From contig JAEEIU010000055.1 in NCBI GenBank assembly GCA_016281495.1, positions 17,957-81,956 on the forward strand: a stretch of 64,000 bases of DNA, read 5' to 3'. This DNA is from Treponema sp. (GTDB taxonomy: Bacteria > Spirochaetota > Spirochaetia > Treponematales > Treponemataceae). The position numbers were made by a program, and so were the translations under genes. Under the pieces are notes generated by a model that had not been told where the DNA came from, did no database searches, and saw only the letters and a program-made list of their open reading frames with translations. Positions 1-64,000 of the stretch are shown here, in pieces (the first letter of the stretch is position 1; each line of letters opens with the position of its first letter).

Positions 1-1560
1 TTCTTTTTATTCTGTGCCTGTTCAAGAAGTTTTTTTGCCTCCGCGTTGTTCGGGTCACTTTCAAGAACCTTGTTGAGTGCGGCTATTGCATCATCGTAGT
101 TTCCGTTGTTAAGGGCATTGCGTGCATTTGTAAGGTTAGCGGCTTTTTCATTGGCTGCTTTATTTCTAGCGTTAAGAGCCTGGTTCAAAAGCTGTTTTGC
201 CTCGGCATTGTCGGGATATTCCTTTAAGATGTTATTAAGATCGGCAATGGCCTTGTCATAGTTACCTGCGGCAATGTCTTTCTTTGCCTGATCAAGTTTT
301 GCCCTTAGGTCAGCGGCAGCCTTTTCCTTTGCAGCCTTCTCTTTATCCGCACGGTCCTTGCCTGCTGTTGCCTGTGCAAGAAGCTGTTTGGCAACGGCAT
401 TGTTCGGGTCGTCCTTGAGGATTTCCTTAAGGGCTTCTATGGCCTTGTCATAATTACCGCTGTTTATGTCCTTTTGTGCCTGAGCAAGTTTGTTTGCCTT
501 GTCTGCATCTGCCTTATTCTTTGCGGCTTGGGCCTGTTCAAGAAGCTTTTTGGCCTCAGCATTGTTCGGGTCCTTCTTGAGGATGTCCTGCAATGCGGCG
601 ATTGCCTTGTCATAGTCTCCGTTTGCGATGTCCTTCTTGGCCTGGGCTATCTTTGCGGCTATATCTGAGTCAGCCTTGTTCTTTGCTGCCTGGGCCTGCT
701 CAAGGAGTTTCTTGGCCTCAGCGTTGTTCGGATCATTCTTGAGTATTTCTTTTAAAGCGGCGATCGCGCTGTCATAATCTCCGTTGGCAAGGTCCTTTTT
801 GGCCTGTGCAAGTTTTGCTGCCTGTGCCTGTTCAAGAAGCTTTTTGGCCTCCGCATTGTTCGGGTCCTTTTTGAGGATGTCCTGCAATGCGGCGATTGCC
901 TTGTCATAATATCCATTGGCAATGTCTTTTTTGGCCTGTGCAAGCTTTGCTGCTATGTCTGAGTCACCCTTGTTCTTTGCTGCCTGGGCCTGCTCAAGGA
1001 GCTTCTTGGCTTCAGCGTTGTTCGGATCATTCTTGAGTATTTCTTTTAAAGCGGCGATTGCACTGTCATAGTCTCCGTTGGCAATGTCTTTTTTGGCCTG
1101 TGCAAGCTTTGCGGCATTGTCGGCATCTGCCTTGTTCTTTGCTGCAAGGGCCTGTTCAAGGAGTTTTTTGGCCTCTGCATTGTTCGGGTCCTTCTTGAGG
1201 ATGTCCTGTAATGCGGCTATTGCCTTGTCGTAGTCACCGTTGGCAAGGTCCTTTTTGGCCTGAGCTATCTTTGCGGCATTGTCGGCATCTGCCTTGTTCT
1301 TTGCTGCAAGGGCCTGTTCAAGGAGTTTTTTGGCCTCCGCATTGTTCGGGTCCTTCTTTAGGATGTCCTGTAAGGCGGCTATTGCCTTGTCGTAATCTCC
1401 GTTAGCGATGTTCTTTTTGATCTCGTTCAAGTCATTGCCGTTTTTTGCGGCAAGGGCCTGTTCAAGAAGTTTTCTTGCCTCTGCGTTGTCAGGATCCTTT
1501 TCCAGGATGCTGTTCAACAAAGCAATGGCATCATCGTAATTTTCGTTATCTATCCATCTT
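1..1560 (-). repeat. Tandem ~162-bp (54-aa) repeats encoding TPR-like units, about 10 copies, one unit shortened by 30 bp
   Basis: Repeated gttcgggtcctt(c/t)ttgaggatgtcctg(c/t)aa motifs near 567, 727, 859, 1021, 1183 and 1345; spacing ~162 bp except ~132 bp between 727 and 859. Confidence 0.9.
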
Positions 1561-4055
1561 CTGGCAAGATCCAGGTTTTGGTCGGTAGAGCGTTTTCCGT
1601 TGTTGCCACCGTTTTTTCTTTTTAATTCCTGGGCCTTTTCCAAAAGCTCACGTGCCTTTTCGTCTTTTGGATTCAATGTGAGCAATTCCTTCATCAGGTT
1701 GATTGCTTCATCGTATTTACCGTCATCAATGTAATCTTGACCGACATCAAGAGCTTCTGCACGTGTTATTGCCCTCTTTCCATAGCGGCGAACAAGGATT
1801 TCAGGAGAAGTTGAAGTTCCGTCAGCACCTACAGTGCCCTTGTTTGCGGCTCCGGTGTATCCGTTTTGGAGGGCCATCTGAGCAAGCCTTGATCCGCCAG
1901 TTGAACCGGAATTTGTTCCATCATTGTTTCCGGAAGAACCTGTTCCTGCTGTGCCGCCATTGTTTCCGGCTGTATTTCCACCAGCCCTGTTTCCAGAGCC
2001 TGATGCATTTCCTGCATTTCCGTTTGATCCGGCAGTTGAGCCATTTGCATTAGCTGTTGATGGTGTTGAACCAGATGTATTACCAGAACCGGTTGATGCT
2101 GTTCTGGAAGTTGATGAAGATGGAGTTCCGGAAGAAGCGTTTGCATTTGAGTTGGTGCTGCCTGAATTTGTTGTGGCAGGAGTATTTGTTGAGCCGGTAT
2201 TTCTTCCAGATGTTCCGGTAGTGTTATTTGAACCTGTTCCAGCGTTTGTGCCGGTTGTAGCAGTCCTGTTTCCTGTTCCTGCATTGCTGCCTGTATTGCC
2301 ACCATTGTTGTTTCCAGTGTTTCCTGTACCGGAATTTGTGGCTTTATTTGAAGCAGTGTTTCCCTGTGATCCAGTTCCAGTGCCGGTGCTTCCAGCTGTA
2401 GAACCATTGTTTGCAGAAGAATTGTTTCCTGTGCCAGCTGTATTTGCGTTACCTGAATTAGGCTGTGTACCAGTGCTTCCGTTATTTGCAATAAGTGAGC
2501 TGCGGTTTGTCTGAGGCGTGTTCATTCCTACAAAGGCAGGAACATCTGACTGTCCGTCATTTGTACTTGCATTTGCGCCTGAAGATGTATTTCCGTCATT
2601 TCCTTCAACAAGGTTTTGATTTGTATTTTGGTTTGCATTGCGTTCCCTGTCTGCGGGAAGCTGGCTTACCTCGTAATCATTGCTTGGATTTACGATTGCC
2701 TGAAGACGGCGTACCTGATCAAGAAGATTTGTGACGTCTGGATCCGGCGACTTATTGTCCGAATTGTTGTCGGAAAGATATTTCTCAAGAATCTTTTCCG
2801 CTCCATCGTAATCGTTGCGGTTCATCAGGTTACGTGCGTTCTCAAGAGTGCGGGCTTTATTCAAAAGGGCATCCTTATCCAATCCCTGTTTTTTAAGCTC
2901 ATCCTCGTCTGCACCTTCTATGAGCCTTACTGCCCCGGAATAATCTGCAGCCGCGATATATGAGTTATAGGCAGAAAGAATGTCAAGTTCTGGAGATTCC
3001 TGCAATGCCTTTCTGTTGCGTGCCTGTTCAAGAAGCTGCTGTGCCTCTGCGTCATCCGGGTTTTCTGAAAGATATGACGTCAACAGGGAAATCGCCTGAT
3101 CGTATTCGCCTGCAAAAATATAGTTCTGTGCCTGCTCGCGTACAAGGGCACCCCTTTCCTTTTCATTTACTTCAAGACGCGTATTGACAGGATTTTTCTC
3201 CGTCTTGTTCTTGCTTGTGCGGTTGGCAATAAGGAAGCCTCCCAGTCCCAGAAGCAGGAATACACCCACTACAGTAAGGATGATGGGCCATTTCTTGGAA
3301 GAATCCCTGTCATTATCCGGTTCCTCTGGCTCCTCAAACCTATTGTCGTTTGGACTTGAATAAATCAAATCATCAGGAACCTGGCTTGATCCGTACTGGC
3401 TGGTATTATCCTGGCTTGTAGCATAGGAAGTCTTGTCCTCAGCCTCATAAGTGTCATTCGTGCCGTACAATGATGTCTTTTCAGTGCTTGCATCATCTGC
3501 AAACAGGGAAGAGGCAGAATAGAATGACGGTGCGGTATATGTTGTACTTGACTTGGCCTCTTCTGATATCGTATTGGTTTTAGAGGTAGTTTCAGTGCTT
3601 GTGCGGGGTCTTGCGTTAGCTGCAGTTTTTGTGGTTGATGCGGTCTTGGTTCCAGATACAGGTTTTGCAGTTGCTGCAGTCCCGGTCCTTCTGGCTGTAC
3701 CCGTTGCAGAAGCGGTTGCTGTGGTGCGGGCTGTGGTTGTGGCCCTTGCTGCTGTTCCTGAGGGCTTGGCCGCAGTTGTTCTTGCTGTGGTCTTTCCTGC
3801 TGTTTTTTCGGCAGCTGTCTTGGCGGTGGCAGAAGTTCTTCCGCTGGCCGCTGTTCTGGTGGTGGCAGTCTTACCGGATGCGGCAGTCTTTGTCGTACTG
3901 CCGGCTGGGCGTCCCGGGCCCTTTTTCTCTGGTCCGGGTCTTGTGGATGCAGTTCTTGTAGTTGAAGTCCGTGTTCCAGTTTTTTTGGTTGATGCAGATG
4001 CCTTTTTTGTGGTTTCTGCTCCGCTCTCTTTATTCGAGTTCTGATTCGTAGCCAT
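1..4055 (-). CDS. Large TPR-like repeat protein, C-terminus beyond window: basic Ala/Thr/Lys-rich N-terminus with AT-hook-like motif, one TM helix, Asn/Gly/Thr-rich linker, tandem TPR-like repeats
   Basis: Manual minus-strand reading from ATG at 4055: MATNQNSNKESGAETTKKASASTKKTG...KKGPGRPAGSTTKTAASGKTATTRTAASG...; TM KKWPIILTVVGVFLLLGLGGFLIAN; repeats DPNNAEAKKLLEQAQAAKNKADSDIAAKIAQAKKDIANGDYDKAIAALQDILKK; frame stays open to position 1. Confidence 0.9.
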   Translation of the reverse strand, partial: MATNQNSNKESGAETTKKASASTKKTGTRTSTTRTASTRPGPEKKGPGRPAGSTTKTAASGKTATTRTAASGRTSATAKTAAEKTAGKTTARTTAAKPSGTAARATTTARTTATASATGTARRTGTAATAKPVSGTKTASTTKTAANARPRTSTETTSKTNTISEEAKSSTTYTAPSFYSASSLFADDASTEKTSLYGTNDTYEAEDKTSYATSQDNTSQYGSSQVPDDLIYSSPNDNRFEEPEEPDNDRDSSKKWPIILTVVGVFLLLGLGGFLIANRTSKNKTEKNPVNTRLEVNEKERGALVREQAQNYIFAGEYDQAISLLTSYLSENPDDAEAQQLLEQARNRKALQESPELDILSAYNSYIAAADYSGAVRLIEGADEDELKKQGLDKDALLNKARTLENARNLMNRNDYDGAEKILEKYLSDNNSDNKSPDPDVTNLLDQVRRLQAIVNPSNDYEVSQLPADRERNANQNTNQNLVEGNDGNTSSGANASTNDGQSDVPAFVGMNTPQTNRSSLIANNGSTGTQPNSGNANTAGTGNNSSANNGSTAGSTGTGTGSQGNTASNKATNSGTGNTGNNNGGNTGSNAGTGNRTATTGTNAGTGSNNTTGTSGRNTGSTNTPATTNSGSTNSNANASSGTPSSSTSRTASTGSGNTSGSTPSTANANGSTAGSNGNAGNASGSGNRAGGNTAGNNGGTAGTGSSGNNDGTNSGSTGGSRLAQMALQNGYTGAANKGTVGADGTSTSPEILVRRYGKRAITRAEALDVGQDYIDDGKYDEAINLMKELLTLNPKDEKARELLEKAQELKRKNGGNNGKRSTDQNLDLARRWIDNENYDDAIALLNSILEKDPDNAEARKLLEQALAAKNGNDLNEIKKNIANGDYDKAIAALQDILKKDPNNAEAKKLLEQALAAKNKADADNAAKIAQAKKDLANGDYDKAIAALQDILKKDPNNAEAKKLLEQALAAKNKADADNAAKLAQAKKDIANGDYDSAIAALKEILKNDPNNAEAKKLLEQAQAAKNKGDSDIAAKLAQAKKDIANGYYDKAIAALQDILKKDPNNAEAKKLLEQAQAAKLAQAKKDLANGDYDSAIAALKEILKNDPNNAEAKKLLEQAQAAKNKADSDIAAKIAQAKKDIANGDYDKAIAALQDILKKDPNNAEAKKLLEQAQAAKNKADADKANKLAQAQKDINSGNYDKAIEALKEILKDDPNNAVAKQLLAQATAGKDRADKEKAAKEKAAADLRAKLDQAKKDIAAGNYDKAIADLNNILKEYPDNAEAKQLLNQALNARNKAANEKAANLTNARNALNNGNYDDAIAALNKVLESDPNNAEAKKLLEQAQNKK

Positions 4056-4935
4056 AATCTACCGTTCCTTCAGCTCCAGCTGACATATTTTGAGTTTCTG
4101 AATCCTGCAATGATGCAGCGACATCTTCAAGTAATCTTCTTCGGCGCTCGGCTTCTTCCTTTTCCTTGCGCTCTGCCTCTGCGGCCTTTTCTGCGGCTAT
4201 ACGTGCCTCTTCCTCCGCCTGTTTTGCCCTCTGGCGTGCTTCCTCAGCCTCTTTCTCTGCGGCGGCCTTTTCTGCGGCCACACGTTCTGCCTCTATGCGC
4301 TCGGCTTCGATACGGGCGTTTTCTGCCTCTATGCGTGCATTTTCAATCTGAATGCGCTGGGCCTCTGCCTTTGCGGCCTCTTCTTCCTTGGCAATACGCT
4401 CTACCTCGGTGTCCAAAAGGGCAATCAAGAGCTGTATCTCCTGATACTGAGGATTTGTGGGGGCAAGTTCCTGATAGCGGATGTAATCTTCCCGGCTGTC
4501 TGCGTAACGTCCAAGCTTGAGCCTTGACTGGGCGCGGTTAAGTACTGCGGGTGCATAGGTCGAATCTGCCGTAATGGCCATAGTATACCATTTCTCGGCA
4601 TTTTCGTAATCCTCCATTTTAAAACAGATGTTTCCTGCGTCGTAAGCCAGAATTTTCTTGTTTGTTCCCGTTGCAAGCATACCCTTATTGCATACTTCAA
4701 GTGCGGCCGGATACTGTTCCAGCTGGTAATAGGACAAGGCGAGATAAATGTATGCGCGGGGATTACCGCCCTCTGTAATTGCTTTCTCAAGAAGCGGTAT
4801 TGCCTTTGCCGGTTCATTCTGTCTGAAAAATTCTTCTCCCTTGGTAAAATTCACATTCTCTGCAAAGACACAGAAAACCACAAAAAGTGAGAGAAAAATG
4901 GTCAGAATGCTCTTTTTTGTGCATTTTTTCTTCAT
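4030..4935 (-). CDS. TPR-repeat exported protein with Glu/Ala/Arg-rich coiled-coil C-terminus
   Basis: ORF 4030..4968; start placed at MKKKCTKKSILTIFLSLFVVFCVFAE (signal peptide) preceded by GGAGG; TPR-like NFTKGEEFFRQNEPAKAIPLLEKAI. Confidence 0.85.
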   Translation of the reverse strand: MKKKCTKKSILTIFLSLFVVFCVFAENVNFTKGEEFFRQNEPAKAIPLLEKAITEGGNPRAYIYLALSYYQLEQYPAALEVCNKGMLATGTNKKILAYDAGNICFKMEDYENAEKWYTMAITADSTYAPAVLNRAQSRLKLGRYADSREDYIRYQELAPTNPQYQEIQLLIALLDTEVERIAKEEEAAKAEAQRIQIENARIEAENARIEAERIEAERVAAEKAAAEKEAEEARQRAKQAEEEARIAAEKAAEAERKEKEEAERRRRLLEDVAASLQDSETQNMSAGAEGTVDYGYESELE

Positions 4936-5186
4936 AATGGCAAACCTCCTGCATTTTCCGTTTGACATATTCGCATAAAAAAGTTAATCTTTCAATATGC
5001 GTAGAAATTCCAGAAGGTTCGGACAATAATCTGCACCGAATATCTAAAGGAATTTCAAATGCCTATACTGTCATTATATAGGCTAAACAGATAAAATACA
5101 ACAACGTAACTGGTTTCCGGCAAAAAAACCGTATTTTTTTGGACGGAATTCAGCATATAAAAATGAACTAAGGTGGTATTCGTACT

Positions 5187-6554
5187 ATGAGTCCTGTAAT
5201 TATTATTATCGGATGCATTCTCATTGCCGTGATAGTGACTGTTTCAGTCATTCTCATTAAAAATGCAATTACGCCTAAAAAGGTCGGAAACATCAAGAAA
5301 CTGATAAGGGACGGCAAGATTGCTCAGGCGGAAAAGCTGGCAAAATCCATTCTCGCCAAGAATTCCAGGGATTATCTTGCCCACTACTGGCTTGGAAAAA
5401 CCTATCTGGCAGACAAAAAGCCGGAGCAGGCATATCTTGAATTCAAGGCTGTGAACGACAACGCGGTTTTTAACGGTGAAATTCCAGAAGCTGAATTCCG
5501 CCAGGAGATTGCCCCGCTTTACATCAAGTTCGGCGAGACAAAATCCGCTTTACGCGAATACCTTCTGCTGACAAAGCTGGACAGCCAGAATGCAGACAAT
5601 TTCTATACCGTAGGAAAGCTATATGAGGAACAGGGAGAACAGAATCTTGCCATGGGATTCTACCAGAAGGCGATTACGGTCAACCGCAAGCACTCCAAGG
5701 CCCACAGTGCGCTGGGGTATCTACTCCTCAAGAACAAGCAGTTCCCGGAGGCCAAAGAAGAGATTGACATGGCCATAAGGCTCAGTCCGGAGACATACTC
5801 AAACTACTACTATCTGGGAAAGCTCCTCAAGGAAAACGCCGATTATTCCGCGGCCCTCAAGGCATTTGAAAAGGCAGAGCGTGATGCTGACTTCAGGCAG
5901 AAGGCCCTTATAGAGAGGGGTTCATGCTACATGATGGTGGACCAGTATGACAACGCCGCCATCGAGTATCAGAGCGCCATCAAGTACGGAAAGGACCCTT
6001 CCTCACAGGAGACCCTTTATGCGCATTATTTCCTTGCCGCCTGCTACGAGAAGGACCACAAGATAGAAAAGGCCATAGAGGAATGGGAGCAGATTCACGC
6101 AAGGAACCCGCGTTTCCAGGACGTATCCGCAAAGCTCAACGATTACCGCGATCTTCAGAACAACGACAGCATGAAGGAATATCTTACCGCCAATCCGGGA
6201 AATTTCCTTGACATATGCAAGAAAGTGGCTTCCATCGCATACAAGCTGGAGAGCCAGCAGGAAGAGATTACCCCTTACGGATGCGCATTCTCTGCAGTTG
6301 AAAACCGCAAGGATTCATGGATGAACGTGCGCAAGCAGGTGTTCCTGGTGGAATTCTACAGGAAGGGGGATCCTGTTGACGATGCTGCCATAAGAAAGGT
6401 CGGTGACCTTATGCGTGACGAGAATTACTACAAGGCGATAATATTCTCCAGCTCCGGTTTTACAAAAGCTGCCACAGGTTATGCCGACGGAAGGCCCATC
6501 ATTCTGGTTGACAAACCCCAGCTTGAACTCCTGCTTTCCAAGGTGGACAGTTAG
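5187..6554 (+). CDS. Membrane-anchored TPR protein with C-terminal Mrr/restriction-endonuclease-like domain
   Basis: N-terminal TM (VIIIIGCILIAVIVTVSVILI), many TPR units, C-term VFLVEFYRKG...IIFSSSGFTKAATGYADGRPIILVDKPQLELLL resembling the Mrr-cat core. Confidence 0.8.
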   Translation: MSPVIIIIGCILIAVIVTVSVILIKNAITPKKVGNIKKLIRDGKIAQAEKLAKSILAKNSRDYLAHYWLGKTYLADKKPEQAYLEFKAVNDNAVFNGEIPEAEFRQEIAPLYIKFGETKSALREYLLLTKLDSQNADNFYTVGKLYEEQGEQNLAMGFYQKAITVNRKHSKAHSALGYLLLKNKQFPEAKEEIDMAIRLSPETYSNYYYLGKLLKENADYSAALKAFEKAERDADFRQKALIERGSCYMMVDQYDNAAIEYQSAIKYGKDPSSQETLYAHYFLAACYEKDHKIEKAIEEWEQIHARNPRFQDVSAKLNDYRDLQNNDSMKEYLTANPGNFLDICKKVASIAYKLESQQEEITPYGCAFSAVENRKDSWMNVRKQVFLVEFYRKGDPVDDAAIRKVGDLMRDENYYKAIIFSSSGFTKAATGYADGRPIILVDKPQLELLLSKVDS

Positions 6555-6557
6555 ACC

Positions 6558-7319
6558 ATGAGGTTTCTCTGCGTTTCAGATATAGTTGACCCGCTTATTT
6601 ATTCAACAGGCGTAAAGGAACGCTATGATGATGTTGACGCAGTTTTCTGTGCCGGAGACCTCAGCATGGAATACCAGGATTTTATCGTTACAGCCCTTGG
6701 CAAACCCATGTTCTTCATCTTCGGCAACCACGACCTCAAGGATTTTTCCATGTACGACAAGCATGCAAGAAGGCAGCCTGTCACCATGTCGGACCTGCAG
6801 AACACCGACAAGGCTCATGGAGGCGATTACCTCAGCAACAAGGTAGTAAGATGCCGCCATCTGGGCTTTGACCTTCCATCGGGAAAAAGGACACCCCTTC
6901 TTCTGGTGGGGCTCTCGGGATCCATGAGATACAATCTGGGAGAAGACCAGTACACGGAAAAGCAGATGTTCAGGCAGATCCTGTTCCTTATACCGCATCT
7001 CTTGTGGAATAAAATCCGTTACGGACGCTATTGCGATGTATTTTTGACACATGCCTCACCGCGTCACATTCACGACAGGGAGGATCAGTGCCACAAGGGC
7101 TTTGAGTGCTTCAACTGGTTCATAAGGAAATTCCGTCCGGCGCTCCTGATTCACGGACACATACACCTTTATGACCTTCAGGCAGTCAGAGTAACAAAAA
7201 GTCATGAGACTACAGTTGTCAATGCATACAGTCACCTGGTCATTGACTATGAACCTAATTTTACAGGTAAAAAAGGAGAAACTAATGGCTCATCCATTAA
7301 TATCCTCACAGACAGATGA
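6558..7319 (+). CDS. Calcineurin-like metallophosphoesterase
   Basis: CAGDLS, FGNHD, THASP, HGHIH motifs. Confidence 0.85.
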   Translation: MRFLCVSDIVDPLIYSTGVKERYDDVDAVFCAGDLSMEYQDFIVTALGKPMFFIFGNHDLKDFSMYDKHARRQPVTMSDLQNTDKAHGGDYLSNKVVRCRHLGFDLPSGKRTPLLLVGLSGSMRYNLGEDQYTEKQMFRQILFLIPHLLWNKIRYGRYCDVFLTHASPRHIHDREDQCHKGFECFNWFIRKFRPALLIHGHIHLYDLQAVRVTKSHETTVVNAYSHLVIDYEPNFTGKKGETNGSSINILTDR

Positions 7320-8199
7320 GGACTTTCACAAGGCCCACAACAAGGCCCTGTTCAATGAATTGCAGCACATCCTGAATCCAGAGGAAGCAACCCTGATTTC
7401 ATTTACTGACATAAAGAAAATGATCCGTACAAAAAACGAGGTCTACAAGGGAATGCAGATTGTTCCCATAAACCTGATTGTCGGAAGCGAGGGCCGCTAC
7501 AAGGATTTTGACAATCACTTTTTCCCGAAAAACACCTTCCTGAAAAGAAGATGGGAAAGCGTAGACTCTGCGGTCCTGCAGGACATCACCTTGCCACCGA
7601 TAAGCCTGTATGAGGCAGGAGGCCTTTATTTCGTACGCGACGGAAACCACCGTGTATCTGTTGCCAAGATGAAGGGACAGGAAGCGATTGACGCCGAGGT
7701 TGTAAGCCTTCAGAGCGAGATAAAGCTAAAGCCGAGCAACTCAAAGAAAGACCTGCTCAAGCAAGTCCTTCAGTATGAGAAGAGGGTGTTCTACAACGAG
7801 ACGAGTTTCGGGGACATAACGGACTACTGGTGTCTGGATTTCTCCACTCCGGGTCAGTACGACGTCATCTACAACCACATCCTTACGCACCGCTATTACA
7901 TAAACATGGGCATAACGGAAGAAATTCCATTTGAGGATGCCCTACTTTCATGGTTTGAGAACGTATATCTCCCGGTCATCAAGACAATCGAGCAGAACCA
8001 CATCCTGAGGCTGTTCAAGGACAGAACCCACAGTGACCTCTACATCTACGTCATAAAATACTGGGACGAGCTAAAACAGAAATTCGGAAATGATTTTTCA
8101 CTGGATGAGGCCGTAAAGAATTTCAAGAGGGAAAACTCCGCGCGCACGTTCATCGGACGGATAAAAAACCTGTTTGAAAAAAAGAAGCTGCAGAAATAG
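7285..8199 (+). CDS. ParB/sulfiredoxin-like domain protein
   Basis: Start ATG 7285 preceded by AAAAGGAGAA, overlapping the upstream gene; PPISLYEAGGLYFVRDGNHRVSVAKMKG resembles the ParB N-terminal fold. Confidence 0.7.
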   Translation: MAHPLISSQTDEDFHKAHNKALFNELQHILNPEEATLISFTDIKKMIRTKNEVYKGMQIVPINLIVGSEGRYKDFDNHFFPKNTFLKRRWESVDSAVLQDITLPPISLYEAGGLYFVRDGNHRVSVAKMKGQEAIDAEVVSLQSEIKLKPSNSKKDLLKQVLQYEKRVFYNETSFGDITDYWCLDFSTPGQYDVIYNHILTHRYYINMGITEEIPFEDALLSWFENVYLPVIKTIEQNHILRLFKDRTHSDLYIYVIKYWDELKQKFGNDFSLDEAVKNFKRENSARTFIGRIKNLFEKKKLQK

Positions 8200-8252
8200 T
8201 TTTCCGCCTTCCTATTGCTTAAAGTCCCGTCTTTCATTAGAATGGGGGCATT

Positions 8253-9314
8253 ATGGCAAAGGAAAAAAAAGGCAACAAGATCATATTTGCACTCATCCTG
8301 TTCAGCATTCTTTACATTGTGTTCTCAATCAAAATGCTCAAGACAGAGTTGCATCTAACTCCGGAATGGACTGTCGACATCAGCTCCGTGGATGAGGAAA
8401 TCAAAGGTGGTACTCCGCTTGCATTCAGGCTTGGTCAGGACATCGGATATTTTACTCCAGACGGCAAGATCCTATCCCACATTCCATACCCCGTAAAGGC
8501 AACGATCTCTGACAGCCGCTATTCAACTTTCGGCTTTGACAGCCAGAGCGCAGATTTTTATGCACCCGACGGAAGCTTGTCCGGAACCATAAACGAACAG
8601 GGGTTCCCGTTTTTCCAGGATGACAGGATGTTCATTTTTTTGCCGGGAGGAACTTCCTTTGCCGCACTTGATTCCTCAGGTAAAAGAAAATACACGTATG
8701 ACTATTACGCACCCATCACGGCTTTCGATTCATGTGATACAGCATGTGTCGCCGGGTATTCGGACGGTACAATTACATCAATCCTGAATGACGGAACGGT
8801 GAACCAGAGCTTTGCCCCGGGTGGCAGCGAGATTGAGGTGATACTTGGAGCCGCAATTTCCCCAGACGGCAGCATGATTGCCTGCATATCCGGACAAAAC
8901 CAGCAGCGTTTCCTCGTATCCAAAAAGAATGAGGGAAGCATCAACGGAAAGATCACCTATCATGAATACCTTCCAAAGAGCTTTAACACTCAGACTCTGG
9001 TTCAATTCAATAAGGCAGGAGACAAGGTTTTCTTCAACTACAACGGCGGACTCGGCATAGTTGACCTTGAAAAGAACAAGAGCTCCCATGTTCCGATTGA
9101 AGGAAGGATCATACAGATTCAGGAGTCTTCCGACCTGCTTTTCATCCTGAGCAAGGACTCAGAAAACTACACCCTTACCGGAATTGAGCTTATTGACCAC
9201 CCCATACTCCAGTTTTCGTTCAAGGCTGACTGTGCATTCATCAGGACTGTCGATAACGCGCTTTTTATAGGTCGTGACAACAAGATTTCACGGCTTACCA
9301 TCTCAAGGAAATAA
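8253..9314 (+). CDS. Membrane-anchored protein with probable beta-propeller-like extracytoplasmic domain
   Basis: N-term TM KIIFALILFSILYIVFSIKML; repeated DG/SG turns. Confidence 0.6.
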   Translation: MAKEKKGNKIIFALILFSILYIVFSIKMLKTELHLTPEWTVDISSVDEEIKGGTPLAFRLGQDIGYFTPDGKILSHIPYPVKATISDSRYSTFGFDSQSADFYAPDGSLSGTINEQGFPFFQDDRMFIFLPGGTSFAALDSSGKRKYTYDYYAPITAFDSCDTACVAGYSDGTITSILNDGTVNQSFAPGGSEIEVILGAAISPDGSMIACISGQNQQRFLVSKKNEGSINGKITYHEYLPKSFNTQTLVQFNKAGDKVFFNYNGGLGIVDLEKNKSSHVPIEGRIIQIQESSDLLFILSKDSENYTLTGIELIDHPILQFSFKADCAFIRTVDNALFIGRDNKISRLTISRK

Positions 9315-9323
9315 TGGCGGGAT

Positions 9324-10205
9324 ATGAATATGAAAAAAAAGATAATTAAGGCATGCATCATGGTGTCAGTGGCGGCAATAACGGCAATAGCGTTTGCATT
9401 CGACTGGCCGCAGGAAGCCCCCTCTACAGACGCATTTTTCTCTTACTTTGCACAGCTGCGTGGAGGAGCATTTGAGACATCCCTCATCTTCAGGGACAAC
9501 GCCACCGTAACGGCAACAGAAACAGGGGATATTGCAGCCATTATCACCGAACATACCAATGACATGGGCTGGTTTGATTCAACTCTTGGCAATGCGGTCA
9601 TTCTTGTGCACGATGATGACTTTTCAACAGTATACGGAAACATAGACGAAGAAAGCATTAACCCGGACCTTTTTTACGGGACCACAGTTGAAGTGGGAAC
9701 TGAACTGGGAGTAAGCGGCAACTCTGGCTGGCAGAACGGACAAAGCTGTCTTGAATTCCAGGTCCTTGACTTAAAAAGCGAGGCATCCATAAACCCAAGG
9801 AACCTTATGCCCCATATGAGGAACGAGCTTCCGCTGGAGATTGGAAAGGTCACCGTAAGGAATGAGGAAGGAACATCCTGGGATCTTGCAAACACAAGGA
9901 TAATACCGTCTGGACGCTATTCGATTTACCACGCAAGGCAAAGCGTGGCAGTACCATACAAGACAAAAATCGCCCTGAACGGAGCCTCAATAGAGACAAT
10001 CAGCTATGACAGGATCAAGGCAGAAAATGGAGAACTTTGCATTTACGGCAACAGCTCCTACTCATGCAACGAGGTTTATCCGGACGAGGACAGGCAGCTT
10101 CTTGGAGTACTTCAGCTTCCAAAGGGAAAGAACACCCTTACAATAACGATTCAGGACATTACGGGATTCGAAAAGCAGGCCTCATACACCCTGGACATAT
10201 ATTGA
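9324..10205 (+). CDS. Exported LytM/M23-like domain protein (apparently degenerate)
   Basis: Signal peptide; NAVILVHDDDFSTVYGNID...VEVGTELGVSGNSGWQNGQSCLEFQVLD...INPRNLMP follows the M23 layout. Confidence 0.65.
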   Translation: MNMKKKIIKACIMVSVAAITAIAFAFDWPQEAPSTDAFFSYFAQLRGGAFETSLIFRDNATVTATETGDIAAIITEHTNDMGWFDSTLGNAVILVHDDDFSTVYGNIDEESINPDLFYGTTVEVGTELGVSGNSGWQNGQSCLEFQVLDLKSEASINPRNLMPHMRNELPLEIGKVTVRNEEGTSWDLANTRIIPSGRYSIYHARQSVAVPYKTKIALNGASIETISYDRIKAENGELCIYGNSSYSCNEVYPDEDRQLLGVLQLPKGKNTLTITIQDITGFEKQASYTLDIY

Positions 10206-10223
10206 TCCTGGGTTTCCCTAATC

Positions 10224-11426
10224 CTATTTGATTGCCCTTAGGATTATGCCGCCACCAGATGTAATTCCGTCACGATAGAAAACCACGGATTGTCCTGGGG
10301 CTACCGCACGCTGAGGCTCATCAAAAGTCACTTTCACAGCCTTTCCGCACAGTTCCTCGCCATCTTCCGCGCTGTAGGGTTCAATTGTAGCGCTTACAGG
10401 CCTTGAGGCAAGCCTTATCTTAACCATGGCCTTAAAGCTGCACTCCGGGTTATAGTCGGCAGGCCACACAAGGTCATCCGCAATCAGTCCGGCACAGAAC
10501 AGGTCGCTGTCTTTTCCCAGAACAACAAGATTCTTTTCTTTGTCTATAGCCGCCACATACAGCGGTTCCTTTGCACTTACACCAAGTCCCCTTCTCTGTC
10601 CGATGGTATAATGCTCAATTCCCCGGTGCTTTCCCAGAACCTTACCGTCCATGTCGATTATGTCACCTGGTACAGAAGGCCTGTCGCTGAAAAGTGCATC
10701 AAGCATCTCCGGCGGAATGAAATCCTGGCTTTCCTCGCGTTTTGCGGCCTCAAGATTCCTTTCCCCTGCCATCTGGAAAACTTCTTTTTTCGTATGAGTT
10801 CCAAGCGGAAACCTGACCTTCTCTAGGACATCCGACGGAATCCTGTACAGGAAATATGCCTGGTCCTTTGTTGAATCCATGGCAATGGCAATTTGTGCAG
10901 GCCTTTTTTCGGCATTCTCGTTTTGAACGGCCCCTTCCCCATACTGGCTCGCTATGTTTCCGTCACCCCTTACGACAGAGGCATAATGCCCCGTGCAAAA
11001 ATAATCATATTCAATCCCCAGGCTTTTGATTCCTGCAAGAAGGGCACCGAATTTTATGAAACGGTTGCAGCGGATGCATGGATTTGGTGTTCGCCCAGAG
11101 CGGTATTCTTTCTTAAAATAATCAAGAACCTGAACCTTGTATTCCCCGCTTACGTCAATTACATGATACGGAATATCGTGTTCGGCACAGAATTTGCGGC
11201 ATTCCTCTATGTCAAGCTTTTCGCCGGGACCATAGCAGCTGTCGTGAAAAACCGCGTTCTCAGGGAAATCAAGCTCTCCTTCTTTCCACAAGGCCATCGT
11301 CACTCCGGTAACAATGCATCCTTTTTCCTTGAGTAAAAGAGCTGTCATCGTGGAATCAACTCCACCCGACATTCCCACAACAACCCTGTCGCCTTTATCC
11401 GGCATCTTCAGATTCTCGAATTTCAT
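10224..11426 (-). CDS. mnmA: tRNA-specific 2-thiouridylase MnmA
   Basis: VVVGMSGGVDSTMTALLLKEKG, GRTPNPCIRCNRFIKFG, STKDQAYFLYRI, HYTIGQRRGLGV. Confidence 0.97.
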   Translation of the reverse strand: MKFENLKMPDKGDRVVVGMSGGVDSTMTALLLKEKGCIVTGVTMALWKEGELDFPENAVFHDSCYGPGEKLDIEECRKFCAEHDIPYHVIDVSGEYKVQVLDYFKKEYRSGRTPNPCIRCNRFIKFGALLAGIKSLGIEYDYFCTGHYASVVRGDGNIASQYGEGAVQNENAEKRPAQIAIAMDSTKDQAYFLYRIPSDVLEKVRFPLGTHTKKEVFQMAGERNLEAAKREESQDFIPPEMLDALFSDRPSVPGDIIDMDGKVLGKHRGIEHYTIGQRRGLGVSAKEPLYVAAIDKEKNLVVLGKDSDLFCAGLIADDLVWPADYNPECSFKAMVKIRLASRPVSATIEPYSAEDGEELCGKAVKVTFDEPQRAVAPGQSVVFYRDGITSGGGIILRAIK

Positions 11427-11505
11427 GAGGCCATGATACAGGAAAAAGCGATAAGATTCAACTTATTTTGCCCTATAAGTTTTGCCACAAAAAACCCCGC
11501 TTGTC

Positions 11506-11534
11506 TTGTTAAACTTATAACTATAGTTTATAAT
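11506..11534 (+). promoter_or_regulatory. Sigma-70-like promoter TTGTTA-N17-TATAAT
   Basis: -35 11506-11511, -10 11529-11534; only 7 nt to ATG 11542. Confidence 0.65.
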
Positions 11535-11541
11535 GTAATTC

Positions 11542-12468
11542 ATGAACTGGTTAATTATAGCACCTGACTTGCAGAACAAGAACGTAAAGAAAATCGAGGA
11601 CTTTCTCATTAAGCAAAAAGAGGAAATGCCTGATGAAATTTTCATCTCCTCAGAGACTAAGCAGGACGAGCTTCTTGAATGCATAAAATCAATAAACAAA
11701 GCCTCACATTGTGTCATCCTTGATGCAGAGAAGATTTCCGCCTTTGCAGAATATAATTACATAATCGGATTCCTTGCCGGAAAAAAGGTTGAAACCCTCA
11801 TTCAGAACAATTCAAAGGATCTTAAGTTTGAGTCACTTGAAATCGAACTGACCGGTTTGATAAGGACATATCCGAACTTTACAGATTTGTTTTCTGCACT
11901 CAAAAAGGATTTTAGCCGGCTAAAGGAAGTTGACGACGTTCACAACTCGCTAATACGACTTTTGACCATGGGCATTCCGTTTACAGCAGACAGCTTTGCC
12001 CATTATCTGGAAAAAGACAAGCCGGAAATATACAACATGTTCATTGACGCGGGAATGTCCATAAACGCAAAGACAAGCGAGGGTGTTCCCCTTTTAAGCA
12101 TTGCGGTACGCAGTGACCATTTTGATCAGGTTAAATGGCTTTTGGATCTTGGTGCCGACATCAATGCAATCTCCGGTGACAGGGGTTATACGGCCGTTAT
12201 GGATGCCGTGTGGCGCAAGAATTTTGACATTACCAAATTCCTGGTTGACAAGGGAGCAGACCTCAGCGTCGTAAGTTCCGACGGACAGCCGATTCTTGTT
12301 CTTGCAGTAGGAAACGGAAATGAAAAAATCGTAAAGCTTTTGCTCGAAAGCGGTGCGGATGCGGATTTGCAGGACAGCATGGGAATGAGCGCAAGGGGAT
12401 ATGCCAACCTGTTTAAAAAACCCGGCATGGTCGAGGTCATGGCCCAGTTCCCAAAGAAAGAGGAATAA
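11542..12468 (+). CDS. Ankyrin-repeat protein with TIR/deoxyribosyltransferase-like N-terminal domain
   Basis: Ankyrin: EGVPLLSIAVRSDHFDQVKWLLDLGADINA, NFDITKFLVDKGADLS, NEKIVKLLLESGADADLQD; N-term alpha/beta ASHCVILDAEKISAFAEYNYIIGFLAGKKVETLI. Confidence 0.8.
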   Translation: MNWLIIAPDLQNKNVKKIEDFLIKQKEEMPDEIFISSETKQDELLECIKSINKASHCVILDAEKISAFAEYNYIIGFLAGKKVETLIQNNSKDLKFESLEIELTGLIRTYPNFTDLFSALKKDFSRLKEVDDVHNSLIRLLTMGIPFTADSFAHYLEKDKPEIYNMFIDAGMSINAKTSEGVPLLSIAVRSDHFDQVKWLLDLGADINAISGDRGYTAVMDAVWRKNFDITKFLVDKGADLSVVSSDGQPILVLAVGNGNEKIVKLLLESGADADLQDSMGMSARGYANLFKKPGMVEVMAQFPKKEE

Positions 12469-12471
12469 ACG

Positions 12472-13617
12472 ATGGAAGATACATACAAGGTCGTGTTTGC
12501 AGGCGGTGGAAGCGGCGGCCACATTTACCCGGGAATAGCGGTAGCCGATGCACTAAAGACTGAGGCAGAAAAACGCGGAATAAAAATTGAGATTTACTGG
12601 ATTGGAAATAAAACAGGAATTGACAAATCCATCCTGGAGAAAAACCTTGTGACTGAGGGAGGAAGCATCACAGCCTTTTACGGCATCTCCTGCGGAAAGC
12701 TCAGGCGCTATCTTTCGTTCAAGAATTTCACAGACATGTTCCGCATCATTAGCGGATATTTCCAGTCAAAAAAAATATTAAAGAAAATCAGGCCGATCTG
12801 CCTTTTTTCCAAGGGTGGATTTGTAAGCGTCACCCCTTGCCGTGCAGCAAAAAGCCTCAAGGTCCCCTACTACACCCATGAATGTGACTTTACGCCCGGA
12901 CTAGCGACAAGGCTCAATTCAAAACATGCATCAAAAATTTTACTGTCATATGAAGAGACAAAGAAATTCTTTTCTGCTGATGTTGAAAAATGCACTGTTA
13001 CGGGAAATCCTGTAAGGCCCATTTTCTGGGAAGACAACAGCGCAAAAGGCCTTGACTTCCTTAAGATTGAACATGGCCACAAAAAGCCCGTCCTGCTTGT
13101 CATAGGTGGAAGCCTTGGTGCCAGCCAGATAAACTCACTTGTAAGCGAAAACCTTGAATGGCTTTGCGAGCGTTTTATTGTCGTGCATCAGACAGGAAAA
13201 CAGTGGGCACAGGAACATCCGGAAACATTCCAGAAGGCAGACGAAAACTACAAGCCCTTTGAATTCATTTATGCGGAAATGCCGTGGGTTTTGCAGGCAA
13301 GCGATGTTGTCCTTTCCAGGGCCGGAGCAAATTCTCTTTGGGAATGTGCTGTCTGTGAAAAACCGATGCTCTTGATTCCACTATGCGGATCCGGAACAAG
13401 GGGAGATCAGGTTGACAATGCAAAATATCTTGAGGACAAGGGAGCCGCTATCACTCTTATAGGAGATAAAGCAACCGGAGACAGCCTTAAGGAACGACTT
13501 GAGCTTCTGACACATGAAGAGCAAAGGAAACAGCTTTCACTTTCATGCCGCAAGCTTACAGGCGAAACAAAAAGCGCAGTTACAATCGCAAATATAATTT
13601 TGGAAGGTATCAAATGA
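12472..13617 (+). CDS. murG: UDP-GlcNAc:undecaprenyl-PP-MurNAc-pentapeptide GlcNAc transferase MurG
   Basis: VVFAGGGSGGHIYPGIAVADAL; VIGGSLGASQIN; SRAGANSLWE. Confidence 0.96.
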   Translation: MEDTYKVVFAGGGSGGHIYPGIAVADALKTEAEKRGIKIEIYWIGNKTGIDKSILEKNLVTEGGSITAFYGISCGKLRRYLSFKNFTDMFRIISGYFQSKKILKKIRPICLFSKGGFVSVTPCRAAKSLKVPYYTHECDFTPGLATRLNSKHASKILLSYEETKKFFSADVEKCTVTGNPVRPIFWEDNSAKGLDFLKIEHGHKKPVLLVIGGSLGASQINSLVSENLEWLCERFIVVHQTGKQWAQEHPETFQKADENYKPFEFIYAEMPWVLQASDVVLSRAGANSLWECAVCEKPMLLIPLCGSGTRGDQVDNAKYLEDKGAAITLIGDKATGDSLKERLELLTHEEQRKQLSLSCRKLTGETKSAVTIANIILEGIK

Positions 13618-14102
13618 CATTTACAATTTTGGATTTAATCTTTGTAGCCATCATCATCCTTTGTATCGTAATGGGTCTTGTAAAGGGATTCATTGATTCT
13701 GTATTCGACAAGGCGGCACCACTTGTTGCGGTATTCGGAGCATTCCTTTTCTGCAGAAGGCTGGCCCTCTACCTTTCCCCTTACATCAAGAATTCCGTCG
13801 TTGCAATAGCCGTATCATTCATCGGATTATTCATTGTCCTGTTCATTGTCGTAAAGATAATTCAAGTCATCATCGGAAAACTATTCGACAACGAAATACT
13901 TGACGGCCTCAACCGAACGTTAGGTTTTGCATTCGGTCTAATCGAAAGCCTTGCGTTAATCTGCATCATAATCTGGGTATTAAAGAAATTTCCGTTCTTT
14001 GACTTTAACCCATATCTTGAAAACAGTTTGTTCTTCAGGCTGTATCAGAACATCCTAATACCGGCATCTCAGGTTGTCGGAGGAACAGGAACAAATGTTT
14101 GA
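13614..14102 (+). CDS. CvpA family membrane protein
   Basis: ATG overlaps murG TGA (ATGA); LDLIFVAIIILCIVMGLVKGFIDSVFDK and further TM helices. Confidence 0.85.
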   Translation: MTFTILDLIFVAIIILCIVMGLVKGFIDSVFDKAAPLVAVFGAFLFCRRLALYLSPYIKNSVVAIAVSFIGLFIVLFIVVKIIQVIIGKLFDNEILDGLNRTLGFAFGLIESLALICIIIWVLKKFPFFDFNPYLENSLFFRLYQNILIPASQVVGGTGTNV

Positions 14103-15348
14103 GAATGTGCTTCACCAGAGCGCAACGGATTTACTTTCTGATGACATTGCAAAAAACTCATTGCCTCCGTCCATTTTACTTGCAGGTCCGGCAGGTTCTG
14201 GCAAACTTACAACCGCACTTGAACTTGCCCGAATCCTAAGCTGCACAAATTCCTCTGCTAAAGGAGCATGGAACTGTACATGTCAGGCATGCAGCAAACA
14301 CAAGGCCATGGTAAGCCAGTCAATGCTTTTGTGCGGACCTTCATCCAGAACACTTGAAATATCAGCTGCAAAGGCGACATTGCTTTCTCAGAATGCAAAT
14401 GCAACAAGCCATGTGGAGGCATCAAGATATCTTTACCTAAGGGCAGTAAGGAAACTCACGCTAAGATTTTCTCCAATACTTTGGGAAGGAGAAGACAAGC
14501 TTTCAAAATTCTCACCTATCCTTCAGTCAATTGACGAGAACCTTGAATATCTTGAACCAGGCAGAACACTTCCATCTGGAGAAGAGCTTGGCAAAATACT
14601 TGATGAAGTTGAAAAACTTACCTCAAAACTTGAATCAACCTATCTGTATCAAAGCCTTCCGGTCTCGCAGATAAGGAACATTTCTTCATGGGCGCATCTT
14701 AGCTCAACAAGCGGGAAAAAAGTCGTCATCATAGAAAATGCGGAAAAGATGGCAGACAGCCCAAGAAACGCACTTTTAAAAATACTAGAAGAACCTCCGG
14801 CCGACGTACTGTTTGTCCTTACAACTGAACAGAGAGGAGCCATTCTTCCCACAATACTTTCCAGAGTCAGGACCTATACTTTTTTTGACCGCACAAAAGA
14901 ACATCAGCAGGAAGTAATAAACAGGGTTTTCCATTATGACTCGGTATACCGTGGCAAAACGGTTCCAGACAGCATTAACGACTTCCTTCAGATATATCTT
15001 CCCGTTCATCCAGCTACAATTAAAAACAATGCCGTTGCATTCTTCAAGACGGTGGCACAAGGACATGTCCCTGACATTCCTGCCATCGTTTCTTCATGCG
15101 GCAATTTTGAGATAAAGGCCCTGTTCAAGCTCTTTATGGAAGACCTGATTTCTTTTCAGGCACCACTTGCCTCAAGTGCACAGGGAGCATCCGCTTCAGC
15201 CATGTTGATGGACACATTCAGGAAAATCTACAGCGACGTAATCCTCTACCGCCAAAAGCCCGCATCAGCACTAGAGGAACTTACACGGGAAATACTCCAC
15301 ATAAACCGGATGCACGGTGGAATCTTAAGGGAGACTTTTAATGAATGA
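14095..15348 (+). CDS. holB: DNA polymerase III delta'-like subunit (clamp-loader AAA+)
   Basis: SILLAGPAGSGKLTTALELARILSC, CTCQACSKH, SGKKVVIIENAEKMADSPRNALLKILEEPP. Confidence 0.85.
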   Translation: MFENVLHQSATDLLSDDIAKNSLPPSILLAGPAGSGKLTTALELARILSCTNSSAKGAWNCTCQACSKHKAMVSQSMLLCGPSSRTLEISAAKATLLSQNANATSHVEASRYLYLRAVRKLTLRFSPILWEGEDKLSKFSPILQSIDENLEYLEPGRTLPSGEELGKILDEVEKLTSKLESTYLYQSLPVSQIRNISSWAHLSSTSGKKVVIIENAEKMADSPRNALLKILEEPPADVLFVLTTEQRGAILPTILSRVRTYTFFDRTKEHQQEVINRVFHYDSVYRGKTVPDSINDFLQIYLPVHPATIKNNAVAFFKTVAQGHVPDIPAIVSSCGNFEIKALFKLFMEDLISFQAPLASSAQGASASAMLMDTFRKIYSDVILYRQKPASALEELTREILHINRMHGGILRETFNE

Positions 15349-16606
15349 CTTTGTAAAAAAAGCTTCACAAAAAATCTCCAAGCTTTCTCCGGAACAGCTG
15401 TCATCTTTTGTAAAGACACTCATCGGCGAAAAAGACAGGATGGATTCAATTCTTTCAAGTCTTTCCACAGGTCTCATAATCGTTGACTGTGACTGGAAGA
15501 TAATTGACCTGAACAAATCTGCCGAAAGGCTCATGCCGTTTTTAAATCACGGTGCGGACATAAAGGCGGATTCAGAACCTGTATGGACGCAAATTCTTGA
15601 CGCTGACATTTCCAATTACCTTAAAAAATGTGCGGAAGAAGACAGGACAAACGTAAATGAAGAATTTTCCATTCAGAACAACGACAGCTACAGGTTCATC
15701 ACTTTGACAGTCGTTCCCCTTGTAAAAAAAGAATGGAACGATGACGATGAGGTAACCGACACAACCATATCGGGTTCAATCATCACAATCGAAGACATAA
15801 CGGAAAAAAGGCAGCAGGAAATATTGCTCCACAGGATGGAAAGTCTTGCGAGCCTTACAAACCTAGCGGCATCAGTCGCTCACGAGATAAAAAATCCTCT
15901 TGGTGCCATAAGCATCCACATTCAGCTTCTTCAAAAAGCCGTTGCAAAGGCAAGAAAAACTGACGGTGCACTTCCTCCTGAAAAATTCATGGAGAACTAC
16001 ATCTCCGTAATCAACGAAGAAATCGACAACCTTAATAAAATTGTAGTTGACTTTTTGTTTGCCGTAAGGCCCGTTCAGGCAAACCTTCATCTTGTAAGCC
16101 CGGATGAACTTCTTTCCACATTCGTCCAGTTCTTTGGGCCGGAGCTGGAGAACAAGAACATTCAACTAAATACAAAACTTTCAGCAGGCAGTACAAGGCT
16201 TTTGCTTGACGAAAAACTATTCCGCGAAGTAATCATCAACATTACGCAGAATGCACTCTACGCTATTCAGGCCAGATATCCGGACAGGGAATCAAAACTT
16301 GGGGAAATCGCAATGGAATCATTCATAAAGAATGACTTCTATTACCTGACTATTGCCGACAACGGTTGCGGAATGGATTCAAAGACAGCAGAACACATCT
16401 TTGAGCCATACTACACCACCAAATCAAACGGCACTGGTCTTGGACTTACAACGGTTTACAAAATCATAAAGGAATTCCGCGGTGACATTGATGCAAAATC
16501 TGTACAGGACCATGGAACGGTTTTTACAATCAAGCTGCCGATACCTCAGAACAAGATAAAGCTCCTTGCAGATAATTCTAGTCTAAAAGAGGATAAACGC
16601 TCATGA
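15341..16606 (+). CDS. PAS-domain sensor histidine kinase (NtrB/AtoS-like)
   Basis: VAHEIKNPLGAISIHIQLL, ITQNALYAIQ, DNGCGMD, GTGLGLTTVYKIIKEFRGDI. Confidence 0.93.
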   Translation: MNDFVKKASQKISKLSPEQLSSFVKTLIGEKDRMDSILSSLSTGLIIVDCDWKIIDLNKSAERLMPFLNHGADIKADSEPVWTQILDADISNYLKKCAEEDRTNVNEEFSIQNNDSYRFITLTVVPLVKKEWNDDDEVTDTTISGSIITIEDITEKRQQEILLHRMESLASLTNLAASVAHEIKNPLGAISIHIQLLQKAVAKARKTDGALPPEKFMENYISVINEEIDNLNKIVVDFLFAVRPVQANLHLVSPDELLSTFVQFFGPELENKNIQLNTKLSAGSTRLLLDEKLFREVIINITQNALYAIQARYPDRESKLGEIAMESFIKNDFYYLTIADNGCGMDSKTAEHIFEPYYTTKSNGTGLGLTTVYKIIKEFRGDIDAKSVQDHGTVFTIKLPIPQNKIKLLADNSSLKEDKRS

Positions 16607-17964
16607 AATTCACACTCCTTATTATTGACGATGAAAAGAACATACGAGAAGGACTGGCCGCAAACTTTGAGCTTGAAGACTACAATGTAAAGACCGCCGC
16701 AACGGGAGAAGAAGGCCTTGCGCTTATTGAAAAGGGAGACATAGACCTCGTCATTACAGACCTTAGGATGCCGGGCATAAGCGGAGAACAGGTCCTTGCA
16801 AAGGTAAGTTCAGAAACACCGGGTATTCCCGTCATCATTCTTACAGGACACGGAAGCATAGACAGTGCGGTTGACGCAATGAGGCACGGAGCTTACGACT
16901 TTTTGACAAAGCCACTTAACCTTGACCAGCTTTCCTTAATCGTCAAGCGCGCTCTTGAAGGCAGGGAGATGAGCCTCCAGCATCAGCAGCTGAAAAAGGA
17001 GCTTGAAAGCAGCAATGCCCTTAGGGGAATGATAGGAACATCCCCCGCAATGCAGAAAGTGCAGGAACTCATAAAGAAAGTAGCCAACACGCGGGCCAAT
17101 GTCCTGATTACCGGGGAAAGCGGAGTTGGAAAGGAACTTGTTGCAAACGCCATCCACAATCTTTCTTCACGCAAGGACAAGAGCTTTATAAAAGTCCACT
17201 GTGCCGCATTGAGCGAGACGCTTTTGGAAAGTGAACTGTTCGGTCATGAAAAGGGAGCATTTACAGGTGCAGACAAAATGCAAAAGGGACGCTTTGAGCT
17301 TGCCCACGGTGGAACAATTTTTCTTGATGAAATCGGAGAGATAAACCAAAACGTTCAAATTAAAATCTTACGTGTCCTTCAGGAAAAGAAATTTGAGCGT
17401 GTGGGTGGAGAGCAGACAATCGAAGTTGACGTAAGGATAGTTGCCGCCACAAACCGCAATCTTGAGGAAGAAGTAAAGGCAGGCCGGTTCAGGGAAGACC
17501 TTTATTACAGACTGAACGTAATCCACATTCAGGTTCCGCCGCTTAGGGAAAGGAAAGAGGACATTCCGCTGCTTGTATCATCATTCCTGCAGGAGTTCAA
17601 TCAGGAAAACAGCAAGAGCATAAAATCCGTAGACAAACGGGCAAAGACGGCCCTATTCAATTACAGCTGGCCTGGAAACATCCGCGAATTGCGTAACTGT
17701 ATGGAAGCCGCAGTTGTTATGTGTAATGGAGAAGAGATTACCCAGGAGGATTTACCGCCAACGATAAGCTCCAGCAGTTCAGGTGAAAACATTGCCATAC
17801 CGCAGGGACTTACACTTGACGAGGCAGAAAAGATCATCATCCAGGAAACGCTTCTTGCAAATTCCAACAACAAAACGCGTACCGCAGAAATACTTGGAAT
17901 TGGAAGAAAGACTTTGCAGAGAAAGCTGGCCGAATGGGGAATAGAAGGAGAAGAGGCACCATAA
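16603..17964 (+). CDS. NtrC/AtoC-family sigma-54-dependent response regulator
   Basis: Receiver [15 protein letters not shown]+ [33 protein letters not shown]; Fis-type [27 protein letters not shown] overlap with kinase. Confidence 0.95.
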
Positions 17965-18518
17965 TGGAAACAATGTATGACCGGCTTGGAGACCTGCTAA
18001 ATGAAACTCTTGAAGCCGGAGAAATAAAATTTGTAAAAGTTGAGGTTGAGCAGAAGAAATCCGAGAAACCGCAAAATGAATCTGCCACAGCCGAAAACAA
18101 CAGGAACATAGGGGAAACGGAAAACCAAGAGGAAAAGCAAAAAGAAAGCAACACTCAGTCTGAGCCAAACGAGAATGCAAGGGCAAGGAAAAATGCACGT
18201 CCTGAATACCACAGGCCTGAAAACACAGGCACAATATATCATGCAGACGACCTTGGAGACAGCACTCATACACAGGCATACAAGCCTCGTTCATTCATCT
18301 ACAAGAAAATCACCCCCGAGCTGGAAAAGGCATACAAGCTGCTGGACGTACCGTTCAACTCTACCCTGGAAGACTTGAAGAAGGCATACAAGGACAAGCT
18401 CAAATACTATCATCCCGACCGTCATGCAGACAACGAGACGCTGCAGAAAGTCGCAACAGACAAGACCCGTCAGGTAGTTGAGGCATATAACCTAATCGTA
18501 AAATTTCTTGAGGAATAA
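17964..18518 (+). CDS. J-domain protein (C-terminal J domain)
   Basis: TAATG overlap with upstream stop; AYKLLDVPFNSTLEDLKKAYKDKLKYYHPDRHAD (HPD motif). Confidence 0.85.
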   Translation: METMYDRLGDLLNETLEAGEIKFVKVEVEQKKSEKPQNESATAENNRNIGETENQEEKQKESNTQSEPNENARARKNARPEYHRPENTGTIYHADDLGDSTHTQAYKPRSFIYKKITPELEKAYKLLDVPFNSTLEDLKKAYKDKLKYYHPDRHADNETLQKVATDKTRQVVEAYNLIVKFLEE

Positions 18519-18558
18519 AAAAAACCGGCCAACTGAATGAATCGGTCAACCGGTTTTT
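18519..18558. terminator. Bidirectional intrinsic terminator between J-domain gene and glgC
   Basis: AAAAACCGG ... CCGGTTTTT inverted repeat with flanking A/T runs between convergent genes. Confidence 0.75.
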
Positions 18559-18610
18559 GTAAGACTTTTTTTCTAAAAGACTTTTTAACGGACTTTTTGT
18601 CTTTAGAAAA

Positions 18611-19906
18611 TTAAATCACTGTTCCCGCAGGAATTACAGCAAATTTCTTTATTACGATGATTCCGTCTGAGCTGAAGAAAAGTCCATGATCTCCGTCCTC
18701 GTAGGTGCGTCCGTTTACGTTGATGCAGCAGTTGTCACCAATGTGGGCGTTCTTGTCGATGATGGCCTTGTTGATTTTGCATCCTTTTCCGATACCGATG
18801 TTCGGTACACCCTTCTTTTCGTTTTCCTTTTTCTGTTCGGCATTCTCATAGAAGTCGGCACCCATCATGATTACGCCGTTGAGGTCGCAGTTTTCGTTGA
18901 TGATGGAACGTACACCGATTACGGAATGTTCGATTCTTGAATTGGAAATTACGCATCCTTCGCTTGCAAGTGACTGCTGGAGTGTGGCATTGTTGATTTT
19001 GCTTGGAGGAAGGTTGCGCATGTGAGTGTAAATAGGCTTGTCTTCATCATAGAAATTGAACTGTGGAATCGGATTGGTAAGGTCGAGTGTTGCCTTGTAG
19101 AATGAACTGATCGTACCGATGTCTTCCCAGTAGCCGTTGAAGATAAAGCTGTTGACCTTCTTTGTCTTGATTGCCTCAGGAATGATTTCCTTTCCGAAGT
19201 CATTCTTGTCATTGTTGAGCATCTCTTCCATTGTCTCTGCATTAAAGATGTAGATACCCATGGATGCAAGATATTCAAGCTGAGGTGGAAGTTCCTTGTT
19301 CCTTGATTTCTCTGGAATCTTCCAGTCGTCGATGTTCAGTTCTTTTGCCGGTTTTTCCATAAAGGCGGTAATCTTGTTTGAGTCATCAACCTTCATGATT
19401 CCAAAGCCGGAAGCGTCCTTTCTGTCTACTGCCTTTGCGGCAATTGTGATGTCAGCACCGGAAGCGATGTGCTCGTCCATGAATTTCTTAAGATCCATGC
19501 GGTAAAGCTGGTCACCGGAAAGGATGATGTAATGTGTCGGATTCTGTACCCTAAAGTGAGAGATGTTTTTGCGTACGGCATCCGCAGTTCCCTCATACCA
19601 GCCGGAATGCTCAAGGGTCTGTTCAGCGGCAAGAATCTCTACGAAACCGCGGCTGAAACGGTCAAAGTTGTATGAATTGATGATGTGCAGGTGAAGTGAC
19701 GCAGAGTTAAACTGTGTCAAAAGATAGATTTTACGGTATCCGCTGTTTATACAGTTGGAAATCGGTATGTCTACAATGCGGTATTTTCCGCCAAACGGAA
19801 CGGCCGGTTTTGAACGCTCCTTTGTAAGCGGATAAAGCCTTGTACCCTTACCTCCTCCAAGAATTATAGCAAGTACTCTAGGTTCTTCTTTATTTTGATT
19901 TGCCAT
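18611..19906 (-). CDS. glgC: Glucose-1-phosphate adenylyltransferase
   Basis: LAIILGGGKGTRLYPLTKERSKPAVPFGGKYRIVDIPISNCINSG; start at MANQNKEE with GGAGGT upstream. Confidence 0.95.
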   Translation of the reverse strand: MANQNKEEPRVLAIILGGGKGTRLYPLTKERSKPAVPFGGKYRIVDIPISNCINSGYRKIYLLTQFNSASLHLHIINSYNFDRFSRGFVEILAAEQTLEHSGWYEGTADAVRKNISHFRVQNPTHYIILSGDQLYRMDLKKFMDEHIASGADITIAAKAVDRKDASGFGIMKVDDSNKITAFMEKPAKELNIDDWKIPEKSRNKELPPQLEYLASMGIYIFNAETMEEMLNNDKNDFGKEIIPEAIKTKKVNSFIFNGYWEDIGTISSFYKATLDLTNPIPQFNFYDEDKPIYTHMRNLPPSKINNATLQQSLASEGCVISNSRIEHSVIGVRSIINENCDLNGVIMMGADFYENAEQKKENEKKGVPNIGIGKGCKINKAIIDKNAHIGDNCCINVNGRTYEDGDHGLFFSSDGIIVIKKFAVIPAGTVI

Positions 19907-19935
19907 GTTATTAGAAACCTCCAATATAATGTAAT

Positions 19936-19964
19936 ATTATAAATCCGTTTCTTAGAATTTGCAA
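19936..19964 (-). promoter_or_regulatory. Sigma-70-like promoter for glgC (TTGCAA-N17-TATAAT)
   Basis: Minus-strand TTGCAA (19959-19964), 17-bp spacer, TATAAT (19936-19941). Confidence 0.7.
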
Positions 19965-20097
19965 GGAAAAAATAACGGTCAAAAAGCTGTTTTTTTGTGG
20001 CAAAAATCCATGTTTTTTGATAGAAAAGCTTATTCAGTTTAGTAAAAGCATATTAAATTGGCATTCATGATAAACACCCTTTCCACCTACTTTATTC

Positions 20098-20703
20098 TCA
20101 AAATTCTGAATCATCCAGGGAATATCTTGGATCGATAAATTCATTCCACTCTTTAAGCGTCATGGGCCTTGAATAGTTGGGATCAACCTTATAAAAATAT
20201 AGGATCGTTTCATCAAGATTTAAGGTCATGTCCGCCATGGCAATACATGCACGCCAGTCATCTTCCAGCTTGAGAAAAACACAAGTTCCAGGCTCAATAA
20301 AGAATTCAGCTCCATATACTTCCAGATATCTGGAGAGGCGATCTTTTATAGTCAATCCTTTTTTCGTTTTAAAATCAACATCTTTTGTCTTTTTGAATAT
20401 TACCTTATTTTCTCTTGTTGCTATAACAAAAGTTACATCTCCTTCTTCTACTTTTGTACCAATTTCAAGACTCGCCTCGTTTATATTACAACCCAAATCC
20501 CACTCATACAATGTATCATCATAATAAGGTTCAGCAAGCTTATCAAAATCTAAAACATCATTTGTCTTATCTTCAGGAATTGACATGGCCACATATTCTT
20601 TGCCGTCGATGATTACTGTCTTAGGCTTATTGTTCGAGCAGCTTAGCATTATAAACAGTAATGGAAAAAGTAATTTTAATCCAATTTTCTTCATGATTTT
20701 CAT
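20098..20703 (-). CDS. Small lipoprotein, unknown function
   Basis: LLFPLLFIMLSCSNN lipobox; no recognised domain. Confidence 0.7.
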   Translation of the reverse strand: MKIMKKIGLKLLFPLLFIMLSCSNNKPKTVIIDGKEYVAMSIPEDKTNDVLDFDKLAEPYYDDTLYEWDLGCNINEASLEIGTKVEEGDVTFVIATRENKVIFKKTKDVDFKTKKGLTIKDRLSRYLEVYGAEFFIEPGTCVFLKLEDDWRACIAMADMTLNLDETILYFYKVDPNYSRPMTLKEWNEFIDPRYSLDDSEF

Positions 20704-20745
20704 TTTATCCCAATATTTTATTATCTTTTAATCAATACAACTAAA

Positions 20746-20774
20746 ATTCTATTCTTAAATAAACTTGCTGTCAA
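20746..20774 (-). promoter_or_regulatory. Sigma-70-like promoter TTGACA-N17-TAGAAT
   Basis: Minus strand -35 20769-20774, -10 20746-20751. Confidence 0.65.
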
Positions 20775-20816
20775 GGCTTAAAATCTATCAAATACCTCAA
20801 GGAAAAACTTTTGTCC

Positions 20817-21311
20817 TTACAACAAAATCCCGTCATTTTCCAGTGGTTTCTTAGGGGTCTTTATCGTTTCAATCTTAAAAAGATAACAGGACAGGCATTT
20901 TGAATATTTCTTTATAAAGCATGGTATGATTTCCAGCAGCAATAGACAATATGGAATCATCTCAATATAAAAAGGCACTTTTACGGCTTTAATAACAATT
21001 GTGCCTACCAGAATTGTGTTGAAAATAATGTTGTGACAGACAATGCCTATCTTTGGATTTTTCATGTCACAGGTAATTTCATTTCTGCTAAAAAAATAAA
21101 AAATTGACTTAAAGAAAACATTTTGAAGCACAAGATATAAGAAAAAGAATATTGCCATGATTATAAAAGAAACTTTGACAGTGTTTGCATCTTGAATTTT
21201 ATCTACAACAGCTAGATCTACTATGAAAAACACGACAACCATTATCACAAGGTTTACGACAAAATTGAAAAATTCCAACAAAAACTGTTTAATTCCTTTC
21301 ATTTTTGACAA
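20817..21311 (-). CDS. Polytopic membrane protein, unknown
   Basis: Several hydrophobic segments (NLVIMVVVFFIVDLAVV, FIIMAIFFFLYLVLQNVFF). Confidence 0.6.
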   Translation of the reverse strand: MSKMKGIKQFLLEFFNFVVNLVIMVVVFFIVDLAVVDKIQDANTVKVSFIIMAIFFFLYLVLQNVFFKSIFYFFSRNEITCDMKNPKIGIVCHNIIFNTILVGTIVIKAVKVPFYIEMIPYCLLLLEIIPCFIKKYSKCLSCYLFKIETIKTPKKPLENDGILL

Positions 21312-21335
21312 GCTCCATTTATATATTAATTATGC

Positions 21336-21878
21336 TTAGAAAAACACATTAATCTCTTTATCGCCATTGGTTAATCTATAGTATTCAAGGTTGTAATTAA
21401 CTTTATAGAAAACCCTTATATCCGTTTTTTTATCATTGGAATAGACAAATACCAGAGTATAAATATTTGGATCACCTTCATCATAATCTATAAGATAATG
21501 TGGAGTGTATTTAATTCCATCAATTTTATATGTTATAAAAGATGTACCGATCAGATCCCAGCTACGATTCAAGATTTCTTGAAAATAAATTTTTTCTATC
21601 TCGACAGCAAATAGTTTGTGTACGTCGGCTTCTTTATATTCATTTTTTGTTAGAGTTTCTAAAATCGCATCAGAGTATTCGTTTATACAATTTGATTTCT
21701 CAAGCATTTCGGTATACTGTAAATAGTTTTCCCTTTCTCTTGAATTACAAACTGCCTCTGTAATTTTTTCTGATATTTGCCTCATTTTAACATATTCTTG
21801 TCTGCTTGAATTACACGCCAACAAGAATAACGGTATTAAAATGATTAATGGAATTTTATTTTTCATCATACTTTTCAT
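21336..21878 (-). CDS. Small lipoprotein, unknown function
   Basis: IPLIILIPLFLLACNSS lipobox. Confidence 0.7.
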   Translation of the reverse strand: MKSMMKNKIPLIILIPLFLLACNSSRQEYVKMRQISEKITEAVCNSRERENYLQYTEMLEKSNCINEYSDAILETLTKNEYKEADVHKLFAVEIEKIYFQEILNRSWDLIGTSFITYKIDGIKYTPHYLIDYDEGDPNIYTLVFVYSNDKKTDIRVFYKVNYNLEYYRLTNGDKEINVFF

Positions 21879-21957
21879 TATTTCTCCACATTTTTAAGCC
21901 TATACTGTTAAATAACTCAATTCCTCTAGTAATCAATCAGTTTTTAACTTTTCTAAG

Positions 21958-21986
21958 AGTTTATTCTTAATTAGATTTACTGTCAA
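21958..21986 (-). promoter_or_regulatory. Sigma-70-like promoter TTGACA-N17-TAAACT
   Basis: Minus strand; spacer similar to that of the 20746 promoter (TTAAGAA before the -10). Confidence 0.55.
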
Positions 21987-22004
21987 GCCGTAACATTCTT
22001 CCTT

Positions 22005-22649
22005 TTATGGCATATAGGACATTTCTTCCCATTGCGTTGATAAGAAAACATAATTTCTATAGTTTTTTGATTTTACAATATAACCATTATAATTCAATGC
22101 AACAGATGGACTTCCAACAGGATAATATGCAAAATCAGAATCAATAGAATCTAGTAAATCATCAAGGTTTTCATCAAATTTATTCAATACTCCTTTTTTA
22201 TCAATAACATTATCTTTTGAAATAAGCATATAATTTTTTCCAATAACATCATCAAATAGCTCGATGTAATAATATACATCATCATCGGCAGGATCAATGA
22301 CATAAGTATCTTCATTTTCAATATAATTTCGGCATGGATAAAGATAAATTTCCATTACATCACTATCTTTTTCTTGTTGTATCTTTGCGCATATAGATGA
22401 ATCATTATCAAGCCAAAACATTTTGTCCTTTGGATTAATTCTTATTGTTTTCGTTTCGTTAACAATCAAATTTTCCTGATACACCTTTCCATTTTGCTTT
22501 AACAGTCCTAGCTGCATATTTTCATAAACGGGAACATCCCCAATCAAAACCCATTCTATCTTCACACTCTTTCCAGAGCATGATGAAAATGAAAGGATAA
22601 ATGCAAGAATAAGTGTGGATAAAATCAAATGCTTTATACGCTGGAACAA
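22005..22649 (-). CDS. Small lipoprotein, unknown function
   Basis: LILAFILSFSSCSGK lipobox. Confidence 0.7.
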   Translation of the reverse strand: MFQRIKHLILSTLILAFILSFSSCSGKSVKIEWVLIGDVPVYENMQLGLLKQNGKVYQENLIVNETKTIRINPKDKMFWLDNDSSICAKIQQEKDSDVMEIYLYPCRNYIENEDTYVIDPADDDVYYYIELFDDVIGKNYMLISKDNVIDKKGVLNKFDENLDDLLDSIDSDFAYYPVGSPSVALNYNGYIVKSKNYRNYVFLSTQWEEMSYMP

Positions 22650-22695
22650 TTTTTTACCTCCTTTGAGAAAACACGATACAGTTCTTTATTCTTAA

Positions 22696-23340
22696 TTAAT
22701 TATCCACAAAATTCTTCCTAGGTCTAAAGGTTGTTAGCAGTTTTGACAGGAATCTGTCTAAGGCAGCAGGTTTTTGATATTCGAATTCCAGCGGCAGTTT
22801 TGATAAAAAATTCTTTTCAAAGTTTTCCTTTATTGGTATTTCAGCTTTTGTCGGTTCTACATCGTTGAAAAGGAATGCTTTTCCTTTTGCCTTGAAATTG
22901 ATCACAGCTTTGCCTTCCACCATTTCAATCTTGTCATTATATGAAACAAAACGAATATAGTTTTTCTTAGTTCCGGGAACATATGGGATATAAAAGCCGA
23001 CTGAACAACCACATTCCTTTAAATATATTGAGCCACAAAGAACCTGACCAAATGGTATATATTCTTCCTCCGCCAAAAGCAATATGCATAATTCTCTACC
23101 AACACGAAGTTCATTATCTTTAGGTTCATATTGTTCTGACACCCAGTCATCAAATCCGAAAACTTGCATATCAGGATTAGCCAAAATAAAATCTTGAACA
23201 ATTGTATTTATCTTTTCTAGAGAATCCTCTTTAATTTCATATTCTACCGCCCAAGGATAATCATACGCGAAAGCTCTGGAGGTGCATAATAGCAGTGCAA
23301 GAATGATAATTTTTCTAATTCTTTGTTTCCCAGGATTCAT
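22696..23340 (-). CDS. Exported protein, unknown function
   Basis: Signal peptide KIIILALLLCTSRAFAYDYPW. Confidence 0.65.
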   Translation of the reverse strand: MNPGKQRIRKIIILALLLCTSRAFAYDYPWAVEYEIKEDSLEKINTIVQDFILANPDMQVFGFDDWVSEQYEPKDNELRVGRELCILLLAEEEYIPFGQVLCGSIYLKECGCSVGFYIPYVPGTKKNYIRFVSYNDKIEMVEGKAVINFKAKGKAFLFNDVEPTKAEIPIKENFEKNFLSKLPLEFEYQKPAALDRFLSKLLTTFRPRKNFVDN

Positions 23341-23342
23341 AT

Positions 23343-23801
23343 TTACCTTCTATTTTCAACCTCTCCAGCACGTTTTCTATCTACTATCCCTTTAACCAAC
23401 AATACGACACAATAACCAAAAAACAAGATTAAAGCACTGATATAAACCAACAGTGGAACATTTTTTGCATATGCGACAGTTTCCCAAATTGAACATCCGT
23501 CAGATTGTACGGCAAAAATAAGGCCTGTTAGGAATAAACAAACAATCAGGTAAATGGAAATTTCAAATAGTGGTATTTTTTTCTTAAGAAAAATGATTTG
23601 AATGACTAAAACAGCAAGAAAAACTATTTTCCCAAATTCAATCACGACATTGTCATTTGCCATTGAGTCCTGATATTCAGTACAATATTGTATAGAATCC
23701 CCCGTACTCCCCCGAACAACTAATCCTTTTGGCCTTGAAAAACAAATCGAAGAGATTATTAACAATACTGACAATCCTAGCAGAATAATTCTTTTAACCA
23801 T
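23343..23801 (-). CDS. Small multi-TM membrane protein, unknown
   Basis: Hydrophobic segments ILLGLSVLLIISSICF, VFLAVLVIQIIFL, ISIYLIVCLFLTGLIFAV, LLVYISALILFFGYCVVLLV. Confidence 0.6.
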   Translation of the reverse strand: MVKRIILLGLSVLLIISSICFSRPKGLVVRGSTGDSIQYCTEYQDSMANDNVVIEFGKIVFLAVLVIQIIFLKKKIPLFEISIYLIVCLFLTGLIFAVQSDGCSIWETVAYAKNVPLLVYISALILFFGYCVVLLVKGIVDRKRAGEVENRR

Positions 23802-23937
23802 AATAGACCACTTTTTTCTTATACCCTATTTACGCAAGTCATGATTTTCATTTAAAAGTCTATTCCTATCTTTTATATATGTCAACCCTCTCAGACCATT
23901 TTCCATTTTCTATGATAAAAAGAGGTGTGAAATCCCC

Positions 23938-23966
23938 TTGAAAACACTTCCTGATTGTAATATAAT
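23938..23966 (+). promoter_or_regulatory. Near-consensus sigma-70 promoter for rubrerythrin (TTGAAA-N17-TATAAT)
   Basis: TTGAAA 23938-23943, TATAAT 23961-23966. Confidence 0.8.
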
Positions 23967-24014
23967 GTAAGAATCTTAAGCTTTTTTGAGCCGTTTTTAA
24001 GGAGCATCATCAAT

Positions 24015-24575
24015 ATGAGTAAGTATTCTGGAACACAGACCGAAAAGAACCTGCTGGCCGCTTTTGCCGGAGAATCACAGGCACGCAACAAATACACCTA
24101 TTTTTCTGAAGTTGCAAAACGCGAAGGAAACGACGTAATCGCCAAGATTTTTGAAAAAACAGCCGGAAACGAGGAACAGCATGCCAAAATGTGGCTCAAG
24201 GAACTTGAAGGCATAGGTGATTCCAATACAAACCTCAAGAATGCCGCAGACGGTGAAAACTTTGAATGGACCGACATGTATGTAGGTTTTGCCGAGACAG
24301 CCGAAAAGGAAGGATTTGCAGACCTTGCAAGGAAATTCCGTGCCATAGCCGACATCGAAAAGCGCCACGAAGAGCGTTACCGTGCCCTCCTCAAGGACGA
24401 AGATACCTCCGAAAAGCTCAAGAACAGCACTGTAAAGATCTGGGAATGCCTTAAGTGCGGCCATATCGTTACAGGAACTTCTGCACCTGAATATTGCCCC
24501 ACTTGCGGTGAATACAACCAGTACTTTGAAGTACGTGAAGACAACTACGACCTGATTATGACATGGGGACGCTAA
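24015..24575 (+). CDS. rbr: Rubrerythrin
   Basis: Diiron ExxH motifs ([22 protein letters not shown]) and rubredoxin-like CXXC pair (WECLKCGHI...PEYCPTCGE). Confidence 0.95.
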
Positions 24576-24582
24576 GTTCCTT

Positions 24583-24612
24583 TTGCAAAATTATTGTCGT
24601 TTATAGTAAAAT
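24583..24612 (+). promoter_or_regulatory. Sigma-70-like promoter TTGCAA-N18-TAAAAT
   Basis: Located between rbr and the 24703 gene. Confidence 0.5.
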
Positions 24613-24702
24613 TAATCGGGTGCGTTGCCGATATTCTAAATATGGGTGGGTTGGAACCCGTACAAAATACCTCAAGCAGGTAATTTAAGGCGGAAAAAAT
24701 TA

Positions 24703-25080
24703 ATGAAAAAAATTATTACACTAATCGTAGCTTCTTTGCTGTTTGCAATTCCTTCATTTTCACAGGATGATGAGGACTATTTCCTTGAAGTAGATGAATA
24801 TCTTGGTCAGGCCGTAGAAACCGTAGAAGCGGTACTCGGTGAGCCCAACGAGGACGACGTAAGCACAATCTATCAGGACTTTAAAAATGATTCAGTAATT
24901 GACCCCGACTACAGCATGTACTTCCCAAAAGACGAGCTGGCAGAAGGTGTAAAAGTCCGCGTTCTTGTCTGGGATGACACTGACATCTGTTCAATCGTTT
25001 GGGCAAAGCAGGACAAGGACCAGTACGGTGACTGGATAGTGTTCACTTCTCTTGCACACGACGACAAGATACATTTCTAA
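24703..25080 (+). CDS. Small exported acidic protein, unknown
   Basis: Start at MKKIITLIVASLLFAIPSFSQDDEDYF. Confidence 0.65.
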   Translation: MKKIITLIVASLLFAIPSFSQDDEDYFLEVDEYLGQAVETVEAVLGEPNEDDVSTIYQDFKNDSVIDPDYSMYFPKDELAEGVKVRVLVWDDTDICSIVWAKQDKDQYGDWIVFTSLAHDDKIHF

Positions 25081-25949
25081 TGCTTTCATATCAACACGAG
25101 TATCATGCCGGAAACTTTGCTGACGTTCTAAAACATTGCTGCCTGCTGGAGATTCTTTCTTCGCTTGCACAAAAGGAAAAACCTTTTACAATAATAGACA
25201 CCCATGCAGGTTCCTCCATATACTCGCTGAATGATGAGCGAATTTTAAAAACTGGCGAAGCAGAAAACGGAATAAAAAAGTTACTTCAATTCACAAAGGA
25301 CAATCAACCCCCTCTTCCACATTCAGTTTCTCTCTATCTTGAAAAGGAAACTCCATTCATCCAAAATGACAGTTATGCGGGAAGTCCTGAGCTTGAACGA
25401 CAGTTCATCCGTGAAAATGACGTCCTTCATCTTGTAGAACTCCATCCCGAGGCATACAGGAAGCTACAGGATAACATTGATTCCATAAAAGACAAAAACC
25501 AGTCAATCCACATCCACAATTCAGACAGCTTTGCTACATTGAATGCCCTTACTCCTCCCAAAATAAAGCGTGGACTCATCCTGTGTGATCCAAGCTACGA
25601 GGACAAGGATGACTTCAGGAAAACAGCCACTGCTTTGATCAATGCACATAAAAAATGGAATACAGCGGTAATTGCGGTCTGGTATCCCCTTTTGACACGC
25701 AGGCAGAATGAAATAAACCAGATGACCGCCGCATTGGAAACGTCCGCCAAAACAGGAAACAATCCATGTTCAGTATATAAATGCGAAATGTCACTTTATG
25801 ATTCAGACAAGATTCCCGACAGCATGACGGAAGACAAGGCATCCCACATGTACGGAAGCGGCATGTTCATAATCAATCCACCGTGGCAGCTTGACATAAA
25901 GATGAATCAAACCCTAGATTTTTTAAAATCCGTTTTTCAAAATTTATAG
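25080..25949 (+). CDS. rlmJ: 23S rRNA (adenine2030-N6)-methyltransferase RlmJ
   Basis: MLSYQHEYHAGNFADVLKHCCL, DTHAGSSIYSL, GLILCDPSYE; TAATG overlap with upstream gene. Confidence 0.92.
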   Translation: MLSYQHEYHAGNFADVLKHCCLLEILSSLAQKEKPFTIIDTHAGSSIYSLNDERILKTGEAENGIKKLLQFTKDNQPPLPHSVSLYLEKETPFIQNDSYAGSPELERQFIRENDVLHLVELHPEAYRKLQDNIDSIKDKNQSIHIHNSDSFATLNALTPPKIKRGLILCDPSYEDKDDFRKTATALINAHKKWNTAVIAVWYPLLTRRQNEINQMTAALETSAKTGNNPCSVYKCEMSLYDSDKIPDSMTEDKASHMYGSGMFIINPPWQLDIKMNQTLDFLKSVFQNL

Positions 25950-26034
25950 ACTTAATCCATATTCTGTGTTATCATATGCCCTAAGTTCTTTTTGTCAGTA
26001 AAAGTTGATTTTTGATTCCCATAGGAGTTGCTTG

Positions 26035-26520
26035 ATGAACAAAAAACTTTTAGGAGCAATCGGTGCCCTTTTTTTATTAGGTTCTACCGCTGCATTTGCC
26101 AATACCGCCATAGGAGCTCAGGCCGGATATTCAATCTCGGACAATATCGGTGGTGCCAACGCCGCTGTTACATTCAAGTTCGCAGGCTTCCCGATGGTTT
26201 TTGCGGCAGACATGGCAATCCATCATGATTTCTTTTCCACAGGCATTACAGCCGACTATTGGGTTGTTAATCCTGAGGTAGTCGCAATACTTCACTGGTA
26301 TACGGGGCCTGGTTTGGCGGCAAGCGTCGTCCTAACAGAAAAGGACTTTAGCGGAGTTTATCTGGCAGGCAGATGGGTCATTGGACTTAATGCATTTGTA
26401 AGCGGTCCCTGGGAAGTATACATGCAGACCGCCGCAGAGTTGGGCCTGACACTCGGCAATGAAGTTGAGTTTCCCAAATGGCGTGTTCCACTAAACATCG
26501 GATTCAGATACTGGTTCTAA
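26035..26520 (+). CDS. Small outer-membrane beta-barrel-like protein (copy 1)
   Basis: Signal peptide MNKKLLGAIGALFLLGSTAAFANTAIG; amphipathic strands; terminal aromatic RYWF. Confidence 0.65.
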   Translation: MNKKLLGAIGALFLLGSTAAFANTAIGAQAGYSISDNIGGANAAVTFKFAGFPMVFAADMAIHHDFFSTGITADYWVVNPEVVAILHWYTGPGLAASVVLTEKDFSGVYLAGRWVIGLNAFVSGPWEVYMQTAAELGLTLGNEVEFPKWRVPLNIGFRYWF

Positions 26521-26521
26521 C

Positions 26522-27013
26522 ATGAAAAGAGGCTTTTGCCATTCACTAAAAAAAACGGTCATCCTTATCGTACTGCTTCTCTGCCCCACATTCCTGTTTG
26601 CTACAATAGGAATAGGTGTTCAGGGCGGATGGAATTTTACTAACGCCGACCAATGCGTGGATCTTGGAGTGACATTAAAATTCTCCAAGACACCTTTTAC
26701 GTTCACTATTGAAACAGGCGTAAAGGAAGATTTTTGTTCCCTTGGACTCACAGTTGACTACTGGAACATCAATCCTCAGATAGCCGGATTATTAAGGCTT
26801 TATATCGGTCCGGGCACAACGATTTACTTTGCAAACCTTCAAAGCGGCTTTACCGAATTCTATATAGGCTTGCGATTTGTCAGCGGGCTCAACATCTTTG
26901 TCTGGATGCCCCTTGAGGTATATTTCCAGACGGCGATGGAGCTGGGATTCAGCACACTGTATAAATTCACGTGGCGGGCACCCGTATCATTAGGCGCCCG
27001 CATCTGGTTCTAG
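26522..27013 (+). CDS. Small outer-membrane beta-barrel-like protein (copy 2)
   Basis: Same layout as copy 1 (TADYWVVNPEV/TVDYWNINPQI; VYMQTAAELG/VYFQTAMELG); terminal ARIWF. Confidence 0.65.
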   Translation: MKRGFCHSLKKTVILIVLLLCPTFLFATIGIGVQGGWNFTNADQCVDLGVTLKFSKTPFTFTIETGVKEDFCSLGLTVDYWNINPQIAGLLRLYIGPGTTIYFANLQSGFTEFYIGLRFVSGLNIFVWMPLEVYFQTAMELGFSTLYKFTWRAPVSLGARIWF

Positions 27014-27019
27014 CTGACC

Positions 27020-29632
27020 TTATTCACCATTCAGTTTTTCAACTCCAAAGGTAAGCTTTCCGTCCTGGTTTCCCTTTATCCTTATGGTTGAGCTGTCCGG
27101 TATTTTTCCCGAAAGCAATTCCATTGACAGTGGGTTTTCCAAAAGCGTCTGCACTGCCCTCTTTACTGGCCTTGCTCCAAACGACGGATCATAGCCTGCA
27201 TCTGCAATAAGGTTCATTGCAGAATCCTCAAACACAAGCTTTATCCTCCTGTCCACAAGGCGTGAATTGAGTTTTTCCAGCTGAATGGAAACAATCTTCT
27301 TGATGTTATCCTTGTCCAGACGGTTGAACATAACTATCTCATCAATTCGGTTAAGGAATTCAGGGCGGAATGTTTTCTTAAGCAGCATGTCAATCTGAGT
27401 TTTAACAGCCTCTGTCTGGTTGTTGTTCTCTGCCTCAAGAATCAAATCCGAACCAAGGTTGCTTGTCATGATGATTATTGTATTCTTAAAGTCAACAACC
27501 CTTCCCTGTCCGTCCGTCAGCCTTCCGTCATCAAGTACTTGTAAAAGAATGTTGAACACATCAGGATGAGCCTTTTCCACTTCGTCAAACAGTACAACTG
27601 AATATGGCCTTCTTCTTACTGCCTCGGTAAGCTGGCCCCCCTCATCGTATCCTACATATCCCGGCGGTGCTCCAATCAATCTTGTAACCGCGAATTTTTC
27701 CATATACTCGCTCATGTCTATGCGGACCATGGCCTTTTCGTCATTGAACAGGAAATCTGCCAGTGTTTTTGCAAGCTCAGTTTTTCCGACACCTGTAGGA
27801 CCAATGAACATGAAAGAACCCAACGGTCGGTTTGGATCACTTAATCCTGCCCTGTTGCGCCTTATTGCATCTGAAACTGTCTTTACCGCAACATCCTGTC
27901 CCACAACCCTCTTGTGCAGCACATCTTCGAGCTGTACATATTTTTGCTTTTCACTCGTCATCATCTTTGAAACGGGTATTCCGGTCCATGTGCTTACTAC
28001 ACGTGCTATGTCTTCTTCCGTTACCTCCTGACGCAGGAGTGACTGCCTTTCCTCTGAAATATCCCCAGGTTTTGCCTTTGCATTCTGTGCTTCCTCAAGT
28101 TTTTTCTCCAATTCAGGAATGACAGAATACTTTAGCTCAGCTGCTTTATTCAGGTTTCCTTCCCGAGTGTATTTCTCCTGATCAAACCTTGCCTTTTCAA
28201 GTTCCTCTTTTATCTTGCGGTCACCTTCGATTGCACTTTTCTCATTCTGCCACTGAAGCTTCATTGCATCACGCTGTGACGTAACTTCTGCGATTTCTTT
28301 TTCCAGTTTTGCAAGACGCTCCATGCTTGCCTCGTCATCTTCCTTTGACAGGGACTGTTTTTCTATTGCAAGCTGAACGATTTTTCTTTCCAGCTGGTCA
28401 AGCTCAACAGGCTGGCTTTCTATTTCCATTTTTATCCGGCTTGCGGCTTCATCAACCAAATCTATCGCCTTGTCCGGAAGGAATCTTGAGGTGATGTACC
28501 TTGAACTTAGGGTAACGGCTGCAACCAGAGCCTCGTCATTTATCTTTACTCCATGATGAATCTCATACTTGTCCCTGAGACCACGGAGTATTGCAATTGT
28601 GTCATCAACCGTTGGTTCCGCGCAATACACCTGCTGGAAACGCCTTTCAAGTGCGGCATCCTTTTCGATATATTTCCTGTATTCGTTAAGGGTTGTGGCA
28701 CCGATTACACGCAAATCACCACGAGCAAGAGCAGGCTTTAAAAGATTTGATGCATCCATACCGCCTTCCGCAGCACCTGCACCTACAATTGTATGAAGCT
28801 CATCGATGAAAAGTATTATTTTTCCATCTGACTTGGAAACTTCCTGAATCACGCCCTTGAGCCTTTCCTCAAACTCACCGCGGAATTTTGCACCCGCAAC
28901 AAGCTGTCCCAAATCCAACGACAGGAGCCTTTTGTTCTTTAGGCTTTCTGGTACATCACCGGATGCAATCCTTCTTGCAAGGCCTTCTACAATTGCAGTT
29001 TTACCTACACCAGGCTCACCGATCAACACAGGATTATTTTTTGTGCGGCGGCTTATGACCTGCATTACACGGCGAATTTCCTCGTCACGTCCAATGACAG
29101 GATCTATCTTGTCCTGCCTTGCCCTGGCCGTCAAATCAATGCAGTATTTTTCCAGGGAACGTATCTTGCTCTCAGGATCATTTGAGTCAACCGTCTGGTT
29201 TCCACGCACAGCCTTTAATGCCTCCAGAGCGGCATTCCTTGTACATCCATACCTCTGCAAGAGAACTCCTGTGGCACCGGATGACTGGCACAATGCAATG
29301 AAAACATGTTCCGTAGAAATATACAAATCCTTTAACGCAGACATTTCCGATTCTGCCTTTGCAAGGACATTCTGGGCTTCCGAGGACAATACTACATTTG
29401 CATTTCCGTTGACCCTGGGATATGTATTTAAAAGTGACTCCACTTCATTCAGCAGTACTTCACTTTGAACGCCTATTCTTTCTACCAACGGAGGAACGGT
29501 TCCGTCCTTTTGACGCAACAACGCATACAGCAAATGCTCGCAGCCTATCTCACTATGGTCCTTTTGTCTTGCAAGCGTAGATGCATCCTGCAATGCTTCC
29601 TGAGTCTTTATCGTCATCTGATCTATATTCAT
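27020..29632 (-). CDS. clpB: ATP-dependent chaperone ClpB
   Basis: [37 protein letters not shown]; start at [14 protein letters not shown] with GGAGGT. Confidence 0.97.
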
Positions 29633-29760
29633 TTTTTTACCTCCTGCCACACGAAACTGATTCGTTCTGTTAGTTTAAAAATAGTAATAAAAGAGGTAAA
29701 TCGTCAAGAGATTTTTATTAGTGCGGAGAATGATGTTTATTAAAAAATTGCCTGTTAGGA

Positions 29761-30981
29761 TTATTGAGGAGGAAGCTCTATGTTTCCGTATTCACAGACT
29801 ATGTTCGCAACATGAACCTGCTCTATCAGCTCAAGATTTTTCCTGATTTTTTTATAGAGCTTAAGCTCACCGGTTCCAGTTCCACCGCCTGCAAGACGAA
29901 GAACCTTCCGGTTTCCCTCTGGACATTCATAATCACGGAGGAACATTGCCTTTGTATCGCAGTAGGCATCAATGTCCACCACATAATTGCGGTTTGAAAC
30001 ACTTACAGACCAATGATACTTTACTCCATCCTCATCATCAGGCATCTGGGAGAAATCATAGGTGATGTCATAGCCCTTGGCCTTAGAGGCATTAAAAGTC
30101 ACGTCCTTGCCGTTCAAAGACACAAGTACGCTCAAGCTGGAGTTGCATTCGCCCTGAACAACAAAGCATGAATCATCCAGTTTCTTTCCGTTTATGATGC
30201 TTGTAAGGTTTGAAGAATGCAGATGAAAAAAAGGTGACGGAGGTTCATGGCCCCACATCTTATCTATATAGCCGCATGACTTTTCCGGGCTAACAATGTA
30301 CTCATGCATGTTATAGACAATTTTACCCTCAAACTCTGTATATGCACCGTTCACAGCCCAGGTATAGCCGTTTGTCTTTAGGTCCGGACTAAAAGATAAC
30401 TTGCGGGTATAATGCAGGTTCCATGACATTTTTCCCGAATGTGATAAAAGCTCCGGCTGCTCATTTGCTTCGTCCATTGTAACGGCAACAGTTCCGTATG
30501 TAGAACTTGTGGTTAGTGAGCAATAATTGCTTTCGTCACTGCCAACTTTAATTAAAAGGTCTGTTTTTCCTGTCTGGATCTGATTTGAAGGAAAATACCC
30601 GTTTATCTGCCTGCCATTGGTGGAAAGATAGCCCGCCCTTACCATTGCAAAAGAAGGCTGTACCAAATCTTCTGATTTTATCTTTTTAACTGAGGCCGTT
30701 CCTGCAAGAGCGGCATGCAGATCTTCTTCCGTATTTACGTTTACGCGGCTCTTAAAACCAAGCACACATTCTTCAGGAGAAAGAAGCGGATTTACTATGT
30801 AGAATTCAATAAAAAAAACACGCTCTTCACCGGTCTCTGTTTCCCGACCAACCGTTACAAGTCTCCAGCGGTCAAAGCCATTTTTTCTAAGAGAACCTTT
30901 AAGCATGTAATGTTCATTGGAAGTGTTTTTTTGTGCGACCATATTCCCCACCAAATCATAAGGAGATGCTATTGACTCCAC
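29761..30981 (-). CDS. Tocopherol-cyclase-like/lipocalin-like conserved protein
   Basis: GAYTEFEGKIVYN...SCGYIDKMWGHEPPSPFFHLHSSNLTS. Confidence 0.5.
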   Translation of the reverse strand: MESIASPYDLVGNMVAQKNTSNEHYMLKGSLRKNGFDRWRLVTVGRETETGEERVFFIEFYIVNPLLSPEECVLGFKSRVNVNTEEDLHAALAGTASVKKIKSEDLVQPSFAMVRAGYLSTNGRQINGYFPSNQIQTGKTDLLIKVGSDESNYCSLTTSSTYGTVAVTMDEANEQPELLSHSGKMSWNLHYTRKLSFSPDLKTNGYTWAVNGAYTEFEGKIVYNMHEYIVSPEKSCGYIDKMWGHEPPSPFFHLHSSNLTSIINGKKLDDSCFVVQGECNSSLSVLVSLNGKDVTFNASKAKGYDITYDFSQMPDDEDGVKYHWSVSVSNRNYVVDIDAYCDTKAMFLRDYECPEGNRKVLRLAGGGTGTGELKLYKKIRKNLELIEQVHVANIVCEYGNIELPPQ

Positions 30982-31014
30982 CCCCTATATGATTTTTCGG
31001 CAAGGTAAAGGTCT

Positions 31015-31233
31015 TTATTTAAACATTTTCTGCAGGGTTTTGTTCAAGCCTTCTTTATCGGCCGGGAAGTTTTCATCAAGGAATTCAAAACATTCCTGTG
31101 CATTGCGCTGTACGTGCTCATACCAGATGGAATATAATTCCGGAAATTCCGAACCTGGGAAAGGCGCTCCCTGAACATCCGAAACAAGCTGTCGTATCAT
31201 GCCTAAGAATCTTTCTGTATCAATTTTTTCCAT
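31015..31233 (-). CDS. Small conserved protein, unknown (72 aa)
   Basis: ORF MEKIDTERFLGMIRQLVSDVQ..., coding-like composition. Confidence 0.45.
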   Translation of the reverse strand: MEKIDTERFLGMIRQLVSDVQGAPFPGSEFPELYSIWYEHVQRNAQECFEFLDENFPADKEGLNKTLQKMFK

Positions 31234-31298
31234 AATTGCTAATCTCCATATTATTCCATCAAATCCAATTCTCCGAATCAGAAGCCATATATAAGATA

Positions 31299-34200
31299 TT
31301 ATATACTTAAATCAATAATTATTCCAGTCTTTTGTTTCATTTTTGCAGAAATCATTTCTTCCGCACAAAGAATCACCGTTCTGCACCAATCGGGGCGTTT
31401 TCTGGCATTTTTGGAATATCTTGCGGCGGCCTTAAGCAAATCTTCCCTGTTCATGCCCAAAAGCCATTCCACCCGCTTTTCCTTGTCCCTGCCTTTAATT
31501 CCGCTGATTTCCCTTAAAAATCCTATTGTTCCCCGTCCTGCAGGCGTTTTAGGGCTTACCTCATCCGAATAGCACCCAATTATCGACTTTTCCACCGTAT
31601 CCTCGTCATATTCCCTGTCCTTGAGCTCCTCAAGGGTATTGTAGAACTGCTCAAGCGATTCATAAGGCTTTGGATCCCTGTATGTGGAGAATTTTGAAAA
31701 GCTTGCATCCGAAACCTCAGAAAAATAAACACCGTAAGCACCGCCGGACATCCTTATCTTGTTCCATAGCTCTGTATTGGACACGGAATGAGTGAAAACC
31801 ATATCCTGTATGCATCCCCTGGTACCAAACTGCATGCTTGGCAAAATTGAGCATACATAGCCCACAGTGCCCGGAATGGGAATAACCTCATCAACAAAAA
31901 GCGTGTCTCCAGGCTTTCTCCCTGACTTTAGCTTTTGGCCCGGTAGCTTCACAAGCGAATAGAACTCGCTGTCCCTGCTCTGCCTTTTCTCCTGAACCGG
32001 AATTGCCTTTATTTTCTGCAGAAATTCCGGAAGCATTTTTCTGGCCCCTGCTATCTCCCCGGCATTTCCCGTAACATGAACCAGGACACCGCATTTCTTT
32101 ATCTTCCTGAACAGCGTCCTCAGCTTTTTGGATAGCAGATTCATGTCCATCTGCATCATCCTGGACGAGGTATAAATTGAAGAAAGCCCCTCCCAGATTT
32201 CGGTTACTGCATAATGACGGTTAACATGACACAAGGTCCTGTAGGAGGCAAAATGCTGCGCATAGGGGGCTATAACGGAATTAAGCGTATTGTACTGGGC
32301 ATAAACCAGATCCTTGAGCCTTACAGTATCAGAAAAATCCGTCTGGTTAAGGCAATCTGCCACCAGGTCAAAGGCCTTGTCCAAAAGCTCCTCGATTACC
32401 TTGAATTCAAGTATGAACCAGTCACGTCCTACATATCTTTTGGCCTGAATGCCCTTATCAGTCTTTCCTGGTATTGGCGAGGTACGGACATAAGCCACTA
32501 TGCTGCCTGTTATCTGATCGCTTAAGGAAAGTGCCTTGTCCCATGAAAGCTTTCCCCAACCAACTTGGGTAAGCCATTCTGAAAGCGGTGACATGAGCGG
32601 ATAATCTTTTGGTGACAGGCAGTCAACCGGGAATGCTATCTTTACATAAACAATGCCGTTTGTTTCCTCTTTATTTGAAAGAAAATCTATTCCGGAGATA
32701 ATGCTGTGTTTTGTCTTTATTGTGTCCTTGTACAAATCCAGTTCTGATTTTGATATCCTGGGAACACAGTCCTTTTCCTCTTGTGTAAGCTCCTTTTCCT
32801 GAGCCTTATGCATTTTTTCAAGAAGAGATTTTGCCTTTTCCTCACCCAGTTCCTTTAGCTTTTGCTCAATATTCTGCCTTTCTTTTTCACTTCTTTCTTT
32901 TGACCATTTTGCAGAAGGAGTAACTGTCACCGTTGAGCAATTTTTGTTGTCCAGGAAATATTCATTTATAAGGCCAGAGATGCATTTTGGATTTGACTGA
33001 ATCTTTTTTTTGAGTTTTTCCGTTTCGCTCCTGAACAAAATCAAGTCCCATGGATTTCCACCATACCTCCAGGAACGAAGCACACGCCTCAATAACGTAA
33101 GCGAATATGGTCCTCCAAAGCGGCATTTTTCCCTGTTTGAAACCTCAAACCGCATGAAAATTCTGTCAAGTTCAGAAGGTTCAATTCCGTTCTTACTTAT
33201 ATCCGTCAGTGTATCATAAATCACCTTGCGTACTTTTCCGGCATTTTTCTTTTCAACACCACGAAGCCCACAGCACACAGAGCAGGACTCCTGAGAAAGC
33301 AATGTGCCTGTTTGCGGAGCAATATCTTCGCCCAGTTTGGAAGCCATAAGGTTCTTAAGGATTGGGGCTCCGTCGTTTCCCCACAATAGATGGTTAAGGA
33401 ATAAGAGTTCCATTTCCATCTCGCTTCTGGATTTTTTTCCGTTCGGTATTTTCCAGATGCATGCGACCGTACTCTTTTTTTCTTTTCCATCGGCAGGTCC
33501 ATAGGTTTGAACCTTGCCTTGTATTTTTGCATTTGGATCCGGTTTGGGATATACTGCTTTGTGACCGCATCTTTTTATCTTGGAAAGAATGTTCTTTTCA
33601 AGGAAATCCAATTGTTCCTGTGTGGGAATGTTTCCATAAAGAAATACAAAACAGTTTGCGGCGCAATAATATTTTTTGTGATATGAACAAAAATCCCTGT
33701 ACGTCAGCGAAGAAATCTCAAGGGGATCTCCGCCTGATTCATGGACATATTGGGTTCCGACATCCACGACTTTTTCTATCTCGTTGGCGGCCACACTCTC
33801 GTATGAGGAAAAAACACCCTTCATCTCGTTGTAGACAACACCCTGAATTGAAGGATTTCCTTTTGAATCAAATTCCAGATGATTGCATTCCTGCAAAAAA
33901 ATTTCGGGTTTTAAAAGCGGAAAAAAAACTGCATCGGCATAGACCGACATCAAGTTAAAGTAATCGGCACGAACCGTAGAACTGGCAGGATAAACGGTAT
34001 GATCGCTTGCAGTATAGGCATTCAAATAAGTGTTTACGCTTTGGTTTTCCAGCCTGATGAACGCATCCCTTACAGGATATTTGTTTGAACCGCACAAAAC
34101 GCTGTGTTCAAGAACATGGGCAACCCCAGTACTGTTGAATGTCGGTGTCTTGAATGCAAAGGCAAAAAGATTTTCTTCGTCGTCGGTTAAAAGATGAAAG

Positions 34201-34313
34201 ACTTCAAGGCCCGTCTTTTCATGGCGAAGATACAGTCCCTTAGCGGCACAGTCTTCCACATCAACAACATCTAAAACCCTGAATCCCTTGTATTGCTCAC
34301 CTTTGGTCATCAT
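31299..34313 (-). CDS. M16C (presequence-protease-like) zinc metallopeptidase
   Basis: HVLEHSVLCGSNKYPVRDAF (HxxEH inverted zinc motif), ~1000 aa two-half architecture. Confidence 0.92.
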   Translation of the reverse strand: MMTKGEQYKGFRVLDVVDVEDCAAKGLYLRHEKTGLEVFHLLTDDEENLFAFAFKTPTFNSTGVAHVLEHSVLCGSNKYPVRDAFIRLENQSVNTYLNAYTASDHTVYPASSTVRADYFNLMSVYADAVFFPLLKPEIFLQECNHLEFDSKGNPSIQGVVYNEMKGVFSSYESVAANEIEKVVDVGTQYVHESGGDPLEISSLTYRDFCSYHKKYYCAANCFVFLYGNIPTQEQLDFLEKNILSKIKRCGHKAVYPKPDPNAKIQGKVQTYGPADGKEKKSTVACIWKIPNGKKSRSEMEMELLFLNHLLWGNDGAPILKNLMASKLGEDIAPQTGTLLSQESCSVCCGLRGVEKKNAGKVRKVIYDTLTDISKNGIEPSELDRIFMRFEVSNREKCRFGGPYSLTLLRRVLRSWRYGGNPWDLILFRSETEKLKKKIQSNPKCISGLINEYFLDNKNCSTVTVTPSAKWSKERSEKERQNIEQKLKELGEEKAKSLLEKMHKAQEKELTQEEKDCVPRISKSELDLYKDTIKTKHSIISGIDFLSNKEETNGIVYVKIAFPVDCLSPKDYPLMSPLSEWLTQVGWGKLSWDKALSLSDQITGSIVAYVRTSPIPGKTDKGIQAKRYVGRDWFILEFKVIEELLDKAFDLVADCLNQTDFSDTVRLKDLVYAQYNTLNSVIAPYAQHFASYRTLCHVNRHYAVTEIWEGLSSIYTSSRMMQMDMNLLSKKLRTLFRKIKKCGVLVHVTGNAGEIAGARKMLPEFLQKIKAIPVQEKRQSRDSEFYSLVKLPGQKLKSGRKPGDTLFVDEVIPIPGTVGYVCSILPSMQFGTRGCIQDMVFTHSVSNTELWNKIRMSGGAYGVYFSEVSDASFSKFSTYRDPKPYESLEQFYNTLEELKDREYDEDTVEKSIIGCYSDEVSPKTPAGRGTIGFLREISGIKGRDKEKRVEWLLGMNREDLLKAAARYSKNARKRPDWCRTVILCAEEMISAKMKQKTGIIIDLSI

Positions 34314-35932
34314 ACATATATTTCCCCGTCATCACGACCCTTTACCATAAGTTCTCCGCTTTCCCATGCACGGCGCAAGTCTGAGTAAAACTGAGATGTA
34401 ATTCTTTCGCTGTCAGCCTTTAGCACATGCTCGTGGAAAGACTCTTCCTCAAGTATTGTAGTGGATCGGTGAACGGAAACATTTTCCAGTATTTTCTTAC
34501 GGAAGTTTTCGCTTTTACCGCGTATAAGAATTGAAATATCCTTGTCGTTCATCTCATGAAGCTTGTTCTGAAGGTAACGGTTGTCACAGCCCAGAACGTC
34601 TTCTTCTGTAAACAGCCTCTTACGCAAATCTGCACCAAGCTCGGGATCCTGCTCGCTAAGATTGCCGAGTATCTGATATTCCGCAGTGGGATCCATACGT
34701 CGCAGAATCTGTGCAAGGACATTTCTTCCGTCCATGTTCTGAGAGTTTTCTGTATTCTGTGTAAGAAGTTTTTCGTGAAGGCTTTTGTCTATCTGCTCCA
34801 TCACAGACGGTGCCACAGGCTTCATCTTTGCAAGACGGAGTACAACCTCGCTTTTGTCCTTTTCATCCATTGCATTGATTACAGCGGCAGCTTTTTTTGG
34901 TTCCACCTGAGAAAGTACCAGTGCCTGAACTGCAATGCTTTCTCCACCAAGAAGAATGCTTATGCGCTCTGCATTTGCGTCCTCAAGATATTCAAACGGT
35001 TTTCCAGACGGATACTTTACGGATTTTTTAAGGACTTCTTCGGCTTTCTCGCTTCCGTATGCCTTTGTCAGAATTGTCCTTGCTGTGTCAACACCACCGT
35101 CCTCTCTGGCTTTTGTCAAAAGGGACTCAAATTCTGCAAGTACGGCCTGAGCTTCCTCCGGTGGAACAGAACGGATTGATGCAATCTCTGGAATAATCTT
35201 TTCTGTCTGCTCTTCGGTAAGGTGAGGCATGATTTTGGCGGCCTCGTCGATTCCGATAACAACCATGAACTTGGCTACACGGCGGTAAATGCTTTCCTTT
35301 TCTCCAGGCTTAGGCTCTTTTACGGGAACCTTTATCAATGCACCTGAAGTAAGCTTGTCTGTAGCCGCTTTTACGTCTTCCTTGGTTGTCTTATTTTTGT
35401 GGAACCACGCGCCCGTTTTTGCAGCCCTCTTTGCCTCGTCACGGATTTTAAAATCTTCTGTTGTGGGAACGTCACTTCCCTTGGCTAGATTTTTTCTTGT
35501 TGAATAAAGGGATTCATCCTGATGAGTCTTGTTCTCTACAGGAGGCTGGTTTTTATTCTCTACTGATTTTTTTATCTCTGATGCAATTGTAGGACGATCG
35601 TCATTTTTTTCTGTCGGAATAATGTCGTCCAGCTTGCGGTTGATTTTTTCAAATACGGGAGCACGGACCAAAGGCTCTGTTCCCGGCTTTGAATTATGGC
35701 GTATCTCTCGTGACACGCTTTTTGCTTTTGATTCTGATGAGATCTGAACATATTCTGAATCGTAAGAACTGGAAGAGGATGATTCTGAATCCTTGGATCC
35801 GTAACCATCACTCTGACCGCCTTTTTCTTCAGGGACAAAAGGTTCCGCCGCTTCGGATGATTCTTCTTCCGGTGGTTTTGGCGGTCCCTTTACTTTATTG
35901 TAGGCATTAAGTCTATAACTGTCTAAATTCAT
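34310..35932 (-). CDS. FliG-family paralogue with ~200-aa low-complexity N-terminal extension
   Basis: GGVDTARTILTKAYGSEKAEEVL, VLSQVEPKKAAAVINAMDEKDKSEVVLRLAKMKPV, LIRGKSENFRKKILENVS match FliG N/M/C layout. Confidence 0.8.
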   Translation of the reverse strand: MNLDSYRLNAYNKVKGPPKPPEEESSEAAEPFVPEEKGGQSDGYGSKDSESSSSSSYDSEYVQISSESKAKSVSREIRHNSKPGTEPLVRAPVFEKINRKLDDIIPTEKNDDRPTIASEIKKSVENKNQPPVENKTHQDESLYSTRKNLAKGSDVPTTEDFKIRDEAKRAAKTGAWFHKNKTTKEDVKAATDKLTSGALIKVPVKEPKPGEKESIYRRVAKFMVVIGIDEAAKIMPHLTEEQTEKIIPEIASIRSVPPEEAQAVLAEFESLLTKAREDGGVDTARTILTKAYGSEKAEEVLKKSVKYPSGKPFEYLEDANAERISILLGGESIAVQALVLSQVEPKKAAAVINAMDEKDKSEVVLRLAKMKPVAPSVMEQIDKSLHEKLLTQNTENSQNMDGRNVLAQILRRMDPTAEYQILGNLSEQDPELGADLRKRLFTEEDVLGCDNRYLQNKLHEMNDKDISILIRGKSENFRKKILENVSVHRSTTILEEESFHEHVLKADSERITSQFYSDLRRAWESGELMVKGRDDGEIYV

Positions 35933-35951
35933 ATCCCTTCTTTATTTCTTT

Positions 35952-37388
35952 TTATCCGAAAGTCGCAATAAATACACCCGCTGCAATTGCGGTTCCGATA
36001 ACACCGGAAACATTTGGTCCCATGGCATTCATCAGAAGGAAGTTTGAAGGATCAGCTTCCTGTCCCACTTTGTTTGAAACACGGGCTGCCATTGGAACTG
36101 CAGATACACCGGCAGAACCAATAAGCGGATTTATCTTCTTATCCTTTGGCAGGAACACATTCATGAGTTTTGCCATAAGGACACCGGTTGCGGTTGCCAC
36201 ACAGAATGCGACAAGGCCCAAAACGATGATTCCGACTGACTTACCGTTGATGATTTTTTCTGGAGTCATCTGGCTTCCGACACCAAGGGAAAGAAGGATT
36301 GAAACAATGTTCATAAGCTCATTTTCAACTGTCTTTGAAAGGCGTGTAACACATCCAACTTCTTTGATAAAGTTACCGAATGCAAGCATACCGATAAGTG
36401 GAGCGGCAGGCGGCAACAGTAAAATCGTAAGTACCAGAAGCATCATCGGGAACAAAATGCGCTCGCTTTTGCTTACAGGCCTCAGCTGATCCATGTGAAT
36501 AAGGCGTTCCTTCTTTGTTGTAAGAGCCTTCATGATCGGAGGCTGAATCATTGGAACGAGTGCCATGTATGAGTAAGCGGCAACTGCAATTACTGCCATC
36601 AATTCAGGGGCAAGCTTTGCAGATACGTAAATTGAAGTAGGACCGTCCGCACCACCGATGATTGCGATTGCACATGCCTGAAGCAGATTGTAGTCCGTGT
36701 TGAGTCCAGGAATCAGGTTCATCAGCGAAACACCGAAGAGTGTAAAGAATACGCCGAACTGTGCCGCACCACCAAGAAGTGCCATCTTTGGATTTGCAAT
36801 AAGGGGACCGAAGTCTGTCATTGCACCGATACCCATAAAGATGAGCATCGGGAAGAATTCGTTTCCAACACCAGCCTTATAGATGATGTGGAGCATACCG
36901 TCAGGACCGTCGCCCATACCGGCACCCATGATGTTTACGAGTATTGTACCGAATCCGATTGGAATCAAAAGCAGAGGCTCAAATCCCTTGGCAGCACCAA
37001 GATATACGATTAAGAAACCAACTGCAATCATTATAAGATACTGCCAGCCCGGAGCCTTTTCGTCACCAAAGGAACTTGCTGCCATAGCAGCTTCTTCCCT
37101 GGCTTTCTCAGCTTTCTCTACGGCAATTTCTTCAGCAGTCTCCTGGTGGATCATCTTGTAGATTCCGGTTGACTTACCGATGTTCGTAAGGAACTTCTTT
37201 ACGGAAACGTTTTTTGAAGTTCCCCAGTTTTCAGTTCCCTTGATTACATGCTCAAGACCCGTTTTATTCTCCGGGGTTTTGTCCTGGGCAAGTACATTTG
37301 TTGACAATGAGAGCACACATGCGATTGCAAGAATCACTCCCATAATCAAAGCGATTTTTTTATTATTCTCAGTCTTAGAAAAAGGCAT
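35952..37388 (-). CDS. oadB: Oxaloacetate decarboxylase (Na+ pump) beta subunit
   Basis: [60 protein letters not shown]. Confidence 0.95.
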
Positions 37389-37408
37389 TCTTCTATCCTT
37401 ATAATTTA

Positions 37409-39469
37409 TTACTGTATTTCTGCAACAAGCTGACCGTTTGTAAGCTGGCTTCCAACTGCGGCAACAAAGTGAACTTTACCGGCGGCACCGGCCTTGATTT
37501 CAAGTTCCATCTTCATTGATTCAATTACAATAACAGTGTCATTTGCACCTACAGTCGCACCTTCAGATACTGCAGTACGGAGGAACACACCGGCAACTGG
37601 AGCCTTTACGGGTTTTCCACCGGCAGGAGCGGCTGCTGGGGCTGGTGCAGGAGCGGCTGGAGATGGAGCAACGGCAGCAGGGGCAACCACTACTCCACCG
37701 ATTGTAGCAAGAACCTGACCGTTTGTAATCTGTGTTCCTGTTGGAACTGAATATGTGATTGTACCTGCTTCTGGAGACTTTACTTCAAGCTCCATCTTCA
37801 TGGATTCAATGATGATTACTGTCTGTCCCTTTTCAACTTTTGTTCCGTTTGAGAAGCACTGCTTGAGGAGGGTACCGGCAACTGGAGCCTTAACCTCTGC
37901 ACCACCGGTTGCAACAGGAGCAGCGGCGGCAACTGGGGCGGCACCTGCAGGACCAAATGAAACATTGTATGCGGTACCATTTACGTTTACGCTCATTGTG
38001 TCACCGGCAGGTCCTGTAGTTACGTTGTATGCGCTTCCGTTTACTGTAACTGTATAGCTTCCGCCATTTCCTGACTTTGCGGCAGGAGCTGGTTTTGCGG
38101 CGAATGTAGCCTTTGCATCAACCGGTCCTTTTGCCCTTTCCTTAAAGAACTTTGGAGCAACATTCGGGAACATTGCATATGTAAGTACGTCTTCGTCAGT
38201 TCCGTCACCACCGGCAGCCTTTGCCTCCTGAACCATCTTGTCCCATTCATAGGGAATCTCATCGGCAGGGCGGCAGGTCATAACCTTTTCCATGCCATTC
38301 TGTTCAAGAGCCTTCTTTACGAGATCCGGATTTGCATCTGCAGGAAGCTTTCCGAATTTACCTGTAATGAGGTTGCGGAAATCCTGTGTCATGTTCTTGT
38401 AAGGCCCCATAAGGACGTTCATTACAGCCTGGGTTCCAACAATCTGAGATGTCGGTGTTACAAGTGGAACATATCCTGCATCCTTGTGAACCTTTGGAAG
38501 CTCAGCAAGAACTGCATCCATCTTGTCTCCTGCACCCTGTTCCTTAAGCTGTGACTCAAGGTTAGAAAGCATTCCACCAGGGACCTGGCTCAAAAGAATG
38601 CGTGTATCTGCTCCAAGGAATTTTGATTCAAGCGAAGAATAGTGTGAGCGTACCTCACGGAAATATGCGGCGATCTCAAGAAGTGCCTTGGTGTCAAGAC
38701 CTGTATCCAGAGGAGAACCCTTGAGCATCTCTACGATTGTTTCTGTAGGAGAATGGCTTGTTCCCATTGACATTGAGGAGATTGCCGTATCAAGAACATC
38801 TGCACCGGCTTCTGCGGCCTTGAGTTCTGTTGCAACGGAAAGACCTGTTGTTGAGTGGGTATGAACTTCAACCGGAAGATCACACGCGGTCTTGATTGCC
38901 TTTACAAGCTCGTAAGCGTCATAAGGCTTTAGGAGTCCTGACATGTCCTTGATACAGATTGAGTCAGCACCGAATTCTGCGTATGTTTTTGCAAGTTCTG
39001 CATATTTCTCGATTGTGTGGAAAGGTGTTACGGCATAGGAAATTGCCATCTGAACATGCTTTCCTGTCGTTTTGGCGGCTTTTGTCGCACGCTCCATATT
39101 GCGGGGGTCATTGCATGCGTCAAAAATGCGGAATACATCGATACCGTTCTTTGCGGCGGCCTCTACGAATTTATCTACAACATCGTCTGCGTAATGGCGG
39201 TACCCCAAAAGGTTCTGGGCACGCAAAAGCATCATGATCTTGTTGTTGGGAAGTGCGGCATGAAGCTTGCGGAGCCTTTCCCAAGGATCTTCGTTCAAAA
39301 AGCGGATGCAGGAGTCGAATGTAGCTCCACCCCATCCTTCCACGGCCCAATAGCCGATTTTGTCAATCATACCACAAGCAGGAAGCATGTCTGCTGTAGT
39401 CATACGAGTTGCATGAAGTGACTGATGTGCGTCACGTAAAACCAGTTCGGTAATTCCAACCTTAGCCAT
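37409..39469 (-). CDS. oadA: Oxaloacetate decarboxylase alpha subunit with two biotinyl domains
   Basis: [26 protein letters not shown]; two ESMKMELE biotinylation motifs. Confidence 0.95.
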
Positions 39470-39501
39470 AATTTATAACCTCAATTTCTTTTAATACAGA
39501 T

Positions 39502-39750
39502 TTACAAAGATTCTTTTTCATGAATTGCAGCGGCAATTGCGGCAACAACCGCACCATTGTCTGCACTGGATGCCTGGACGGGAGCGGCAGAAGCAGCTTT
39601 TTCCTCATCTTTCTTGTCCCATTTAAAGGCATGAACGACGGCATGAAGCAGTCCCATAAAACATATCATTATTATTATAAAGGTGAACACTACACCCATT
39701 CCAAGCAGAGTCAGTATTCCACTTTGACTCAGCATATCAGAAACAGTCAT
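39502..39750 (-). CDS. oadG: Oxaloacetate decarboxylase gamma subunit
   Basis: Small single-TM protein ILTLLGMGVVFTFIIIMICFMGLLH directly upstream of oadA. Confidence 0.85.
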   Translation of the reverse strand: MTVSDMLSQSGILTLLGMGVVFTFIIIMICFMGLLHAVVHAFKWDKKDEEKAASAAPVQASSADNGAVVAAIAAAIHEKESL

Positions 39751-39882
39751 GATTTTCCTCCACAGAAAAACTTTTTTTCCTGCTAGATTATAAAGAAATT
39801 CAGCCTTTTGTACAAGCGAGTTTACAGAAATATTTTATAAGATTGTGTTTCAAAAACGGTTAAATTGACTGGTCAAAATGAC

Positions 39883-41130
39883 TTAAAAATTCAACAGGCG
39901 CTGCCCCGTTTTATCGGAATTGAATGCGTCAAAGAGCATGAATGCGTCCATTCCGTTTATCTTCGTGCCAAAGGGATATGCCTTCAGGAGGTTCATGCGG
40001 CCGTCTTCCAGCTGTTTGCTTGTAATTCCATAGCGTATGGATGCATCGGCTTCAAGAAGGGCGGAATAATGGTCTGCAAGGCGTACCAGGGCACCGTCTA
40101 CGGGATTAAACTCATCACTGTTATATTTTTCGTTCAGCTCCTCGAACTTTACGTGAACCGTTTTGTTGTCTTTCCTGATTCTGTTCTGGAATTCGTCGCT
40201 TGTAAAGTACAGGATTTCGTCAAGATAGAAGTCCTCCATAAAGGGAACAAGTTCCTGGGCTACAATCTTGTCCTCGATTTTCTTTACGATGGATGGAAGT
40301 CCGTGGGTTGCCTGCTTTACGGGAGATATGATGTCCCTTGTGACGGCCTCCGGGAGGTCGTGGAACAATGCAGAGAAAAAGTTATTGTACAGGCGCTTTC
40401 CACAAACCTTTGTGCCGCCCTCATGCATGAAAAGAAGCGTCAGTATCGCGGTAAAAAAACAGTGTCCCAGAACCGAAGTCCTTGGAACGCGTGGAGTCTG
40501 GTTCCATCTTGTCTGGAAACGGAGCTGCTCTATCCTCAAAAGGAAATCGTAGGGCTTTTGCTTTGTCATGAGCATCTGGAGCCCCTTTAAGTCCAACAGG
40601 GACTGCAGGTCTGCATTTACTTCCTTCTTGATTTTCTCAAGGCGGGTTTCCTCGTTTACCATGCTTATCATCTCCAGCTCACGCATGGTCGAATATTTGT
40701 GCGCCGCCCTGAACACCCTTGCGGTCTGTTCCTGTCCCTGGGAGAATGGTATGGTACCGGATGTTTTTCCCACATAAAGAGTGAACTTGGAGAAAATGTC
40801 CTGGTCCTGAATCAAGTCACGGTATTGTTCCAGAACCCATTCATTCAGCTTGATGAATTCCTCCGGGTATTCTTCCTTTATGAGGCGCTGAACTGGGCTT
40901 TTTATGTCACATAGGGCAATTTTACGCAGAAGGTCAAAAAGCGAGGCATAGATCATCCATTCCCAATCGATTGGAATTCCCCTGCTTTCCTCGTATTTTC
41001 CGATGATGTATGCCAGAACCATTTTCTCGGCATCCTTGTCCATTTCAACAAGATCAAAGGGACGCACAAGATCATTCCAGCGCTCGATAGAGAATCCTTC
41101 AAATATTTTCAGTGCAAACTGTTTGTTCAT
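39883..41130 (-). CDS. HD-domain hydrolase
   Basis: LGHCFFTAILTLLF...FFSALFHDLPEAVTRDIISPVK. Confidence 0.85.
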   Translation of the reverse strand: MNKQFALKIFEGFSIERWNDLVRPFDLVEMDKDAEKMVLAYIIGKYEESRGIPIDWEWMIYASLFDLLRKIALCDIKSPVQRLIKEEYPEEFIKLNEWVLEQYRDLIQDQDIFSKFTLYVGKTSGTIPFSQGQEQTARVFRAAHKYSTMRELEMISMVNEETRLEKIKKEVNADLQSLLDLKGLQMLMTKQKPYDFLLRIEQLRFQTRWNQTPRVPRTSVLGHCFFTAILTLLFMHEGGTKVCGKRLYNNFFSALFHDLPEAVTRDIISPVKQATHGLPSIVKKIEDKIVAQELVPFMEDFYLDEILYFTSDEFQNRIRKDNKTVHVKFEELNEKYNSDEFNPVDGALVRLADHYSALLEADASIRYGITSKQLEDGRMNLLKAYPFGTKINGMDAFMLFDAFNSDKTGQRLLNF

Positions 41131-41142
41131 GACGCAGGAAAA

Positions 41143-41949
41143 CTAAGACCGCTTCTGTTGCTTTTGGTCAGCCTCCATCTTTGTTTTCCATACAAGGGCT
41201 TTCTTGCGGATTTCCTCTGACTCATCGCTGTCTCCCAGAACCATGGCAACACGTCGGAGTGCAATAAGGAAATTGATTGCTATCTGCATGTCTGCCTCAG
41301 AGCGGGTTGAAAGCTCATATTTGTCACGGTATTCCATTGAGCTCTTGTCCAAAAGCTTCCTGATAAGGCGTACAAAAAGAACTGTCGTATCATAAACCGG
41401 TGAACTTGGCTCAAAATAATCCTTGCATGCCTGCTTCATGTCCACGAAATTCTTTGCGACGGCCGCAAAACGTGCCCTAAGCTCAACAAAGGACCACTTC
41501 CATTTGGAATTGTCACCAAGTGCATTGGCCAAAAGATCAATAAGCAAACCAAGCTTTCTTACCAGATAAAAGCGTTTTTCAATCGGAATGTTGGAAATCT
41601 TTTCCAGACGGGGGGTTATTTCGCTGTACGGACAGTCAACCACGTTGGAGACGACTTCCTCGATATAGATGATTGACTTGTAGATTGTCTTACGTGCCTG
41701 ATCAAGGGCCTCGTTGTTTTTTGTCTCAAGTATCTGAAGTGAATGTGTGTTTATTGAAAGATAGAGTGTTGAGATGTAGATCATCTCCTCTGCAAGCGTA
41801 ATCTTCTTGTATTCGACGCCAGAGTTGTCCTTTCTAATGGCAGCCAGCATGTTCTTTTCTTTTTCCTGGCAGGCATTTATTTCCTTTTTGATAGCCTCTG
41901 CCTTCTTAGCAAAATCCGCGCGGTTTTCCGAAGTTATATTTGCCATCAC
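41143..41949 (-). CDS. Conserved protein of unknown function
   Basis: Long helical ORF overlapping recN stop by 4 bp. Confidence 0.65.
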   Translation of the reverse strand: MMANITSENRADFAKKAEAIKKEINACQEKEKNMLAAIRKDNSGVEYKKITLAEEMIYISTLYLSINTHSLQILETKNNEALDQARKTIYKSIIYIEEVVSNVVDCPYSEITPRLEKISNIPIEKRFYLVRKLGLLIDLLANALGDNSKWKWSFVELRARFAAVAKNFVDMKQACKDYFEPSSPVYDTTVLFVRLIRKLLDKSSMEYRDKYELSTRSEADMQIAINFLIALRRVAMVLGDSDESEEIRKKALVWKTKMEADQKQQKRS

Positions 41950-43646
41950 ATTCCTCCAAATTTCTTGAGCATTGAAGCCGCATGTTCCAGGGATGCCTGA
42001 GAACTAGAGTCACCGGAAAGCATTCTTGCAATCTCCTTTACCCTCTGTTCACCTGCAACCGGGAATACTGTAGTAGAAGTAGAGCTTCCGTCAACACCCT
42101 TTTGAATTTTAATCTGATTATCGGCATAAACTGCGATGCTCGCAAGATGTGTTATACATAAAATCTGTTTTTTTGCGGCAAGAAGCTTCATGTGGTCACC
42201 AAGGGCAACAGCCACTTCTCCGCCAATACCAGTGTCAATTTCGTCAAAGACAAGGGTTCCGGCCAGGTCACCGTTGGAAAGTATTGTTTTTAAGGCAAGC
42301 ATTACACGGCTCAATTCACCTCCAGAGGCTATACGTGCCAGCGGCAGCATTGGAGAACCGGGATTTGAGCTTATAAGGAATTCTATGTCGTCCATGCCAT
42401 AGGGACCGCATTTCTGGGTCATGTCGTTTCCGTCTTTTTCCTGCATGTGAACGCAGAATTTCGTCTCTTTCATGCCCAGTTTTACCAGAACACCCTCTAT
42501 TGCGGCAGACATCTTGTCGGATGCGGCCTTTCTTAAGGCACTAAGCTTTTTTGCAGCCTGATACACAGCCTTTTCTGCCTCTGACACCGCTTTCTGAAGG
42601 GCCTCACGGTCATGTCCCGCACCAGTCAGGCATTCAAGTTCCTGGCTAGCCTTTTCCTGATATTCAAGAAGATCCAAAACTGTTGGATTTGCAGACTGGA
42701 CGTATTTTTTCTTAAGCTTGCCAATCAGCTCAAGACGGTCCTGAACCTGTGACAGCCTCTCCGGATCAAAGACAAGAGACTGCTGGTAGTGCTTGAACTC
42801 CGATGCAATATCCTCTATCTCATAAAAGGACGACTCAAAGCGTGAATCAAGGCTTTCAAGTGTTTTATCCATTGATGAGACGTGCGGAACAAGGCCTTTG
42901 AGTTTCCTCATTACAGAAACAAGACCTGACCCTTCCGAGCCGTCAAAAAGTACGTTTATCTCGTTTACCGTACCATAAAGCTTCTCGTATGAAGACAGGC
43001 GGTTTTCCTCTGCCTCAAGTTCCTCGTCCTCATGGGGCTTAAGCTTTGCCTCGCTGATTTCGTTTATGGCATAGTTGAGCATCTCTATCCTTGATTCCCT
43101 CTGGCTTTCATCCGTGTCCAGTGCGTCAAGAGAGCGTCTTTTCTCCACAAGATCTGAATACAGCGCGGTGAACTCACGTACCTGGGGCACAATGTCCGCG
43201 TACATGTCAAGGTAACGCCTGTGCTCGCTTACTTTCATAAGGGACTGCTGCTCATGCTGTCCATGAATGTCAACTAAAAAAGTGGAAAAAGAAAGAAGGT
43301 CGGCTCTTGTAACGGGAACCCCGCCGATCCATGCGGATGATTTTCCGTTGTCCCTGATAAGGCGGCGCAATAATATGCGTGAATCCTCTGCCTCTATTCC
43401 GTGCTCAGAAAGCCATTCAAGTGAATCCTGTGATTCAAGAAGGAACGAACCGGACACCTGCGCCTCGTGAGTTCCTGTCCTTATCTGCTCCACCCCGGCC
43501 TTTCCGCCAAGAAGAAAAGCAAGGCTTCCTATGAGGATGGACTTACCGGCTCCAGTTTCACCGCTCAAAACGGTAAAGCCCCTGCCGAATTCAACATGGG
43601 CACTGTCGATGAGTGCAAAATTCTTTATGTCAAGTTCCTCAAGCAC
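41946..43646 (-). CDS. recN: DNA repair protein RecN
   Basis: FTVLSGETGAGKSILIGSLAFLLGGKA, DIHGQHEQQSLM, LVFDEIDTGIGGEVAVALG. Confidence 0.97.
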   Translation of the reverse strand: MLEELDIKNFALIDSAHVEFGRGFTVLSGETGAGKSILIGSLAFLLGGKAGVEQIRTGTHEAQVSGSFLLESQDSLEWLSEHGIEAEDSRILLRRLIRDNGKSSAWIGGVPVTRADLLSFSTFLVDIHGQHEQQSLMKVSEHRRYLDMYADIVPQVREFTALYSDLVEKRRSLDALDTDESQRESRIEMLNYAINEISEAKLKPHEDEELEAEENRLSSYEKLYGTVNEINVLFDGSEGSGLVSVMRKLKGLVPHVSSMDKTLESLDSRFESSFYEIEDIASEFKHYQQSLVFDPERLSQVQDRLELIGKLKKKYVQSANPTVLDLLEYQEKASQELECLTGAGHDREALQKAVSEAEKAVYQAAKKLSALRKAASDKMSAAIEGVLVKLGMKETKFCVHMQEKDGNDMTQKCGPYGMDDIEFLISSNPGSPMLPLARIASGGELSRVMLALKTILSNGDLAGTLVFDEIDTGIGGEVAVALGDHMKLLAAKKQILCITHLASIAVYADNQIKIQKGVDGSSTSTTVFPVAGEQRVKEIARMLSGDSSSQASLEHAASMLKKFGGM

Positions 43647-44490
43647 GGGGACCTCCAGACCAGTTTAATTTACTCTGCAAAGCGGCATAGAATGTATTTT
43701 CGGTGGCACCAACAAGACGGGCACAACATTCGGGTATCTCCAGCTCAATTATGTCATCCTGCTCAAGGTCAAAGCCGACCTGACCGTCTATGCTTATGTC
43801 CACAGGGTATCTTTCTGCCATGACCCTTATCTCAAGCATTCCGTCTGCAAACACAATTGGACGTGCAGACAAACTGAAAGAGCTTATTGGAGTCAGCAAA
43901 AGAGCCTTTACCGACGGACACAGGATAGGACCTCCTGCGGCCGCAGAATATGCCGTTGAGCCTGTGGCGGTTGCAACTATGAGTCCGTTAGCCTTGAACG
44001 GCCCCAGGAATGCACCGTCATGATATACATTAAGATTTACAAGCCTTGATGCACCGCTGCTTGCCACCGTAACGTCATTCATGCCCCGTCCCTGAAAAAC
44101 AGTCTTACCGTCACGAATCACACGGCATGACACCATGTACCTTGAGCTAAGCTTTTTGTTTCCCGCAAGAAATTGCTCCAGTTCATGTTGCCATGAATCT
44201 TTGCTGATGCTGGCAAGAAAACCGAATTCACCAAGGTTCACCGCAAAAACAGGTATTCCCAGGGGAGCACAACCTCGTGAAGCAAACAATACGGTTCCGT
44301 CCCCCCCAAGAGTAACCACGAAATCCATTCCCTCAAAGGGCGGTTCTATGTTCTTGTTCTGGGCATGCTTTCCGTCGTAGGTAAAAACCTCCACCTCTAT
44401 TGAACGTGACTCAAGATACGGCTTGATTTTTTGTGCCATCTCCACGGAATCAGCTTTATATGAATTAACCAGCAAAAGACATTTTTTCAT
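43639..44490 (-). CDS. nadK: NAD kinase
   Basis: VVTLGGDGTVLFASR, NLGEFGFLA, TATGSTAYSAAAGGPI. Confidence 0.95.
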   Translation of the reverse strand: MKKCLLLVNSYKADSVEMAQKIKPYLESRSIEVEVFTYDGKHAQNKNIEPPFEGMDFVVTLGGDGTVLFASRGCAPLGIPVFAVNLGEFGFLASISKDSWQHELEQFLAGNKKLSSRYMVSCRVIRDGKTVFQGRGMNDVTVASSGASRLVNLNVYHDGAFLGPFKANGLIVATATGSTAYSAAAGGPILCPSVKALLLTPISSFSLSARPIVFADGMLEIRVMAERYPVDISIDGQVGFDLEQDDIIELEIPECCARLVGATENTFYAALQSKLNWSGGPRA

Positions 44491-44505
44491 AGGGCTTCCG
44501 TTTTA

Positions 44506-45627
44506 TCATGGTAATGACGACAGGACTTTTACGATACGGGCCGCATCCTTTTGTCCAAGCCTGGGATAAAGTGGAAACAGGGCACAGCGCAGCAACAGGG
44601 AATTGGCACAAATGCATTCAGATGCAAGAGTTTCCTGCCTTAACGCGATTATTGAATTCTCGTATGCCTGACGGACCTCTATTCCTTTTTTCTGGGCATA
44701 TGCCTTTACATCCTTGAATCCCGAATTCAGCACAAGCGGGAATGAATATACCGTTGACCCATTTTCAGGGGCACGTATGTATGTCTTATGTCTTCCCGAC
44801 ATAGTTGAGCGTGAATACAAAGCGAAAAGCTCACGGCGGGTATTCTCGTTTCTTGCAAATTCCTTGATTTCAACAAATGCAAGGGCAGCATTCATATCCG
44901 GCATAATGTCTGTTGAAGGAGCCTCATCAGCTATCTTTTTCAGGACAGACCAGTCACGGCGGTTTGCGGCAAAAATCACTGCTCCGCCACCTGCTGTAAT
45001 GACATCACGGTCTTCCATTCCCCAAAGGGCATATGTTCCGTACATACCGGCTCTCTTAGCCTTTATATTGGCATTTTCAGCACTTTGACCTGAGCCTTCA
45101 CCTTCTGAAGCGTTCTGCTCCACCGGTTTCTGTTCCGCGGCCTCCGCTCCTTCCTCGGGATAATATGACAGGGCCGACTGAGAAATGTCCTCAATTATTG
45201 GTATTCCAAGGGCAAGATAATCCTGAATATCCGGAAGTATGCCCATTGACTCTGCAAGAATCAAAAGACGTCCGCCCTTTTTAATTCCCTCCTCAACATA
45301 TTTGACGGGAACCAGGCCGTTTTCTTCCTGAACATCAAGTACAATCGGCTTGTATCCGAGTTTCTCAACTGTCTGAATCTGCCATGCCGGGGCAAGAGCC
45401 GAAAGAAGTATCCCTGAATCCTTTTCCAGGGCAATGGCATTAACGGCATATTCAAGTGCTATGGCCGGACTACGTACTGCAACGGCACCATCACATTTTG
45501 TATATTCCTTTACGGTCTGGATGAGCTTTGCGTTCATCTCTCCTGGGCCGATTTTTTCATCCACCATGCAGGTGAGGACTGCCTCCATCTCTTTTCTTCT
45601 GATGGTGGAACTGTATGTCTGTATCAT
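44506..45627 (-). CDS. DegT/DnrJ-like PLP-transferase homologue, probably catalytically altered
   Basis: IPIIEDISQSALSYYP and GMEDRDVITAGGGAVIF align to DegT motifs. Confidence 0.65.
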   Translation of the reverse strand: MIQTYSSTIRRKEMEAVLTCMVDEKIGPGEMNAKLIQTVKEYTKCDGAVAVRSPAIALEYAVNAIALEKDSGILLSALAPAWQIQTVEKLGYKPIVLDVQEENGLVPVKYVEEGIKKGGRLLILAESMGILPDIQDYLALGIPIIEDISQSALSYYPEEGAEAAEQKPVEQNASEGEGSGQSAENANIKAKRAGMYGTYALWGMEDRDVITAGGGAVIFAANRRDWSVLKKIADEAPSTDIMPDMNAALAFVEIKEFARNENTRRELFALYSRSTMSGRHKTYIRAPENGSTVYSFPLVLNSGFKDVKAYAQKKGIEVRQAYENSIIALRQETLASECICANSLLLRCALFPLYPRLGQKDAARIVKVLSSLP

Positions 45628-45629
45628 CT

Positions 45630-46121
45630 TTATGCGTCCGGTTCCAGAATTTTCTGAAGTTCGTTGGCGCTGAACATCTTGCGTGTGTTAAGGATGATGA
45701 GGTATGAGCTGTCCTGCCTGATTACACCATCGATGTATTCAGTACCGATACCGCTGAGCATCTGTGGCGGAGGCTTGATCTCTCCCTTTTCCACTGAGAC
45801 AACACGGTTGATGCGGTCAATGATGATGCCGATCTTGTTGCCCTCAATATCAAGAATTATGAAACCACCCTCGTCCTCATCGTAGTTTTCATCTGAATTG
45901 TCCACAACCAGCTTCTGCAGATGGAAACGCTTATGCAGGTTGATGATAGGAATGATTTCTCCACGGAGGTTGATGATTCCTTCCACATAGTACGGAGCAT
46001 TTGGTATTGGACGTACGGATTGAACCTTTACAATCTCCTTTACATCCATAATGTCAACACCATAAAGCTCGTCTCCCAACTGGAACGTAACCAGCTGAAA
46101 TGAAGTATTGTCTTCGGCCAT
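45630..46121 (-). CDS. cheW: Chemotaxis coupling protein CheW
   Basis: FQLGDELYGVDIMDVKEIV, YVEGIINLRGEIIPIINLHKRF. Confidence 0.95.
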   Translation of the reverse strand: MAEDNTSFQLVTFQLGDELYGVDIMDVKEIVKVQSVRPIPNAPYYVEGIINLRGEIIPIINLHKRFHLQKLVVDNSDENYDEDEGGFIILDIEGNKIGIIIDRINRVVSVEKGEIKPPPQMLSGIGTEYIDGVIRQDSSYLIILNTRKMFSANELQKILEPDA

Positions 46122-46171
46122 GCCTAACTCCTTTCATACATTGTACATCTATTTTACACCATGAATCAAAT

Positions 46172-46942
46172 CTAGTCCACTATAAAAATTGAAAGAACTT
46201 GAACTTTTCCTATTCCAAGCTCCTTGAGGTGAAGCGCACATTCTTCAACCGTTACCCCCGTGGTTATGACGTCGTCTATCACAACGGCCGTCCTTTCCCC
46301 TGCCCCCGTCTTTTTAACCGTTTCCACGGCATCCTCCGCTGCCTTATAGGAGGTATTGTTGCCTTCCATCCTCTGCCTGCGGTTCTTTTCCTTTTGCTGG
46401 GTTACAGAAAGCCTTTTTAAAAGGGGCATCACAGGATACCCATAATCCTTCCTCAGGAACGACGCAAGCTCCATCATCTGGTCCCAGCCTTCCCTGCGAA
46501 TTTTACCCGGACGTGGTGGAACAGGCACTATAAATGCATTCTCCGGCATAAGGTTCATGCTCTTTAATGCACTTGCGAACAAGGAGGCAAACAATGAGCT
46601 TAAGGCCCTCCTTCCATGAAGCTTCCATTCCGAAAGCAGCTTTTTCCGCCACAGCCTGTATGAATACAGAGGGAAAACATTATCCGGCGTTTTTATTACA
46701 GGCCTTGTCCTGCATACAGTGCAGATTCCGCTTTCCGACAGCAGGACCTTTCCGCAACGGCTGCAACGACAGCTTCCAGGCGGCACATAATTCAGCATGT
46801 GGTCCTTGATGCAGCTTTTGCACAGAGGCATGTCAAACGTTTCTTTCCCACAGCACAGGCATTTTTCCCGTCCAACTGCAAAAGTAAGAGCTATCCGAAA
46901 ACCTTTCCGCAATAATCCCTTTTTCTCCATAATTGACCCCAC
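46172..46942 (-). CDS. ComF-family phosphoribosyltransferase
   Basis: Zinc-ribbon cysteines CLCCGKETFDMPLCKSC...CRCSRCGKVL and PRTase TAVVIDDVITTGVTVEEC. Confidence 0.9.
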   Translation of the reverse strand: MGSIMEKKGLLRKGFRIALTFAVGREKCLCCGKETFDMPLCKSCIKDHMLNYVPPGSCRCSRCGKVLLSESGICTVCRTRPVIKTPDNVFPLYSYRLWRKKLLSEWKLHGRRALSSLFASLFASALKSMNLMPENAFIVPVPPRPGKIRREGWDQMMELASFLRKDYGYPVMPLLKRLSVTQQKEKNRRQRMEGNNTSYKAAEDAVETVKKTGAGERTAVVIDDVITTGVTVEECALHLKELGIGKVQVLSIFIVD

Positions 46943-47000
46943 ACTGTATATATGGCATCAAAACTGTCGTTTTAAACAATTTTTTGAAAAAAAAGTGATA

Positions 47001-49577
47001 TTATTTTCCTGAAAGCTGTTTTTTCCACCTTGTAATGGCTTCAAGAGCATTAAGGGGAGTCATGTTGTCGGTATCAGAGGAAAGGATCTCATCCAGAACC
47101 ATCTCTTCCTCACTGAAAAGCGCTCCGGTCAACGAAGCCTGACTTTTTGTCTCAGTCTGTGGAATCACGGGATGATCGTCCGCCTCAGACTGTATGTGCT
47201 CAAGGATAGATTTTGCCCGATCTATTACAGAACGTGGAACACCTGCCATCGAGGCAACATGAATTCCGTAACTGTTTTCCGCAGACCCCGGCACAACCTT
47301 CCTCAGGAAAACCACGGAACTTCCGCTTTCCTGAATGGCCATGCACAGCTTTGTCAACGCAGGATGCTCCATTCTTGTAAGCTCGTGATAGTGCGTTGCA
47401 AAAAGAGTCTTGCACTTTATCTCGTTCAAAAGATGCTCGCTCACAGCCCATGCAATGGAAAGTCCGTCCTCCGTACTGGTTCCACGACCAACCTCATCCA
47501 TAATGACAAGAGAATCAGAAGTTGCAGTCCTAAGAATACGTGCCGTCTCCGTCATTTCGACAAGGAAGGTTGACTCACCACGGGCAAGATTGTCGGATGC
47601 TCCCACACGGCAGAAAATCCTGTCCGTAACGCCAAGACGTGCGCTTTCACAGGGAACAAAGCTGCCTGTCTGAGCTAGAAGTGCAATAAGTGCATTTTGC
47701 CTCAGGAAGGTACTTTTACCCGCCATGTTCGGGCCTGTTATCAGGGCAAAAAATGCACTGTCCTCTTTGGCACACAGGTTCAAATCATTGGGAACGAATT
47801 CTCCCGAGGGAAGATGCTTTTCCACCACAGGATGACGTCCGTTTTTAATTTCCATGACACTTTCCGCACAGAATTCAGGCCTGGTCCACCTGTACAGAAT
47901 CGCAGCCTGGGCAAAGCTTGAGCATACGTCGGCATAGGCTATCTCCCTTGAAACCAGCTGGAGATACGGAACAAACTGCTTGAGGTAATTCCTTAATTCA
48001 ACAAAAAGGTCACGTTCCAGTTCCAGAACCTTGGTCTCAGATTCATTCAGGCTTTCTTCAAGTTCCCTTAAACGAGCCGTTGTATATCTGTCAGCATTCA
48101 CAAGGGCCTTGCGCAGGATGAAGTGTTCAGGAACCCTCTCTGTCTTTCCGCGGGTCACCTCGATGAAATACCCCATGTTGCCGCTGTTCTTGATGCGCAG
48201 ATTGGCAATTCCCGTCTTTTCCCTTTCTTCCTCAAGATATGAGTCAAGAATCTGATTGAAGTTGGACTGAATGTTGCGCCACTTGTCCAGTTCCTCTGAC
48301 CACCCCTCGCGTATTATGCGTCCGTCGGTCAATGATGTGGAAGGATCATCCAGAATGGCTTTCCCAATCGTGTCGATTATCTTGAGCGCGTCCTCTGTCC
48401 CTGATGCGGAAAAATTGAACTGTCCGAGGATTTCCTGTGCCTTAAGCCAGAGCAGAAGGCTGTTCTTTAGTGCCAGCAGGTCCTTTGCGTGGGCCCTGTC
48501 CATGGCAATGCGTCCTGCAAGCCTCTCTATGTCAAGGATGCCGTCAAGAGTCTCCCGTACACGATGATGCAGGGTCCTGTCATCCACAAAAAGCTGTACA
48601 TGATCCTCACGTGACCTGATTGCATCTGCATCCGTCAGGGGGAACATGAGCCACTCGCGGATAAGGCGGCTACCCATTGCAGTGCGAGTATGGTCAACAC
48701 ATTCAATAAGCGAGTACTCGGCACCACCATCCCTCAGGTTGGAAATGATCTCCAGATTACGTCTTGAAGAATCATCCATCATCAGGTACTGGCTGTCATG
48801 ATACACCGAGATTCCTGATACATGAGGGGAAACTGTATTGGTTGTCTTTTCAAGATAGTCAAGCAAAAAACCGGCGGGAGGAACTTCCGGAGAATCTTCT
48901 GTAAGCGAAAATGAACGCAGGTTCACGGTCTGGAACTGCTTTACAAGACGCTGATAGCAGGTGTCAGAGTTAAAATTCCAGTCGGGGTACCAGGATACGG
49001 ACATGATGCTGTCACGCTCAAGGATCATCCTGACACCCTGGTTTGACTTGAGTGAATCTGGCAGGATCAATTCCTTTGGGTTACACCTTCCCAACTCTTT
49101 TCCGAAATTCTCCGCAAGTGTGGAAGAAGAAAAACTTGTCGCCCTGAATTCTCCTGTGGTTACATCGATGTAGGCAAAACCGCATTTATTTCCGGTAATA
49201 AAAAGTGAGGCAAGAAAGTTATTCATGCCTCCGTCAAGATACTCGCTTTCCGTTGCAGTTCCCGGCGTTATTATTTCAATTACCTTCCGCTCAGTAAGTC
49301 CCTTTCCGTGGGCGATTTCCCCAATCTGTTCCGCTACGGCAATTTTTTTACCAAGACGCAAAAGGCGCGCAATATAAACTTTGGAAGTATGATGGGGAAT
49401 ACCGCACATGTGATGGTCAGCGCGGTGTGTAAGCGTAAGGTTCAGGAGTCTGGAAACTTCATCAGCATCAGAATCAAACATTTCATAAAAATCACCAAGC
49501 CTAAAGAACAGCACCTCATTCGGATGCTGTGCCTTCAGGCTCTGATACTGTGAAAAGAGAGGTGTTTCTTCAGCCAT
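47001..49577 (-). CDS. mutS: DNA mismatch repair protein MutS
   Basis: PLFSQYQSLKAQHPNEVLFFRLGDFYEMF, TGPNMAGKSTFLRQNALI, MDEVGRGTSTEDGLSIAWA. Confidence 0.98.
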   Translation of the reverse strand: MAEETPLFSQYQSLKAQHPNEVLFFRLGDFYEMFDSDADEVSRLLNLTLTHRADHHMCGIPHHTSKVYIARLLRLGKKIAVAEQIGEIAHGKGLTERKVIEIITPGTATESEYLDGGMNNFLASLFITGNKCGFAYIDVTTGEFRATSFSSSTLAENFGKELGRCNPKELILPDSLKSNQGVRMILERDSIMSVSWYPDWNFNSDTCYQRLVKQFQTVNLRSFSLTEDSPEVPPAGFLLDYLEKTTNTVSPHVSGISVYHDSQYLMMDDSSRRNLEIISNLRDGGAEYSLIECVDHTRTAMGSRLIREWLMFPLTDADAIRSREDHVQLFVDDRTLHHRVRETLDGILDIERLAGRIAMDRAHAKDLLALKNSLLLWLKAQEILGQFNFSASGTEDALKIIDTIGKAILDDPSTSLTDGRIIREGWSEELDKWRNIQSNFNQILDSYLEEEREKTGIANLRIKNSGNMGYFIEVTRGKTERVPEHFILRKALVNADRYTTARLRELEESLNESETKVLELERDLFVELRNYLKQFVPYLQLVSREIAYADVCSSFAQAAILYRWTRPEFCAESVMEIKNGRHPVVEKHLPSGEFVPNDLNLCAKEDSAFFALITGPNMAGKSTFLRQNALIALLAQTGSFVPCESARLGVTDRIFCRVGASDNLARGESTFLVEMTETARILRTATSDSLVIMDEVGRGTSTEDGLSIAWAVSEHLLNEIKCKTLFATHYHELTRMEHPALTKLCMAIQESGSSVVFLRKVVPGSAENSYGIHVASMAGVPRSVIDRAKSILEHIQSEADDHPVIPQTETKSQASLTGALFSEEEMVLDEILSSDTDNMTPLNALEAITRWKKQLSGK

Positions 49578-49582
49578 AGAGC

Positions 49583-50119
49583 TTATCTAAGCCTTAAGCC
49601 CAATGCCTTTATCACGTCGTCTGTTATGTCTACTGAAGAGCTGTACCACAGGATTGAGTTGTTGTTCTGCAAGCTCAATACCATGCTGTATCCGTCATTT
49701 TCCGCAGTCTGCTTGATGATTGAATAAAGCCTCTTGTAGAATGCATCGTTATCCTGCAGTTCCTGCTTCATTGTCTGAAGCTCCTGGTTCTTTGTGCGGG
49801 TATATTCTGTAAGGTAAGAAGTCTTTTGATCAATCTGGCTCTGAATCTTCTTTGCATTTGCAGTGTCGCCGTTTGCAAGGAATTCAAGTTTCTGGTTGTT
49901 CAGGGCCTGAATCTCCTTTGTTGATTTATCAATCTCTGCCTGGAATTCCTCGCGCTTCTGCTCATAGTTGCGGACAGGAGCTGAGTTCCTGAAGAAAGCC
50001 TGATACACACGGGCTGTGTCTACTACTGCAAATTTTGTAATCTGTTGTGCAAAGACTGAACATGTACCGAGTACAGCCAAAGCAACTAAAATACCGAGTT
50101 TTTTTCCTGATAATTTCAT
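49583..50119 (-). CDS. Skp/OmpH-family periplasmic chaperone
   Basis: Signal peptide, KFAVVDTARVYQAFFRNSAPVRNYEQKREEFQAEIDK; next to bamA. Confidence 0.85.
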   Translation of the reverse strand: MKLSGKKLGILVALAVLGTCSVFAQQITKFAVVDTARVYQAFFRNSAPVRNYEQKREEFQAEIDKSTKEIQALNNQKLEFLANGDTANAKKIQSQIDQKTSYLTEYTRTKNQELQTMKQELQDNDAFYKRLYSIIKQTAENDGYSMVLSLQNNNSILWYSSSVDITDDVIKALGLRLR

Positions 50120-50245
50120 TCTATCACCTCATCATGATGCCTTACGGATTCAAAACCCAAAGGCTGTATAATCAATCGGAACACCCGAAAACATTCATTC
50201 AGGCATTCCAAAAATAAAAACCATATATTCGCCCAACGTTACAAA

Positions 50246-52729
50246 TTAGTGGTTTGCAACATTGAATGAAAGAACCCAATGCCAGCTCTTGAACCAGGTG
50301 GTTGGATTTCCCCTTTCGTCTTCCCAGACAATGCCCTGTCCGTTCTTGACCTGGAAATTGTTTACAAACAAAAGCCTGAGCGGGAACTGCTGGATGCAGA
50401 AACGGATGCTTGGTCCATAGCTGAAGTACCAGTCGTTGCCGTTTGCAAAGTCTGTGAATATCTGTGACGGACTTGACTTGATCATCGAGGCATCGAAGAA
50501 GAAGTCTGTGGCAAGAATACCAGGAACGATCGGTATGCGAAGCTCCAAAGTGTTGTTCCACAATGCACGGCCAAATCCGCTGGTATCGCTTGTGATGTTC
50601 CATCCGCGTCCATTGAACATACCGTCTATATAAAGCTGGTTAGACTGCTTGATTGTAGAGTCACCAATCGGGAACTGCAAAGAAAGCCCTGTATATGCCA
50701 TGAGAACAAGCTTGAGGCTCCATGATTCTGAGAACGGCTTGTCCAAAAGCGTAAAGTATTTTTCTGCTTTGGTATCGCTCCTAAGGTAGAACTCGGTTTC
50801 ACCCCAGTCAGGAGAGAAAAGTCCCTTAGGCAAAAGACCGTACCAAGTGAACCTCTGGCTTGCGAACCATCCGTCCGTCGCATCGTAGCTTATGTTGCGT
50901 CCATCTGCGGATAGTGAGGCATAAAGGGAGTTTCTTGGCTCCCAGTTGTTGTTGAAGTTGCTTATGTTTGAATCGTACGGAATGTAAAGCGAATTATCAT
51001 AAATGTTGTTGATAAGAGAACCAGAGATACCTCCGGTTGCGGTAATGATTGCAAAGTTCGGGGTCCATCTTCGTCCCAGAGAAGCGGACAGGTTGAACTC
51101 ATGCTGCTGGTATTCCATGTAATAGCCGGCAGGAGAAACCGTACCGTCAACACCTACATGGTTTCTTGGCGTATTCTTTGTTGAATGAGCGTAACTCAAA
51201 GAAATGCTGTTTGAGATTGGAAGTCCAAAAAGCCAGTTCTGGCCATAACCAAATGACAGAGACTGTTCTGTTGTTGAAAGCTGAACTCCCGCAGAAATTG
51301 ACTGTCCCGTTCCAAGGAAGTTTGAATCCTGAATCTTTGCAAACAAAGCTACAGGGAAATCGCCCGTATTGGCAACACCACTGAATGTCAAACCGAAGTC
51401 CAGTGAAGTCGTGCTCTGTTCCTCAAGATTGAAAACGATGTCAACCAGGTTTTCCTCAGAGCCTGGCGTAATGTCCGGATATATCTGTGTCGTAAAATAC
51501 TGAAGGTTATAGAGGTTCCTCATTCCGTTCATCAGCTTGGAGTATGAGAAAATGTCTCCTGTTTCCATAGGAATCTCACGCCTGATTACCTCATCCTTTG
51601 TCTTGGTGTTTCCCTTGATTATGATGTTCTCGATGTGGCTGCGCTCGTTCTCCTGAATGTAAATCGTATAGCCGATTGTCTTGTCGTCCGCATTCTTCTG
51701 AATCTGGGACTGGAATCCGTTTGATGTATAGCCGCTCTCGTAATATCGGCTCTGGACGGCCATCAGTGTTTCCTGATAGCGGGTCTCATTGTATACGTCA
51801 CCGGGCTTTTGCTTGACCAATTGCTGAAGTTCTTCCTCGGAAAATACATTGTTTCCTACAAAACTGACTCCTGCAAAATTATATCTTGAACCTTCCTGTA
51901 TATTGAACTGGATTGTAAGCTCACGGCGGTTCTTTTCTTCGTTAAACTCTGCATCAACAGTATAGTTCAGGACCTTGGCATCAACATAACCGCGGTCCTT
52001 GTAGTATGCGGTGATTGCCTTGACATCCTGCTCAAGCATGGCCTCCTGGAAAGATCCCTTCTGGAAAAGGCCTACTTCCTTAAGTGAGATTTTTCCACGC
52101 AGGGTTCCGGAACTGACCGTTGTGTTTCCGTTAAAGAGGATTTTTGACACGACGGTTTTCTGCCCCTCATCAAGTATGAATGTGACAATATAGCCATCAT
52201 CAGTCTGCTCGGCTGTAGAAGAAACCTTGATTTCTGTATATCCCTTTCCTATATAGAGGTCACGCAATGCCCTTTCATCTGCAAGCCTGGTGTTATCGCT
52301 GTAGATTGATTTTTCCGCACATGTTACGGTGTCCTTAAGCTCAGTAAGCCGTACCTGATGATAACCGGTAAAACGGAGCTTTGAAATCACAGGGAATTCC
52401 TTTACAACAAGGACAACATTTATGGACGAACAGGTCCTGTAATCCCCTCCAACCGGATTAACCCTGATATCAAGCAAGTCCTCAAAATAATCAAGGGCAA
52501 AAGTACGGTTTAAAAGTTCCTCATAGACATCATCAGAAAACCTTTTTCCAATAAAAGTGGCTGTAACGCCATCCAGATCCGATTCCTTGGTATTTACAAG
52601 ACCGTCAAAAGTAACTGACTGTATGGGCTTTCCGTAATACCACCCGTCTGGGGCAGAAGACTGAGAGAAACCCATGACCGCCGCAGAAACCAGCAGCAGA
52701 ATAGTAAACACCGATTGCTTTACACGCAT
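50246..52729 (-). CDS. bamA: Outer membrane assembly protein BamA
   Basis: POTRA repeats (ILFNGNTTVSSGTLRGKISLKEVGLF, IIIKGNTKTKDEVIRREIPMETGDIFSYSKL) plus C-terminal barrel; start at MRVKQSVFTILLLVSAAVMGFSQ. Confidence 0.93.
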   Translation of the reverse strand: MRVKQSVFTILLLVSAAVMGFSQSSAPDGWYYGKPIQSVTFDGLVNTKESDLDGVTATFIGKRFSDDVYEELLNRTFALDYFEDLLDIRVNPVGGDYRTCSSINVVLVVKEFPVISKLRFTGYHQVRLTELKDTVTCAEKSIYSDNTRLADERALRDLYIGKGYTEIKVSSTAEQTDDGYIVTFILDEGQKTVVSKILFNGNTTVSSGTLRGKISLKEVGLFQKGSFQEAMLEQDVKAITAYYKDRGYVDAKVLNYTVDAEFNEEKNRRELTIQFNIQEGSRYNFAGVSFVGNNVFSEEELQQLVKQKPGDVYNETRYQETLMAVQSRYYESGYTSNGFQSQIQKNADDKTIGYTIYIQENERSHIENIIIKGNTKTKDEVIRREIPMETGDIFSYSKLMNGMRNLYNLQYFTTQIYPDITPGSEENLVDIVFNLEEQSTTSLDFGLTFSGVANTGDFPVALFAKIQDSNFLGTGQSISAGVQLSTTEQSLSFGYGQNWLFGLPISNSISLSYAHSTKNTPRNHVGVDGTVSPAGYYMEYQQHEFNLSASLGRRWTPNFAIITATGGISGSLINNIYDNSLYIPYDSNISNFNNNWEPRNSLYASLSADGRNISYDATDGWFASQRFTWYGLLPKGLFSPDWGETEFYLRSDTKAEKYFTLLDKPFSESWSLKLVLMAYTGLSLQFPIGDSTIKQSNQLYIDGMFNGRGWNITSDTSGFGRALWNNTLELRIPIVPGILATDFFFDASMIKSSPSQIFTDFANGNDWYFSYGPSIRFCIQQFPLRLLFVNNFQVKNGQGIVWEDERGNPTTWFKSWHWVLSFNVANH

Positions 52730-52745
52730 ATAAAATCCTCTGTTT

Positions 52746-55700
52746 TTAAAATTGCATTCTCCAAGACAGCGTGATAGAAGTCGCAGGAACCCAGGAACTT
52801 TCCAATGCCCCAAGATCCGGCGCAAACTGCCAGCGTATGTTCGCAAACGGTGCGGCAAATTCCAAACCTACTTCCGGATGGAAAATCAAACCGCCGTCCT
52901 CACCGAACAGACCGTCAGCCGACTTATCATAGGTCAACTGCATCATAGCATCTGCATAGACCGTGCTGCCGAAGTACTTACCAATATAAACAGTTGTATT
53001 GTCAAAATAGTTACCGATTGAATCCATATTTTCATTATTTCCGCTCAATCCCTGGGTAATCGCATTTTGCAATATCGTTGTTCGTAAAGAGAATATATCA
53101 AAATTAAGCAAATCACGCAATGCATTCTCAATTTTTCTTACAAAAAGTGTCTGTGCAAGGAAGTCACTTGTGGTAGCCACCACATCCCCTACAGATGTAG
53201 AGTCTCCCGTTGCAATCTGTCCCAAAAGTGCAAGAATCTCGCTCTCCGACTTGGCAGGGCTTGCCGTAAGGACTGGCTTGAACTGCGAAATGTTCTGCCT
53301 TACTGCCGCCAGGGAAATTGTAACAGGATCTCCCCTTTCGTCCCGTTCACGGGTTTCTGCCCTTACGGTAAGATACGGATCAAATGAATTCTGGGTTTCA
53401 TTGAGTATGATGCGACCTTCCTTAAGATAGAAGTTTCGGCTAAGATAGAAGACTTCTCCGCCCCGTAATACGACGTCTCCAGCTATGGACCACAGGGCAT
53501 TGGCCGTATCCATGGTCAGGTGGATGTTGGTGTCCGGGGCAACAAGACCACGAAGAATCGGTTTTACGATGAAATTTACCTTTTGTCCTATATTAAGGAA
53601 AAGGTCCACGTTCATGTTGACTGATTCAGAGGCAGAATCATCCTTTTTGCCTGTAAGTGAAGAGAAGTCCAGGTCAGCAAGATTGTCGATGACGGAAATT
53701 TCTGTGTTTCTGAGCGACATGTCACCGGTAATATTTACCTCATCAACTGTATAGGCAACACGAAGATCCAGTCCCACCATACCCTTGAGCCTTACCAGAG
53801 GAACGTTTATGTCAATCGGAATATCCCCGTTTCTGCCGGTTGAAACAAAGAAGGATATGTCGTCAATGGCCCACCTGTCCATCTGAACGTGAGCACTGAC
53901 ATCAATCGTACTGTCAAGAATATGGAAAATTGTAGATGGAACCTCCATCTCATCCTGGCTCAGGGAGATTTCCATTCGGGATGCGGTAAGATGCTCCGGA
54001 ATGAAATTCGGTGAGTTTATGTCTATATTATCCAGGACAAGGGAACCTTCAAGAATCGGGTCGGAAACAAGGCCTCCAATCTTAACATGCCCGGAGAAAA
54101 CGCCATTGTATATGGTAAGGAGACCGGAGTTGATAAGATAGCTGAACTCTGACATGTCAAGATACAGGTCACTTACATCAAGATCAATCACGGAATTCTT
54201 TATGCTTCCGTTAAGGTTAAAGTTGAACGGCTTGTTCTTGTCAACCATAACGCTCAAGGATCCGTCATCCTGAATAAATCCGCTTACACCCAGGGATTCA
54301 TCAGAGGTAATCATCGTTATTCCAGGCATTTTCTGCATTTCGACGTGAATCGGTATTTTCTTTGCAAAGAAAGTCGATGTCAATCCGTCACTGTCCAGAT
54401 AAACGCCCACATTGTCCGGTATGGTGAACAAATCCAAAACAGACTGAGTTTCCCTTTCTTCCGGCACATCAGGACATTCAAGGGAAATTGTTATTGGGGC
54501 CGCAAAATAATTCTTCTCATCAAACTGGAACAGAAGATTTGTCGTAAGCTGACCGTTAAACTGCCTCAGGTCCATGATTCCAGAAATCTTTTTTGCAAAG
54601 AGTTTTTGCCAGCTGACGTCGCAGTCAGAGACGTTTATTATTCCGGAAGAATAATCCACAACACCCCTGGCATTAAGGTTTTCTCCCGCAAGCTGAAGGG
54701 AAAGGGAATCAACCGTAAGCTCAATCTCGGGGTCGGCAAGGGTTCCTGTCGCCTTAAGTGAACCGTTAAGGGTATCATCCGCCTGCTGAGACTGAAGGAA
54801 ACGGGACATTGCAAATGACTTGATTTTAGCATTAGCCTCAAAGTCAAACAGTTCCATGACCGTGTCACCGTTGAATGGAATGAGCTCCGGATCTGGATTC
54901 TTAAGTTTTCCGTCCAGATCTATCCGTTCCCCACTGAATTCGTTCATGAACGTGAATACAAAACGCAGGTCCTCAAAGCCGTTGTCACCGGTATTCCACA
55001 GCACATAGCCGTCACCGCCAAGCTCAGACATTGAGTCCACGTATGCAATATCGCTTATGATCACACCCTTGTTGTCCACGTTTCCCATAAGGCTCAATTT
55101 TGGCTGAAGGGCATTGTTTCCGTCAATCTCCGCTATCTCAAAGCTTTCTATCTCAACAAATATTCCCTCCTCGTTTGAGTAAGAGAAGAAAGTCTGTGTC
55201 GAAACAGAGAAAAGCATTGTGTTGAATGAAAGCGGGAAGCCTGCCAGCTGTGCGTGACCTGTAATCGGATTACTGAAATTGACAGACAGCTCAAAGCCGT
55301 AATCTCCCGATATGCTCAGCCATTCACCGATTGCATATATTCCGCTGAATTCATATGGGATTGAGTTGAGGTTGCAGTTGGTCATGAAGATGATCTGCCC
55401 GTTCTCCAGATCCATATCCGCATCAACCGTGGCCTGAACAGCCTGGTTTCCATAAACAAGGTCCAGCTGTGACACAGAAACATTCCTGTCCGTTCCGTCA
55501 AACGAAAGAAGCAGGACTTGTCGGTCTTCCTGTGTATTGGCAAGAACCAGATACGGGACATTGTACGTGACGGTCTCGGTATCGGTTGAAATGTACATCT
55601 CACCCGAAGAAATATATGGCGCCAGCTTTGGAGCAAACTCAAGGACAGTCTCCTTAGTCTCACCCTCAAGCAGGTAAGCAATCGTACTTGCTATTGAGTC

Positions 55701-57251
55701 TATGTAAAAACGGTCAAGGACAACCTCAGCCTGAATGTCCGTCTTTCTACCAAAGCCTACAGTTCCAGAAACAGAAAGCTCACCCGGCTGTTCCGCCTCA
55801 AGATGAGAATAATCGTTTACAACAAAAGTAAAGTCAACGGAATCTGAGGACGGGAAAATTTCTGCCTGAGCCGCAGTAAACACCTGTTCCCCAAGATAGA
55901 GCTGCGGAATGAAACAAGTGAAGCCGTTCTTCATCGGGTCTATGTAGATGTCTCCGCTTATGCTCTCTCCGTTCGGCAGTGTAAAATGATCCACGGACAT
56001 CACACCGTTTGGCATAAGGCGTGGTATGTTGAACGTACCGGTATATGTTGCCCCCAACATGGGACCCTGGGCCTTAAGGCTCTTGATGTTCAGGTCGGTG
56101 TTGTTTCCGGACATGTTGAATATGAGCCTTTCCCCGCGTGCAATTTTTGGAGGCACCTCCATTGATCCCGTTGCATTCCACTTGTAGCGGCTGTTCATCA
56201 CGTTTATGTCAAATGAGGCATCGGTCGTTACCCTCATTCCCTGCATCATGGATATCGCGCTGTTTATCATCGGAAGCTTTACCACGCTGAACGGATTCAG
56301 GTTTGACGTGCTCAAGTCGATGTGGAAGTCTCCGGTGCCAAGGTTGAACTGTGCAATTGCAGAATAAGGAAGGCCCTTCTTTGTCGTGCGGAAATCAAGC
56401 ATGTCCCCGCTGTAACGGAGCATTATCTCCGTGCTGTATATCGAATAGTCCGCCTGATTGAGCTTGTCCAATGCAAGAACCACGGATGAACCGGACAGAT
56501 TTGAAAACAGGTTGCCGCTTGCAGAAAAAGAGGCCCCCAGGGTTTGATTGTCCAATGCGGCAAGTGTCAGCAGAAAGTTTCCCTTGGTTTTTGTGGAAAA
56601 GCTTTTTCCGTCCGCCTCCTTGTTCAAATCCATGGATTTTACGGAAGCAAGCACATCGACACCTTCATCAGCGTAATGCACGGACACATTCTTGAGCTGA
56701 ACTGCAAACGGAATGGCAAACAGGGCCTTTCGGATTGCATCAATAGTCTCATCACTCAAAAATTCAGACTTCAATCCTATTTCTTCCAGCTGGGAACCGA
56801 TTTTGCTTTCTGTCTCCGAGTCTTCGGGTTCCGACAGTGAAGAAGCAAGCCGCGTCAGCTTGTCGATGATTACCTGGGACTTTCTCCTGTCAAATTCAAA
56901 GGTTACGTCGTTTATCAGCAGTTTTGAGAATGCCTTGTCAAAATTTCCCTTCAAAAGCTCACGGATGCTGTATTTTATGACCGCATTTCGTATGGTAAGG
57001 AGATTTTCACCGGTATCGGCATCGTAAATTTCTATTCCCCTAAAATGAATTCCGGTCAAGAGAGATGGGGAAAGGGATCGGTAGGTAAATCCGAGGCCTG
57101 TCGTTTCATGGAGTTTGGCGGTAAACTGGGCCTCATAAGACCTGATGGCGGCATCAATACGCTTATAAAGCGGCCTGAGCATGGTTATAACCACGCCCAC
57201 AAGCAAGAGGAAAGCTAGAACTCCTATTGTGTTTCGCACCCAGCGTCTCAT
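52746..57251 (-). CDS. tamB: TamB/AsmA-like translocation and assembly module protein
   Basis: 1501 aa, N-terminal TM, beta-rich repetitive body, C-terminal DUF490-like LNETQNSFDPYLTVRAETRERD...LLGQIATGDSTSVGDV; adjacent to bamA. Confidence 0.88.
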   Translation of the reverse strand: MRRWVRNTIGVLAFLLLVGVVITMLRPLYKRIDAAIRSYEAQFTAKLHETTGLGFTYRSLSPSLLTGIHFRGIEIYDADTGENLLTIRNAVIKYSIRELLKGNFDKAFSKLLINDVTFEFDRRKSQVIIDKLTRLASSLSEPEDSETESKIGSQLEEIGLKSEFLSDETIDAIRKALFAIPFAVQLKNVSVHYADEGVDVLASVKSMDLNKEADGKSFSTKTKGNFLLTLAALDNQTLGASFSASGNLFSNLSGSSVVLALDKLNQADYSIYSTEIMLRYSGDMLDFRTTKKGLPYSAIAQFNLGTGDFHIDLSTSNLNPFSVVKLPMINSAISMMQGMRVTTDASFDINVMNSRYKWNATGSMEVPPKIARGERLIFNMSGNNTDLNIKSLKAQGPMLGATYTGTFNIPRLMPNGVMSVDHFTLPNGESISGDIYIDPMKNGFTCFIPQLYLGEQVFTAAQAEIFPSSDSVDFTFVVNDYSHLEAEQPGELSVSGTVGFGRKTDIQAEVVLDRFYIDSIASTIAYLLEGETKETVLEFAPKLAPYISSGEMYISTDTETVTYNVPYLVLANTQEDRQVLLLSFDGTDRNVSVSQLDLVYGNQAVQATVDADMDLENGQIIFMTNCNLNSIPYEFSGIYAIGEWLSISGDYGFELSVNFSNPITGHAQLAGFPLSFNTMLFSVSTQTFFSYSNEEGIFVEIESFEIAEIDGNNALQPKLSLMGNVDNKGVIISDIAYVDSMSELGGDGYVLWNTGDNGFEDLRFVFTFMNEFSGERIDLDGKLKNPDPELIPFNGDTVMELFDFEANAKIKSFAMSRFLQSQQADDTLNGSLKATGTLADPEIELTVDSLSLQLAGENLNARGVVDYSSGIINVSDCDVSWQKLFAKKISGIMDLRQFNGQLTTNLLFQFDEKNYFAAPITISLECPDVPEERETQSVLDLFTIPDNVGVYLDSDGLTSTFFAKKIPIHVEMQKMPGITMITSDESLGVSGFIQDDGSLSVMVDKNKPFNFNLNGSIKNSVIDLDVSDLYLDMSEFSYLINSGLLTIYNGVFSGHVKIGGLVSDPILEGSLVLDNIDINSPNFIPEHLTASRMEISLSQDEMEVPSTIFHILDSTIDVSAHVQMDRWAIDDISFFVSTGRNGDIPIDINVPLVRLKGMVGLDLRVAYTVDEVNITGDMSLRNTEISVIDNLADLDFSSLTGKKDDSASESVNMNVDLFLNIGQKVNFIVKPILRGLVAPDTNIHLTMDTANALWSIAGDVVLRGGEVFYLSRNFYLKEGRIILNETQNSFDPYLTVRAETRERDERGDPVTISLAAVRQNISQFKPVLTASPAKSESEILALLGQIATGDSTSVGDVVATTSDFLAQTLFVRKIENALRDLLNFDIFSLRTTILQNAITQGLSGNNENMDSIGNYFDNTTVYIGKYFGSTVYADAMMQLTYDKSADGLFGEDGGLIFHPEVGLEFAAPFANIRWQFAPDLGALESSWVPATSITLSWRMQF

Positions 57252-57351
57252 TTTTTCAGGCTATCCGTTTTGCCGGATTGCAATTTCACCCCCATTATGT
57301 CATACTACTATATAATATATCTTATTTTCGATAAATAAATAAGGCTTTTTC

Positions 57352-58017
57352 ATGATATTAAAGAATTTTATTGTATTTGAAGGCATTGATGGAGCCGGAA
57401 CAACCACTCAGGCCTCACTTTTAAAAAACAATCCGGCCACAGGAAAGTTTCTCTTTACGGCTGAACCGACAAAATCGGAAACAGGGCTGTTTTTGCGGAA
57501 AATGCTCAGCGGAGAGGTAAAGGTCTCCAACGAAACTGCCGCATATCTTTTTGCCGCAGACAGGAACGAGCATGTAAACGGTCCTCTTGTGATAGAGAAT
57601 GACAGGCAGCTTGTCACAGGACTGGCAAAGGCACAGGAGAACGGATTTTATACCGTCAGCGACAGATACCTTTTCTCAAGCCTTGCATATCAGAGCATCA
57701 ACTGCGACCCAAAGCTTCCTGAGGTTCTAAACCAGTTCTTTCCCCTTCCACGCCTCCTGATTTTCCTTGACATCGAGCCTTCAGAGGCATTAAAGAGGAT
57801 GAGCGGAAGAAGCAGCCGTGAAATCTACGAAAAAGAGGACTTCCTCATAAAAACGACGGCCTCATACCGCAGGATAATTGACGAATACTCAAAGGCGGAC
57901 AAAAGAGGGGACATGGAAGTCATGGTTCTGGACGCCACCCTCAAACCGGAAGAAATCCATGAAACGGTCTGGGAAAAACTGACGGAAATTTACCCTGTTC
58001 TTGCACAAAAGCACTAA
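57352..58017 (+). CDS. tmk: Thymidylate kinase
   Basis: FIVFEGIDGAGTTTQASLL; VSDRYLFSSLAYQ. Confidence 0.93.
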   Translation: MILKNFIVFEGIDGAGTTTQASLLKNNPATGKFLFTAEPTKSETGLFLRKMLSGEVKVSNETAAYLFAADRNEHVNGPLVIENDRQLVTGLAKAQENGFYTVSDRYLFSSLAYQSINCDPKLPEVLNQFFPLPRLLIFLDIEPSEALKRMSGRSSREIYEKEDFLIKTTASYRRIIDEYSKADKRGDMEVMVLDATLKPEEIHETVWEKLTEIYPVLAQKH

Positions 58018-58058
58018 TTATTGTACACTTAGCGGAAATTTGTTTTTGGAGAATCAAT

Positions 58059-59561
58059 ATGTCTACACCCATTGAAAATTATTTGAATTCCTGCGGTGGA
58101 AAACCAAATCCGGCCATGCTCGCTTATGTCGCAAACCTTCAGCAGACAGCAGCAGTCGGCCCCGAGATTGCTGCAGACGTCGTTAACGAACTGGAGAACC
58201 AGAGGCGTCACCTTAAACTGGTTGCAAGCGAAAATTACTGTTCACTCAGCGTACAGGCAGCCATGGGAAACCTGCTTACTGACAAGTATGCGGAAGGATT
58301 TCCGGAGCACCGTTACTATGGCGGATGCGTGAATATTGATGCAGTTGAAAATACAGCGGCACGTGAGGCAGAAGCCGTTTTCGGAGCCGACTATGCTTAT
58401 GTCCAGCCTCATTCGGGAGCAGATGCAAACCTGGTTGCATATTGGGCAATTCTCTCTAAAAAAATTGAAACACCAACCCTGGAAGAACTGGGCGTTAAGT
58501 CTCTTGCAGAACTGACGGACGAACAGTTTGACATGCTCAGGAAAAAATTCGGAAACCAGAAACTCATGGGCCTTGACTATTCATGTGGAGGACACCTTAC
58601 CCACGGTTACCGCATGAATGTTTCCGCAAGGATGTTCGAGAGCCATCCGTATGGAGTTGACAGGGAGACAGGCCTTCTTGACTATGATGCAATTGAAAAG
58701 CAGGCCATGGAAGTAAAGCCACTCATTCTTCTTACAGGCTTCTCTGCATACCCCCGCAAGATCAACTTCAGGAGATTCCGTGAGATAGCAGATAAATGCG
58801 GAGCCGTACTGATGGTGGACATGGCACACTTTGCAGGTCTTGTAGCCGGAAAAGTATTCACCGACGACTATGATCCGGTCAAATGGGCTGATGTGGTCAC
58901 GACTACAACACACAAGACACTCCGCGGTCCACGTGGAGCCATCATACTCTGCAAGGAAGAATTCAAGGACTACCTGAACAAGGGATGTCCGATGGTACTC
59001 GGAGGCCCACTCGGTCACGTAATGGCGGCAAAAGCCATCGCCCTCAAGGAAGCTCGCACTCCAAAATATCAGGAATGGGCACACAACGTCGTAAAGAACG
59101 CACAGGCACTTGCAGAAAGCTGCATGAATCTGGGAATGAGGCTTCAGACCAACGGAACTGAGAACCATCTGATGCTCATCGACGTAACAACATACGGACT
59201 TACAGGAAAGCAGGCAGAGGCGGCACTCTTCAAATGCGGCGTCACGGCAAACGCAAATGCCCTTCCCTACGACAAGAACGGAGCATGGTGGACAAGCGGA
59301 ATCCGTATCGGAACCCCTGGACTTACGACTCTTGGAATGAACGAAGACGACATGAAGGAAGTGGCCTCAATAATCGACCTGGTCCTCAAGGGAACAAAAC
59401 CTGGCGTAAACAAAGAGGGTAAACCAGCCAAGGGAAAGATCGTTCTTGATCCAGACACCGAGACAAAGGCAAAGGAACGCGTACAGGCATTGCTTGGAAA
59501 ACATGTCCTTTATCCGGAACTTGACCTTGATTTCCTGAAGAAAGAATTTGTAAAAGCATAA
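58059..59561 (+). CDS. glyA: Serine hydroxymethyltransferase
   Basis: LKLVASENYCS, YAEGFPEHRYYGGC, VTTTTHKTLRGPRGA. Confidence 0.97.
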   Translation: MSTPIENYLNSCGGKPNPAMLAYVANLQQTAAVGPEIAADVVNELENQRRHLKLVASENYCSLSVQAAMGNLLTDKYAEGFPEHRYYGGCVNIDAVENTAAREAEAVFGADYAYVQPHSGADANLVAYWAILSKKIETPTLEELGVKSLAELTDEQFDMLRKKFGNQKLMGLDYSCGGHLTHGYRMNVSARMFESHPYGVDRETGLLDYDAIEKQAMEVKPLILLTGFSAYPRKINFRRFREIADKCGAVLMVDMAHFAGLVAGKVFTDDYDPVKWADVVTTTTHKTLRGPRGAIILCKEEFKDYLNKGCPMVLGGPLGHVMAAKAIALKEARTPKYQEWAHNVVKNAQALAESCMNLGMRLQTNGTENHLMLIDVTTYGLTGKQAEAALFKCGVTANANALPYDKNGAWWTSGIRIGTPGLTTLGMNEDDMKEVASIIDLVLKGTKPGVNKEGKPAKGKIVLDPDTETKAKERVQALLGKHVLYPELDLDFLKKEFVKA

Positions 59562-59564
59562 AAA

Positions 59565-59591
59565 AGGGCAAAAAAAATCGCCTTTTTGTAA
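59565..59591 (+). terminator. Probable intrinsic terminator after glyA
   Basis: AAAAAGGGC-loop-CGCCTTTTT. Confidence 0.6.
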
Positions 59592-59600
59592 AAAAATCAG

Positions 59601-59629
59601 TTGTCAAACATGAAATTTGACTTTATACT
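59601..59629 (+). promoter_or_regulatory. Sigma-70-like promoter TTGTCA-N17-TATACT
   Basis: Upstream of the 59729 gene. Confidence 0.65.
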
Positions 59630-59728
59630 GGTAGAAGGGTTCTGTGTCCGTTTATTTGGTGGCCAACACTTAATCAGCGGGCACAACAGGTGGACAAGGC
59701 CCTGAATATCGAACTCGAGGAAGGATTT

Positions 59729-60160
59729 ATGAAAAAAATTATAATGGCATTGGTAGTGGCTCTGGCAGTTACAGTATCAGCAGTCGCACAGAGTTCATCT
59801 TCAAGCACACCGATTTGGAATCACGGAGACAATGTTTCTGATCTTTCATATGAAAGCGTGCCTATCTATAAAATCATGCAGACAAGAGATGCCTACATTG
59901 TTTTATATCTGGCCCGTGGCATGAAAGTTGAAAGCCTTGTTATCCCAAAGGAATGGGAAAAGCGTGGAGATAATAAAAAGCTTTATTTCCGCAACAAAGC
60001 AGCAGGACTTGACTCACTGATGACTGTATTTTATAGAGGCGGTTCATTTGACCATGTTGTTCTGACAGTAACCCTTAACAAAATGGATCCTCTATGGGCA
60101 GTTGCACCAAACGGCACCAAGGTCGACACAAACGTAGATTCTCTGGACATTAAGTTCTAG
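59729..60160 (+). CDS. Small exported protein, unknown
   Basis: Start at MKKIIMALVVALAVTVSAVAQSS (signal peptide) preceded by AGGA. Confidence 0.7.
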   Translation: MKKIIMALVVALAVTVSAVAQSSSSSTPIWNHGDNVSDLSYESVPIYKIMQTRDAYIVLYLARGMKVESLVIPKEWEKRGDNKKLYFRNKAAGLDSLMTVFYRGGSFDHVVLTVTLNKMDPLWAVAPNGTKVDTNVDSLDIKF

Positions 60161-60169
60161 CATCTGAAA

Positions 60170-60210
60170 AGGGAGCTGTCGGTTCAAACACTACGGCTCC
60201 CTGTTTTTTT
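60170..60210 (+). terminator. Intrinsic terminator
   Basis: AGGGAGC ... GCTCCCT followed by a seven-T tract. Confidence 0.85.
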
Positions 60211-60227
60211 CTTTAAGGATTCAAAAT

Positions 60228-61205
60228 ATGATAAGCCTCTCACAGGAACAAATTGGTTCGTTTAAGTCTTTCGTTGACGCTCATGATTATTTTATTATCG
60301 CAGGACATAAGGAACCGGACGGGGACTGCATATCATCCTGTATGGGCATGTCGTTCATCCTTAAGCACCTGAACAAAAAGTATACAATGATAAACTCAGG
60401 TCCATTCAAGAGATCCGAGATAAAACAGTTCGCAAACCTTTTTTCCGACCAAAAACCCTCGCTTTACGGGAAACAAAAGCCTGCCCTCCTGATTGTGGAC
60501 TGCTGCGAGAATGAAAGGCTTGGAGATGTTGCCGCCGGACTGGAGGGACTGGACACTTTCATAATCGACCACCACAAAACCGCAGACGTAAAGGGGAAAA
60601 AGGCCATCATCGACCCCACCGCACCCGCAGCCGCACTTCTGGTTCAGCAGCTTTTTGAGGCCATAGTTGGGAAACCGACCCCTGAGGAAGCCCATGCCAT
60701 ATTCTTTGGAGTTGCGACAGATACAGGATTTTTCCATTACCTTAATCAATTTGACTCATCCGTTTTTGAGGCAGCCGCACGACTTACCGCTGCAGGAGTT
60801 AATCCACGAGATGTTTATCAGGAAATGACGGACGGTAAACCATGGAACACAAGAAAACTTCTTGCAATACTCCTGGACAGGGCAAAGAGATACTGTGGCG
60901 GAAAACTTGTCATAACCTATGAGGAACAGGCGGACACAAGAAGGTACGGGCAGGAAGGACGGGATTCGGATGCCCTATACTCCCTCATGCTTTCTACAGA
61001 GGGTGTTGAGGCCGTCGTGTTTTTGAGGCAGGAAAGCGATACAAAATGCACAGCGGGATTCCGTTCCCTTAACGACTGCGACGTAAGCCTTATAGCGTCA
61101 GGACTTGGAGGAGGTGGCCACAAGAATGCAAGCGGTGCAAGCATAGAAGGCCGTCTGGAGCTGATTATCCCCCACATCGTGCAGGAATTCGAGAAAGTTC
61201 TGTAA
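60228..61205 (+). CDS. DHH/DHHA1 phosphoesterase (NrnA-like)
   Basis: GHKEPDGDCISSCMG, DHHKTAD, DTGFFHY, GGGGHKNASGAS. Confidence 0.92.
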   Translation: MISLSQEQIGSFKSFVDAHDYFIIAGHKEPDGDCISSCMGMSFILKHLNKKYTMINSGPFKRSEIKQFANLFSDQKPSLYGKQKPALLIVDCCENERLGDVAAGLEGLDTFIIDHHKTADVKGKKAIIDPTAPAAALLVQQLFEAIVGKPTPEEAHAIFFGVATDTGFFHYLNQFDSSVFEAAARLTAAGVNPRDVYQEMTDGKPWNTRKLLAILLDRAKRYCGGKLVITYEEQADTRRYGQEGRDSDALYSLMLSTEGVEAVVFLRQESDTKCTAGFRSLNDCDVSLIASGLGGGGHKNASGASIEGRLELIIPHIVQEFEKVL

Positions 61206-61254
61206 GATTCTTACTAATCCTGTAATTTTCTTACAACTGTTGTAAGTTTCTTAC
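61202..61254 (+). promoter_or_regulatory. Three 20-bp-phased operator/UAS-like palindromes GTAAG-N3-CTTAC
   Basis: GTAAGATTCTTAC 61202-61214; GTAATTTTCTTAC 61222-61234; GTAAGTTTCTTAC 61242-61254. Confidence 0.7.
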
Positions 61255-61384
61255 AGAAAAACGGATGAATCTTCCAAAAAAATTCTTTGGCGAACAAGTG
61301 GCCATATTTTTTTCAATCAATCTTTCTCTTTACATTACAATGATTTACAAAGTTTTCTCTTTTTTTTCTTATATTTTTTTGAAT

Positions 61385-61400
61385 TGGCACATATCTTGCT
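61385..61400 (+). promoter_or_regulatory. Sigma-54 (-24/-12) promoter TGGCAC-N5-TTGCT
   Basis: ttGGcacatatcttGCt with the 12-bp GG-to-GC register of sigma-54 promoters. Confidence 0.7.
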
Positions 61401-61438
61401 TTACTCTAATTAAGTTTTATGAAAAAAGAGGGTATTTT

Positions 61439-62416
61439 ATGAAAGAACTTGAAAAGATGGCTCAGGATTTCCAGGAGAAGCGGATTGATGAGAAAACAGC
61501 GGTCAACAAGCTTGTTGAATTCATCTACAGGAACAAAACCTGGTTCGGCTTGAACAGGCTGAATGAAGATGACCTGCATGACTTCATGCTCAAGATGTTT
61601 CCGCTGTTCACAGGCATTTTCAACAGATATGACAGTTCAATAGGCACTTTCACCTGCTATCTGATTGGAAACATTATTCAGGCCTACCACGGATGGAAAA
61701 GGGGAAATGCAAGGCTTCAGATAAAAAGAAGGACACTTGAGGAGATTGAATGCCAGCGCTTAATGTCAAATGAATCAGGCAGATTCTCAGACAACACACT
61801 TTTTGTAAGCGACCTTCAGCTGTACCAGGAACACCCTGTTGAAGAAATAAAACGCATGGTCTCATATCATAAGGAATCAATTTCAAGGACCGAAATTACA
61901 AGGAAAGTCAAATCCATTGAAAAAATCAGGCAGGAAGCGGCACTCATCCTTATGGTAAAATCCTGGTATCTTGTGGATAATCATCTGCTGGAGAAAATTT
62001 CTGCCGTCACACAGGTTCCATCCAATTCATTGATTGAAATCCTGGATAAAACCAAAGACCTTATGGAAAGGAAAACAGACAAAATGAACTTTACCATGCT
62101 CAGCAGGGACAGAAGCTATTATTACAGGGAGCGTTACCGCATAGAAAGGGAAAGCCCTTACGGAATGAACCTGTCCATGACAATCAACCGCAAACGGAAC
62201 TTTCACTCAAAAAAATGGCATAAATTCAACAGGAGGCTTCAGGATCATAACCGGAGGCTTGTTCCCAGCAACAGAATTGTGGCACTTGTCCTTGGAATGG
62301 ATCAGCGCAGAGTTCAGTATGTTCTGGACAGAATAAACAAAAACATGGACATTCTGTCGTTAAACTGGTATTATGGCAGGCATGAAGATTTATTTGGCAA
62401 GCGGAAACTTGAATAA
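61439..62416 (+). CDS. Divergent sigma-70-region-2-like putative regulatory protein
   Basis: Start at MKELEKMAQDFQEK; EDDLHDFMLKMFPLFTGIFNRYDSSIGTFTCYLIGNIIQAYHGWKRGNARL resembles sigma region 2; C-term SNRIVALVLGMDQRRVQYVLDRINK resembles an HTH. Confidence 0.6.
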   Translation: MKELEKMAQDFQEKRIDEKTAVNKLVEFIYRNKTWFGLNRLNEDDLHDFMLKMFPLFTGIFNRYDSSIGTFTCYLIGNIIQAYHGWKRGNARLQIKRRTLEEIECQRLMSNESGRFSDNTLFVSDLQLYQEHPVEEIKRMVSYHKESISRTEITRKVKSIEKIRQEAALILMVKSWYLVDNHLLEKISAVTQVPSNSLIEILDKTKDLMERKTDKMNFTMLSRDRSYYYRERYRIERESPYGMNLSMTINRKRNFHSKKWHKFNRRLQDHNRRLVPSNRIVALVLGMDQRRVQYVLDRINKNMDILSLNWYYGRHEDLFGKRKLE

Positions 62417-63053
62417 AAAAAGGGAAATGTCAGAGATTTTTCCCGAACATACAATCGTAGTCCCAAAAGACGAGGGAATTGACTTTGATCCTGATGAGAC
62501 GGGAACCACATTCTACGAAAACAGCATAATCAAGGCTAAGGCCCTTTACGACATCGTAGGCTGTCCGGTTCTCGCCGATGACTCTGGAATCTGTGTAGAC
62601 GTGCTTGGCGGTGCACCGGGAATCTATTCCTCCCGCTATGCAGGCCCCGATTTCATGCACGGAAGGCCCGACGGAAAGAAAATTCCCCAGGAAGAGCAAA
62701 ACCGACTCCTTATCGAGCAAATGAACAAAGCCCTTGAAACATGTCCTGACCCGGGGAAAAATGCACCAAAGGGATTGTTTCCAAACGGTCCAAGGAGTGC
62801 CCGCTATGTATGTGCCATGGTGTTTTACCGAGGTCCCGGTCAGATTTATGTATGCCAGGACACAATGGAAGGCACCATAATCGAAAGGGCGGAAGATCAG
62901 AGGGGTGAAAACGGTTTCGGCTATGACCCGCTCTTTTTCCTACCCCAATATGGAAAAACCTCCGCAGAGATAAGTCCGGAAGAGAAAAATGCCATCAGCC
63001 ACAGGGGAAAGGCAGCTAGGGCAATAAAAATGATCATAGACTCAGTAATTTAA
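62382..63053 (+). CDS. rdgB: XTP/dITP pyrophosphatase (RdgB/HAM1)
   Basis: MKIYLASGNLNKKREMSEI, LADDSGICVDVLGGAPGIYSSRYAG, GENGFGYDPLFFLP; start at 62373 or 62382. Confidence 0.93.
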   Translation: MKIYLASGNLNKKREMSEIFPEHTIVVPKDEGIDFDPDETGTTFYENSIIKAKALYDIVGCPVLADDSGICVDVLGGAPGIYSSRYAGPDFMHGRPDGKKIPQEEQNRLLIEQMNKALETCPDPGKNAPKGLFPNGPRSARYVCAMVFYRGPGQIYVCQDTMEGTIIERAEDQRGENGFGYDPLFFLPQYGKTSAEISPEEKNAISHRGKAARAIKMIIDSVI

Positions 63054-63102
63054 TGATTTTTAAAAATATTTAAAAAAATTCAAAAAATTTAAAAAATTTT
63101 GC

Positions 63103-63130
63103 TAAAGTTTGTATCATCATCCTCCGATAA
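63103..63130 (+). promoter_or_regulatory. Sigma-28 (FliA) promoter for flagellin
   Basis: TAAAGTTT (63103-63110)-N12-TCCGATAA (63123-63130), close to TAAAGTTT-N11-GCCGATAA. Confidence 0.85.
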
Positions 63131-63147
63131 TGGTTAATGAAGTGTCA

Positions 63148-63259
63148 TGACTGCTCAACTTCGTAGAAGATAACAGTCAGGGCTTCACGTAAAAGATTAT
63201 GGATGTAGCCTTGTAATGCAGAAATAATCTTTTACAACAGGCAGAAAGGATTTTGCCTG
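63148..63259 (+). promoter_or_regulatory. Structured flaB 5' leader with three hairpins
   Basis: TGACTG/CAGTCA (63148-63153/63174-63179); GTAAAAGATTAT/ATAATCTTTTAC (63189-63200/63224-63235); CAGGCA/TGCCTG (63238-63243/63254-63259). Confidence 0.7.
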
Positions 63260-63290
63260 ACACATACATAGTTCCACGGAGGAAAACACT

Positions 63291-64000
63291 ATGGTTATCA
63301 ATCACAACATGAGTGCAATGTTTGCACAGCGTTCAGAAGGTCTCACCGAAGTTAGCAATCAGAAGAACATGGAAAAACTCTCATCAGGCATGAGGATCAA
63401 CCGTGCAGGTGATGATGCTTCAGGTCTTGCCGTTTCAGAAAAAATGCGCAGCCAGATTCGTGGCTTGAACAAAGCTTCAGAAAACGCAAAGAACGGCATT
63501 TCATTCATCCAGACAACAGAAGGCTATCTGCAGGAAACAGAAGACATCATTCAGCGCATCCGCGAATTGGCTATCCAGTCAAGCAACGGTATCTACACTG
63601 ATGAAGACCGCATCATGATCCAGGTCGAAGTTTCTTCACTTATCGCAGAAGTTGACCGCGTCGCTTCACACGCACAGTTCAACGGTATGAACATGCTCAC
63701 AGGCCGCTTCGCACGCCCAACTGGAGAAAACAATGTAACAGCTTCTATGTGGCTCCACATCGGTGCCAACATGGACCAGAGGACACAGGTATTCATCGGT
63801 ACCATGTCTGCAGCTGCTCTTGGACTCCGCCAGGTTGGAACAGAAGAAATCATGACTCTTGCAACTCCAGACGAAGCAAACCGCGCAATCGGTACTTTGG
63901 ACGAAGCAATCAAGAAGATCAACAAGCAGCGCGCTGACCTTGGTGCATACCAGAACCGCCTTGAGATGACAGTTGTTGGACTTGACATCGGTGCAGAGAA
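63291..64000 (+). CDS. flaB: Flagellin FlaB, 3' end beyond window
   Basis: [66 protein letters not shown]. Confidence 0.97.

Follow-up and report, generated by a model that had tools for sequence, protein, structure and literature searches.

A candidate RpoN-driven gene for a sigma-70-like regulator, preceded by a phased operator-like block, in treponemes

Within the window, by which we mean the whole 64,000-nucleotide stretch of Treponema sp. DNA under analysis, a fast-evolving open reading frame for a 325-residue protein (61439-62416, plus strand) follows a cluster of short palindromes. It lies between a gene for an nrnA-like DHH/DHHA1 phosphoesterase (60228-61205, plus strand; Pfam DHH 3e-13 and DHHA1 2.4e-10; NCBIfam NrnA at 8e-26, which is below the cut-off) and the rdgB/Ham1 pyrophosphatase gene (62373-63053, plus strand; Pfam Ham1p_like 8e-53, and synteny). 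nrnA is the upstream neighbour of the gene in most relatives, and rdgB is its conserved downstream neighbour, with a listed start that overlaps the 3' end of the regulator ORF. A preliminary description of this locus proposed a switch controlled by sigma-54 and an enhancer, driving a sigma-factor-like protein in a cascade close to flaB.

The sigma-54 promoter and related sites in the genome

As a sigma-54 site we took a sequence with GG at -24 and GC at -12 in the consensus TGGCAC-N5-TTGCW. At 61385-61400 on the plus strand, exactly where the preliminary description had placed a promoter, the sequence TGGCACATATCTTGCT has both elements, agrees perfectly with the consensus, and is the sole perfect match to TGGCAC-N5-TTGCT in the window. 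Downstream of it are a Shine-Dalgarno-like AGAGGG (61427-61432, plus strand, a direct reading of the sequence) and the ATG at 61439, also as described. The gene for the cognate factor is present: rpoN was recognised by PF04552 at G000:C49:23661-24137 (E 5e-50), and 38 of the 39 genomes searched, the window's genome counted among them, carry it. In the 3.2-Mb genome TGGCACN5TTGCT occurs four times (control: 0 and 1), and each of the four sites precedes a plausible gene, 54-81 bp before its ATG.

Comparison across the family Treponemataceae revealed a -24/-12 site scoring at least 11 of 12 upstream of the regulator homologue in 76 of 90 loci, and 42 of these 76 sites are perfect. At the same score none was found in equal downstream windows (0/90) or on the reverse strand (0/90). 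The GG/GC elements are thus kept in relatives, a check that the preliminary description had itself named. Since the protein is highly divergent, most homologues being 20-35% identical to that of the window, recent DNA ancestry is an unlikely reason for the conservation of the promoter. In the nearest relative, G178, the promoter is 83% identical. Outside the family, 20 of 40 loci of the order have a promoter-like site with a score of at least 10, in a 500-bp window and at this looser threshold. No recognisable site precedes the homologues of one clade (L154, L155, L156, L158 and L098), nor those at most loci of family f5. These patterns very strongly support a sigma-54 promoter at 61385-61400, and RpoN is predicted to transcribe the 325-residue gene.

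The other three perfect sites in the genome precede two sigma-70 genes and one hsp20 gene. The sigma-70 genes, here called sigA and sigB (L011 1501-2378 and L013 1501-2396), encode proteins of 269 and 279 residues that match Sigma70 regions 1.2 to 4. Strong sigma-54 sites precede their orthologues too (22 of 26 and 22 of 25), so RpoN seems to act upstream of several sigma-like genes. The small heat-shock gene of the Hsp20 type has its perfect site at L012 (C31:69227-69242, minus strand). A TGTATA/GTATACA motif is conserved upstream of sigB in most genomes, and repeated 6-mers in the sigA/sigB upstream regions (L203-L253) peak at lag 40 (31 counts).

The proposed link to flaB was not supported. 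flaB starts at 63291, past the intervening rdgB, and by eye has a sigma-28-like promoter of its own, TAAAGTTT-N12-TCCGATAA at 63103-63130; a tie to the regulator gene is not needed. Judged by size and match, a FliA-like sigma is probably encoded in this genome.

The operator-like block and its phased counterparts

The preliminary description had reported three GTAAG-N3-CTTAC palindromes repeated at exactly 20 bp. Their positions and spacing were borne out, and the first (61202, GTAAGATTCTTAC) and third (61242, GTAAGTTTCTTAC) are exact; the middle one (61222, GTAATTTTCTTAC) has one mismatch and reads GTAAT-N3-CTTAC, with GTAAT and not GTAAG. Across the 3.2-Mb genome the pattern GTAAKNNNCTTAC is found at 9 places, and three of these fall within 53 bp at this locus. 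The reversed control pattern is about as frequent genome-wide, so it is the clustering, not the motif, that exceeds chance. Elsewhere in the genome there are six GTAAK-N3-CTTAC places, of which two were inspected (L004 and L009), and both are intragenic. Read in tens, the block at 61201-61256 (no strand assigned) is TGTAAGATTC TTACTAATCC TGTAATTTTC TTACAACTGT TGTAAGTTTC TTACAG, that is, six half-sites in a 10-bp register, one per helical turn, which make up the three palindromes. The nrnA stop codon (61203-61205) falls inside the first of them. Against G178, the nearest relative with 55% protein identity and the one genome on which the palindrome comparison at fixed distance rests, 45 of the 56 block positions are identical (80%). 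The AT-rich spacer between block and promoter (61257-61384, likewise without strand) is poorly conserved, with 63 of 120 positions identical (53%). From the first half-site to the promoter it is 184 bp in the window and 185 bp in G178. The palindromes are thus kept in a close relative, as the preliminary description had called for, and the block is probably bound by a protein.

The window palindromes are part of a wider pattern of 10-bp phased arrays upstream of regulator homologues. When all loci are taken together, 6-mers that recur ahead of the promoter do so most often at lags of 10, 20-21, 30-31 and 41 bp, with 101 lag-10 repeats observed versus 12 expected. At lag 10, 16 of 87 loci exceed z>3, compared with 0 of 180 control windows, which are coding rather than intergenic; among the 44 sigA/sigB upstream regions, which form an intergenic control, there is none at either lag 10 or lag 11. 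Several of the 16 loci share ancestry, so the independent cases are fewer, and the window's own block, with z 2.9 at lag 10, falls just under the threshold. Repeat-rich upstream regions, with spacings of 10, 20 and 30 bp, are seen in about a quarter of species, and their sequence differs from one species to another, with units such as GTTGGATTTT, TGCAAGATTT, GTCAGATTT and CTAGTCAAAT among others. Clear arrays are confined to about one locus in four, so the operator is not a requirement throughout the species. The GTTGG-type unit GTTGGATTTYGTTGGATT has 8 matches in 195 genomes, every one at the regulator locus, for which reason we rejected the arrays as a genome-wide regulon motif. A role as a general sigma-54 enhancer was rejected as well, given that no arrays precede the sigA and sigB promoters.

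Candidate readers of the block

The GAFTGA activator named in the preliminary description does exist, as an NtrC/AtoC-type protein with receiver, AAA+ and Fis HTH domains (16603-17964, plus strand). An ORF that overlaps its start (15341-16606, plus strand), read by eye as a histidine kinase, encodes its probable partner. Three proteins of the genome carry the Sigma54_activat domain PF00158 at E<1e-58, two of them with a Fis-type HTH, and a GAF-type bEBP lies at C36:25740. A GAF-type sigma-54 activator at L053 1027-2583 has GAYTNA replacing GAFTGA. At L054 1264-2379 there is a GAFTGA activator that has no recognised C-terminal HTH and is adjoined, by eye, by a glycosyltransferase-like ORF; it is possibly enhancer-independent.

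The preliminary description had cast the 16603 regulator as reader of the palindromes. This protein is 62-94% conserved, and its recognition helix is nearly invariant, with small changes, across species whose arrays are unlike one another, which speaks against such a role. As a mark of an upstream activating sequence we looked for site sequences that track the HTH of the activator, and for the 16603 activator no such tracking was found. The 16603 protein is thus a candidate energiser of the promoter and a doubtful reader of the block. More broadly, the palindromes could be the enhancer of a bEBP encoded in the genome itself, be it 16603 or the GAF-type protein at C36:25740, with dimer binding and looping and nothing further needed. 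Their palindromic form and distance fit an NtrC-type UAS, enhancers about 100-150 bp upstream are usual (PMC3037356), and the genome is supplied with the activators listed above. Besides the constant helix of 16603, this reading has against it the lack of arrays before sigA and sigB, and the conserved TGTATA-type motif of sigB is the very pattern expected for a conserved activator. Tandem duplication could still homogenise arrays under one and the same reader, and the HTH comparison was confined to 16603. On balance we consider it rather unlikely that a bEBP alone accounts for the block. Autoregulation, with the C-terminal HTH of the product recognising the repeats ahead of its own gene and the two co-evolving, would explain why protein and repeats both evolve fast and why the repeat occurs nowhere but at this locus. 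Yet the same TGCAAG-type array precedes proteins with unlike HTHs, and repeat similarity showed no correlation with HTH identity once the remainder of the protein was controlled for (partial Mantel test, rho -0.05, p 0.89). As many loci lack a clear array, the test is noisy; self-binding as the cause of repeat diversity was rejected for want of signal, and we regard autoregulation as improbable.

Two further readings dispense with a specific DNA reader. Phased T-tracts could bend the DNA intrinsically and so aid looping at the promoter, and a strong 10-10.5-bp TTT/AAA period is indeed present in L102, L086, L117, L038, L133 and L119. It is absent from L016/L017 and from the window's block, where 0.33 of shuffles score as high, so that T-tract bending was rejected for the window's own block, and several arrays show periodicity in the non-T letters of their units as well. 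As a general account, bending is quite improbable. The block might instead act in RNA, as a hairpin for processing or stability at the 3' end of the nrnA mRNA, unrelated to the promoter. It overlaps the nrnA stop codon, its three palindromes fold at -21.5 kcal/mol (z -5.07), and the array loci L133, L016, L017 and L031 also fold better than shuffles. Against this stand the arrays of L102, L131, L124 and L036, for which RNA structure is not clearly in excess, and the phasing at 10, 20, 30 and 40 bp, which is the geometry of the DNA helix. The block has no T-run, no terminator was called there, by which a terminator was rejected, and an Rfam search gave no match. We hold the hairpin to be very improbable as the function of the block.

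The regulator family and the proposed switch

Homologues of the regulator occur in 170 of 195 Treponemataceae genomes, nearly always as a single copy, and in 107 of 119 genomes of the order, where the gene is often still between nrnA and rdgB. The 325-residue protein consists of an N-terminal region-2-like helical domain, a poorly ordered linker, an HTH-like middle part and a C-terminal HTH (PSNxxIAxxLGIxxRxV). The window protein itself has no Pfam or NCBIfam match, was not picked up by a Sigma70_r2 search of the genome, and found no match when used alone to search the genome contigs. Among 37 homologues the best matches are HTH_36 (7e-6), GerE (4.5e-4), Sigma70_r4_2 (0.0085) and Sigma70_r2 (0.018); by the curated Sigma70_r2/r4 thresholds the window protein has 0 matches, and the homologues reach at best the last two of these values. 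In a profile comparison sigma-70 region 2 scored 24.6, against 11-15.5 for unrelated families in a small null (n=3), and the motif Y-x4-G-x-F-x2-Y near the N-terminus lines up with sigma region 2. Foldseek searches with two AlphaFold (AF2) models (pLDDT 79 and 81.5) ranked sigmaE first for one (prob 0.63, E 0.95) and second for the other, and listed T4 gp55 for the second model (prob 0.75, E 1.6); neither model had a match at E<0.1. A profile search of the PDB and a search of a viral fold library yielded chance and generic HTH matches only.

Of the "divergent sigma or anti-sigma" factor proposed in the preliminary description, the sigma likeness is suggestive, on weak profile and fold matches; the anti-sigma half has no support, since neither an anti-sigma domain nor an adjacent cognate sigma was found, the neighbours being nrnA and rdgB. 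We thus call the product sigma-like and not a sigma factor; it may work with RNA polymerase. We give somewhat less than even odds to the view that the product is a conventional HTH regulator whose N-terminal domain is helical: the C-terminal HTH best matches generic families (HTH_36 and GerE) and the fold matches are not significant, whereas the alignment of the N-terminal motif on sigma region 2 points the other way.

The promoter motif and its conservation, the conservation and phasing of the operator, and the protein family are established here by computation. They enable us to propose a putative model, to which as a whole we assign a rough probability of 0.62. RpoN-RNA polymerase would bind at 61385-61400, and an AAA+ activator, one of the three in the genome, would remodel it to yield the mRNA of the 325-residue protein. 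The block at 61201-61256 would serve as an operator or enhancer private to the regulator gene. About 130-185 bp upstream of the promoter, a DNA-binding protein would occupy its half-sites once per helical turn and gate the promoter through cooperation or looping. The product would be a sigma-70-like regulator that combines a region-2-like domain with a DNA-binding HTH and redirects transcription, and RpoN would control at least three sigma-type genes in these spirochaetes, this one included. A bolder form of the model is unlikely, in our estimate: an order-wide new class of sigma under RpoN, gated by a new kind of gene-private enhancer of phased half-sites, whose letters are replaced between species while the 10-bp geometry stays, and which a cooperative DNA-binding protein would read. 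Arrays with changing letters and constant spacing offer a clean test case for the turnover of enhancer sequence with function kept, and the regulator is a conserved, unannotated protein with one copy in most genomes of the order.

Among open-licence literature we found no paper on a cascade from RpoN to a sigma factor in Treponema. In the Rrp2-RpoN-RpoS pathway of Borrelia burgdorferi the gene of a sigma factor is under the direct control of a sigma-54 promoter, and an extra DNA-binding protein, BosR, is reported to use short direct repeats of the sequence TAAATTAAAT close to that promoter (PMC3037356, PMC2940757). The treponeme locus likewise has a spirochaete sigma-54 promoter before a sigma-type gene and short repeats nearby. 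The Borrelia target is a clear RpoS, whereas the treponeme targets are an unannotated, fast-evolving sigma-like protein and two sigma-70 genes; the BosR repeat occurs at many genes, whereas the treponeme repeats are phased at 10 bp and variable between species, and the one unit searched for is confined to the locus. In the EbpA/EbpB-RpoN system of Leptospira, as in the treponemes, a spirochaete RpoN is accompanied by activators of the GAF type and the receiver type, but its described targets, amtB and lipoprotein genes (PMC12655853), are not sigma factors. Like an NtrC-type UAS, the treponeme block is palindromic and lies about 130-185 bp upstream of the -24/-12 elements; unlike one, it has at least six half-sites in a 10-bp register, and its sequence varies though the HTH of 16603 is conserved. 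The product resembles group 4 (ECF) sigma-70 factors in having a region-2-like helical domain, a linker and an HTH domain, with sigmaE among its top Foldseek matches, and differs from them in its 325-residue length, its additional HTH-like middle part and its scores below every curated threshold. The findings suggest that the RpoN-to-sigma cascade of Borrelia is more widespread and more elaborate among spirochaetes; in treponemes it would have three or more sigma-type targets, and this known type of cascade would gain an unannotated member and a further control element.
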